45,108 nucleotides of DNA from Candidatus Woesearchaeota archaeon. Its GTDB lineage: Archaea > Nanobdellota > Nanobdellia > Woesearchaeales > JAGVXP01. The translations under genes and the position numbers were made by a program. The DNA lies in assembly GCA_018303725.1 (NCBI GenBank), contig JAGVXP010000055.1:1-45108 (forward strand). The letters run 5' to 3'. How positions within the stretch are numbered: the first letter of the stretch is position 1; each line of letters starts with the position of its first letter. Positions 1 through 45,108 of this stretch are shown one piece after another. Under the pieces are notes generated by a model, which worked only from the letters and a program-made list of their open reading frames with translations, ran no database searches and was not told the origin of the DNA.

Positions 1-94
1 AGTAACAATTTCCGAACGCAGCACTCGGAAGTTGCTGCGCGGATAATCTTACACAATCTTATTTCTTTTTTGGCTAGACTTTTTCACGTATGCC
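1..94 (+). repeat. Left copy of a 94-bp perfect inverted terminal repeat of the contig
   Basis: Bases 1-94 are the exact reverse complement of 45011-45104; contains hairpin TCCG-AA-CGCAGCA / TGCTGCG-CGGA. Confidence 0.97.
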
Positions 95-199
95 TATTAA
101 ATATTAAGATTTAGATTAAATATCTAATTTTAATTTGGATTATTTGTATACCTCAGAATAATAAAGCTTAAATATAGGTTATGCTTGATTAGTTCTACT

Positions 200-292
200 C
201 TGGTGGAGCAACTTAGGTCGGCTTTAACACTTCGGTGTTTTAGCCTTTTGAGCGATTCTTCGGAAAAGTTCGATCCTAGGCTCGTTCACCAG
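200..292 (+). ncRNA. Candidate structured small RNA (three-way-junction fold)
   Basis: GC-rich island in AT-rich DNA; closing stem CTGGTG..GAG..CTTAGG / CCTAGG..CTC..CACCAG; internal hairpin GGCTTTAACAC-TTCG-GTGTTTTAGCC with C(UUCG)G tetraloop; second hairpin CTTTT..CGA/TCG..AAAAG; TATA-like cttAAATATA at 168-176 about 26 nt upstream; T-rich tract downstream. Confidence 0.5.
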
Positions 293-365
293 TTTCTATT
301 TTGTATTGTTCCTAAGGGTTCTTAAAAACACAAATTATTTAAATTATAAAAATAACTAGATAGTT

Positions 366-769
366 ATGATAACCCCAACAATAGAACAGCTTATTAAATT
401 ATTAATTGCTGTTATTATTGGGGGCGTGATAGGCTTAGAAAGAGAAAAAAACATAAGCCTGCTGGTTTAAGGACGCATATACTGGTTTGTTTAGGCGCAA
501 CTTTAGCTACTGTTGTTTCTATCGAGTTTTTTTTATCAGACCCTGCGAGGGTTGCTGCTGCTATAATAACAGGTGTTGGGTTTTTAGGAGCAGGCACTAT
601 AATTGCTTCTGGTGAGAAAGGAGTCCACGGCTTAACAACAGCTGCATCAATATGGACTGTTGCTGCTGTGGGTATAACCATAGGTGTTGGTTATTATATA
701 CTAGCTGCTATTGCTGCTCTTTTGGTTTTAGTAGTTCTGGGTTTTGGAAAGATTGAAAAGAGAAAGTGA
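366..769 (+). pseudogene. MgtC/SapB-family membrane protein, frame interrupted after about 29 codons
   Basis: MITPTIEQLIKLLIAVIIGGVIGLEREKN then -1 frame HKPAGLRTHILVCLGATLATVVSIEFF...GVGFLGAGTIIASGEKGVHGLTTAASIWTVAAVGI; frame change at A7 tract 445-451 (pseudogene, sequencing indel or programmed frameshift). Confidence 0.8.
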
Positions 770-1528
770 TTATTTGCTAAACATTTTTTCCAGAGTGTCC
801 AACGTGTAGAGTATCATGGCATGTGTCTGCTGTTTTGAAGGATAAAAAGCTTCCTTTTTCTTATGAACCGAAAAGATTCTCACTTGGTTGACAAGATGGA
901 TTTGGTTTGTTAGGGCTGGGTCTATATTGATATCACTTTCTTTCAGCTTAGCGATTAAATTACCCAAACCTATCCCTGGAGCCTTCTCTAAGATGTCTTG
1001 TCCGGTTGCCTCATAATATTTCCTGTGCAAAGCTGTTTCCAGCAGCCTGCCACAGAGAACTACCACACTTCTATAGCATTCATTGATGAAACACTTTTCT
1101 AACTCTTTTAAATCAGCCACAACATCTGCTTTTATTTCTTCCGGGATATAACCTAGTTTAAAAGATGGCTTTTCTATTGTTTTTTCTCTTGGCAAATTAA
1201 GCTTTGAATAGAACAAAGCTATCTTGTTTATTGATTCCTCTAATTTGTTTATATTGCTGTTTCCCAGCTCACCTATTAGCTTATTAATCCCTAATATATT
1301 GTCCTCATTAGACTTGTCAAACTTGACCAATTGGTTTAATCCCAAAGAATTTGTTTTTAATTCGTCCAATGCACTCTTTAATGATGTTAGGTAATAGGAG
1401 GATTTTTCTTCTTTGAAATCATACAATGCTTTGACTGAATCTATTTTTCTATTAAGATTTATACCCTTAGATTTGATGGCTTTTAAAAGTGACTCAAACT
1501 TTTCAATTGAGTTGCTGAAGTTGCCCAT
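770..1528 (-). CDS. Hypothetical protein with DUF4145-like C-terminal region
   Basis: ORF open to 1630; likely start MGNFSNSIEK at 1528; C-term CYRSVVVLCGRLLETALHRKYYEATGQ..NQIHLVNQVRIFSVH. Confidence 0.65.
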   Translation of the reverse strand: MGNFSNSIEKFESLLKAIKSKGINLNRKIDSVKALYDFKEEKSSYYLTSLKSALDELKTNSLGLNQLVKFDKSNEDNILGINKLIGELGNSNINKLEESINKIALFYSKLNLPREKTIEKPSFKLGYIPEEIKADVVADLKELEKCFINECYRSVVVLCGRLLETALHRKYYEATGQDILEKAPGIGLGNLIAKLKESDINIDPALTNQIHLVNQVRIFSVHKKKEAFYPSKQQTHAMILYTLDTLEKMFSK

Positions 1529-1646
1529 AGTTGAGAGAAAGATTGCGGGGTTTTTATAGTTTATGCTTAATTCTATTTGTAAACTAATATACAAAAAGGT
1601 AATGTTTATATAGTAGTATAAGGTTACCATCTATTGGGGGAGCTAA

Positions 1647-2072
1647 ATGGTAATTTTATTTGACCTATTTAATCTATCTGAGGATATATTTGATATTATA
1701 TTTGCTACAAAACAGCAGAAGATAGTTGCTAAGCTGCTGATAGGCATTATCAAGGAAAAGGGCGGCGAAATAACAAAAACTGAAATGAGCTTTATTGCCA
1801 ATAAATTGCATAATGGCGAATTGGTAACTGAAATTGATGAGCCAGAATACAAAGGAAAAAAGGTTAAGTTAAGCTATAACAAAAGGCAATTTTATGACAG
1901 GATTCTCACGCCTATGAAAAGCATGGGTTTGGTGTATTATGATTTGTATAAGAAGACATACAGAATAAGCGATAGATTCAATAAAGAGGTGCAAAGAATA
2001 GGCATAATGTGGCTGCAAGAGATGAGAAAGCCTGCTGTAAGCCTGAATATAAAAAATAATAAGCCTAAATAA
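1647..2072 (+). CDS. Hypothetical protein, possible winged-helix DNA-binding
   Basis: 141-aa ORF, divergent from the previous gene; helix-rich with wHTH-like C-terminal region. Confidence 0.55.
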   Translation: MVILFDLFNLSEDIFDIIFATKQQKIVAKLLIGIIKEKGGEITKTEMSFIANKLHNGELVTEIDEPEYKGKKVKLSYNKRQFYDRILTPMKSMGLVYYDLYKKTYRISDRFNKEVQRIGIMWLQEMRKPAVSLNIKNNKPK

Positions 2073-3300
2073 ATTTGGTTAGTTTTGATTGTTCTTTAAT
2101 GTTCTTTAAGAGTTTGCTTTCATTAAATAGTTTGTTTATGTCGTAATTGAATTTCTTTTTTATTAAAGATTTTGCATATTTCAACATGAGTTCCTTATTG
2201 CCAAACTCCAATGGCTTGTTTTTTAGTGCTTTTCTAACCGCTTCCCTAACCACCCAAACACCTAATGGTACTGCATATTCACCTGTTATAAACCTTAATA
2301 TTAAAACGGAACCTTGTCTTTTAAGTGTTGATAATTTTTCTAAGATTGGCAATCTAGCTGCATAATAACCACCACCGCAGTTTTCAGCATAAGTTTTTCT
2401 CCCTTCATAAGGCTCGAAATCAGTCATAAACTGGTATTCGTTAGAAATATTCCATTCTGCTTTCGGAGCGTAGGTTTCAAATAGCTCATACGACCATACT
2501 TCCGGGAAGAATAGGATTAAAAAATAATTCCCTAAGTAACTACCAAAATATGATGTATAATTTATTTCATTGTATTGTCTTATCCCATTTAACAGGTGTT
2601 TAGCTAAGGCATCATCTGTTGCTGTTATAGACCACCTTGTTGGTACCAGTTTTCTATCATATTTTATGCCTAAATTTCCTATGCTTAGTATTTTTGTTAA
2701 GAAATTTTCATCAAAATCGTGCTTGTATAGGTAGATTAAGGCATCATTTGCCTTTAAATCAATGTCTGAAACAACTTTGTCTACTCTATAGTCTATTTTT
2801 GGGTTTTCTGTTATAATTGCCTTTTTTAGGATTGCATTAGGTCCTGTTGGTGCTGCATATGCATCTGTTTTGAACTTAAATCTTGGTTTGTCTTTAAGAT
2901 TAATTTCAACATCAACTGGTTTTGATGCCATGCCAATTTCCTGGCTAATATCCAAGAATTTATTTTTTTGTTTAATGTTTATCCTAAATCTTGAATTTAT
3001 TAATGCTGACCTGTAATCAACTATTTGAGGAATTTGGAAATTTTGCTCGGCCCAATGTTTTGGGGCATCATATAACCATGCATCTTCTCTCTGCTCTGGC
3101 GGGCTTAATATCCCAACATATAAGTTAGGATAAAAATTATGACCAACAAATGGCGCTGGGCTTGAACCGAAGAAATCCTCTTTAGGAAGGCTGTCTTTTA
3201 CTTTATAGAAAGCTTCTGCTTTTGCTATTATAGGGCAAAAGGTTCTTCCACAGCTTAGCATAGGAGTAGCGCCTTTGCATTTGATGCATGGGATGTTCAT
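2065..3300 (-). CDS. nreA: NreA-like archaeal DNA repair protein
   Basis: N-terminal Cys motif (CIKCKG..C..FC), FVGHNFYPNLYVGILSPP motif, C-terminal PIP-box-like QSKLTKFI. Confidence 0.8.
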   Translation of the reverse strand: MNIPCIKCKGATPMLSCGRTFCPIIAKAEAFYKVKDSLPKEDFFGSSPAPFVGHNFYPNLYVGILSPPEQREDAWLYDAPKHWAEQNFQIPQIVDYRSALINSRFRINIKQKNKFLDISQEIGMASKPVDVEINLKDKPRFKFKTDAYAAPTGPNAILKKAIITENPKIDYRVDKVVSDIDLKANDALIYLYKHDFDENFLTKILSIGNLGIKYDRKLVPTRWSITATDDALAKHLLNGIRQYNEINYTSYFGSYLGNYFLILFFPEVWSYELFETYAPKAEWNISNEYQFMTDFEPYEGRKTYAENCGGGYYAARLPILEKLSTLKRQGSVLILRFITGEYAVPLGVWVVREAVRKALKNKPLEFGNKELMLKYAKSLIKKKFNYDINKLFNESKLLKNIKEQSKLTKFI

Positions 3301-3355
3301 AACTTAGAGGTTTATTTTGCAAATATTTAAATATTTAGTGCTAAATGAGAAATTT

Positions 3356-4393
3356 ATGCCATTAACAAAAGAGCAAACAGCCAAGATTAGAGAGGAACTT
3401 GAAAGCTGCAAAAAGCCATTAATATACTTTCATGATGACCCGGATGGTTTGTGCTCTTTTTTATTGTTCTATAAGTTTGTTGGCGATGGCAAAGGGGTTA
3501 TAATAAAAACAACAGCCGAGATGGGGCCAGTATTTGCTAAAAAGATAGAGGAATATGCTCCTGATAAGGTTTTTGTTTTGGATAAAGCAGTTGTAAGCCA
3601 GGGATTCTTTGACAAAGCCGCTGAACTAAAGGCAAAGGTAATTTGGGTTGATCATCATTTTCCTCTGAAAAGGGAGAATGTAAGCTATTTTAATCCTAGG
3701 TTGAATAAGATAGATGATTCCAACTGTGTATCAAGGCTTTGCTATGATGTTGTTAAAGACAATTTATGGATTGCTATGGTTGGTATTTTAGGGGATTGGG
3801 GTTTAGATTTGAAAGATGATTTTATTAAAGAATATCCAGAATTATTGCCAAAAGAGATAAGAGACCCTGCAGAAGCCCTATACACAACAACGTTAGGCAG
3901 ATTAGTAAGGATATTCTCTTTTATTCTAAAGGGCAAAAGCCACGATGCAATGAAATGCGTTAAAATCCTGTCAAGAATAGATGATCCCTATGAGCTATTA
4001 AAAGGGGAGACACCAAGAGCTAAATTTTTGATTAGAAAATATGAGGGAGTTAATGAAGAGTATAAAAAATTGTTAAATGATGCTTTAGACAAAGCAAAAA
4101 CAGATGATAAAACATTAACCTATATCTACAAAGCAGACAGAATGTCTTTAACCTCTGATTTGAGCAATGAATTATTGTATAGATTCCCTAATAAGGTTAT
4201 AATTATTGGAAGGGAGAAATCTGGAGAGGTAAAGCTAAGCTTGAGGTCATCAAAGATTGAATTGCCTAAGAAAATAGAAAAAGCATTAGAAGGCTTAGAT
4301 GGCTATGGCGGAGGCCATGAATATGCCTGCGGAGTTAATGTCAAGGAGAAGGATTTTAAGGTTTTTATTAATAGATTGATAAAAAGTTTATAG
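3356..4393 (+). CDS. DHH-family phosphoesterase (RecJ-like/GAN-like)
   Basis: FHDDPDGLCS, VIWVDHHFP, DGYGGGHEYACG motifs; ORF open from 3317 but ATG at 3356 is more plausible. Confidence 0.85.
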   Translation: MPLTKEQTAKIREELESCKKPLIYFHDDPDGLCSFLLFYKFVGDGKGVIIKTTAEMGPVFAKKIEEYAPDKVFVLDKAVVSQGFFDKAAELKAKVIWVDHHFPLKRENVSYFNPRLNKIDDSNCVSRLCYDVVKDNLWIAMVGILGDWGLDLKDDFIKEYPELLPKEIRDPAEALYTTTLGRLVRIFSFILKGKSHDAMKCVKILSRIDDPYELLKGETPRAKFLIRKYEGVNEEYKKLLNDALDKAKTDDKTLTYIYKADRMSLTSDLSNELLYRFPNKVIIIGREKSGEVKLSLRSSKIELPKKIEKALEGLDGYGGGHEYACGVNVKEKDFKVFINRLIKSL

Positions 4394-4395
4394 TT

Positions 4396-4584
4396 ATTGG
4401 AAATTTAACTAAAATGTCAGAAATTTTCCACCAATTTTGGATTGGTGGCTGAAAGTCAACTTTCTCGCTTTTGGAAAATTTCTGAGCATGCTCAAGAACC
4501 ACCCGATGCTGTAAATGATAGTCACATTACACCATCCTGTGAATGGTGGTTCTTGACAATTCCCTATTTGGTTAAATTTCCAAT
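4396..4584 (+). repeat. Nested double-hairpin intergenic element, copy A
   Basis: Outer 14-bp inverted repeat ATTGGAAATTTAAC/GTTAAATTTCCAAT; core 4415-4558 TGTCAGAAATTTTCC..GGAAAATTTCTGAGCATGCTCAAGAACCACC..GGTGGTTCTTGACA; homologous to 15260-15463 in reverse orientation. Confidence 0.85.
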
Positions 4585-4672
4585 CTTGCAGATTGAACCA
4601 GTGTATAATAAAAAATTTTTTGTTTAATCTGCAATAAGTTTATAAATAACTATAGGTATTCTTTATCTTAAT

Positions 4673-4789
4673 GCGCTGGTGGTCTAATGGCATGACTTCA
4701 GCCTTCCATCGCTGTTTAAATCGCGAAGCGATTTATGGCGTTACCAAAGAGGCAAGCTGACTATCCGGGTTCAAATCCCGGCCGGCGCA
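4673..4789 (+). tRNA. tRNA-Gly(TCC) with anticodon-loop intron (about 46 nt, 4709-4754)
   Basis: Acceptor GCGCTGG/CCGGCGC, anticodon arm TCAGC-CTTCCA[intron]A-GCTGA, T arm CCGGG-TTCAAAT-CCCGG; intron contains AAATCGC-GAA-GCGATTT hairpin. Confidence 0.88.
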
Positions 4790-4828
4790 TTCATTAAATT
4801 TATATATTTAATTGTTTCATCCTGAATT

Positions 4829-5437
4829 ATGAGAAAATTAATTTATGGATTACTCAAAGTAGCGGTTATAAATCTTTATTTGAAAAGGGCTAAGATAATA
4901 GTTAAGGGAAATTTACCAAAAAAAGCAGCAATTATTGTGGCTAATCATAATAATCCATGGGATCCGCCATTGATTATTATTGCAGCAGGGAGGATTGTTC
5001 ATTTTTTTACAGCAAATCTTCTTTTTAAAAATGTGATATACGGATATTTTTTAAGATTAATTCAACAGATTCCTGTTCAGTCTGGCTTAAGGAAAGTTAA
5101 TGAGAAGGCGTTTTTAAAAGCAAATTATTACTTAAAGAGGAATGAATTGGTTGGAATTTTTCCATACCCTGATGATCTAATAAAAAAGAAGAAAGTGTTA
5201 TATACTGGTGTGATAAGATTAGTAATGGAAAATGATGTGCCGATAATACCTATAAGGGTCAAGTTAAATGAAAAAAGGAAGTGGAAGTCCTTTTTTGACG
5301 TTAATTTCAATCAAGCAGAGGTTATAATCGGAAAGCCTTTAAATGGGTTCAGGGAAAGATGCATAAAAAATAGAGGCTATGATCATTGTTTGGGTTTAGC
5401 AAAAGAATTGGTTGATTATACAGAAAATTTAAAATAA
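4829..5437 (+). CDS. 1-acylglycerol-3-phosphate acyltransferase-like (PlsC family)
   Basis: NHNNPWDPP (HX4D-type) motif, GIFPYPDD, IIPIRVK. Confidence 0.75.
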   Translation: MRKLIYGLLKVAVINLYLKRAKIIVKGNLPKKAAIIVANHNNPWDPPLIIIAAGRIVHFFTANLLFKNVIYGYFLRLIQQIPVQSGLRKVNEKAFLKANYYLKRNELVGIFPYPDDLIKKKKVLYTGVIRLVMENDVPIIPIRVKLNEKRKWKSFFDVNFNQAEVIIGKPLNGFRERCIKNRGYDHCLGLAKELVDYTENLK

Positions 5438-5440
5438 ACA

Positions 5441-5547
5441 ACCCCGACTAAAGTCGGGGTATTCCGAGTTGTGAAAAACAATATGAAGAAGAAAAAGGTT
5501 ATGGAGGACGGCAATTCCTCCCAGCTAAAAGCTGGGTATCCTTGCCG
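5441..5547 (+). mobile_element. Miniature or relic IS200/IS605-type element end(s)
   Basis: Hairpin ACCCCGAC-TAAA-GTCGGGGT plus CGGCAATTCCTCCCAGCT-AAA-AGCTGGGTATCCTTGCCG, resembling IS200/IS605 right-end architecture; no transposase or TnpB present. Confidence 0.6.
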
Positions 5548-5556
5548 TATAATGTA

Positions 5557-6255
5557 ATGATAAGCATAATAATCCCCACTAAAAATGAAAAACATTATTT
5601 ACCTAAATTATTAAAATCCATTAAAAAACAAGATTATAAAGATTATGAGGTTATAGTTTCTGATGCAGGTTCTACGGATAAAACTGTAAAAATAGCAAAG
5701 AAATTTGGATGCAAAGTTGTTAAGGGTGGCCTTCCTTCTGTGGGAAGAAATAATGGTGCAAAGTATGCTAAGGGTGATATCTTCTTGTTTTTGGATTCTG
5801 ATGTTATTATTGATAAGTATTTTTTGGAGAAAAGTTTAAAGGAATTTAAGGAACGTAAGCTAGGAACAGCAACGTGGTATGCATATCCTTTAAGCAAGAG
5901 AATATTTGATAAGGTGTTCTTCTTTTTCTTGAATTATATAATGATAATTGAGCAGTACTTTTGGCCAAATGCAGGTGGATACTGTATATTATGCAAGAAA
6001 GATATTCATAAAAAATTAGGGGGTTTTAGGGAAGACTTGATAGTAGCTGAAGATTGTGATTATGCGAGAAGAAGCGCTAAATTCGGTAAATTTAGATTTT
6101 TAAGAACCACTTCTGTAAAAGTTTCTGTAAGGAGGCTAGATAAGACTGGAAGATTTAAGTTATTATTGGATTATGTTCCTCTGGGATTCCTTAGAGTTTT
6201 TGGTGGCGTTAAAAGAAAAAACATCGGATTATATGATTTTAATTACAAAAAATAG
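5557..6255 (+). CDS. Family 2 glycosyltransferase
   Basis: ISIIIPTKNEKHYLPKLLKSI, DAGSTDKT, FLDSDV; ATG 5557 preferred over TTG 5542. Confidence 0.88.
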   Translation: MISIIIPTKNEKHYLPKLLKSIKKQDYKDYEVIVSDAGSTDKTVKIAKKFGCKVVKGGLPSVGRNNGAKYAKGDIFLFLDSDVIIDKYFLEKSLKEFKERKLGTATWYAYPLSKRIFDKVFFFFLNYIMIIEQYFWPNAGGYCILCKKDIHKKLGGFREDLIVAEDCDYARRSAKFGKFRFLRTTSVKVSVRRLDKTGRFKLLLDYVPLGFLRVFGGVKRKNIGLYDFNYKK

Positions 6256-6264
6256 GCAAGTCTA

Positions 6265-6987
6265 ATGTTAAGCATAATTGTACCTACTCTAAATGAAGAA
6301 AGATATATAGGCAGAATTCTAAGAAGTTTGAAAAATCAAACTTTTAAGGATTTTGAGGTAATTATTGTTGATGCAGATTCTAAGGACAAAACCAAAAAAA
6401 AGGCTTACGAGTTTAAAAAATATTTTAAAAATTTTAAGTTTATTATAGAAAAAAGGAAGGGTGTTAGTCTAGCTAGAAATGTTGGTGCAAAAGCTGCAAA
6501 AGGAGACATTTTTGTTTTTTTTGATAGTGATGGAACGTTTGATAATCATTTCTTGAGAGAAGCAGCAAAACAGATAAAAGAAAGGAAAATAAATGCTAGT
6601 GGATGTTATACCAAACCAATCACTAAAACCAAAGCAATTAAGGTATTTTTTGTAGTATATAACTTTTGGATATTTTTATCTCAGTATTTTTATCCACATA
6701 TGCCGGGGTTCTGCATATTCTGCGATAGGAAAACATTTTTTAAATTAAATGGGTTTGATGAAACAATATTGCTTGCAGAAGATTTTGATTTAGTAAACAG
6801 GTCTAAGAAAGTTGGAAAATTTCGTGTTTTAAGAAATCTAAGGATAAAGAGTTCTATGAGAAGATTTGAAGAAGAAGGCACTTGGAAGCTTGCAATGAAA
6901 TATTTGTGTGTGTTTTTTTATAGGATTTTTAAGGGAGAGGTTAGAAGCAATATCTTCAACTATCAACTAGGCTACCATAAAAAATGA
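6265..6987 (+). CDS. Family 2 glycosyltransferase (tandem paralogue)
   Basis: LSIIVPTLNEERYIGRILRSL, FFDSDG, LAEDFDLVNR. Confidence 0.88.
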   Translation: MLSIIVPTLNEERYIGRILRSLKNQTFKDFEVIIVDADSKDKTKKKAYEFKKYFKNFKFIIEKRKGVSLARNVGAKAAKGDIFVFFDSDGTFDNHFLREAAKQIKERKINASGCYTKPITKTKAIKVFFVVYNFWIFLSQYFYPHMPGFCIFCDRKTFFKLNGFDETILLAEDFDLVNRSKKVGKFRVLRNLRIKSSMRRFEEEGTWKLAMKYLCVFFYRIFKGEVRSNIFNYQLGYHKK

Positions 6988-7532
6988 AGCAAAATTTAGA
7001 CTTAGAAAGGAAGATTGTTCATGCTTATTTTATTTTGCTATTGATTATTTTATTTTTTAGGTATAGTGCAATTAAAACATTACCTATCTTTTTTATTTAT
7101 TTATCTACTATCATATTAATTGTGCACATATGGTGGGGAGCTTATGTGAGTATCAAATATGTAGGGGAGGGCAGCAATTTATTATTATTTTGGAATGCAA
7201 TAATGCTAATTGTTTTATTTGGTGTTCCATTTATATTTGAGAGTATAGCTGAGTGGTCTTTGTTTTTAGGGATTTTCTTTGCGTTAGCAATAGTAGGTTA
7301 TTTTATAGTTTACAAAAACGTAGCTAAGCGGTCAATTAAAAACTATATTGAGAAAAAGATTATGTATGAGATTATTGTACCCCCAATGTTTTTATTGCTT
7401 TATGTTTTTTTTAAATTCTTTAATTATTATACTGCCCACTTAGTTTTGAGTATAATAACATTTTTAGCCCAGATATTTTTTGCAATTGTTCTTTTTAGAA
7501 TAAAAAAGGTGTATAAGTTGGTAAAAAGTTAA
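6984..7532 (+). CDS. Polytopic membrane protein, unknown function
   Basis: 182-aa hydrophobic ORF overlapping the stop of the preceding GT by 4 nt. Confidence 0.7.
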   Translation: MKQNLDLERKIVHAYFILLLIILFFRYSAIKTLPIFFIYLSTIILIVHIWWGAYVSIKYVGEGSNLLLFWNAIMLIVLFGVPFIFESIAEWSLFLGIFFALAIVGYFIVYKNVAKRSIKNYIEKKIMYEIIVPPMFLLLYVFFKFFNYYTAHLVLSIITFLAQIFFAIVLFRIKKVYKLVKS

Positions 7533-10500
7533 ATCTTCAAACTAACAACCTTGCTCATTCCATGCTCGTTCATAGAGATTCCATAAAGGTTATTGGCTTC
7601 TGATATCACACCATCATTATGTGAGATTATGATGTATTGCGCTTTTTCTGCGTATTTTGCTATTAATTTTGCAAATTTTTCTGAGTTGTGCTTGTCTAAA
7701 GCAGCATCTACCTCATCTAGGATATAGAAGCTGGCTGGCTCATGCTCCTGTATTGCAAATATAAAAGCCAAGGCTGTTAATGTTTTTTCTCCCCCTGACA
7801 ATGACCTTATATCAAGGAATTTTCTGCCTGTTATTTTTACTTTTATGTTTAAGCCCCCCTCAAACGGATTTTCTTCGTTTTCCAGCTCAAGATACGCTTC
7901 CCCTTTTGTAGAGATTGAATTAAATATTGTTTTGAAATTTGCTGTTAATACATCAAATGTTTTTATGAACAACTCTTTCTTTTTTCCCTCTATTTCGGCC
8001 ATCAACTTCAAAACATCCTCCTTCTCATTTGCCAGTTTATCTTTTTTTCCCAATAACGAGTTGTACTCTTTTTCTACTTCTTCGTATATCTCCAAAGCCC
8101 TCATATTTACCGAGCCTATTTCCTCTTTCAATTTTTCAAATTTGCTTATTTCGTATTTAAGCTGTTCCTCTGTTTTGGTTGTATCTATCTTTACCCCCTC
8201 ATATTGCTGGAATTCCTGGTTTAAACCAGCCAGTACAGCATTCAGGTCTGCCCTCTTTATCGAGAAGGTATTGTTTCTTATCTCAATCTCCCTGCTTTTG
8301 TCCAATTTGTTATTGATTATATTCTCGTTCCTTGTTATTTCCTCAGAAATCCCGCTCCTTTCGGCGAATAGCTCTTTAAATTTTTTATAGAATTTCTTTG
8401 CGTTTTCCTCTTTTTGTTTTAGAAGTTCCTGCTTTTCTGCTGTTAGTTTGCCTAATCCAGCAACCTCTTTATTGAATTCTTCTTCATCTTTATCAAGCTG
8501 CTTTATAATCTGCTCGGTTTTCTCTTTTTCCGGATGGTGTATGCTCTCTATCTGGAGCGTTATATTTTTTATTTCTGAATTAAGCTCAACAATCCTTTCA
8601 TTAATTTCTCTTGATTTTTGCTCAAATGTTGAAAGCTCTGCTATTAATGCCGGGTCTCTTAGCTCTGAAATTTTAGAGCGTAAATCTTGTTTTTCAATTT
8701 TATTTTTAGTTAATTCCCTATTTAATTTAGATATTTCTTCTTCTACTTCTGCTATTTCTCTTTCTATCTCCTTCATATTTTGGTTTAGGTCTTCTTTCTT
8801 TTGTTTTGAGACCTCCAAATCAGCAGGCTCTAGATGCAATGTTTTCTCTATCCTTATTATATCCGCTTCAAGATAGGCTTTTTTTTGCCTAAGATCTGTA
8901 ATCGTTTTTTCATTCTCTTCTCTTCTTTTTTCCAAGGTAGTAAGGGCTTTTTCCAGATTGGAAACAACCTCTTCATATTCCTCAATATCTTTTGTAATCT
9001 CTTTTTCCTTAAATCCAAGCCCCTTTCTCTTTCTATAGCCGCCAACCATCACTCCGCTGTACTCTGCTATATCCCCATCTAAGCTAACCATCCTTGCCTT
9101 GCCTATGCCTAAACGCCTAGCTACATCTATATTGTCAACAACTAATGTGTTTGAGAATAAGTGAGAAAAAACCTTTTCAAACTTTTTATCAAAAGAGACT
9201 AAATCAATTGCCAGCCCATAAGAGCCTTTTGCCTCAGCTAATTTTTTTAATTCTGGTTTTATTTCTTTTGGCTTTATTTTATTTAACGGCATGAATGTAG
9301 CAATCCCCAATTTATTCTCTTTTAGGTATTTTATTGCCTCAGAAGCCACATTTTCATCTTCTACTATAATACTTTTTATCCTAGGACCAGCTGCAACCTC
9401 CAATGCCAATGAGTATTTGGCGCTAACATCACCTAGCTCGCCAACTGTGCCATAAATGCCCCTTAGTTTGTTTTTTTGCTCTAATATTTTTTTAATTGCT
9501 ATATCACCAGACCTCATTTCTTTAATCCCTAGCTCTCTCACCTTTAATTTTTCTAATTCGCCACTAGCATTAGCCAGTTTATTCCTTGAATTGGAAATTT
9601 GGGTAGCTAATGATATATCTTCATCCAAGCGTTTATTAAGATCCAAAGCTGATTTTTTGAATTCTTCTCTTTTATTCTTTAAATCTGCAATTTCTTTCTT
9701 ATGCTCTTTCTCTACCTCTGTCACCTTGTTTATTGTTTCATCTATTGTGTTTATGTTGTGCTGGACCATGTCTTTTTTTCTTATCAAATCATGCTGCTTC
9801 TCCCTTAAAGAATTAATTTTTTGCTGTAGTTCTTCAGCATTTTTATCTATGTTATCTATACTCTTTTCAATATCCACAATATTATCCAGCTGGTTTTTTT
9901 GTTTGAATTCAAAAATTCTCTTTGAAATTTTTTCTTTGTCCTCTAACAAACCAGATTTTTGTTTCTGGAGTGTGCTTTTTTCCTCATTTGACTGGCTTAT
10001 TTTTTGGTTTGTTTCTTTTATTGCCTCTCTTAAATCCTTTTTTCTTTGTGTTAATTTAGAAACCTCATTCTTTAGTTGTTCTATTCTGGAGCTCTTTTTT
10101 GTAAGATCTATCTTTAATGATTCTACCTCCCTGTTTAAATTTACCTGCTCAACCTCCCCCTTTTCCTCTATCTCATTGGATATAGATTCAATTCTTTGTT
10201 TTTTGTTGTTATTACCATTTTTTAGTTGAGTTATAGCAGAGTTGATTTTATCTAATTCTTCTTTTGTTGAATCTATCTTCCCTTCCAGCTCTTTTTTCTC
10301 CTTTTCGTTCTGGTCTATCCTCATCTTCAATAACGAGGCTTTGCTTTCTTTTACCATTGTATTCATATCCTTAAATTTTAATGCCTGGTCCCTGTCTTTC
10401 TTTAATTCCTTTAGATATGTGTTTCTCTCAGTTAATATTATACCAACATCATTCAGGTTTTTTTCTACTTTCTCCAACTCAAGCTCTGCTTTATGCTTTT

Positions 10501-11020
10501 TTTCCTCATAAACTGAAATGCCAGAAATCTCTTCTATCAACAGCCTCCTTTCCAGAGGAGGCATTTCAACAAACCTTACTATGTCTCCCTGAAGTATTAT
10601 ATTGTGGCCATCCGGGTCAATTTTTGCAATATTCAATAAATCCAGAATTTGCTGCCTTGTTCTAAGCTTGTCATTGATTTTGTAGATAGACTGGCCATTT
10701 TGCCTTACTACCCTTGTTATTTTTATTTCTTTCTCGTCCGTTGGAAATTTTTTGTTTGAGTTGTCAAAATAAATTGAGACTTCCCCTTGTTTAGCTTGTT
10801 TTCTGGTTTTTCCCCCATTGTAGATCAGATTGGAGGATTTTTCCGCTCTCATGGCTTTAGCTGAGCCCTTACCCAAAACAAAGCAAAGGGCATCCAAAAC
10901 ATTGCTCTTACCAGAGCCATTTGGGCCTAGAATTACATTAAAATCCCCACCAAACATAAGCTCTGTGTGTTTTGCAAAGCTCTTAAAACCATGCATAACC
11001 ATCTTATTTATTCTGGTCAT
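7529..11020 (-). CDS. smc: Chromosome segregation ATPase SMC
   Basis: Walker A GPNGSGKSN, hinge GTVGELGDVSAKYSLALEVAAG, signature LSGGEKTLTALAFIFAI, Walker B YILDEVDAALD, long coiled coils. Confidence 0.97.
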   Translation of the reverse strand: MTRINKMVMHGFKSFAKHTELMFGGDFNVILGPNGSGKSNVLDALCFVLGKGSAKAMRAEKSSNLIYNGGKTRKQAKQGEVSIYFDNSNKKFPTDEKEIKITRVVRQNGQSIYKINDKLRTRQQILDLLNIAKIDPDGHNIILQGDIVRFVEMPPLERRLLIEEISGISVYEEKKHKAELELEKVEKNLNDVGIILTERNTYLKELKKDRDQALKFKDMNTMVKESKASLLKMRIDQNEKEKKELEGKIDSTKEELDKINSAITQLKNGNNNKKQRIESISNEIEEKGEVEQVNLNREVESLKIDLTKKSSRIEQLKNEVSKLTQRKKDLREAIKETNQKISQSNEEKSTLQKQKSGLLEDKEKISKRIFEFKQKNQLDNIVDIEKSIDNIDKNAEELQQKINSLREKQHDLIRKKDMVQHNINTIDETINKVTEVEKEHKKEIADLKNKREEFKKSALDLNKRLDEDISLATQISNSRNKLANASGELEKLKVRELGIKEMRSGDIAIKKILEQKNKLRGIYGTVGELGDVSAKYSLALEVAAGPRIKSIIVEDENVASEAIKYLKENKLGIATFMPLNKIKPKEIKPELKKLAEAKGSYGLAIDLVSFDKKFEKVFSHLFSNTLVVDNIDVARRLGIGKARMVSLDGDIAEYSGVMVGGYRKRKGLGFKEKEITKDIEEYEEVVSNLEKALTTLEKRREENEKTITDLRQKKAYLEADIIRIEKTLHLEPADLEVSKQKKEDLNQNMKEIEREIAEVEEEISKLNRELTKNKIEKQDLRSKISELRDPALIAELSTFEQKSREINERIVELNSEIKNITLQIESIHHPEKEKTEQIIKQLDKDEEEFNKEVAGLGKLTAEKQELLKQKEENAKKFYKKFKELFAERSGISEEITRNENIINNKLDKSREIEIRNNTFSIKRADLNAVLAGLNQEFQQYEGVKIDTTKTEEQLKYEISKFEKLKEEIGSVNMRALEIYEEVEKEYNSLLGKKDKLANEKEDVLKLMAEIEGKKKELFIKTFDVLTANFKTIFNSISTKGEAYLELENEENPFEGGLNIKVKITGRKFLDIRSLSGGEKTLTALAFIFAIQEHEPASFYILDEVDAALDKHNSEKFAKLIAKYAEKAQYIIISHNDGVISEANNLYGISMNEHGMSKVVSLKI

Positions 11021-11085
11021 TAGTTTGATCCCCTATTTCTATATTTTTTATTTGAAAGTGGTATTATTTAAATGTTTTGTGTTAT

Positions 11086-11733
11086 TCAGAAATCTTCAAG
11101 TTTTTTCTGATGTTTATTATTCTTGTGGTTTTGGTATGGGATCCATGTTTTTCTAAAAATTTCCGGGTGTTTATCCCAGTTTTCAGCTAAGAATTTTTGG
11201 GTTATTGGGTTTGACATATAGCCCGGGCCTGTATTTCCATATTTCTTTTGGATTTTATCCATTTCCCTGTCTCGGGTAACTTTTGCCAGAACAGAAGCAG
11301 CCCCTACATAAACATGCTTTAAGTCGGCTTTATGTATGCATTCCAATTCTACTTCACAATTTAATAATTTTTTAAGATAGATTGTATAGGCCCTGCAGTT
11401 ATTAGAGGGGCTGTCAACTGTAACCTTGTCAGGCTTTAATTTGTTTATTATTTCTGCTGATTTATGGGCTTCTAACCAATTTAGGTTTAGACTATCAGAT
11501 TCAAGCGCATCATCAATTTCTTTTGGCTCAACTATAATTATTTCATAAGATTTAGCTATCTCTTTTATTTTTTCAAATAATTTTTCCCTTGTCTTTTTTG
11601 TTAAGAGTTTTGAATCTTTAACACCCAGAGATTTTAGTTTAGGTAAGTCTGATTCTTCTACCAGCACACCGCACATTACCATGGGACCAATGACGGGGCC
11701 CCTCCCAGCTTCATCAATTCCGCAAATCAACAT
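11086..11733 (-). CDS. rnhB: Ribonuclease HII
   Basis: MLICGIDEAGRGPVIGPMVM, DSKLL, ASVLAKVTRD. Confidence 0.95.
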   Translation of the reverse strand: MLICGIDEAGRGPVIGPMVMCGVLVEESDLPKLKSLGVKDSKLLTKKTREKLFEKIKEIAKSYEIIIVEPKEIDDALESDSLNLNWLEAHKSAEIINKLKPDKVTVDSPSNNCRAYTIYLKKLLNCEVELECIHKADLKHVYVGAASVLAKVTRDREMDKIQKKYGNTGPGYMSNPITQKFLAENWDKHPEIFRKTWIPYQNHKNNKHQKKLEDF

Positions 11734-11812
11734 ATAATACAATAATTTGATAGTCTATTTAAATTTTGTCAAACAAAAGATATTTAAAGTAGCTGTTTAA
11801 CAGAATGATTAG

Positions 11813-12142
11813 ATGGAACCAATACAGGTGATAGGCATTGAATTATTAGGCGAGACAGAGAAAGGGATAGCCAATAAACTAGTTAATGAATATTATCAAA
11901 AGATTTTTAGAGAGCTGCAAAATGTTACTTCCATTACTGTACATATAAAGGCTCATTCTAAAGGCGGCAAAAAGAAAAAATTTGATGTAAGGATCAAAGC
12001 CATAGCGCCAACAAGGATTTTTGAGGCACAGGAAAGCGACTGGGATTTGGCCAGGACCTTGCATATGGTTTTTAGGAATATGGAAAGGGAGTTAGAACAT
12101 AAGTTACATACAGATAGCCAGCGTAATAAACCTTATGAATAA
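11813..12142 (+). CDS. Small conserved protein, possibly HPF/S30EA-like ribosome-associated
   Basis: 109 aa; TSITVHIKAHSKGGKKKKFDVRIKAI..DWDLARTLHMVFRNMERELEHKL pattern resembles the sigma54-modulation/HPF fold. Confidence 0.5.
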   Translation: MEPIQVIGIELLGETEKGIANKLVNEYYQKIFRELQNVTSITVHIKAHSKGGKKKKFDVRIKAIAPTRIFEAQESDWDLARTLHMVFRNMERELEHKLHTDSQRNKPYE

Positions 12143-12164
12143 ATGCTTATTCTAAAAAGAAAAA

Positions 12165-12280
12165 TAGCGGAGGTTGGATTTGAACCAACGACCTATGGGT
12201 TTCTTACAGAAGTTATGAGCCCATCGGGCACTCCTGATTGGACTGCTAGGTATTAACCCATGCATCTGCCCTACTCCGCT
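12165..12280 (-). tRNA. tRNA-Met(CAT) with D-loop insertion and short anticodon-loop intron
   Basis: Reverse strand AGCGGAG..CTCCGCT acceptor, GGGC/GCCC D stem with 38-nt loop, ATGGG-CTCATAA+13 nt-CCCAT, T arm GTTGG-TTCAAAT-CCAAC. Confidence 0.82.
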
Positions 12281-12371
12281 ATAATGAGAGAAAATTATTC
12301 CTTATTTATAAGTCTTTTGTATAATAAACTTTAATAAACTTTATAAATGGCTAAATAATTCTAAAAGCTAT

Positions 12372-12455
12372 GCCGCGATGGCACAACCTGGTACTGCGCG
12401 GGATTGCTAATCCCGTTTCCGAAAGGATTTGAGGGTTCAAATCCCTCTCGCGGCG
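12372..12455 (+). tRNA. tRNA-Ser(GCT)
   Basis: GCCGCGA/TCGCGGC acceptor, CGGGA-TTGCTAA-TCCCG anticodon arm, type II variable arm, T arm GAGGG-TTCAAAT-CCCTC. Confidence 0.93.
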
Positions 12456-12508
12456 TTTCTGTTTTTTATAAAAAGGTTTATATACCATAACCCCAAAAAA
12501 GATTAATA

Positions 12509-14554
12509 ATGAAAACGGAAATATTACTGATAACCTTAATTTTAATAACCCCTATTGTATCGGCAGACTGGTTCTATAATAGTAAAACACTGGACATAAA
12601 CCTGAATATATCCTCATATTTAGATATTGAAGCTGAAAAGAGTGATTATAATATAGATTACCTGTTGGTCAACCTATCTTTTTTTCCAAAAAATGAATTC
12701 GGCCAAGATGTTTTGTATATTAATTTTAATCCCGAGGCTGGTATAACTGAGGGTATTGCACAATTTAAATGGGAAAACCCCGGTTTGGGCAGAAAAGAGT
12801 TTGGGGTAAATGCTGATGTTAAAATATCAAATAGTTATAAAGAGGTAAGGAAAAAAATAAATTTTCCTATAACTGATCTGCCTAAAGAAGCTGAAGTTTA
12901 TACAAAGCCGTCTGAGACTATTGATTCAGATGATGAAGATATTATAGAGCTTGCATCTAGCTTAGCAGAAGGAGAGGATGATTTATATGTCGTTGTTTTT
13001 AAATTAGCTGAATGGACAAAAGTGAATATTGATTATGACCTTAGCACTTTAACTGCCAGTGTAAGCCAGAAAGCAAGCTGGGTTTTGGATAACAGGGAGG
13101 GGGTTTGCGATGAATTGACAAATTTGTTTATAGCCATGAATAGGGCATTGGGCATTCCAGCGAGGTTTGTGTCAGGTATAGCATACACAAACTCCCCCGA
13201 ATTTACCGAAAATTGGGGCCCCCATGGCTGGGCAGAGGTTTATTTTCCAGATTACGGATGGATACCATTTGATGTAACATACGGTGAATTTGGGTTTATC
13301 GACCCTACCCATATAGAACTAAAAGAGAGCTTAGACGCCAATGAACCATCCACCGACTATGAATGGTTTGGTTCCAATGTTGATGTGAAAACTAGGAAAT
13401 TGGACATAAGCACCAAACTAAAAAATAGGGATGGAAGGATAAGCCATGTTTTAAAAAAAGAGGCGGGGTTTGATTCATATAATCTAGTAGCGGCAGAAAT
13501 AGAAAATCTGAAAGACCACTATATAGCCACCGAGCTGTATCTTTCAAAGCCCAAGGAGATTGTGGTGATTGGAAATGAGGAAAAGGGTGTTTTATTAAAG
13601 CCCAATGAGAAAAAAAGCGTTTACTGGATAATAAAATTAGATGAAAAATTAAGCAGGGGGTATGTTTATACATTCCCTTTAGCAGTTTATTCTTTAAGAA
13701 ATGTCTCTTCCCAAATTGAATTCAAATCTTCTTTTGATAGCGCAACTTTCACCTTAACCGAGATGAAAGATATTTTAAAGCAAAAAGAGGAGGAAAAAGA
13801 AAAGGTTTATTCAAAAAACATTGATTTAAATTGTATTATAGACAAGGAGGAGTTTTATGAATATGAGAATGCAGAAATAAACTGCTCAATAAGGAATGAA
13901 GGCAATATATATTTAGAGGATCTTAATGTCTGCATGAAAGATGAATGCAACGGATTAGATTTGGGTATAACCCAGGAGTCTAGTGTTAAATTCCCAGTTA
14001 ATGCAACAGATTTTGGAAAACAAGAGATGCCAATCACAGCGTCAAACAGCCAAGTATCAAAAACTTATTATGTAAAATTTAATTATTTAGACAAACCAGA
14101 ACTGGGCATAAATGGTATTGATTACCCAAAAAGCATAGAATTTAATGATGAATATTCCATCTCATTTATTTTAGATAAAAAATCAATATCCAAACCAAAA
14201 AATATAGTTGTAACCCTCTATCAAAATAATTTCCCAAAAACATGGGAGATAAACGAGCTGGATGATGACAAAAAGATTGTTTTAAACCTATCAGGAAAAG
14301 ACATGACTAAAACTGAAAACAATTTCAGTATAAAAGTTGTTTATGAGGATGATAATAGCAGAAGATATGAAACAAATGGGGGGTTCTCAATAAAGATAGA
14401 GAATGTATCTTTTACGGAGAGGGTAATTCTATTATTTAATAGTACCACCAATAGGATAGAGAACCTTACTCCAACGGGGATGATTATAATGCTTATCATA
14501 GTTGCTTTTATGTTTGTAGCTGTTGTGGTGTATGTTTTTAGAAAAAAGAAATAA
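12509..14554 (+). CDS. Secreted/membrane-anchored transglutaminase-like protein
   Basis: N-terminal signal, Cys (REGVCDEL), His (HGWAEVYFP), Asp (WIPFDVTYGEF) triad, C-terminal TM + KKK. Confidence 0.85.
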   Translation: MKTEILLITLILITPIVSADWFYNSKTLDINLNISSYLDIEAEKSDYNIDYLLVNLSFFPKNEFGQDVLYINFNPEAGITEGIAQFKWENPGLGRKEFGVNADVKISNSYKEVRKKINFPITDLPKEAEVYTKPSETIDSDDEDIIELASSLAEGEDDLYVVVFKLAEWTKVNIDYDLSTLTASVSQKASWVLDNREGVCDELTNLFIAMNRALGIPARFVSGIAYTNSPEFTENWGPHGWAEVYFPDYGWIPFDVTYGEFGFIDPTHIELKESLDANEPSTDYEWFGSNVDVKTRKLDISTKLKNRDGRISHVLKKEAGFDSYNLVAAEIENLKDHYIATELYLSKPKEIVVIGNEEKGVLLKPNEKKSVYWIIKLDEKLSRGYVYTFPLAVYSLRNVSSQIEFKSSFDSATFTLTEMKDILKQKEEEKEKVYSKNIDLNCIIDKEEFYEYENAEINCSIRNEGNIYLEDLNVCMKDECNGLDLGITQESSVKFPVNATDFGKQEMPITASNSQVSKTYYVKFNYLDKPELGINGIDYPKSIEFNDEYSISFILDKKSISKPKNIVVTLYQNNFPKTWEINELDDDKKIVLNLSGKDMTKTENNFSIKVVYEDDNSRRYETNGGFSIKIENVSFTERVILLFNSTTNRIENLTPTGMIIMLIIVAFMFVAVVVYVFRKKK

Positions 14555-14557
14555 GAA

Positions 14558-15172
14558 TTAACATTGGTTGGCCATATAATCAGAAAGCTTTGTTAGGTCT
14601 ATAACATGTTCATTGGAATATTCTATCCTTTTATAAACTACACTTTGGTCAAACCTGATCCTGAATAGGTATATTGTGCCTGGTTTTAAATCAAAATCTG
14701 CAATTCCACATTTATCGCATATAGCAAAGTATTTATATGCCTCCCTAACGCCTCGCTTGATAAAATATACATCTCTGTACTCCTCGCCATATTCCTTTAG
14801 CTGGAAAGTTATATTAACAGGCGAGGATTTTACCCTAAAATATACTTGCCCTGCATTTATGCCCTGACATGCAGGTTTAATGGTAACTTCTTCTATTGCT
14901 GTTCCTTCCTCATTTGATGTTCTTGGCGAAAACATATTAGGAGTCACATATTGAGTCACACACTCTTCAGACTCGTTTACAACTCTTCCATCTTTACATA
15001 CATATTGCACACTTTCAATCTCTTCTGTTTCTATTATTGTGGGGCATTTTGAAAGGTCTAACTCGCATGTTGGGCATGGTTCGCATCCTTTTGGCTCAGG
15101 ACAAATGCAGCCTGGGCATTCCTGAGCAGGCGCACAACCTATTAGTACAGACAGAACTGATATAACAATCAT
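14558..15172 (-). CDS. Cys-rich putative lipoprotein/secreted protein
   Basis: MIVISVLSVLIGCAPAQECPGCICPEPKGCEPCPTC; lipobox-like IGC. Confidence 0.65.
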   Translation of the reverse strand: MIVISVLSVLIGCAPAQECPGCICPEPKGCEPCPTCELDLSKCPTIIETEEIESVQYVCKDGRVVNESEECVTQYVTPNMFSPRTSNEEGTAIEEVTIKPACQGINAGQVYFRVKSSPVNITFQLKEYGEEYRDVYFIKRGVREAYKYFAICDKCGIADFDLKPGTIYLFRIRFDQSVVYKRIEYSNEHVIDLTKLSDYMANQC

Positions 15173-15259
15173 TGATAAAAGCAGTTTATATCTAATTTAT
15201 ATCACCCTTTTTGTTTTATGTTTATGTGATATTACAAGAGATATATAAATATTTTGATT

Positions 15260-15463
15260 TGTCAAGAACCACCCATCAAAAATCGAAGATTTTTGACTGT
15301 GCTCAGAAATCCTTTGGATTTCCGACACATCACAGATGGGTGGAATGTTACTAACATTTACCACATCAGGGTGGTTCTTGAGCATGCTCAGAAATTTTCC
15401 ATGCTGCACTAGGCTTTGTGGCTTTCCAGCCACCGATTGTAAATCGGTGGAAAATTTCTGACA
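15260..15463 (-). repeat. Nested double-hairpin intergenic element, copy B (reverse orientation, larger)
   Basis: Reverse complement aligns to 4415-4558: TGTCAGAAATTTTCCACCGATT..AATCGGTGG..GGAAAATTTCTGAGCATGCTCAAGAACCACC..GGTGGTTCTTGACA, with about 50 bp extra internal sequence. Confidence 0.87.
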
Positions 15464-15465
15464 TT

Positions 15466-15555
15466 ATAGTAAGCGACATAAAATATAGGACAAAGGATAT
15501 GCCGCTTACTATCTTAGAAGACGACACAACTTTTCAATAAGTAATGTCGTCTTCT
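15466..15555. other. Two consecutive strong hairpins abutting element B
   Basis: ATAGTAAGCGaCATA..TATGcCGCTTACTAT (15466-15512) and AGAAGACGACA..TGTCGTCTTCT (15516-15555). Confidence 0.85.
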
Positions 15556-15611
15556 ATTATACAAAAATATATAAATAGATTCAAGTTTATTGTTAAAAAA
15601 AGGTTTGAGTT

Positions 15612-17435
15612 ATGTTAAAAATAATTGAAAAACTGGTTCCAGACACTTCTGTAATAATTGAAGGTTTATTATCTGAAAAAATAAAGAAAAAAGAGATTGA
15701 TGTAAAAGAGGTAATTATTCATGAAGCTGTTATAGCCGAGTTAGAGCATCAGGCTAATCTAGGCAAGGCAATTGGCTTTTTGGGCCTGGACGAGATAAAA
15801 AGGATAAGGGAGCTAGCAAAGAATTTTGAGTTAAAATTTAGGGGCGTTAGGCCAAAAGCAGTTGAAATAAGGCATGCTTCTTTAGGGGAGATTGACAGCT
15901 TAATAAGGCAGCTGGCTTATGATGAGGATGCTACTTTAATAACCTCAGATAAGGTGCAGAGCGAAGTTGCGCTGGCTAGAGGCATCAAGGTTATTTACTT
16001 TAAGCCAGAGATTTCTATTAAAAAGTTAAAGTTAGAGAAGTTCTTTGACAATACAACAATGAGCGTTCATTTAAGGGAAAATGTGATGCCTTACGCAAAA
16101 AGGGGTTTTCCTGGCAATTGGCAGTTTGTTTCTTTAAGAAAAGAATTATTGAAGCATGAAGAAGTCCAAGAGATGTCAAGGGAGATAATTGAGGATGCCA
16201 AGTTGAGGAGGGATGGCTTTATTGAGATTGAAAGGGAAGGCAGCACAATTGTGCAGCTTGGCAAATACAGGATTGTAATAACCAAACCGCCATTTTCAGA
16301 TGGGTGGGAGATAACTGCTGTCAGGCCGGTTAGGAAATTAGACCTAGACGAATATAAGCTGACTGAAAAGCTGATGAAAAGAATAGCAGAGCAGGCAGAG
16401 GGAATTCTTATTGCAGGCGCTCCAGGCATGGGCAAAACAACCCTAAGCGCGGCATTAGCCGAATATTACGCTTCCAAAGAAAAAATTGTCAAGACTGTTG
16501 AAGCCCCAAGAGACCTTATTTTGCCTGATAATATAACCCAGTATGCAATCAGCCATGGAGACGCCCAGGAAATCCATGATATTTTGCTTTTGTCCAGGCC
16601 AGACTACACTATTTTTGACGAGATGAGGAATACTGCTGATTTCCAGCTGTTTGCAGATTTAAGGCTGGCAGGCATTGGGATGGTTGGTGTTGTTCATGCA
16701 ACTAATCCAATAGATGCCATACAGAGGTTTATTGGAAGGGTAGAGATGGGTGTTATTCCGCAGATAATAGACACTGTTGTTTTTGTTAAGAATGGGTTTA
16801 TTAACAAGGTGCTTTCTTTAAAAATGACAGTTAAGGTTCCTTCAGGTATGACAGAAGCTGATTTAGCAAGGCCTGTTGTCGTTGTAAATGATTTTGAAAC
16901 CGGCAAATTGATTTATGAAATTTATTCTTATGGCGAGCAGACAGTGGTTATCCCTGTAGAAGAAGGGAGAGAGAAAACAGGAGCTTTAAAATTAGCTGAG
17001 AAATCTGTTGAAAGGGAATTTATGAAATACACTGATAGAGTCGACGTTAATGTTTTATCTGACAATAAATGTGTTGTTAAGGTTCCTTCTTCTGACATAG
17101 CCAGGATAATCGGGAAAGAAGGAAAAACAATAAGTGGGATAGAGGATAATTTAGGGATGAGCATTGATGTGCAGGAGCTTGGAAGAGAGGAAGTTAAGAA
17201 AGAGAAAGAAGGGAGAGATGTGCCTTATGAAATAAACCAGAAAAGAAAAGCAATTGTTTTTGTTTTAGATATTAAAATGCAGAATAAGGATATTGATATT
17301 TATATTGGGGATACTTTTTTATTAACTGCAAAAGCCAGCTCAATGGGCCTGATAAAAATTAAAAAAGGAAATAAGATCGGGCAGATTCTTTTAAATGCTA
17401 TTAATAGTGGGGAGAAGGTTAGGCTGGTTGCTTAA
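15612..17435 (+). CDS. PIN domain + PilT/VirB11-like ATPase + KH domain protein (PINA-like)
   Basis: PDTSVIIEG PIN start, GAPGMGKTTLSAA Walker A, YTIFDEMRN, VKVPSSDIARIIGKEGKTI KH motif. Confidence 0.92.
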   Translation: MLKIIEKLVPDTSVIIEGLLSEKIKKKEIDVKEVIIHEAVIAELEHQANLGKAIGFLGLDEIKRIRELAKNFELKFRGVRPKAVEIRHASLGEIDSLIRQLAYDEDATLITSDKVQSEVALARGIKVIYFKPEISIKKLKLEKFFDNTTMSVHLRENVMPYAKRGFPGNWQFVSLRKELLKHEEVQEMSREIIEDAKLRRDGFIEIEREGSTIVQLGKYRIVITKPPFSDGWEITAVRPVRKLDLDEYKLTEKLMKRIAEQAEGILIAGAPGMGKTTLSAALAEYYASKEKIVKTVEAPRDLILPDNITQYAISHGDAQEIHDILLLSRPDYTIFDEMRNTADFQLFADLRLAGIGMVGVVHATNPIDAIQRFIGRVEMGVIPQIIDTVVFVKNGFINKVLSLKMTVKVPSGMTEADLARPVVVVNDFETGKLIYEIYSYGEQTVVIPVEEGREKTGALKLAEKSVEREFMKYTDRVDVNVLSDNKCVVKVPSSDIARIIGKEGKTISGIEDNLGMSIDVQELGREEVKKEKEGRDVPYEINQKRKAIVFVLDIKMQNKDIDIYIGDTFLLTAKASSMGLIKIKKGNKIGQILLNAINSGEKVRLVA

Positions 17436-18373
17436 AAATACTGCCTTAATAATTTTGCTAACTCTTCCGGAGTTCCGTTCCTTCTGTAAATGCCTGTTCT
17501 GCCATATTCTTTTGCTGATATGGATGTAACCTCAATATGTGTATGGAAAAAATGGCTTATATCCTTATTCTGGGATAGATTGTCAGATGGAGGAAGGGCT
17601 AAAGGGACTGTGTGGATATCAAGGATGTAGTCGCCTTCGGAATGCAGCTTGATTCTTTTTATTGTCTGGTCAAGGGCATCTGCCAGATGCTGCAACTCAT
17701 GCCTATCCAAGTAACCAAAATCGGCCGTATGTTTTGTTGGGAATAAATGCGCTTCAAATTCATATCTTTGCTGGTACGGCACTATTGATAAAGCAAAATC
17801 ATTTTGGTATATCACTCTTTCCCAAGATGCTATCTCCTCTTTTATTATATCACACCATAAACACCTGTTGTCCCTTAAGTCAAAATGCTTAGAAGACCCA
17901 ATAAGCTCACTTTTAATTGCTGGAGGGACAGTTGGAAAAGCAACCACTTCTGCAACCAGTTTTCCATCATGCTGGTTTTTTGATTCCAAAAAAGCCGCTA
18001 TATACCTGACTCCTCTTATTGTTCTTAAACCAAGTATTCTATCTTTAAATGCTATCAGGAGATATTCCAGCATAGATGGATGATTCGGATCACAGTGGAG
18101 GTATTCATGGGCTCCTGTTGGCGTTCTTGAATCGTAAATATTATTGTTGCGCCCTTCCACCCTTGGAGGAGTTTCCATGATGAGGTCATGCTCGTGAGGC
18201 GAACCGACAATAACTGCGGGGCTTCCGTATGGATATTCAGCTATAACTTTTTTTATGTCTTTTTTTGGAGCCCCATTTTTAACCAGAGAAACGCTGTTCC
18301 CTGTGAAAGGGTCTCTTCTTATTTCAGCATTTATTTTTTCAGCTGTTTTTTCAAGCGTGTTTATTTCCGGCAT
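17432..18373 (-). CDS. galT: Galactose-1-phosphate uridylyltransferase-like (HIT superfamily)
   Basis: GSPHEHDLIMETPPRVEGRNNNIYDSRTPTGAHEY, CLWCDII, FEAHLFPTKH. Confidence 0.7.
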   Translation of the reverse strand: MPEINTLEKTAEKINAEIRRDPFTGNSVSLVKNGAPKKDIKKVIAEYPYGSPAVIVGSPHEHDLIMETPPRVEGRNNNIYDSRTPTGAHEYLHCDPNHPSMLEYLLIAFKDRILGLRTIRGVRYIAAFLESKNQHDGKLVAEVVAFPTVPPAIKSELIGSSKHFDLRDNRCLWCDIIKEEIASWERVIYQNDFALSIVPYQQRYEFEAHLFPTKHTADFGYLDRHELQHLADALDQTIKRIKLHSEGDYILDIHTVPLALPPSDNLSQNKDISHFFHTHIEVTSISAKEYGRTGIYRRNGTPEELAKLLRQYF

Positions 18374-18550
18374 TTTATTTAACGTGGATAATGGTAAATA
18401 AACAAGAAATTTTTCTTTTTTGCCAAATGAAAAATATTTTCAAACATTAGTATCCCGCACACCACAAAAATAAATGGTTTATATAAATTATATAATTCTA
18501 GAAGAGATAGTATTTAAAGGTTTTGATTTTAAAAAGTTTTATTAGAATGA

Positions 18551-19012
18551 CTAGTGAGCATCCTTTTTTATTGCTTCCTGAAGGGTTTGTGATATTTCAG
18601 TAGCTGCTGCCTTAACATCGGGCTGGTTTGCACCTTCAACACCATAAATTTGTTCTTCTATTAAAGTGCCATCTTGTTTTAAGTAAAGGGTAACCGAGTA
18701 TATAGGCGGGTGTTTTGAGATTTCTCTTTGGACTACAAATCTGTCTGGGGAATGGCTATAGAGGATAGTGGTTGATTTCCCTGATAGGTCTCTAGTTTCT
18801 AGAGCATCTGGCATGTCAAATGCTTCAACCACCTCACCAAGGTGTAGATAACCAGAGATAACTTCAGAACATCCATTGAATCTTTTTACTAAAGAAGAAT
18901 GTATAATAGAATTTGCTTTAGCTTTTTGTATTATTAAATCTGCATAAAGACTATTATAGTATGCTTGTGTTATTTTTCGTCCCACTTCTACTGGAATGTA
19001 TGTTTCTGGCAT
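18551..19012 (-). CDS. Hypothetical protein
   Basis: 153-aa ORF, no recognised motif. Confidence 0.55.
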   Translation of the reverse strand: MPETYIPVEVGRKITQAYYNSLYADLIIQKAKANSIIHSSLVKRFNGCSEVISGYLHLGEVVEAFDMPDALETRDLSGKSTTILYSHSPDRFVVQREISKHPPIYSVTLYLKQDGTLIEEQIYGVEGANQPDVKAAATEISQTLQEAIKKDAH

Positions 19013-19275
19013 CTAGTTTGCTCTCCACACCCCTTAACTGGAAAAATATGTGGTTCCTTCTTCTCTTTTTTTATATTATGAAACCACCATTTATATACTT
19101 TTTGATTAAATTTTATAAAATTTATATAATTTAAAAAATTTTAAGGAGTTATATAAAATACTGCTTGGCTATATAATGTGGTTTGTATTCAATTTTTTGG
19201 TTATTTATCGCCAGCAAGTAAAAATAATTTTTTTTAGAAAGTTTTTTATATATACTGCCCTAATTTTACTTTAAA

Positions 19276-20559
19276 ATGCTTGACATCAGATTTGTAAGGG
19301 AAAATGTGGATATTGTAAAGGCAGATTTAAAGAAAAGGAATGACCTTGGAAAGCTTGAATGGGCAGATGATTTAATAGCCAAGGACAAGGAATACAGGGG
19401 GCTTTTGGGAGAAGTTGAGAGGCTAAGGAACAGCAGGAATGTTATTTCTGAGGAAATCAATAAGTTAAGAAAAGAGGGCAAGGATATTTCCGGCAAGGTG
19501 AAAGAAGCCAGGGAGCTGCCTGAAAAGATAAGGCAGGGTGATGAAAGGATTAACGAGCTGAAAGATAAAATAGTTTTCTATTTGATGAGGATTCCTAATA
19601 TATTAGATAAGTCAGTTCCTGTTGGAAAAGACAGTTCTGACAACAAGGTTTTGAGAAAGGTTGGTGAGATAAAGAAGTTTGCATTTGATTTAAAAGGGCA
19701 TGGAGAGCTAATTGAGAGTTTAGGCATGGGTGATTTTGAGCAGGCTGCTAAAGTTAGTGGAAAAGGGTTTTATTACCTGATTGGGGATTTGGCTTTGATG
19801 GAGGTTGCTTTGCAGAAATTTGCTATTGATTTGCTGACAAAAAGAGGCTATAAGCTGGTTGAGCCGCCTTTAATGCTGAGAAGAAAGCCATATGAAGGCG
19901 TTACCGATTTAGGCGATTTTGAAACAATGATGTATAAGATACAGGATGAGGATTTATATTTAATTGCCACATCTGAGCATCCAATTGCTGCCTTGTATAT
20001 GGGCAAGGTTTTTAATGAGGGTGAACTGCCGTTGAGGTATTGCGGGTTAAGCGCCTGCTTTAGAAAGGAGATTGGGAGCCACGGGATTGATGAAAAAGGC
20101 CTGTTTAGGGTTCATCAATTCAATAAGATTGAGCAGTTCATATTTTGCAAGCCCGAAGATTCCAGGAAATTTCATGAAGAATTGATTAAGAACGCTGAGG
20201 ATATTTTCAAGAAATTAAAGCTGCCTTACAGGGTTGTTAGCATATGCACAGGGGATATAGGGACTGTTGCTGCAAAGAAATATGATTTAGAGGCTTATAT
20301 GCCTCGTGAGAAAGAGTATAAAGAGGTTGTTTCATGCTCTAATTGCACTTCATACCAGGCTGTAAGGCTGAATGTTAAATATGCCAAAGGCGATGCTAAA
20401 GAGTATGTCCATACCTTAAATTCAACTGCAATAGCCACTGGAAGGGCTTTAAGGGCCATAGTTGAGAATTACCAGCAGAAAGATGGAAGTATAAAGGTTC
20501 CTGCTGTTTTAGTGCCTTACATGAATGGTGTAAAAGTTATTGGAAAAAAGAAAAGATAA
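19276..20559 (+). CDS. serS: Seryl-tRNA synthetase
   Basis: MLDIRFVRENVDIVKADLKKR, N-terminal coiled coil, class II motifs TSEHPIAALYMGK, FRKEIGSHG, GTVAAKKYDLEAYMP. Confidence 0.97.
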   Translation: MLDIRFVRENVDIVKADLKKRNDLGKLEWADDLIAKDKEYRGLLGEVERLRNSRNVISEEINKLRKEGKDISGKVKEARELPEKIRQGDERINELKDKIVFYLMRIPNILDKSVPVGKDSSDNKVLRKVGEIKKFAFDLKGHGELIESLGMGDFEQAAKVSGKGFYYLIGDLALMEVALQKFAIDLLTKRGYKLVEPPLMLRRKPYEGVTDLGDFETMMYKIQDEDLYLIATSEHPIAALYMGKVFNEGELPLRYCGLSACFRKEIGSHGIDEKGLFRVHQFNKIEQFIFCKPEDSRKFHEELIKNAEDIFKKLKLPYRVVSICTGDIGTVAAKKYDLEAYMPREKEYKEVVSCSNCTSYQAVRLNVKYAKGDAKEYVHTLNSTAIATGRALRAIVENYQQKDGSIKVPAVLVPYMNGVKVIGKKKR

Positions 20560-20593
20560 AATAATTGATATAACAATAAAAAATAATAGAAGT

Positions 20594-20724
20594 TTGGCTA
20601 ATTGCTTCGCAATTAGCCCATCTATCAGTCGCCAAAGGAACTTTGGCGACATGCAGACAAGCCAAAATTCGGTGTAAACAACGGCAGAGCTGATAGGCAC
20701 AACATAATTCCGAATTTTGGCGAA
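20594..20724. other. Hairpin-rich structured intergenic region with pseudoknot-compatible pairing
   Basis: GGCTAATTGC-TTC-GCAATTAGCC; GTCGCCAAAG-GAA-CTTTGGCGAC; GCCAAAATTCGG..CCGAATTTTGGC; CTATCAG..CTGATAG interleaved with the last stem. Confidence 0.85.
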
Positions 20725-20770
20725 ATAAAAAAATAAAGATTATTGATTAAAAAACAAAAAGAGGATAGTT

Positions 20771-21064
20771 ATGACCGAAATACCTGGAATTGTTTGGCTG
20801 ATTGTGGGGATAATGATAACCTTAGTTTCTTTATGGTTGGGGAATAAGAACCTTATACTATTTATAATTGCGGGTGGAGTTATGGTCCTTGTCGGCTTGT
20901 TGAAGATGGTTGTTAAAAGAAAAGAGAAAAAAGAGATGAAGGCTGCAGAAAGACCGCAACAACAGCCGCAATCAGTTAAATATTGCCATAAATGCGGAAC
21001 TGCCTTAATGGCTATTGACCAGTTCTGCCACAACTGCGGAAGCAGGGTATTCCACAGGAGATAG
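20771..21064 (+). CDS. Membrane protein with C-terminal zinc ribbon
   Basis: Two hydrophobic segments then CHKCGTAL..FCHNCG. Confidence 0.75.
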   Translation: MTEIPGIVWLIVGIMITLVSLWLGNKNLILFIIAGGVMVLVGLLKMVVKRKEKKEMKAAERPQQQPQSVKYCHKCGTALMAIDQFCHNCGSRVFHRR

Positions 21065-21065
21065 G

Positions 21066-21545
21066 ATGGCGGATATTACTGGCTCCTTAGAGGAAACACC
21101 TGAAAAAATAATTCTTAAGGTTAAGCAATCTAGAAAAGGCATATCCCTTAATTATTTTGTTATATTAATTTTATTGGTTTTAGGAATTTATAGCCTATTT
21201 AAAAATACAAAAACTATGGAGCTGTTTAGCAAGATATTTTTTGCTGTTGTTATAATTGTGCTGGTATATTCAGAAATTAGAATCCATTATAAAAAACTGG
21301 TAATATCCAACAAGAGGGCTATTTTAAAGGAAGGAATATTAAAAAAGCATGAAGCCACAATAAGCTATCCGTCAATAACAGAGGTGGTTTCCCAACAGAG
21401 CTTTTTAGAGAGGCTGTTTAATTATGGCCATTTGATTATAAGGACAAGCGGGGCTAAAAAGGATTATGAGATTGTCATAGACAAGGTCAGTAGACCGGCT
21501 AAGATAAAAGAGACAATAGAGGGTTTCATGTTCAGAAAGCCATAA
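21066..21545 (+). CDS. bPH2/DUF304-like membrane PH-domain protein
   Basis: Two TM helices then YKKLVISNKRAILKEGILKKHEATISYPSITEVVSQQSFLERLFNYGHLIIRTSG. Confidence 0.75.
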   Translation: MADITGSLEETPEKIILKVKQSRKGISLNYFVILILLVLGIYSLFKNTKTMELFSKIFFAVVIIVLVYSEIRIHYKKLVISNKRAILKEGILKKHEATISYPSITEVVSQQSFLERLFNYGHLIIRTSGAKKDYEIVIDKVSRPAKIKETIEGFMFRKP

Positions 21546-21586
21546 ACTTTAAATATAATGGGGTTATAGTTTTATATGGGGATAAA

Positions 21587-22660
21587 ATGAGTTTGTTTGA
21601 CAATATGCTGCATTCGGACCAGTCTTTGTTTAAGAATGAGATAGCCTTAGACTATAGTTTTATTCCCAAGCTTATTCCTTACAGGGAAAGCCAGCAGAAA
21701 TATATTGCCAGCTGCATAAAACCATTATTCCATGAAAGGAATGGAAAGAATTTGTTGGTTTATGGCAAGCCGGGTGTTGGAAAGACAGTTGCATGCAAGC
21801 ATATCTTCCAGGAACTTGAAGAAGAGACAGATGATGTAATACTAATTTATATTAATTGCTGGCAGAAGAATACCAGTTTTAAGATAATGACAGATATTTG
21901 CGATAAACTTGGGATTAAGTTTGTTCAGAACAAGAAAACAGATGAATTGTTTGGTATGGCCAAGAATGTTGTTAATAAGAAAGCTGTTGTCTTTGCTTTT
22001 GATGAGGTGGATAAAGCAGAGGAATTTGATTTTTTGTATTCAATTCTAGAAGATGTTTACAGGAAGAGTGTTTTGTTGATTACAAATTACAAATCATGGC
22101 TGGATAATTTGGATGAGAGGATCAAATCAAGGCTTAGCGGAGAGTTGCTGGAGTTTAAGCATTACGACTTAGAGGAAACAAGAGGCATATTAAAGCAGAG
22201 AATGGAATATGCTTTTGTTCCTGGCGCTTTTTCCAAAGAAGCGTTTGAACTGATTGTAAAGAAAACAGCCGGATTAGAGGATATAAGAAAGGGGCTGCAT
22301 TTAATGAAAGAAGCTGCTAACATTGCTGAAGATAGAAGCAGCAAACAGATTAGCCTGGATGATGCAAAGAAATCCATAGGCAAATTGGATGAGTTTAGCA
22401 TTAAGGATAGTGCTGAGCTGCTTGAAGATGAAAGAGCTATATTGGATTTAGTTAGGGATGGCTCTGGCGGCAAGATTGGTGATTTGTTTAAGAGCTATAA
22501 AGATAAAGGGGGCAGCCTGGCTTACAGGACCTTTCAAAGGAAGATAAATAGATTGGAGGAAGGCAAGTTTGTTAGTTTGGAAAAAACAGAAGGCGGCGTT
22601 GAGGGCAACACAACAATAGTCAAGTTAAGAGAAGTTAATAAGAAGCTGGGGGATTTCTAG
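21587..22660 (+). CDS. Orc1/Cdc6-family replication initiator
   Basis: LLVYGKPGVGKTVACKHIF Walker A, VFAFDEVDKAE Walker B, C-terminal wHTH SLAYRTFQRKINRLEEGKFV. Confidence 0.9.
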   Translation: MSLFDNMLHSDQSLFKNEIALDYSFIPKLIPYRESQQKYIASCIKPLFHERNGKNLLVYGKPGVGKTVACKHIFQELEEETDDVILIYINCWQKNTSFKIMTDICDKLGIKFVQNKKTDELFGMAKNVVNKKAVVFAFDEVDKAEEFDFLYSILEDVYRKSVLLITNYKSWLDNLDERIKSRLSGELLEFKHYDLEETRGILKQRMEYAFVPGAFSKEAFELIVKKTAGLEDIRKGLHLMKEAANIAEDRSSKQISLDDAKKSIGKLDEFSIKDSAELLEDERAILDLVRDGSGGKIGDLFKSYKDKGGSLAYRTFQRKINRLEEGKFVSLEKTEGGVEGNTTIVKLREVNKKLGDF

Positions 22661-22734
22661 ATAATTTTTAATTGAATAAGATAAAAACAGAAAGTTGGAA
22701 TGTGTTATAACAACCAAAATACATAAAGGATAAT

Positions 22735-23343
22735 TCACTCTTTTATTAAAGTGTATTGTTTTCCCAAAAATGGTGTGATAATTTCAATTGTTTCAGTTTC
22801 TAATTTATTGAAACTGTTTAGTTGCTTACAAACAACTGGTAAATTGATTGGATCTGACTGTCCTGCTCCCAATTTAACTGCATGAAATACTTTTGGTGTG
22901 ATTAATAAATGCACATATTCTGAAAAAGATAGTGGATGATGTGAATAATTTTTAATGTAGTCATAAAATTCTTTAGCTCTTTCACGTATCTGACCCAAAT
23001 CTCCACCAGAAAAATTTTTTGCAAAGTATTCTCCATATGTACTTATAGTTTTTTCAGTGTGAATATGATAGTCTATAACCGCATAATCTCCAATGTCGGT
23101 CAACCTTGCTTCTGAATCAATCCACTTATTTAAGAACGCTACAAGGGGTGATTTGCCTGCTCCTACAGTGGCTAGAGACTCCCTTCCTGTTTCTACAATA
23201 GCAGTTGCAACATATGTGTTAGCTACCCTCAGGCATATCAAATGACCAGTTGTTTCTTCATTTATGTGGATAGATCTTTTTCTAAGCCTTTGGGCAATTT
23301 CTGCAGGCAATACTAGTTTTTCAAGTGATAATTCTCTAAACAT
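22735..23343 (-). CDS. Putative JAMM/JAB-like metalloprotease-fold protein
   Basis: INEETTGHLICLRV (E..G.L), DYHIHTEK (HxH), FSGGD (SxxD), YVHLLITP; longer than usual HxH-SxxD spacing. Confidence 0.5.
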   Translation of the reverse strand: MFRELSLEKLVLPAEIAQRLRKRSIHINEETTGHLICLRVANTYVATAIVETGRESLATVGAGKSPLVAFLNKWIDSEARLTDIGDYAVIDYHIHTEKTISTYGEYFAKNFSGGDLGQIRERAKEFYDYIKNYSHHPLSFSEYVHLLITPKVFHAVKLGAGQSDPINLPVVCKQLNSFNKLETETIEIITPFLGKQYTLIKE

Positions 23344-23419
23344 ATAAACAAATAGAAAAAAATAGGGGTATTTAAATCTTTCTATTTTTATTACTATTAA
23401 GTAGTTAGAATACCAAAAA

Positions 23420-23692
23420 CTAATACTTTATAGAGAAACAGTCAAATTCGTTCTTTGGCTCTTCATAACTTAGTTTAACGTTATCAACCCTTGCTCCTAA
23501 AGGCCCCTTTTTGCAGAATTCAACTAGCTCTCTTAATTTATCTTCCGGCCCTTCTGCTATTACTTCTACATTACCATCACCGGTGTTTCTTACATAACCC
23601 TTTAAGCCAAGTTTATTAGCTACTATATTTGTATTGTGCCTAAAGAAAACCCCTTGCACTCTGCCTGAGACTATAATGTGGAGGCGCTTCAT
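23420..23692 (-). CDS. acyP: Acylphosphatase
   Basis: HIIVSGRVQGVFFRHNT..GLKGYVRNTGDGNVEVIAEGPEDKL. Confidence 0.95.
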   Translation of the reverse strand: MKRLHIIVSGRVQGVFFRHNTNIVANKLGLKGYVRNTGDGNVEVIAEGPEDKLRELVEFCKKGPLGARVDNVKLSYEEPKNEFDCFSIKY

Positions 23693-23911
23693 AACAGACT
23701 GGAGATTGAGAATAGTATTTTAATTTTATCTTTATCCTTTATTTTCGATATGGAAAATAACCACTGGCCACTGGACATCTCCTGGGGTGAGGTATATAAA
23801 TGGGTTTGTCCTACTAATAGCTAAATGTTTTTTTGTATTCGGCAGGAGAAATTCTTCAAGCACCTCCTCTTCCTGCCTTTTTTAAATGGAGGTAAAAAGA
23901 GGCTGATAAAA

Positions 23912-24064
23912 ATGGCAAAATGCTCATTGTGCGGAAAAAAGGTAAAGGCTTATTTTGATCTTTGCTATGATTGCTATAACAGCACCAAAGGCCTGTATCA
24001 TCAGTTCGCAGAACCGATTATATCAAATAGGTTTATGAAAGAGATGGGAATAATTGATTATTGA
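23912..24064 (+). CDS. Small zinc-ribbon protein
   Basis: MAKCSLCGKKVKAYFDLCYDCYNSTKG, 50 aa; ORF extends upstream but ATG 23912 preferred. Confidence 0.65.
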   Translation: MAKCSLCGKKVKAYFDLCYDCYNSTKGLYHQFAEPIISNRFMKEMGIIDY

Positions 24065-24074
24065 GGTGATAAAG

Positions 24075-24194
24075 ATGGAAGACCCGAAATTAATAAAAGA
24101 ATTGTTTTATGAACAAATAAAAAATCTGACTTTAAGGACAAAATGCAATAGTTTTGATTATCAGTTTAGCGGTGAATGGCTAAGGGGCGGTTAA
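24075..24194 (+). CDS. Candidate 39-aa microprotein ending in LRGG
   Basis: RBS-like gaggtgat precedes ATG; MEDPKLIKELFYEQIKNLTLRTKCNSFDYQFSGEWLRGG*; not in the ORF track (too short). Confidence 0.45.
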   Translation: MEDPKLIKELFYEQIKNLTLRTKCNSFDYQFSGEWLRGG

Positions 24195-24346
24195 CTTTTT
24201 TAGAAAAAACATTTATTGGGATTGGAAGATTATAAAAACAGAATAGATTTCATAAATTTGTTTTATTAGCAGAAATCTGCCAGAAAGGATAACATTAGAA
24301 ACCTATAAACAAAACCTTTTTAAATTCAATTTCATTCTATTTTTTT

Positions 24347-24916
24347 ATGAGGATATTAACAAAAGAAGAGTTTGAATTGGAAAAAGAGACCATTATGGAA
24401 GAAATTTGGAACGGTTCTGTTATTATTCATCCTACTGACACAATATATGGGCTTGGTTGCAATGCTTTATTGTTTGAAGCAGTTAAAAAGATAAGGGAAA
24501 TGAAGGAAAGGTATACAAACCCATTTTCAGTTATTGCCCCATCCAAGGGGTGGATAAGGGAAAATTGTTTGATAACAAAGGATGCTGAAAAATGGATTGA
24601 TAAATTGCCTGGGCCATACACATTAATTTTAAAGTTGGAGAATATAGAGTGTATAGCCCCAAATGTTAATGTTGATTTAGACACATTAGGAGTAAGAATG
24701 CCAGACCACTGGTTTAGTAAGGTTGTGAAAGAATTGGCTTTTCCTGTTGTTACAACATCTGCTAATATAGAAAAACAAAACTTTATGATTTCTATAGAGG
24801 ATTTAGACCCAAAAATAAAGTCCAAGATAGAATTAATGATTTATGAGGGAGAAAAGAAAGGAAGACCCTCTAAATTGATTGACTTAACCGGAGAAGAGAG
24901 GGTCATAGAGAGATAG
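24347..24916 (+). CDS. Sua5/YciO/YrdC-family threonylcarbamoyl-AMP synthase
   Basis: IIHPTDTIYGLGCNAL, VIAPSKGWI, PGPYTLILK, TTSANIEKQ. Confidence 0.9.
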   Translation: MRILTKEEFELEKETIMEEIWNGSVIIHPTDTIYGLGCNALLFEAVKKIREMKERYTNPFSVIAPSKGWIRENCLITKDAEKWIDKLPGPYTLILKLENIECIAPNVNVDLDTLGVRMPDHWFSKVVKELAFPVVTTSANIEKQNFMISIEDLDPKIKSKIELMIYEGEKKGRPSKLIDLTGEERVIER

Positions 24917-24945
24917 CAAGATTTTTATATAATATAAACTTCTTA

Positions 24946-25584
24946 ATGGGTATGGAAACTAAAAATAAAAAAGAAGAAAAATTGAAAATTTTAGCAGCCG
25001 GGGATATACATGGGGATACCGGCCTAGCTGAAAGATTGGCTGAAAGAGCAAAAAAAGAAAATGTTGATTTAGTTATTTTATGCGGGGACCTAACATTGAG
25101 TGAAAGCTCAACTAAAAATATAATAGGCCCTTTTAAGAAGAGAAATGAGAAGGTATTATTGATTCCCGGGAATCATGAGACTATAGCAACGGCCGATTTC
25201 CTTTCAGAGCTTTATGGTGTGAAAAACATTCATGGCTATAGTGTGAAATACAAGGATGTTGGTATTTTTGGCGCAGGAGGGGCCAATATTGGCCTATTCC
25301 AGCTAGATGAAAAAGAGATATATGATTTATTGAAAAAAGGATTTGATAAGATAAGATATCTAAAAAAGAAGATAATGGTAACTCATGTTCATCCAACCGG
25401 GACAAAGATGGAGAAATTCACTGAATTCTTCCCAGGCTCAACAGGAATAAGAAGAGCAATAGATAAGTTCCACCCAGATGTTTTGCTTTGCAGTCATGTA
25501 CATGAAGCAGAAGGTATTGAAGAGAAGGTTGGTAAAACCAAGGTAATAAATGTTGGGAAAAAAGGCAAAATAATTGAATTATGA
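24946..25584 (+). CDS. Calcineurin-like metallophosphoesterase
   Basis: AAGDIHGD, VILCGDLT, IPGNHE, VTHVHPTGTKM, CSHVHEAEG. Confidence 0.92.
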   Translation: MGMETKNKKEEKLKILAAGDIHGDTGLAERLAERAKKENVDLVILCGDLTLSESSTKNIIGPFKKRNEKVLLIPGNHETIATADFLSELYGVKNIHGYSVKYKDVGIFGAGGANIGLFQLDEKEIYDLLKKGFDKIRYLKKKIMVTHVHPTGTKMEKFTEFFPGSTGIRRAIDKFHPDVLLCSHVHEAEGIEEKVGKTKVINVGKKGKIIEL

Positions 25585-26289
25585 GGCTGTTTGGACCAAC
25601 CATGGTTTTGAAAGTTTTCCGTAAACACTTACATTTTTTCCATTATAACCTATTAGTGTTGTATTGTAGGGTATTGCAACATTTATATCCCTAACAGAGT
25701 CCCAGCTTATATTTTCATAAACCAGGGTTTTCTTATTGCCTTCCTTATCTAAATATTCCAATTTAAGCGGGACGCCGTAATAAGATTGAACCCACATCAG
25801 GCCATTGTCCCCGTCTGTGTTTGTAAAATTGATCACTTCTACATAATACCTTTCCTTGTAAAGCTCTTCTCTAACTAATTCAGCTTTATTTAAGATAAAT
25901 ACTTTTTCCCTTGGCGTGTCTATATTATAAAGAGAGAAATTGATTGGCTCTGCATAAGGGTCTTTTTCCGGACAGCTTTTCTTTGAACAATAAGTATAAG
26001 CTATTTTTTTTTCTCTTTCCATATAGACCGTGTCGTAAGGTGTGCCGTCTTCAAGGTGTTTTATGGTTGGAAATGCCACCTTTATATCTGGCCCAAGCAT
26101 ATAATAATACCTTTTTTCATTTAAACCTGTTATGTTGTAAAAGAACTGGAATGAGTCAATTGCGATTGTTTTTTCTAAAAGCTCATCTATGATTGACTGT
26201 TCAATTATAGGTCCGTCTGGAGGAGGAGTTGGTCTTTCACAACCAACTACCAATATTATTAATATAACAATTATTATCTTATGCTTCAT
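25579..26289 (-). CDS. Putative lipoprotein
   Basis: MKHKIIIVILIILVVGCERPTPPPDGP lipobox; 3' overlap of 6 nt with the convergent gene. Confidence 0.7.
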   Translation of the reverse strand: MKHKIIIVILIILVVGCERPTPPPDGPIIEQSIIDELLEKTIAIDSFQFFYNITGLNEKRYYYMLGPDIKVAFPTIKHLEDGTPYDTVYMEREKKIAYTYCSKKSCPEKDPYAEPINFSLYNIDTPREKVFILNKAELVREELYKERYYVEVINFTNTDGDNGLMWVQSYYGVPLKLEYLDKEGNKKTLVYENISWDSVRDINVAIPYNTTLIGYNGKNVSVYGKLSKPWLVQTAS

Positions 26290-26339
26290 CTTACTACAAA
26301 AAAGATTTGGTTTGTTATTTATAAATTTTTTGACAGGTT

Positions 26340-27752
26340 TTATCCCTTCAGAACACCAATGGGCTCCATTCTGGCAACTTTTAAAGAGATCCCAGAGCCA
26401 TGCACAGAATTTATAACCTCTTCAACATCCTTGTAGGCTTCTGGCGCTTCTTCTGCCAGGCTTTTTGGGGATGGTGATTTGGTTATAATCCCTCTTGCAG
26501 CCAATTCTCTTTGTATTTCATTGCCCCTAAATTCACCTAAAGCACCATGCCTTGACATAGCCCTTCCTGCCCCATGAGCCGAACTTCCAAAGGATTTTTG
26601 CATTGCTGTTTCTGTTCCTTTCAAGATGTAAGAAGCGGTTCCCATTGAGCCTGCTAAAAGGACTGGTTGGTCTGGAAAGCTTCTTGTAGCGCCTTTTCTA
26701 TGGACAAATAATTCTTTTTTCTCCCCATTTATGGTATGCGTTTCTTTTTTCACCACATTGTGGCAGATGCCGTATATTGTGTGCATCCCCATGCTTTCCC
26801 AGTCTTTATTGAATATTTTTTCAAAAGTTTCCCTAATCCATTGGGTCATAACAAGCCTGTTTGTAAAGCTGTAATTAACAGCGCATTTCATTGCTGCAAA
26901 ATAATCCAAGGCTTCTTGGCTTTTAGCAGGAGCGCAGGCTAACTGCCTGTCTGGCAGCCATATTTTATATTTTTGGACTGCTCTTTCCTGGATTTTTAAA
27001 TAATCAGAAGCAACCTGGTGACCTAGCCCTCTAGAACCGCAATGAAGCATTATCAAAACCTGGTCTTTATCTGTAATACCCCATTCCTTTGCTTTAGCTT
27101 CATCAAACATATTTGTTACTTTTTGTATTTCCAAGAAATGATTTCCTGCCCCTAAAGTACCTAATTGTGGGCTGCCTCTTTGCTTTGCCAAATCTGAAAC
27201 TTTTTTTGGGTCAGCTCCCTGCATTTTTCCATTTTCTTCTATATATTTTAAATCTTCTTTTACACCATAGCCTTTTTCAACAGCCCATTCACAGCCATTA
27301 ACCAAAACTTCGTTTAATTCATTAGAATTTAGTCTTAATTTTCCTTTGCTTCCAACACCGCAAGGAACAGCATTAAATAAAGCAGGGACTAGTTCTTTTA
27401 GCTTATTTTTTATTTCTTTGTAGCTTAGATTAGTTCTGATGGAGTTTACACCGCAGTTTATATCAAAGCCGCATAAGCCAGAAGAGATTACGCCTTCTTC
27501 TGCGTCAAAAGCAGCTACTGCTCCCATTGGCAGGCCATATCCAAAGTGGGCATCTGGAAGAGCTATAACCGGCTCAATAACGCCAGGTAATGTACAGACA
27601 TTGCTTAGCTGTTGTATGGTGTCATCTTCCATTGAGTTATAGATGGCTTTGTTTGCAATAAGCTTTCCAGCCACCTTCATTTCCTTTCTAACTGCTTTTG
27701 GCAGCAGCCATTCATACTCGTTTATTGGCTGTAATTTTTCTTTGTATGCCAT
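26340..27752 (-). CDS. rtcB: RNA-splicing ligase RtcB
   Basis: LPDAHFGYGLPMGAVAAFD, GFDINCGVNSIRTN, GTLGAGNHFLEIQ, HCGSRGLGHQ, SAHGAGRAMSR. Confidence 0.96.
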   Translation of the reverse strand: MAYKEKLQPINEYEWLLPKAVRKEMKVAGKLIANKAIYNSMEDDTIQQLSNVCTLPGVIEPVIALPDAHFGYGLPMGAVAAFDAEEGVISSGLCGFDINCGVNSIRTNLSYKEIKNKLKELVPALFNAVPCGVGSKGKLRLNSNELNEVLVNGCEWAVEKGYGVKEDLKYIEENGKMQGADPKKVSDLAKQRGSPQLGTLGAGNHFLEIQKVTNMFDEAKAKEWGITDKDQVLIMLHCGSRGLGHQVASDYLKIQERAVQKYKIWLPDRQLACAPAKSQEALDYFAAMKCAVNYSFTNRLVMTQWIRETFEKIFNKDWESMGMHTIYGICHNVVKKETHTINGEKKELFVHRKGATRSFPDQPVLLAGSMGTASYILKGTETAMQKSFGSSAHGAGRAMSRHGALGEFRGNEIQRELAARGIITKSPSPKSLAEEAPEAYKDVEEVINSVHGSGISLKVARMEPIGVLKG

Positions 27753-27828
27753 GCAGGGAAGGATACTCAACCTATTTAAATAGTTAACGATAAATTTATA
27801 TATATTATTGCAACAACTTAACAGATAG

Positions 27829-28605
27829 ATGACTGATAAAACTGATGATATATTTGATGAACTTGAAGATTACCATAAAAAGAGCAAGGAAAAGGTAGAA
27901 GAACAAGATCAAGAACAGCCTAGGAAGGTCTATAAGAAGGAAGATAAAAAAATGGATAAGGAAGGAAAGGAAGTTGTGATAAGGTTCAGGATAAAACCAA
28001 TATTAATTGAAAGGATTATATATATTGCTGTCATTTTGATCCTAGCATTCTCCTTATTTTTCTTTGGATTTTTAAAACCATTGTCAAAATGCCCGTTTAG
28101 CGGTTTAGGAAGCATTGTTGGCTTGTCTGGCAGTGGTGTTGAGGGAAATGAGAGTGCGGTTATAGAAGATGCTGTTAATGAAACTGAGGACACAGAGGAA
28201 ACAACAACTGAGGATACAACTACCACAACAACAACCAGCAGCAGTGGTGTTATAAAAGCTGAACTTGCTTTTACAAGCGATAATATTGGCATAAGTGGTG
28301 AGCACCCGAATGTCAAAGTAAAAAGCATCTCGTACAAGATAAGAAATAGCGGAGATGACCTTTACTCAAGGGTTGATATTTATTGGTATGACAAAGACGA
28401 TGAAGCAACTATCAAAACTAAGCTTAGAGCTAGTTATAAATTGAAGGTGAGTGCAGGAAAGGTTTCTCCATTAAAAACCATAACCTCGTTTTCGGGCTCT
28501 TACCTTAGCTCAATCAATAAACAAGAAACATTTGTTTTGAAACTGTATGATGATAAAACAAACAAATTGCTAAATACGGCTACTGTTGAGTTTAATCCGC
28601 CTTAG
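27829..28605 (+). CDS. Membrane-anchored protein with Thr-rich linker and Ig-like/CARDB-like ectodomain
   Basis: Single TM, TTEDTTTTTTTSSS linker, beta-rich C-terminus. Confidence 0.65.
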   Translation: MTDKTDDIFDELEDYHKKSKEKVEEQDQEQPRKVYKKEDKKMDKEGKEVVIRFRIKPILIERIIYIAVILILAFSLFFFGFLKPLSKCPFSGLGSIVGLSGSGVEGNESAVIEDAVNETEDTEETTTEDTTTTTTTSSSGVIKAELAFTSDNIGISGEHPNVKVKSISYKIRNSGDDLYSRVDIYWYDKDDEATIKTKLRASYKLKVSAGKVSPLKTITSFSGSYLSSINKQETFVLKLYDDKTNKLLNTATVEFNPP

Positions 28606-29015
28606 ATATCCAAACTGATTGTTGCTTTATAACCCTCATCTGTTTTCTCAAATTTATATTTGTAGTAAGTAACTGCTTTCACAACTGTTTCGCCTAATTC
28701 TGGCGTTATTGGTTCTCCGAATAATTTGGCTTTTATATGATTTTTATCGATTTCCTTTACTTCTACTTTGGAAAAAAATTTCTGTTCTGTATCAACAATG
28801 GCTATAATGCCTTGGAGCCAATTGATCATTAGGTCTTCAATATTATCCGCTTTTATCAGGTATTCCTCTGCTTTTTTTGGCTGAACTTTTTTTATATTGC
28901 AGATTACAGAAAGCAAAGCCTCGGCTGCGTTTGTAAATAGTTCTTTCAAATCCTTGCCATAAGCTTCAAATAGCACATCCGATGTCAGGTCTTCTATGAA
29001 TTTGTATTTCTCCAT
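28602..29015 (-). CDS. Archease (RtcB cofactor)
   Basis: YKFIEDLTSDVLFEAYGKDLKELFTNAAEALLSVI, LMINWLQGII, VKAVTYYKYKFEKTDEGYKATISLDI. Confidence 0.93.
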   Translation of the reverse strand: MEKYKFIEDLTSDVLFEAYGKDLKELFTNAAEALLSVICNIKKVQPKKAEEYLIKADNIEDLMINWLQGIIAIVDTEQKFFSKVEVKEIDKNHIKAKLFGEPITPELGETVVKAVTYYKYKFEKTDEGYKATISLDI

Positions 29016-29016
29016 T

Positions 29017-29301
29017 TTAGTAAGGCACTATTTCCGGGATTTCATCGTCTTCATCTGGTGTTTGTTTGGTCTCTTCATTTGTCTCTGAAGTTGAAGGTGT
29101 ACCACCAAATAGGTTACCAAAAACATTTCCCCCAGAACCAGAGCTAGAACCAGGGCTAGATTCAGTTAATGATGATGAACTATCACCAAATATATTACCC
29201 CTGTTTGTGTAAGAAGATTCTCCAACCAAGTGCTGGAGCATTCTGATTACTTTCCTTATATCTTCATGCGAGTCCTCTTTTGTGTCTATTGTGATTTTCA
29301 T
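29017..29301 (-). CDS. Small protein with conserved-looking N-terminus and Ser/Gly-rich disordered tail
   Basis: MKITIDTKEDSHEDIRKVIRMLQHLVG then low-complexity S/G/T/E tail. Confidence 0.6.
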   Translation of the reverse strand: MKITIDTKEDSHEDIRKVIRMLQHLVGESSYTNRGNIFGDSSSSLTESSPGSSSGSGGNVFGNLFGGTPSTSETNEETKQTPDEDDEIPEIVPY

Positions 29302-29340
29302 GTCTTAGGTTTTTAATTTACAACTATAAATATTTTGTGG

Positions 29341-30399
29341 TTATAGAAACTCTGTGCTTATGTTCAAGCAGTCATAAGTGGGATACTCTTCAACCAGGGC
29401 TAATTTTAGCTGTTCATCTTTTATATTACCTAAAACCCAAGGAGCGATTAAAAGTCTTTTCCTTTTTTCATCTCTCTCTATCAATTTAGAAGGGATTTTA
29501 TACTTTTTAATTAATTTTTTTCTTAATTTTTCTAAATTTTTAGTTGAATAAACAGCTCCTCTGTAAAGCAAACCTTCCTCAGTCAGTATATCATAGGGTT
29601 TGGCAATGTTCTTTGCCCTTCTTTTTATCCTATTTGCTAGTTGAACCCTATCTTTTAAGGTTGCAGTGCAATAATGCACATTTAGTTTTGGGTGTTTTTT
29701 TGATATGTGCTTTATTAGTTTTAAAGCTACTCCTTCAGAGCCTTTTACTGCATAAGACAGTTTATTTTTTACCCTATAACCTTGATTAGATAGCTTATTT
29801 ACCTTATTGTCCGCCATTTCCAACTCATTTAAATTAAGAAAATCAATTTTGTTTGCAAAATAACCAATCAGTTTTTTTGTCTGCTTCTCTTTTTTTGGTA
29901 TTGCCGGTATTTCTATGCCGATTCTCCAATTATAGTTTTTTACTAAGTCTATTTTACCCCATAATTGATTATTGTCTAGATCAGGATGGAACCTTATTTC
30001 ATCTAAGCCTGTTCTGTATAATTTTTTCAGATTATCTTTATTTATTAAATTGAAGGATGTGTAAAGGTGTATGTGGAATTTTCTGCCAAATTTTTTTTTT
30101 AATGATTTGATATAATTTATTGCCCTCTGCAGTCTGCATAGAGAATCACCACCTGTAAAGCCTGCTCCCTGTGCGTCTATTAGTTTTGCTTCTTTTATTA
30201 TATCCTTAATATTATTTGTTGGCCATTCATCCGCGTAAGTCACATCTTTCTTGTATTTTTTATCAGAGATAGGGCAGTAATAACAGCTTCTTGGGCACAA
30301 GCCAGTTAAAAACAGAACTAATTTAGAGCCTTTAACACAAAGCTGGCAACCTTTTGATAAAGTGCCTATTTTATATGAATGGTAGGGTGTTTTTTGCAT
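29341..30399 (-). CDS. Radical SAM protein
   Basis: GLCPRSCYYCPIS (CxxxCxxC), TGGDSLCRLQRAINYI. Confidence 0.87.
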   Translation of the reverse strand: MQKTPYHSYKIGTLSKGCQLCVKGSKLVLFLTGLCPRSCYYCPISDKKYKKDVTYADEWPTNNIKDIIKEAKLIDAQGAGFTGGDSLCRLQRAINYIKSLKKKFGRKFHIHLYTSFNLINKDNLKKLYRTGLDEIRFHPDLDNNQLWGKIDLVKNYNWRIGIEIPAIPKKEKQTKKLIGYFANKIDFLNLNELEMADNKVNKLSNQGYRVKNKLSYAVKGSEGVALKLIKHISKKHPKLNVHYCTATLKDRVQLANRIKRRAKNIAKPYDILTEEGLLYRGAVYSTKNLEKLRKKLIKKYKIPSKLIERDEKRKRLLIAPWVLGNIKDEQLKLALVEEYPTYDCLNISTEFL

Positions 30400-30524
30400 T
30401 TTTATAAATGATAGGATAATGATGAAATATTTAATGATTATGATTCTACAATCCCTACCTACATTAGACTGGTTGGTGTCTTAAACAAAGAATATGAGGT
30501 ATCTGATCCATTTTTCTAGTCTGG

Positions 30525-31289
30525 TCACCTCAACAGCAATTTAATAGCCTCATCACACCTCTGGCATGGTTCTGTAGCTTCCAGACAATCATACCTTGTT
30601 ACACAGAAGTCATTTTCTTTATAACCATAATTGCCTTCTAATGAATAAGCTTCATGATGGTAATAATCCAAAAAATGAGTTATTGCTTCGTGGATTGTAA
30701 CGCCTCTTATAGCGTTAATATATTTCTGGCGGTCTGGAGTCAATGCTAGTGTTATTCCACCATGAAAACTACTATTTCCCCAGTCAGCATCATCAAATCT
30801 TCTTCTTGAAACAAAGACGTAAGAACCATTGGGAAAAACTGATGAGGTATACCCAATGTTCTCTCCGTTCAGGTTAGAATTAAATCTCTGGAGTTCGGTT
30901 TGGTACTCTTTACTGTTTGGGTCAACCATTTCTATATTAAGATCTAGTGAGTAATGTTTATTAGCCCAGTCTAAACCATTTATAACTGCGTCAATGCATT
31001 TTTGGGAAATACTATTTTCTATGATAATCCGAAATCTAAAATTTTTTGGTAGTCTGTTATGTCTACTACCCCAATAGCCTATCCATTCATCATGTTCCAA
31101 CTGAATTAATTTTTTTCTTCCTATCTTTTTAAGAATCGTACATCTTAGTTCAAGAAAAAAATTATCTTTACTAGTACTATTAAGAGATAAAGTCCTCAAT
31201 AATTCTCTTTTATAATATGGGATTAGATCTTTATCCCCCTTAACCTCTCTCGACATCTCTTCACGATAAAATTGTAGCCTATCCATCAC
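30525..31289 (-). CDS. Putative metzincin-like zinc protease
   Basis: HEAITHFLDYYH (HExxHxxxxxH) followed by Cys-rich C..C..C..C tail. Confidence 0.5.
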   Translation of the reverse strand: MMDRLQFYREEMSREVKGDKDLIPYYKRELLRTLSLNSTSKDNFFLELRCTILKKIGRKKLIQLEHDEWIGYWGSRHNRLPKNFRFRIIIENSISQKCIDAVINGLDWANKHYSLDLNIEMVDPNSKEYQTELQRFNSNLNGENIGYTSSVFPNGSYVFVSRRRFDDADWGNSSFHGGITLALTPDRQKYINAIRGVTIHEAITHFLDYYHHEAYSLEGNYGYKENDFCVTRYDCLEATEPCQRCDEAIKLLLR

Positions 31290-31374
31290 ATAGAGAAATA
31301 TCTTTTCTTTTTTAAACCTATCTAAAAAATGGTTTAATCCAGTTTTTGAAAAGTATTTAGGTTAATTAAAATAA

Positions 31375-32157
31375 TTATAAAAACAACCTCTGGAAATTCA
31401 TCCAAACATTGTTAATGACTTCCTGCAGCTCCATTCCTTTGATCTCTGCCATTTTTTTATAACTTTCTATAACAAAAGCAGGCTCGTTTCTTCTGTCCTT
31501 AAAGGGGCTTAGATAAGGAGCGTCCGTTTCGCAGAATAGCTGGTTGATATTAATTTCCTTAACCATTAGCTGGAAGTTTTGAGCTCTTACAACATTTGTT
31601 GGAATAGAAAAATGATAACCCAAGTCAGCTGCTTTTTTAACTATGTTCTTTTTTCCAGAGAAACAGTGCAAGAGAACTTTTTTTATTTTTGAAGAGTTTA
31701 ACATTTCTATAACATCATCCTCTGCTTTTCTTGAATGAACTATAATTGGCTTTTTTATTTTTTCTGCAAGCCTTATTATTTTTTGAAAAACCTCTTTTTG
31801 CTCTTTTTCTTTTCCCTTAACAGTATAATCCAAACCTATTTCACCTATTGCAGTTAGTTTGTCTTTGTTTTCTTCAATAAATTTAAGCTCGTTATCAATG
31901 TCAATTGGCTTTATTTTCTCCATGGGGTAAGCCGCTTCTCTCAATCCAAGATCAACAGCATATAATGGGTAGATGCCTAAAGCGGCTTTTACAATATCAT
32001 ATTTTTCAGCTATTTTTAAGCTTGACACATTTGTTTTATGGTCAGAACCGTTTGTTATTATTGCTTTAACATCTGCTTTTCTTGCTCTTTCTATTACTTT
32101 ACCTAAATCTTTAGTAAATTCTTCATCCGCTAGATGGGCATGCACATCTATTAACAT
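31375..32157 (-). CDS. TatD-family deoxyribonuclease
   Basis: MLIDVHAHLADEEF, AIGEIGLDY, PIIVHSRKAEDD, CETDAPYLSP. Confidence 0.93.
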   Translation of the reverse strand: MLIDVHAHLADEEFTKDLGKVIERARKADVKAIITNGSDHKTNVSSLKIAEKYDIVKAALGIYPLYAVDLGLREAAYPMEKIKPIDIDNELKFIEENKDKLTAIGEIGLDYTVKGKEKEQKEVFQKIIRLAEKIKKPIIVHSRKAEDDVIEMLNSSKIKKVLLHCFSGKKNIVKKAADLGYHFSIPTNVVRAQNFQLMVKEININQLFCETDAPYLSPFKDRRNEPAFVIESYKKMAEIKGMELQEVINNVWMNFQRLFL

Positions 32158-33113
32158 TTTATCAATTTCTCCATTTCTTTTATGTGCAATAGGGGGCTCT
32201 TTTTATGTATTTCTAAAAATAGGTCTTTTCCTGCTTTTTTGTTTATTAAATCAAAAGATGTTTTGTCTGCTTCAACAATATTTTTGCTTAGGACCATACC
32301 TATATCTTCTAAAACAATTCCTTCCGGGTCAGAGCAGCAGTCACAGAGCTTTGTTATGTCCTGCAGGAAATTAAGATAGAATTGTTTTCTTTTGTTTTTT
32401 ATAACTGCATAAGCCCCTTCTGCCAGCAAGGCATCAAACATAGCTTTTTTTGGCTTTAAAACATTATTTTTGCAATTTAGGATACAAACACCGCAACCCC
32501 AGCATTTGCTGTAGTTAAAAACGGCCTTTTTGTTTTCTAGCTTAATAGCTTCTACAGGGCAGCATTCAACACAAACACCACAGCCTTTGCACTCTCCTTT
32601 GAAAACAGGCTCTGCTAAACCATGAATATCTGCTTTTGTCTTTTTTGTAACACCGCCCATTCCTAAGTTTTTGATTGCTCCTCCAAAGCCAGAGCACATA
32701 TGGCCTTTGACATGGCTTAAAACTAACAAGGCAGTTGCTTCTGCTAGGGGTTTGCAGACTTGAACATTTAGATTTTCTGTTTTAACTTCAATATAATCAT
32801 CAGAGATTATAACAGGACATCCAATGTTTTTTTCATAGAAACCGTTTTTTCTTGTTGTTTCTTTATATTTTTCAACAGTGTCTCTGCCGCCTGGGTAAAT
32901 TACTATAGAATCGAATAAAAAGGGCTTTAGTTTTAGTTTTTTTAAGATTGAGATTATTTTTTTAACCATATCTGCCTTTAGATGATAAGGATTTGGGGGT
33001 TCGCCCATATGCAGTTTTACAGCAACTTTGTCGCCTTCTTTAAATAGGTTTTTTAGCTGTTCCTTTAGGATATTGAATAGTTTGCCTTTCTCTTTTATAT
33101 CTATAAATATCAT
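32151..33113 (-). CDS. DUF362 protein with two 4Fe-4S ferredoxin motifs
   Basis: KLHMGEPPNPYHLKADMV, CKGCGVCVECCPVEAI, CWGCGVCILNC. Confidence 0.9.
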   Translation of the reverse strand: MIFIDIKEKGKLFNILKEQLKNLFKEGDKVAVKLHMGEPPNPYHLKADMVKKIISILKKLKLKPFLFDSIVIYPGGRDTVEKYKETTRKNGFYEKNIGCPVIISDDYIEVKTENLNVQVCKPLAEATALLVLSHVKGHMCSGFGGAIKNLGMGGVTKKTKADIHGLAEPVFKGECKGCGVCVECCPVEAIKLENKKAVFNYSKCWGCGVCILNCKNNVLKPKKAMFDALLAEGAYAVIKNKRKQFYLNFLQDITKLCDCCSDPEGIVLEDIGMVLSKNIVEADKTSFDLINKKAGKDLFLEIHKKSPLLHIKEMEKLIKC

Positions 33114-33249
33114 AAGTAGTGTGAAAATGATAATATTTATAAATATTCTTTGGTTTCTTAAGCGTATGGATAGCGTTAGATGCTCTGGTGCATAAGAATT
33201 CTTTTTTAGTTTTATCCATATATTTTAAAAAACCCAAAGGTGATAAACT

Positions 33250-34245
33250 ATGACCAAACAATCTTTAACTGGCTATGTTCCGGACAATTGCGTAAATTTA
33301 GACCATTTCCCGCACATAAAAGGCTATGATTTTAATGAAAAGTTTGATTTCAATAAGTTTTTGAAGTCTTACTCAAATACAGGATTTCAGGCTACAAATA
33401 TTGGCAAGGCTGTAGAGATAATAAAGGCTATGAGGAGGGAAAAAGCCCAGGTGTTTTTAGCTTACACCTCTAATATGGTAAGTTCTGGTGTAAGGGAAGT
33501 TATCAGATATTTAGCTGAGCATAAGTTTGTTGATGTCCTTGTGACTACAGCTGGAGGCATTGAAGAGGATGTTATCAAATCCTTAAAGCCTTTTGTTTTA
33601 GGCTCTTTTGAAGCTGACGGAAGAAGCCTGTTTGAGAAAGGCATTAACAGGACAGGTAATATATTTGTTACAAATGACAGGTATACCTATTTTGAGAAGC
33701 ACATGAATGGCGTTCTTGATGGGGTCTATAAAACACAGGTTAAAAGAAAGAAACCACTATGCTCATCTGAAATAATTGAGATAGTTGGAAAATCAATTAA
33801 TGATAAGGGATCAATATTGTATTGGGCATGGAAAAACAAGATTCCTGTATTCTGCCCTGCCCTAACTGACGGGGCGTTTGGTGATATGATTTTTTTTATG
33901 AAGCAAAGAAAGAAGGATTTTTATGTTGATATTTCCGAGGATATGGTTAGAATTGTAAATTTAGTTTTAAATGCCAAGAAAACAGGTGTCATTATATTGG
34001 GGGGCGGTGTTGCTAAGCATTATACATTAAATGCCCAAATCTTCAGGGAAGGGTGTGATTTTGCGGTTTATGTTAACACGGCAGATGAGTTTGACGGCTC
34101 TGATTCGGGAGCAAAAACGAATGAAGCAGTAACATGGGGCAAGATAAAAGCAAATGCTCCGCAAGTCAAAGTGCATGGAGATGCTACCATGATATTCCCT
34201 TTGATAGTGGCTGGATTAGTAAATGATTTAAATAATAAGAAATAA
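33250..34245 (+). CDS. Deoxyhypusine synthase
   Basis: FQATNIGKAVEIIKAMRR, AYTSNMVSSGVREVIRYL, VTTAGGIEED, DGAFGDMIFF, SGAKTNEAVTWGKI. Confidence 0.95.
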   Translation: MTKQSLTGYVPDNCVNLDHFPHIKGYDFNEKFDFNKFLKSYSNTGFQATNIGKAVEIIKAMRREKAQVFLAYTSNMVSSGVREVIRYLAEHKFVDVLVTTAGGIEEDVIKSLKPFVLGSFEADGRSLFEKGINRTGNIFVTNDRYTYFEKHMNGVLDGVYKTQVKRKKPLCSSEIIEIVGKSINDKGSILYWAWKNKIPVFCPALTDGAFGDMIFFMKQRKKDFYVDISEDMVRIVNLVLNAKKTGVIILGGGVAKHYTLNAQIFREGCDFAVYVNTADEFDGSDSGAKTNEAVTWGKIKANAPQVKVHGDATMIFPLIVAGLVNDLNNKK

Positions 34246-34348
34246 ACAAAAAGAATATAAAAAATAACATTTGCACTGTCGAGCCAAATCACTAAAGAAG
34301 CTCTATTGCGAGACTAATAGACAAGGCATAATTTATAAAAACCAAGTC

Positions 34349-34500
34349 ATGCAAAAAGATGTAGAAATTAAACACTAGGCGATCACTCCTTCTGGCACTG
34401 TGCATATTGGTAATTTCAGGGAGATGATTACTATTGATTTTATTCATAGGGCGCTAAAAGACGCTGGAAAGAAGATGAGATTTATCTATTCCTGGGATGA
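34349..34500 (+). pseudogene. Truncated class I lysyl-tRNA synthetase fragment
   Basis: [50 protein letters not shown]; in-frame TAG at 34376; homology stops at a junction near 34500. Confidence 0.75.
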
Positions 34501-35063
34501 AAAATTGTTACTAAAGTTAAAGATATTATTATAATTGTTAATCCAATAAGAATTCTGTTAGTTTTTATTTGAAATAAAATTTCTGGTGGAGCAATTCTTA
34601 CATTAAAAAATTCTGATTTTTTGTTATCTAAATAAAATAAATTATAATTTCCTGGTGCCCTATAAAATATCTTTTTTTCTAAAGCGTACTCCTTTTTGTT
34701 CTGATCATAATTAAAATCTGATAAATAAAATGATGCTGGAATGGAACCATAAGAAATGTTTTCATAGCGTCTAGCCCCTTCCAATTTTAAAATAAAATTT
34801 TGTGATTCTAAGACCTTTTTAGTTTTATCAGAAAATGAAATCAACCTCATTTTAAGATTGATAGGATAGTGTTCACCAGCGATTAGAGTATTTTTAGCTT
34901 CCAGTGAAATATACATATTAGCTACGCCTTCATCACCAACATAGAAAAAATCACCACTTTTATAGACATAATGAAATGACAAATCTAAAATCCCAAATGT
35001 GACTAAAAATCCAAAAACGAAAACTATTATTGCTATTACTAAAAATGTCTTTGTTTTTTTCAT
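34482..35063 (-). CDS. Membrane protein, unknown function
   Basis: [26 protein letters not shown]-terminal TM, C-terminal TM; start at 35063. Confidence 0.65.
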
Positions 35064-35228
35064 ATGAACACCTAGAAGATTGGTGTTGAAATCACAGTTC
35101 TTGTATTTTTTGTAGTTGCAGATGGTGGAGGTTACTACCACAAACCTAATTGTTTTCCAGATTCATCTTTTTCTTTTTCAACGGGTGAATAACAAGCTTT
35201 ATTGGTAGGGTCATCACAACAAAATCCA

Positions 35229-36350
35229 CTAAGGTTGCATTTTTTCTATACCAAAAAGTGTTTTTAGTTTAGAACAGGCTTCTGTATTTCCTTTTTCACA
35301 TTCCTCTTTAAATCTATCTATTGTTGCTTGTTGGGTCTCGCTCCATTGAGTTTCTGCTGTTTCAACTCCTTCAACTTTTGTTCGAACATTTCCTATTTTA
35401 ACGTGTGATAGCAAAGTGTCCAAAATAGTATAAACAACCCTAATATCAGACTCAAATTTGCTTCCTACTGTTCCTGTATTGCAATCTTCTAAAACATAAG
35501 TCATTTTCTCCCCGTTATACAGAATTTGATTTGGTAAAACCACACAACCACCATTCAAGAGATTAATGCTATCAACTTTTATATCATAGCCCATTCCATT
35601 TTGTATAACTACAGTAAAGATAGTTGGAGTTGTTTTATAACCAATACAAGCTAAACCAGATGGCATAATACATCTCTCAGCTAACTCTTCGATAACCTCT
35701 TCAGCTGGAATCGGTTCTACACCAGGAACTTCTTCTGCTGTTTCAGCTCTTTCAACTTTTGTAGAGATTGATCCCGTTTTAGTATGTGATAAATCAGTAT
35801 CAACAATTGTGTAACTAACATCTATAGTACTAACAAATTGAGAACCAGCTGTTAGAGAACAACTTGTTTTATATGTATTTTTTGCACCATTTGCTAGGGC
35901 AATTACACCTCTAGCAGTACCACAACCTGAAATCCAAACATTAATGTTTTTAATATCATAACCCATAGCATTTTGTAATACCACCGTTATGCCACTAGTA
36001 TCTGCTTTATGGTCTAAGCAAACAAGTCCAGATGGCATCGTACATGTACTTGGTAAAAATTTGTCTGGTCCAATACCTTCTTCAACAATTTCTTCTGGTA
36101 TTGCTTCTTCTACTGAAGTAAATATCGCCTTTACTTCTTTTTTTTCATCTTTATCACATATTTTATTATCATTGTGATCTAAACAACAACCAGAAGCGTA
36201 TCTTATATAGGGATCATTACAAACAATAGCTTTTTCAGAAATACGTGCTAAATCTTCATCACTGACTTTACTTAAATCTATATTTTCACAGCCAGCAAGT
36301 AGTAGAATAGCAATGCTAGTTAGTATCATAGAAATCATTATCTTTTTCAT
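35229..36350 (-). CDS. Lipoprotein with two tandem copies of a Cys-containing domain
   Basis: LLLAGCEN lipobox; repeat units CTMPSGLVCLDHKAD..VVLQNAMGYDIK and CIMPSGLACIGYKTT..VVIQNGMGYDIK; possible +1 extension to 35135. Confidence 0.75.
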   Translation of the reverse strand: MKKIMISMILTSIAILLLAGCENIDLSKVSDEDLARISEKAIVCNDPYIRYASGCCLDHNDNKICDKDEKKEVKAIFTSVEEAIPEEIVEEGIGPDKFLPSTCTMPSGLVCLDHKADTSGITVVLQNAMGYDIKNINVWISGCGTARGVIALANGAKNTYKTSCSLTAGSQFVSTIDVSYTIVDTDLSHTKTGSISTKVERAETAEEVPGVEPIPAEEVIEELAERCIMPSGLACIGYKTTPTIFTVVIQNGMGYDIKVDSINLLNGGCVVLPNQILYNGEKMTYVLEDCNTGTVGSKFESDIRVVYTILDTLLSHVKIGNVRTKVEGVETAETQWSETQQATIDRFKEECEKGNTEACSKLKTLFGIEKMQP

Positions 36351-36494
36351 TTTCCACCCCGAATACTGATTGGCACAAAATACACCATCAGTTTATCCAT
36401 AGAAATTAGTACTTGTTTATAAACTTTACTATCGGTAAGTAAACTATCCATTTGTATCGAAAAACTATATTAAAAGCATATGAAGTAAGTATTC

Positions 36495-36794
36495 TTGATG
36501 AACGGTAAGTCTATGTCTAAATGGAAGAATTTAGAGATAATTGGAAAACCCTACGCATTGGATATTTTAGAAACTATATCTAAAAGCCCAAAGAGATATT
36601 CAGATTTAAAAGAAGTGTGTCCTGTTGATAAAACAAGAACTAAAAGATTAAGGGAATTAGAACTGTTAGGACTAACAGAAACAATAAACAAAAAGATAGA
36701 AGAAAAAGATAGGACATTTATACATTATAGATTAACAAAAAGGGGTAAAAATATTGTTAGTATAGCTTTAAAGATGTTAGAGAAAGAGAACTAG
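36495..36794 (+). CDS. Winged-helix transcriptional regulator (HxlR/ArsR-like)
   Basis: GKPYALDILETISKSPKRYSDLKEVCPVDKTRTKRLRELELLGLTE. Confidence 0.75.
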   Translation: MMNGKSMSKWKNLEIIGKPYALDILETISKSPKRYSDLKEVCPVDKTRTKRLRELELLGLTETINKKIEEKDRTFIHYRLTKRGKNIVSIALKMLEKEN

Positions 36795-36872
36795 CATTAT
36801 TATTTTTTTTCAGTTTCTTAAACATCAATAAAAACCAAAAGATTTAAATACATACACATATATACACAGACT

Positions 36873-37127
36873 ATGGCAACCAAAACAATATCCATAACTG
36901 AGGATGCGTATGAAAGGCTTGCAGCACTGAAAAATGAGAATGAAAGCTTCTCTGAAGTAATTGGAAGGATAACCCTCAAACCAAAGCTAAGCGATTTTCA
37001 TGGGGTATTATCCAAAGAGAGCGCAGACAAGCTGGAAAAAAGCATAAAAGAGTTAAGAAAGGAACACAGTAAATCACATGAAAAAAGAGTAGAGCGCATT
37101 AGAAAAGAATTAAAATGGTCTGCTTAG
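36873..37127 (+). CDS. VapB-type antitoxin
   Basis: MATKTISITEDAYERLAALKNENESFSEVIGRI; overlaps the downstream PIN gene. Confidence 0.85.
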   Translation: MATKTISITEDAYERLAALKNENESFSEVIGRITLKPKLSDFHGVLSKESADKLEKSIKELRKEHSKSHEKRVERIRKELKWSA

Positions 37128-37510
37128 ACACCTCATTTCTGATAGATGTGTTGAGAGGAGAAAAAAGGGTTGAAGAAATAGAAAATAGGCTTGACAAAGG
37201 AACTGAGCCTGTAAAAGTTGCTTCTCCTGCTATAATGGAATTGATTAGAGGGGCAGTCTTAAGCAACAATCCGGAAACTGAAAAACAGAAAGTGCATCAA
37301 TTGTTGTCTTATTTGATTGTTTTAAATTTAGACAAAGAAAGCGCAATTATAGCTGGCAATATTGAAGCAGAGCTGATAAAAGCAGGAGAAAAAATAGACG
37401 TAGAAGACATAATGATTGGAGCTATAGCTAAGAAGGATAATGAAACTTTACTAACAAGAAACAAAAAGCATTTTGAGAAGATTAAGGGCTTAAAGATAGA
37501 GAGTTATTAG
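37115..37510 (+). CDS. VapC-type PIN-domain toxin
   Basis: MVCLDTSFLIDVLRGE, DVEDIMIGAIAKKDNETLLTRNKKHFEKIKGLKI. Confidence 0.9.
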   Translation: MVCLDTSFLIDVLRGEKRVEEIENRLDKGTEPVKVASPAIMELIRGAVLSNNPETEKQKVHQLLSYLIVLNLDKESAIIAGNIEAELIKAGEKIDVEDIMIGAIAKKDNETLLTRNKKHFEKIKGLKIESY

Positions 37511-37555
37511 GCAGAAAGGAAAATAATTTAAAGCAACTTCTATTACTTTTTTCCT

Positions 37556-38290
37556 ATGAAAACCATTGAACAGATTAAATCAATGAAAAACAAGGAAAAG
37601 ATAGCTGTTTTAACTTGTTATGATTATTTTACAGCTAAAATTCTTGATTCCGTTGGAATTGATATAATATTAGTAGGAGATAGCTTGGCTAATGTTGTTT
37701 TGGGTTATGAAACAACAAGAGATGTTACAATGAATGAGATGAAAATATTCACAGAAGCAGTTGCAAGAGGGGCTAAAAATAGTTTTATTGTTGGTGATAT
37801 GCCTTATTTAAGCGATAGAAACAAGGAAGAGGCTGTTAAGAATGCTAAGATATTTGTCCAGTCTGGCGCAAATGCTGTTAAGATAGAAGGAAACAAGGAA
37901 GAAATAATAAAAGCAATAATTAAAGAAGGAATTCCAGTTATGGGCCATCTTGGCTTACTGCCGCAGACAGCAAAGAAGTTTGAGATGCAGGGCAAGGATA
38001 AAGAAGCAGCTGATAAGCTGGTAAAGGACGCAAAGGCTTTGGAAAGCTACGGCTGTTTTTGCATTGTTTTGGAGTGCGTTGTTCCAGAATTGGCTGAGAA
38101 GATAACTCAAAACGTTAATATTCCTACAATAGGGATTGGTTCAGGTAAAGATTGTGATGGCCAGGTTTTAGTGATTAATGATATCTTGGGCTTATGCGAT
38201 AAATCTCCTAGCTTTGCAAAGAAATATACAGATTTAGGAAAAGAGATAAGAAAGGCTGTTGAAAATTACATAAATGATGTGAAAAAATAA
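37556..38290 (+). CDS. panB: 3-methyl-2-oxobutanoate hydroxymethyltransferase
   Basis: IAVLTCYDYFTAKILDSVGIDIILVGDSLANVVLGYETT, VMGHLGLLPQ, TIGIGSGKDCDGQVLVINDILGL. Confidence 0.97.
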   Translation: MKTIEQIKSMKNKEKIAVLTCYDYFTAKILDSVGIDIILVGDSLANVVLGYETTRDVTMNEMKIFTEAVARGAKNSFIVGDMPYLSDRNKEEAVKNAKIFVQSGANAVKIEGNKEEIIKAIIKEGIPVMGHLGLLPQTAKKFEMQGKDKEAADKLVKDAKALESYGCFCIVLECVVPELAEKITQNVNIPTIGIGSGKDCDGQVLVINDILGLCDKSPSFAKKYTDLGKEIRKAVENYINDVKK

Positions 38291-38291
38291 A

Positions 38292-38639
38292 ATGCAGCGA
38301 ATAATGCTAAAAAGCAAAATCCATGGATGCACTTTAACCAAGACAGTATTGGAGTATAAAGGCTCAATCGGGATAGATGAAAACCTAATAAAAGCAGCAG
38401 ATATTTTGGAGAATGAAAAGGTTCATGTTTTAAACCTGAATAATGGCGAAAGGCTGGAAACATACACAATCAAAGAAAAGGCTGGCTCTGGTGCTATTGT
38501 TTTGTATGGCCCTGCTGCCAAAAAAGGCAAGGTTGGAGATACTCTTTATATCCTTTCTTATTGTATAGTTGATGACAAAGAAGCGGGTTCTGTAAAACCA
38601 AAAATTATCAAAGTGGATAGGAATAATAGGATAGTGTAA
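38292..38639 (+). CDS. panD: Aspartate 1-decarboxylase (pyruvoyl type)
   Basis: MLKSKIHGCTLTKTVLEYKGSIGID (G-S cleavage site), GERLETYTI, NGAAA-like YGPAAKKGKVGDTL. Confidence 0.92.
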   Translation: MQRIMLKSKIHGCTLTKTVLEYKGSIGIDENLIKAADILENEKVHVLNLNNGERLETYTIKEKAGSGAIVLYGPAAKKGKVGDTLYILSYCIVDDKEAGSVKPKIIKVDRNNRIV

Positions 38640-38701
38640 GAAAGTTTATAAATACTCAAATATTCTTAAATAAAAAAGAGGTTCTAGATAGGTGCGTTAA
38701 T

Positions 38702-39171
38702 ATGCAATTATATATGTTAGAGATTACAACTACCCAGCAAGTAAAAGAAGCCAGGAAGGAGTAGCTAAATATTATGCTTGTCAGTTAGACATAGACATAT
38801 CAATTCTGCATGAAAGTGATAAAGAACTCTTGGAATCTATTAATACAGGAAAAAGGATTGTTTGTTATAACCATACGAACAGGATGGATAGGTTTATTGC
38901 AGTAGGAGATAACAAAACAGTTATTGCATTAGGTGATAAGGGCCAGTACACACTAGCTAACTATAAAGAGAGAATGCGCATAATAAAACCATCACACTAT
39001 GGGGTAGATGTTTATTTAAATGATTTAGTCAATAAAATTGAAGAAGCAAAAGGTATTAGCAGCCAAATAGATTCAACTCAAATAGAATTATCTAATGACT
39101 CAGTAATAAGAAGCATAATACAAGGAATTAGCCCAGCTATAAATATTGAACAATTAAATTTTAATATTTAA
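38702..39171 (+). pseudogene. Hypothetical gene with apparent 5' frameshift in a TATATA tract
   Basis: ATG CAA TTA TAT then alternate frame VRDYNYPASKRSQEGVAKYYACQLDIDISILHESDKELLESINTGKRIVCYNHTNRMDRFIAVGDNKTVIALGDKGQYTL... Confidence 0.5.
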
Positions 39172-39230
39172 GGGATAATAAAACAAAAATTTTAGTTATC
39201 TTTAAATATTAACTTATACTTTCTATTGCT

Positions 39231-40421
39231 ATGAAAAACATAGTTATTGGGGTAACCAGCTCTATAGCAGCATACAAGATAGTTGAGCTAGTCATAGAGC
39301 TAAAAAGGGATAATAAAGTAGCTGTTATAATGACGCAAAATGCTGCCAATATAATAAAGCCAGGAGAATTTGAAAAGTTGGGCGTTGCAGTGGCGATTAA
39401 AACTTTTAAAAAAAGTTATGATTATAAAAAATACCTGAAGCAGAAAAAGATAAGGCACATTTCTTTGGCTGACAATGCAGATATTGTTGTTATTGCGCCA
39501 GCAACAGCCAACATAATAGGAAAAATAGCTTACGGAATAGCTGATGATTTGCTAACAACAACAGTTATGGCAACTAAAGCGCCTGTTTTAATCTGCCCCA
39601 GCATGAATGTTAATATGTGGAATAATCCAATAGTCCAAAGGAACGTTAAGGCACTGCAAAAACTAGGCTATCGTTTCATAGAGCCGGAATACGGCAGATT
39701 AGCCTGCGGCTATAAGGGGGTTGGAAGGTTAGCTGATATTAAAAGGATAAAAGATGAAATTGAGAATATTTTAAGATACAAAAATTCACTGAAAGGCAAA
39801 AAGATTCTTGTAACAGCAGGGGCAACCGTTGAGGAGATAGATATGGTAAGAGTCATCACAAACAAAAGCTCCGGGAAGCAGGGGATTTATCTGGCTGAGG
39901 AAGCCTACAAAAGAGGCGCGGATGTAACTTTATTAAAAGGAAAAACAGAAATTGAAACAAATTACCCAATAAAAATAGTCAATTTCAGTTCAGCAGATAA
40001 CTTATCCAGCCTATTAAACAAGGAAATTAAAAAAAATGATGTGGTAATCCACGCAGCTGCTGTTTCTGACTTCACCATTAGAAAGAAAATCAATAAAAAA
40101 ATTGAATCAATAAAAAACGAATCGTTGATATTAAGATTAGAAAAATCTAAAAAAATAATAAATCGAATTAAAAAAATCAATAAAAAAATCAAGCTTGTAG
40201 GCTTTAAGGCAGAGTGTAATGTTTCTGAAAAAGAAATAATTGAGAAGGCTTATAAAAAACTGAAAGAAGCAAATTGCGATTTGATTGTTGCCAATGATGT
40301 TGGAAAGAATCCGTTTGGCTCTGAAATGAATAATGTTTTTGTTGTAAACAGGGATAAAAAAATAAAACAGTTTAAAGGAGAAAAAAGAGAGATTGCAAAT
40401 AAGATTCTTGATTTGATTTAG
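39231..40421 (+). CDS. coaBC: Bifunctional phosphopantothenoylcysteine decarboxylase / phosphopantothenate-cysteine ligase
   Basis: GVTSSIAAYKIVELV, ADNADIVVIAPATANIIGKIAYGIADDLLTT, PSMNVNMW, TAGATVEEIDMVRVITNKSSGKQG. Confidence 0.96.
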   Translation: MKNIVIGVTSSIAAYKIVELVIELKRDNKVAVIMTQNAANIIKPGEFEKLGVAVAIKTFKKSYDYKKYLKQKKIRHISLADNADIVVIAPATANIIGKIAYGIADDLLTTTVMATKAPVLICPSMNVNMWNNPIVQRNVKALQKLGYRFIEPEYGRLACGYKGVGRLADIKRIKDEIENILRYKNSLKGKKILVTAGATVEEIDMVRVITNKSSGKQGIYLAEEAYKRGADVTLLKGKTEIETNYPIKIVNFSSADNLSSLLNKEIKKNDVVIHAAAVSDFTIRKKINKKIESIKNESLILRLEKSKKIINRIKKINKKIKLVGFKAECNVSEKEIIEKAYKKLKEANCDLIVANDVGKNPFGSEMNNVFVVNRDKKIKQFKGEKREIANKILDLI

Positions 40422-40771
40422 ATGTGTTGTGCCGATACCGCCCCTGCTGATGGAGCAGAATTATAGCTTATTTTTGGCTTCTCTTCTGACTCTTCCTCTA
40501 TAATTTTCCAATAATACTCGATGAATTTTTTTATAATAGGGCTTTTTACGTTCAGCTTGTACATCTTAGCTTTTCCAACAAATCTTGTGAATACCACTCT
40601 TTTTTCTTTTACGAATTCTCCCCATACGTTTTTTAGTGTTGCATAGCTTACTTTGCTGTGCTTTGTTATATCCATCATTGAATAGTCATCTTCAATTGCA
40701 AATGTAACTAAAAATTCCATAATCCTATTCTTAGGAGTATTTCCTTCATATCTTATAAATGCGCTTGTCAT
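40418..40771 (-). CDS. Winged-helix DNA-binding protein
   Basis: NRIMEFLVTFAIEDDYSMMDITKHSKVSYATLKNVWGEFVKEKRVVFTRFVGKAKMYKLN. Confidence 0.7.
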   Translation of the reverse strand: MTSAFIRYEGNTPKNRIMEFLVTFAIEDDYSMMDITKHSKVSYATLKNVWGEFVKEKRVVFTRFVGKAKMYKLNVKSPIIKKFIEYYWKIIEEESEEKPKISYNSAPSAGAVSAQHI

Positions 40772-40876
40772 TTTATTAGTATTAATGCGCTCTTATATTT
40801 AAATGTTACTATTTTAGCCATCATCGGCTAATATTTTAGCCTAAGATTTATAAATGGCTTCTTATTCTTATTTTTA

Positions 40877-41185
40877 ATGGTAAAAGTTAAAAAGAGCGAG
40901 TACATAATAATATCTAAGAAGATAATTAGATTGTTATTAAGAGAGACTTGTTGGGGTAAGGGGTCTATGTACCTTGACAACATAAAAAAATCTGGTTTTA
41001 AAGATAATGAAATCCCTTTGGTTGAAGATATTATCAATGGCTTAGTAAAGCAGGGCCTTGCGATGAAGAAAAAACACAAGTATGGCTGGAAATATCATTT
41101 GAATAATGAAAAGAGAGGGAAATTATTTGGTATAGCAAAAGAAATTGGAAAAACATCCAGCTTAATTTTATTTTTAATAACCTAA
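40877..41185 (+). CDS. Small wHTH-like hypothetical protein
   Basis: 102 aa; GSMYLDNIKKSGFKDNEIPLVEDIINGLVKQGLAMKKK; stop adjacent to the pantoate kinase start. Confidence 0.6.
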   Translation: MVKVKKSEYIIISKKIIRLLLRETCWGKGSMYLDNIKKSGFKDNEIPLVEDIINGLVKQGLAMKKKHKYGWKYHLNNEKRGKLFGIAKEIGKTSSLILFLIT

Positions 41186-41186
41186 A

Positions 41187-42008
41187 ATGACAAAAGCCTT
41201 CTGCCCTGGAAATGCAAGCTGTATCTTTAGAATAGTTGAAAATAAAGACAGAACCAAAAGACACAGTTTAGGAGTTGGCTTTACAGTTGATAAAGGGGTT
41301 ATTGTTAATGTTGGCAAAAGCGATAAAACAGAGGTATTTGCAAATGGCAGAAAGATAAGGTTTCCTACTGTGTTGACAGTTATAAAAGAATTAACACAAG
41401 AACCAGTCAAGGTTGAAATAAAAGACCAACTGCCTTCTGGAGCTGGCTTTGGCATAAGCGGGGCATCTGCTTTGGCAACAGCTTATGCCTTAAATAAGCT
41501 ATTAAATTTAAGGAAATCAAAAAAAGAGCTGGCAATGGTTGCGCACAGAGCAGAAGTTATCAACGGAACTGGCTTGGGCGATGTTGGCGGCCAGTTTAAT
41601 GGCGGATTTAATATGAAGATAAAGAAAGGAAAGCCATTGGCAGTTGTAAATTTAGGAATAAAATGTGTTGATATTTACTATAAATTTTTCAGCAAGATAG
41701 AGACAAAAAAAGTTATTAACAGCAGATGGAAGAAAAGGAGAATAAACAAGGCAGGCGATAGGGCTTTAAAAAGGATAATGACACTAAAGAACAAAACATT
41801 AGATAATATTATAAGAATCTCAAAAGACTTTGCTGTTGAAAGCGGCTTGTTAAAAGATAAAAGGGTAAAAAATTTGATAGAGGAAATAGAAAACAAGGGC
41901 GGAAATGCCTCAATGATAATGCTTGGGAATGCTGTTTTTTCAGACATGCCTTTTAAGGGTTGTAGAAAAGTAAGGGTATCCCATAACAAAGCTGACCTTA
42001 TAAAATAG
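41187..42008 (+). CDS. Pantoate kinase (archaeal GHMP kinase)
   Basis: AFCPGNASCIFRIVE, LPSGAGFGISGASALATAYALN, EVINGTGLGDVGGQFNGGF. Confidence 0.9.
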   Translation: MTKAFCPGNASCIFRIVENKDRTKRHSLGVGFTVDKGVIVNVGKSDKTEVFANGRKIRFPTVLTVIKELTQEPVKVEIKDQLPSGAGFGISGASALATAYALNKLLNLRKSKKELAMVAHRAEVINGTGLGDVGGQFNGGFNMKIKKGKPLAVVNLGIKCVDIYYKFFSKIETKKVINSRWKKRRINKAGDRALKRIMTLKNKTLDNIIRISKDFAVESGLLKDKRVKNLIEEIENKGGNASMIMLGNAVFSDMPFKGCRKVRVSHNKADLIK

Positions 42009-42044
42009 AAAATTAATTAAACAGGTTCATTAAAGGTAAAGAAT

Positions 42045-42617
42045 ATGATAGATGGGCTAATAAAATCGTTTATAGCTATATTTGTTGTAATGGACGCCTT
42101 AGGCAATATAGCAATCTTTTCTGCATTGAACAGCAAATTTTCCAGTAAACAAAAAATTGGGAATATAAAAAGAGCTGTGCTAATTGCATCATTGGTTTTA
42201 CTGATATTTTTGTTTTTAGGCAATTATTTATTAAAATATTTTGGTATAAGCATTTATAGTTTTAAAATTGCTGGCGGGATTGTTTTAATGATAATAGGGC
42301 TACAGATAGTTCTTGGACTTAAATTTGTAAAAAGACCAGAAATGCATGAGCTTGCTATTGTGCCAATGGCAACCCCTTTAATAACTGGACCAGGTGTGAT
42401 TACTACTGTTTTAATTCTGGTGGGGGTATATGGCTATTGGGTAACTTTAATAGCTTCTATTATAAATTTGCTATTAACTTATATCATTCTTCGCTATTCT
42501 GAGCCTTTGCTTAAGCTAATCGGAAAGCAGGGAGCAGATGTTGTTTCAAGAATAACCGGCTTAATTATTGTTGCAATTGCTGTTGAGTTCATAAGGCAAG
42601 GTTTTTTTAGTATTTAA
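42045..42617 (+). CDS. MarC-family membrane protein
   Basis: FVVMDALGNIAIFSAL, IVPMATPLITGPGVITTVLIL, RITGLIIVAIAVEFIRQG. Confidence 0.9.
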   Translation: MIDGLIKSFIAIFVVMDALGNIAIFSALNSKFSSKQKIGNIKRAVLIASLVLLIFLFLGNYLLKYFGISIYSFKIAGGIVLMIIGLQIVLGLKFVKRPEMHELAIVPMATPLITGPGVITTVLILVGVYGYWVTLIASIINLLLTYIILRYSEPLLKLIGKQGADVVSRITGLIIVAIAVEFIRQGFFSI

Positions 42618-42657
42618 TTTCGTTAAATATTTAAACATTGAGAAATTCTTTTTTCAT

Positions 42658-43299
42658 ATGAAAAAAATCCCTAAATCACACCCAAGATATGAAAGCCTGA
42701 TGACAAGAGAGAAGATAGTTAAAGGTGTGGAATTGGGTATTACAAGCCAACATGGTTTGATAGCTCAAGGCAGGGGGGAGGCGTTTGATTATCTGATAAA
42801 AGAAAGAACAACTGAAAAAGCCAAGAAAAAGATAAAAAAAGCTGCTAAACTGTTATTAAAAGCAAAATATCCTGTTATATCTGTTAATGGTAATGTAGCA
42901 GTTTTGGCCCCAAAAGAGGTTATTGGGTTATCAAAACTAATTCCTGCCAAATTAGAGGTTAACATATTTCATAAAAGCAAGGAGAGGGAAGAGAGAATAA
43001 AAGAGTGGCTGATTAAGTATGGCGCAAAAGAGGTTCTAATGCCAGAGAAACCTTTGATAAAATTTATAGAGCACAACAGAAGGTTCTGTAATCCAGAAGG
43101 CATAGCTAAAGCTGATGTTGTTTTTGTTCCTTTAGAAGATGGAGACAGATGCAAGGCTTTGATTAAAATGAAAAAAAAAGTGATAACTGTCGATTTAAAT
43201 CCAATGTCAAGAACAGCTAAAGCTGCTACTGTAACTATTGTTGATAACATAACTAGGGCCTTGCCTTTATTGATTGAGGAAATCAAAAAATTAAAATGA
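42658..43299 (+). CDS. 4-phosphopantoate--beta-alanine ligase (archaeal phosphopantothenate synthetase)
   Basis: [46 protein letters not shown]-type region, [41 protein letters not shown]. Confidence 0.94.
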   Translation: [213 protein letters not shown]

Positions 43300-43691
43300 A
43301 AGCTTTGACTTTAGAAGAGATAAAGGATAGGATAGGGGAAATAGAATTTGAAGAATTTGATAAGATAGTAGCTATTGGAAAAGGCGGAATAGTCCCTTCT
43401 TTATTATTAGCTAACGAGTTGAATTTAAAGATGCAGGTAATGTGGTTGAGTTTTAGGGACAAGGATAATAAGGTTGTATATGAGAAACCAAAATTAATTA
43501 AAAGATTTAATGGTATAAAAAATGAGAGGATATTACTGGTTGATGATGTTTCCAGAAGTGGAAAAACATTAGAGGAAGCAAGAAAGATATTGAATGGAAA
43601 TAAGATAAAAACCCTTGTTGTTAATGGAAAAGCGGATTATTCTTTATTCAATTTTAAAGAATGCGTTAAGTTTCCCTGGGGGATGATATAA
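43296..43691 (+). CDS. Phosphoribosyltransferase
   Basis: FDKIVAIGKGGIVPSLLLAN, RILLVDDVSRSGKTLEEA PRPP loop. Confidence 0.9.
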   Translation: MKALTLEEIKDRIGEIEFEEFDKIVAIGKGGIVPSLLLANELNLKMQVMWLSFRDKDNKVVYEKPKLIKRFNGIKNERILLVDDVSRSGKTLEEARKILNGNKIKTLVVNGKADYSLFNFKECVKFPWGMI

Positions 43692-44332
43692 AGCAAGACT
43701 TCCCTTAAATCTTTTTTGTCTATTATAACATCCGCCACTTTCCTGAGTTCGTCGTCCTTAGCGTCAAAGGCTATGCTTAGGCCGGCTATTTTAGCTATTT
43801 CCACATCATTGTGGTGGTCACCAATATGGACACATTCCTCCAGCTTGAAACCTTCTCTTTTTGCTATCTTCCTCAATGCCTCTGCTTTCTTTATCATATC
43901 AAATTCTGTTGATTCTGCTCTTACTAATTTATTATTTTTGTCAAAATAAAGCCAGCTTAGAAAAACATCATCAAAGAAATCTTCATAATTGGGTATAAAA
44001 TGCTCTAATATTATGTTTAATGAACCAGAAATAATCGCTAATTTCAAATTGTGTTTTTTTAATTCCTTTAATGTTTCTAAGGCCCCTTTCATCAGTTTTA
44101 TAGTTTTCATTGCTTTAATGAATTCTCCTTTGGTTGCCCCTTTCTCAATCCACATCCCAATATCATGATTAGCCCAGTCCAAATAAGAGAATTCTCCTTT
44201 GTAATATTTGTCCCTAGCCCATATTCTTCTTTTTTTATCGGTTTCAAAATAATTATGAAATAATTCCCAGCTATACTCAATATTATCTATTAAAGTTCCA
44301 TCAACATCGAAACAGACTAGCCTGTATCTCAT
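43637..44332 (-). CDS. HAD-superfamily hydrolase (phosphoserine phosphatase-like)
   Basis: RLVCFDVDGTLIDN, LAIISGSLN, ECVHIGDHHNDVEIAKIAGLSIAFDA. Confidence 0.9.
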   Translation of the reverse strand: MRYRLVCFDVDGTLIDNIEYSWELFHNYFETDKKRRIWARDKYYKGEFSYLDWANHDIGMWIEKGATKGEFIKAMKTIKLMKGALETLKELKKHNLKLAIISGSLNIILEHFIPNYEDFFDDVFLSWLYFDKNNKLVRAESTEFDMIKKAEALRKIAKREGFKLEECVHIGDHHNDVEIAKIAGLSIAFDAKDDELRKVADVIIDKKDLREVLLYIIPQGNLTHSLKLNKE

Positions 44333-44528
44333 AACCAAAAGAATCAACCATTAATATAAAAACCTTTATGTTGTTGATTTGCCCCAATAAAAAATCCTTG
44401 CCTAAAGGCGATGTATTTTTTAAGCCTCAAAATGGAGTTGTACAAGTCGGCTAAAGCCTAGATATAAAACTATTTTGAGCAATCATAAAGTTTATATATT
44501 AGAGATAAAAACTAATTGGTGGGTGATT

Positions 44529-44963
44529 ATGATGATAGTTGGATTTAATTTTAATAAGATTGATGTTGAAAAAAAAGAGATGGTCAAAGGCAAGATCAGC
44601 ATAAGCAATAATGTTTCTATAAAGAATATAGAACAAAAAGACTTGGACTTTGGCAAGGAAAAACAGAATGCCCTGAAATTCATATTTGAGTTTAATTCAA
44701 AATATGAACCAAATGTAGGGGATATTATACTAGGGGGGGATGTTCTTTTTGTTGGTGAAGCAAAGAAGACAAAGGAGATATTAGATAATTGGAAAAAAGA
44801 CAAGAAGGTGCCAAAAGACGTTATGACTTCTATTTTGAATACTGTATTAACAAGATGCAATATACAGGCCCTGATATTAAGCCAAGAGGTTAACCTACCA
44901 CCGCCAGTGCCATTGCCTAAGGTAAGGGTAGAAGGTGAAACTAATAAAGATTACAGTGAATAG
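44529..44963 (+). CDS. Hypothetical protein with proline-rich C-terminus
   Basis: MMIVGFNFNKIDVEKKEMVKGKISISNNV..SILNTVLTRCNIQALILSQEVNLPPPVPLPKVRVE; RBS-like ggtgat upstream. Confidence 0.7.
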   Translation: MMIVGFNFNKIDVEKKEMVKGKISISNNVSIKNIEQKDLDFGKEKQNALKFIFEFNSKYEPNVGDIILGGDVLFVGEAKKTKEILDNWKKDKKVPKDVMTSILNTVLTRCNIQALILSQEVNLPPPVPLPKVRVEGETNKDYSE

Positions 44964-45010
44964 GTATAAGATTAGCCCATTTTTTCTTATTTTAGATATT
45001 GTCTGTTACC

Positions 45011-45104
45011 GGCATACGTGAAAAAGTCTAGCCAAAAAAGAAATAAGATTGTGTAAGATTATCCGCGCAGCAACTTCCGAGTGCTGCGTTCGGAAATTGT
45101 TACT
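45011..45104 (-). repeat. Right copy of the 94-bp perfect inverted terminal repeat
   Basis: Exact reverse complement of 1-94; 4 further bases (tctt) follow. Confidence 0.97.
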
Positions 45105-45108
45105 TCTT

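Follow-up and report, generated by a model that had tools for sequence, protein, structure and literature searches.

The IS200/IS605 member ISDra2 inserts 3′ of 5′-TTGAT on the lagging strand, without duplication of the target (PMC8612924, PMC2806898). The terminal-only PATEs of Haloquadratum have no transposase and can be 52 bp long (PMC3119063). The SMR-A of Haloquadratum walsbyi are about 110 bp in length, carry terminal inverted repeats and insert into palindromes of other elements; they cause no target duplication, have no transposase relative, and their mobilisation is unknown (PMC3119063). Tagged REPs have an unpaired CGTC/TGTC tag, a stem of 8-9 bp, a loop of 4-5 nt and a 3-nt tail, mostly CCA. 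They are found as head-head dimers, including RPE-4/RPE-6 of Rickettsia and dRS3 of Neisseria, some copies lie inside genes, some families are inserted in palindromes, and they lack a dedicated transposase (PMC3733652).

The stretch of woesearchaeal DNA analyzed here (the window) is 45,108 nt long. Its copy A is a complete double-hairpin mobile element of 144 nt on the plus strand (4415-4558), bounded by TGTCA and TGACA. The left hairpin, H1 (4415-4488), consists of TG, TCAGAAATTTTCC ... GGAAAATTTCTGA, a bulged G and CA, and the right hairpin, H2 (4489-4558), of TG, a bulged C, TCAAGAACCACC ... GGTGGTTCTTGA and CA. The H1 assignment is based on the pairs 1-84, 2-83, 3-81 and following, which RNAalifold reported with covariation. 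The two stems (4417-4429/4473-4485 and 4492-4503/4545-4556) are joined by the palindrome TGAGCATGCTCA at 4483-4494. When 4396-4584 was folded as RNA, the energy was −70 kcal/mol, compared with −36.9 kcal/mol for shuffled sequences (z = −8.3); folding as DNA gave z = −5.7 against shuffles. The final 6 nt of H2, 5′-TTGACA, mimic the target. Directly 5′ of copy A is the target hexamer CTAAAA (4409-4414, plus strand); the family consensus is 5′-TTRAYA, and A-rich variants are common.

A preliminary description of this DNA had given the stems, palindrome and bounds of copy A correctly, and had reported a second copy. Copy B is indeed present on the minus strand (15260-15463; 204 nt, nested insert included). 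The same description had placed copy A within an outer 14-bp inverted repeat beginning 3 nt past the stop of the DHH ORF (3317-4393). The repeat exists at that distance, with its left arm at 4396-4409 and its right arm at 4571-4584 (plus strand), but it is absent from other copies and is not part of the element. As the limits of the family are TGTC ... GACA, the repeat is a pre-existing host palindrome, and the element fell into its loop.

A smaller double hairpin with the linker GCACAG is nested in H2 of copy B (15274-15327, minus strand). Members of this smaller family (linker GCACAG or GCACAT) were also nested in main-element loops at L011, L046 and L040. Further linker types (GTGTTT..., GCAAATTAG...) were seen at L020, L024, L040, L041 and L045 in the same genome and at L252 and L278 in a relative, G111; a third mini family, GTGCA...CTGCACTAA..., is found among these seven loci. 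It seems that several related hairpin elements occur together and nest in each other. A different dispersed repeat, with the sequence GTTCGTAATA/AGYAAA, had repeatedly received the double-hairpin element at one spot (L061, L142, L147, L182), and empty versions of it were present at L252, L256 and L278. The contig itself has a perfect 94-nt inverted repeat at its two ends (1-94 and 45011-45104), which is either an artefact of assembly ends or a repeat at which the contig broke off.

The unit common to the family is a pair of hairpins that abut, TG-TCAGAAA...TTTCTGA-(G)-CA followed by TG-(C)-TCAAGAA...TTCTTGA-CA. A non-redundant set of 142 copies ranged from 50 to 311 nt, the minimal form being a pair of short hairpins such as TGTCAGAAATCCAAAGGATTTCTGAGCATGCTCAAAAACCTTTGGTTTTTGACA. 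The ends are imperfect terminal inverted repeats, TGTCARRAA, with TG...CA termini. A consensus fold was obtained from 27 diverse long copies aligned with MAFFT without structure. In this fold H1 abuts H2. Each hairpin is closed by 5′-TG and CA-3′, and its inner side carries a single bulged base, in H1 a G that follows TTTCTGA and in H2 a C that precedes TCAAGAA. Within this alignment, 97.6% of cells paired, and 13 of 34 pairs had changes on both sides. The structure was derived from the alignment's own consensus, so that shuffled alignments and slid partners are the relevant controls. Cells with changes on both sides numbered 72, against 22 in the shuffled alignment, and the covariation score was 0.268; shuffles scored 0.128 and slid partners no higher than 0.073. 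Rfam at the gathering threshold found only tRNAs in the whole window, and the element matched no Rfam family. We rejected a box C/D sRNA, suggested by UGAUG/CUGA in some copies: these motifs are missing from many variants and are located in stems. The tRNA genes at 4673-4789 and 12165-12280 of the window were found by Rfam but not by ARAGORN; in the gene at 4673, an intron-like insert contains the hairpin AAATCGCGAAGCGATTT.

A search of the element's own 1.3 Mb genome revealed about 40 dispersed copies, most of which begin at TGTCAG or a few nucleotides upstream and end in GACA. Among 196 genomes sampled from the order, 53 contained the junction TTTCTGAGCATGCTCARRAA with up to one mismatch allowed; the reversed control pattern gave 0 matches. 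Relatives had between 0 and 27 strand-matches each, and the own genome had 77, since many copies match on both strands owing to the palindromic core. In a scan of species genomes, the matches listed included more than 100 stretches, almost all from Candidatus Woesearchaeota; complete elements were also among those from a few MAGs labelled Pacearchaeota, Aenigmatarchaeota or Nanoarchaeota. Matches in Clostridiales, Acetobacterium and Methanomassiliicoccaceae had no hairpin partner arms and were dismissed as chance. Our literature searches, incomplete in coverage, found no account of this family in DPANN archaea.

The six bases 5′ of the element were exactly 5′-TTRAYA in 32 of the 142 copies (0.3 expected) and contained the looser 5′-TNAHA in 86 (4.0 expected). 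The right flank of these copies had no such target motif. The last six bases of the element, TTGACA, are the same motif as the target; this end was a selection criterion of the 142-copy set and is also required for H2 to pair with its 5′ foot. When the last bases of the left flank were compared with the first bases of the right flank in the 142 copies, the lengths of their overlaps were distributed as in shuffled pairs. The overlaps are therefore those of chance, and there is no target duplication.

Empty sites were found by comparison with relatives. For example, beside tRNA-His G052 has TTTAAATA-element-ATTTACTGAG where G111, a different species of the same genus, has TTTAAATA-ATTTACTGAG, the empty site being TTTAAATA/ATTTACT. 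Empty counterparts of equal length were also found for the putative PpsA, uS13 and PIN-domain genes, the L170 gene and two host repeats; where the partner was more diverged, the evidence is an alignment that crosses the junction without a gap. All seven comparisons, a check that had been suggested from the start, showed empty, undoubled sites, and the insertion is thus precise and without duplication. A 961-nt insertion in G052 (L265 1471-2431, G052:C5) was rejected as a transposon with these ends, being a gene-containing indel relative to G111. This indel also carries one copy of the element.

The orientation of the copies depends on their position relative to orc1. Archaeal origins usually adjoin orc1. 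GC skew was masked by the coding strand, and skew corrected by third positions did not place the origin, so we used the position of the orc1 gene. In G111:C6, where Orc1/Cdc6 is at 275 kb, nine copies to the left were on the minus strand and five to the right on the plus strand. Four G111 copies with a palindromic junction were oriented by their arms; two agreed and two disagreed, and with all of them counted 16 of 18 copies followed the flip. In seven other genomes, 8 copies lay on contigs carrying orc1, and 7 of them agreed. With the origin assumed at orc1, the strand reading 5′-TTRAYA/TGTC...TTGACA is the lagging-strand template, on which the top strand of 23 of 26 pooled copies lay (p = 9e-5), with 3 copies breaking the rule. 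Neighbouring copies were co-oriented in 32 of 42 cases (19 of 27 without G111, p = 0.05). A 20-kb region near orc1 in G111 (G111:C6:285001-305000, L246) has a low G+C content (26.6%) and overlapping long open frames.

Copies of 54, 108, 114, 144 or 147 nt lie inside genes and leave the frame intact. The interrupted genes encode GatA, GatD, GatE, CarA and TrxR, named from alignments with PDB homologues, as well as a YgiQ-like radical-SAM protein, uS13 and the N-terminus of PpsA. The identities of these last three, and of the PIN gene, are our reading of the sequences and are putative. In GatA the gap in the alignment with the PDB homologue was 18 amino acids (54 nt), and in GatD about 36 amino acids (108 nt), in each case the length of the element. 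In GatE, TrxR and CarA the insert also sits at an alignment gap, which in CarA includes other extra sequence.

By these traits the family works like the IS605-derived PATEs and resembles REP dimers and SMRs, and it is a proven member of none. Like PATEs and the IS200/IS605 elements IS608 and ISDra2, it has a hairpin at each end, inserts 3′ of a short target without duplication, and shows lagging-strand orientation. The palindromes near both ends of PATEs have their counterpart in the terminal covarying hairpins, and 5′-TTRAYA on the left is matched by a putative right cleavage site, TTGACA, inside the 3′ end. In contrast to PATEs, which have no terminal inverted repeats, the family has TGTCARRAA at both ends, and no tnpA-bearing relative with the same ends was seen among the sampled loci. 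The hairpins of IS608 and ISDra2 are subterminal, whereas here the ends lie at the feet of terminal, abutting hairpins with TG/CA feet. With REP head-head dimers the family shares TGTC at the outer ends, two hairpins, intragenic copies and the lack of an associated transposase, and with some REP families, as with SMRs, insertion into palindromes. However, it is archaeal, the TC of TGTC pairs with GA and so does not form an unpaired tag, the stems are often 10-20 bp with structured loops, and the tail is GAGCA rather than CCA. Compared by traits and not by HqIRS42/43/55 sequence, it is like SMRs in its terminal inverted repeats, its lack of duplication and its lack of a transposase relative; it differs in host lineage and in having a demonstrated target motif and replication bias. 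The preliminary description had offered a rough analogy with the double-hairpin elements (DHEs) of fungal mitochondria. These, and the repetitive hairpin-forming elements of sponge mitochondria, are adjacent hairpins, dispersed and mobile. The shape does fit, but the resemblance is one of shape only and closer prokaryotic counterparts exist; both are organellar, and we know of no relation between them and the woesearchaeal family.

The initial proposal of a double-hairpin family, made to depend on further copies or covariation, has held, both having been found: the genome has about 40 copies and many relatives carry the element. These copies and relatives, together with the empty sites, also bear out the suggestion of a non-autonomous mobile element. 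Hairpin ends, a one-sided target, a 3′ end that mimics it, absence of duplication and lagging-strand bias together match the "peel and paste" mode of IS200/IS605. The element is probably mobilised as single-stranded DNA by an HUH-type enzyme acting in trans, and has no transposase of its own. The top strand, exposed in single-stranded form at the replication fork as lagging-strand template, would fold into the abutting H1 on the left and H2 on the right. Two cuts would be made by an HUH-type tyrosine transposase provided in trans, one 3′ of the flanking target (TTRAYA/TG) and the other 3′ of the TTGACA with which the element itself ends. The excised strand would then insert 3′ of another TTRAYA-like site, without target duplication.

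A gene-bearing version would have matching arms on either side of a gene; at the 228 junctions examined, no such copy was seen within 4 kb among the arms scored, which excluded very short ones. Y1 transposases were rejected as carriers of the same ends, as their ends differ at the 30 + 20 loci scanned for ends and hairpins. The own genome has only a broken Y1 fragment. Y1 was present in 29 of 53 carriers and 44 of 143 non-carriers (p = 0.003), a weak enrichment. Even with an E cutoff of 10, no Y1_Tnp was detected in some carriers, among them G184 (99% complete), G186 and G052; the association between Y1 and carriers is thus weak. Counting against a Y1 enzyme in trans are the lack of a gene-bearing relative at these junctions, the different ends of the resident Y1 elements inspected and the failure to detect Y1 in several near-complete carriers. 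Further points against the proposed mechanism are the position of the ends at the hairpin feet, unlike IS608 and ISDra2, and the three copies that break the strand rule. The enzyme may have been lost after a burst, or may be a different one.

Alternatively, an enzyme other than Y1 might move the element as a single-stranded hairpin; it could be an undescribed HUH or replication endonuclease, the Rep of a plasmid or virus, or a tyrosine recombinase that acts on folded strands. This would involve the same cis-anatomy and would agree with the failure to detect Y1_Tnp in several near-complete carriers. Archaeal non-HUH replication endonucleases that act at hairpins are emerging (PMC13107129). We nevertheless consider this explanation unlikely: no candidate gene was found, and the TTRAYA/TTGACA logic and the lagging-strand bias fit IS200/IS605 best. 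If the element were a conventional MITE on whose imperfect inverted repeats, TGTCARRAA, a DDE transposase acts, those repeats and the TG...CA termini would be accounted for. This reading is highly improbable, given the lack of target-site duplication in 142 copies and in the empty sites, the one-sided target motif and the dependence of orientation on replication. Just as improbable is retro-insertion, in which a structured RNA is reverse-transcribed into TTRAYA sites on the lagging strand. The covarying structure speaks for it, and orientation bias is known for some retroelements, but the target-mimicking TTGACA end and the hairpin-only forms of 50-54 nt fit recognition of hairpin ends better, and no Rfam family was matched at the gathering threshold. 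Least likely of all is a host-functional intergenic structure spread by ordinary duplication, the terminator, insulator or processed RNA of the preliminary description, which the position of copy A just 3′ of a gene, where it could end transcription, might suggest, but which is not needed and leaves unexplained the precise in-frame insertions in conserved housekeeping genes, the exact empty sites, the nesting in other copies, the patchy distribution and the replication-strand bias.

Returning to mobilisation as single-stranded DNA, we suggest tentatively that the family might represent an undescribed system, widespread in Woesearchaeales, in which an enzyme other than a recognisable Y1/IS200 transposase mobilises minimal double hairpins of 50-54 nt and the element also supplies essential proteins with in-frame peptide insertions. 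No transposase is linked to orphan palindromic repeats such as CGTC REPs, RPEs and SMRs, and for this reason the question of how they spread has stayed unanswered. Here one family combines exact boundaries, a target motif, empty sites, strand bias and a covarying fold, so that the single-strand model is directly testable with short oligonucleotides. For the host, the insertions mean that RPE-like in-frame DNA insertions reshape core archaeal proteins, namely the GatA/D/E amidotransferases, a predicted ribosomal protein and TrxR.
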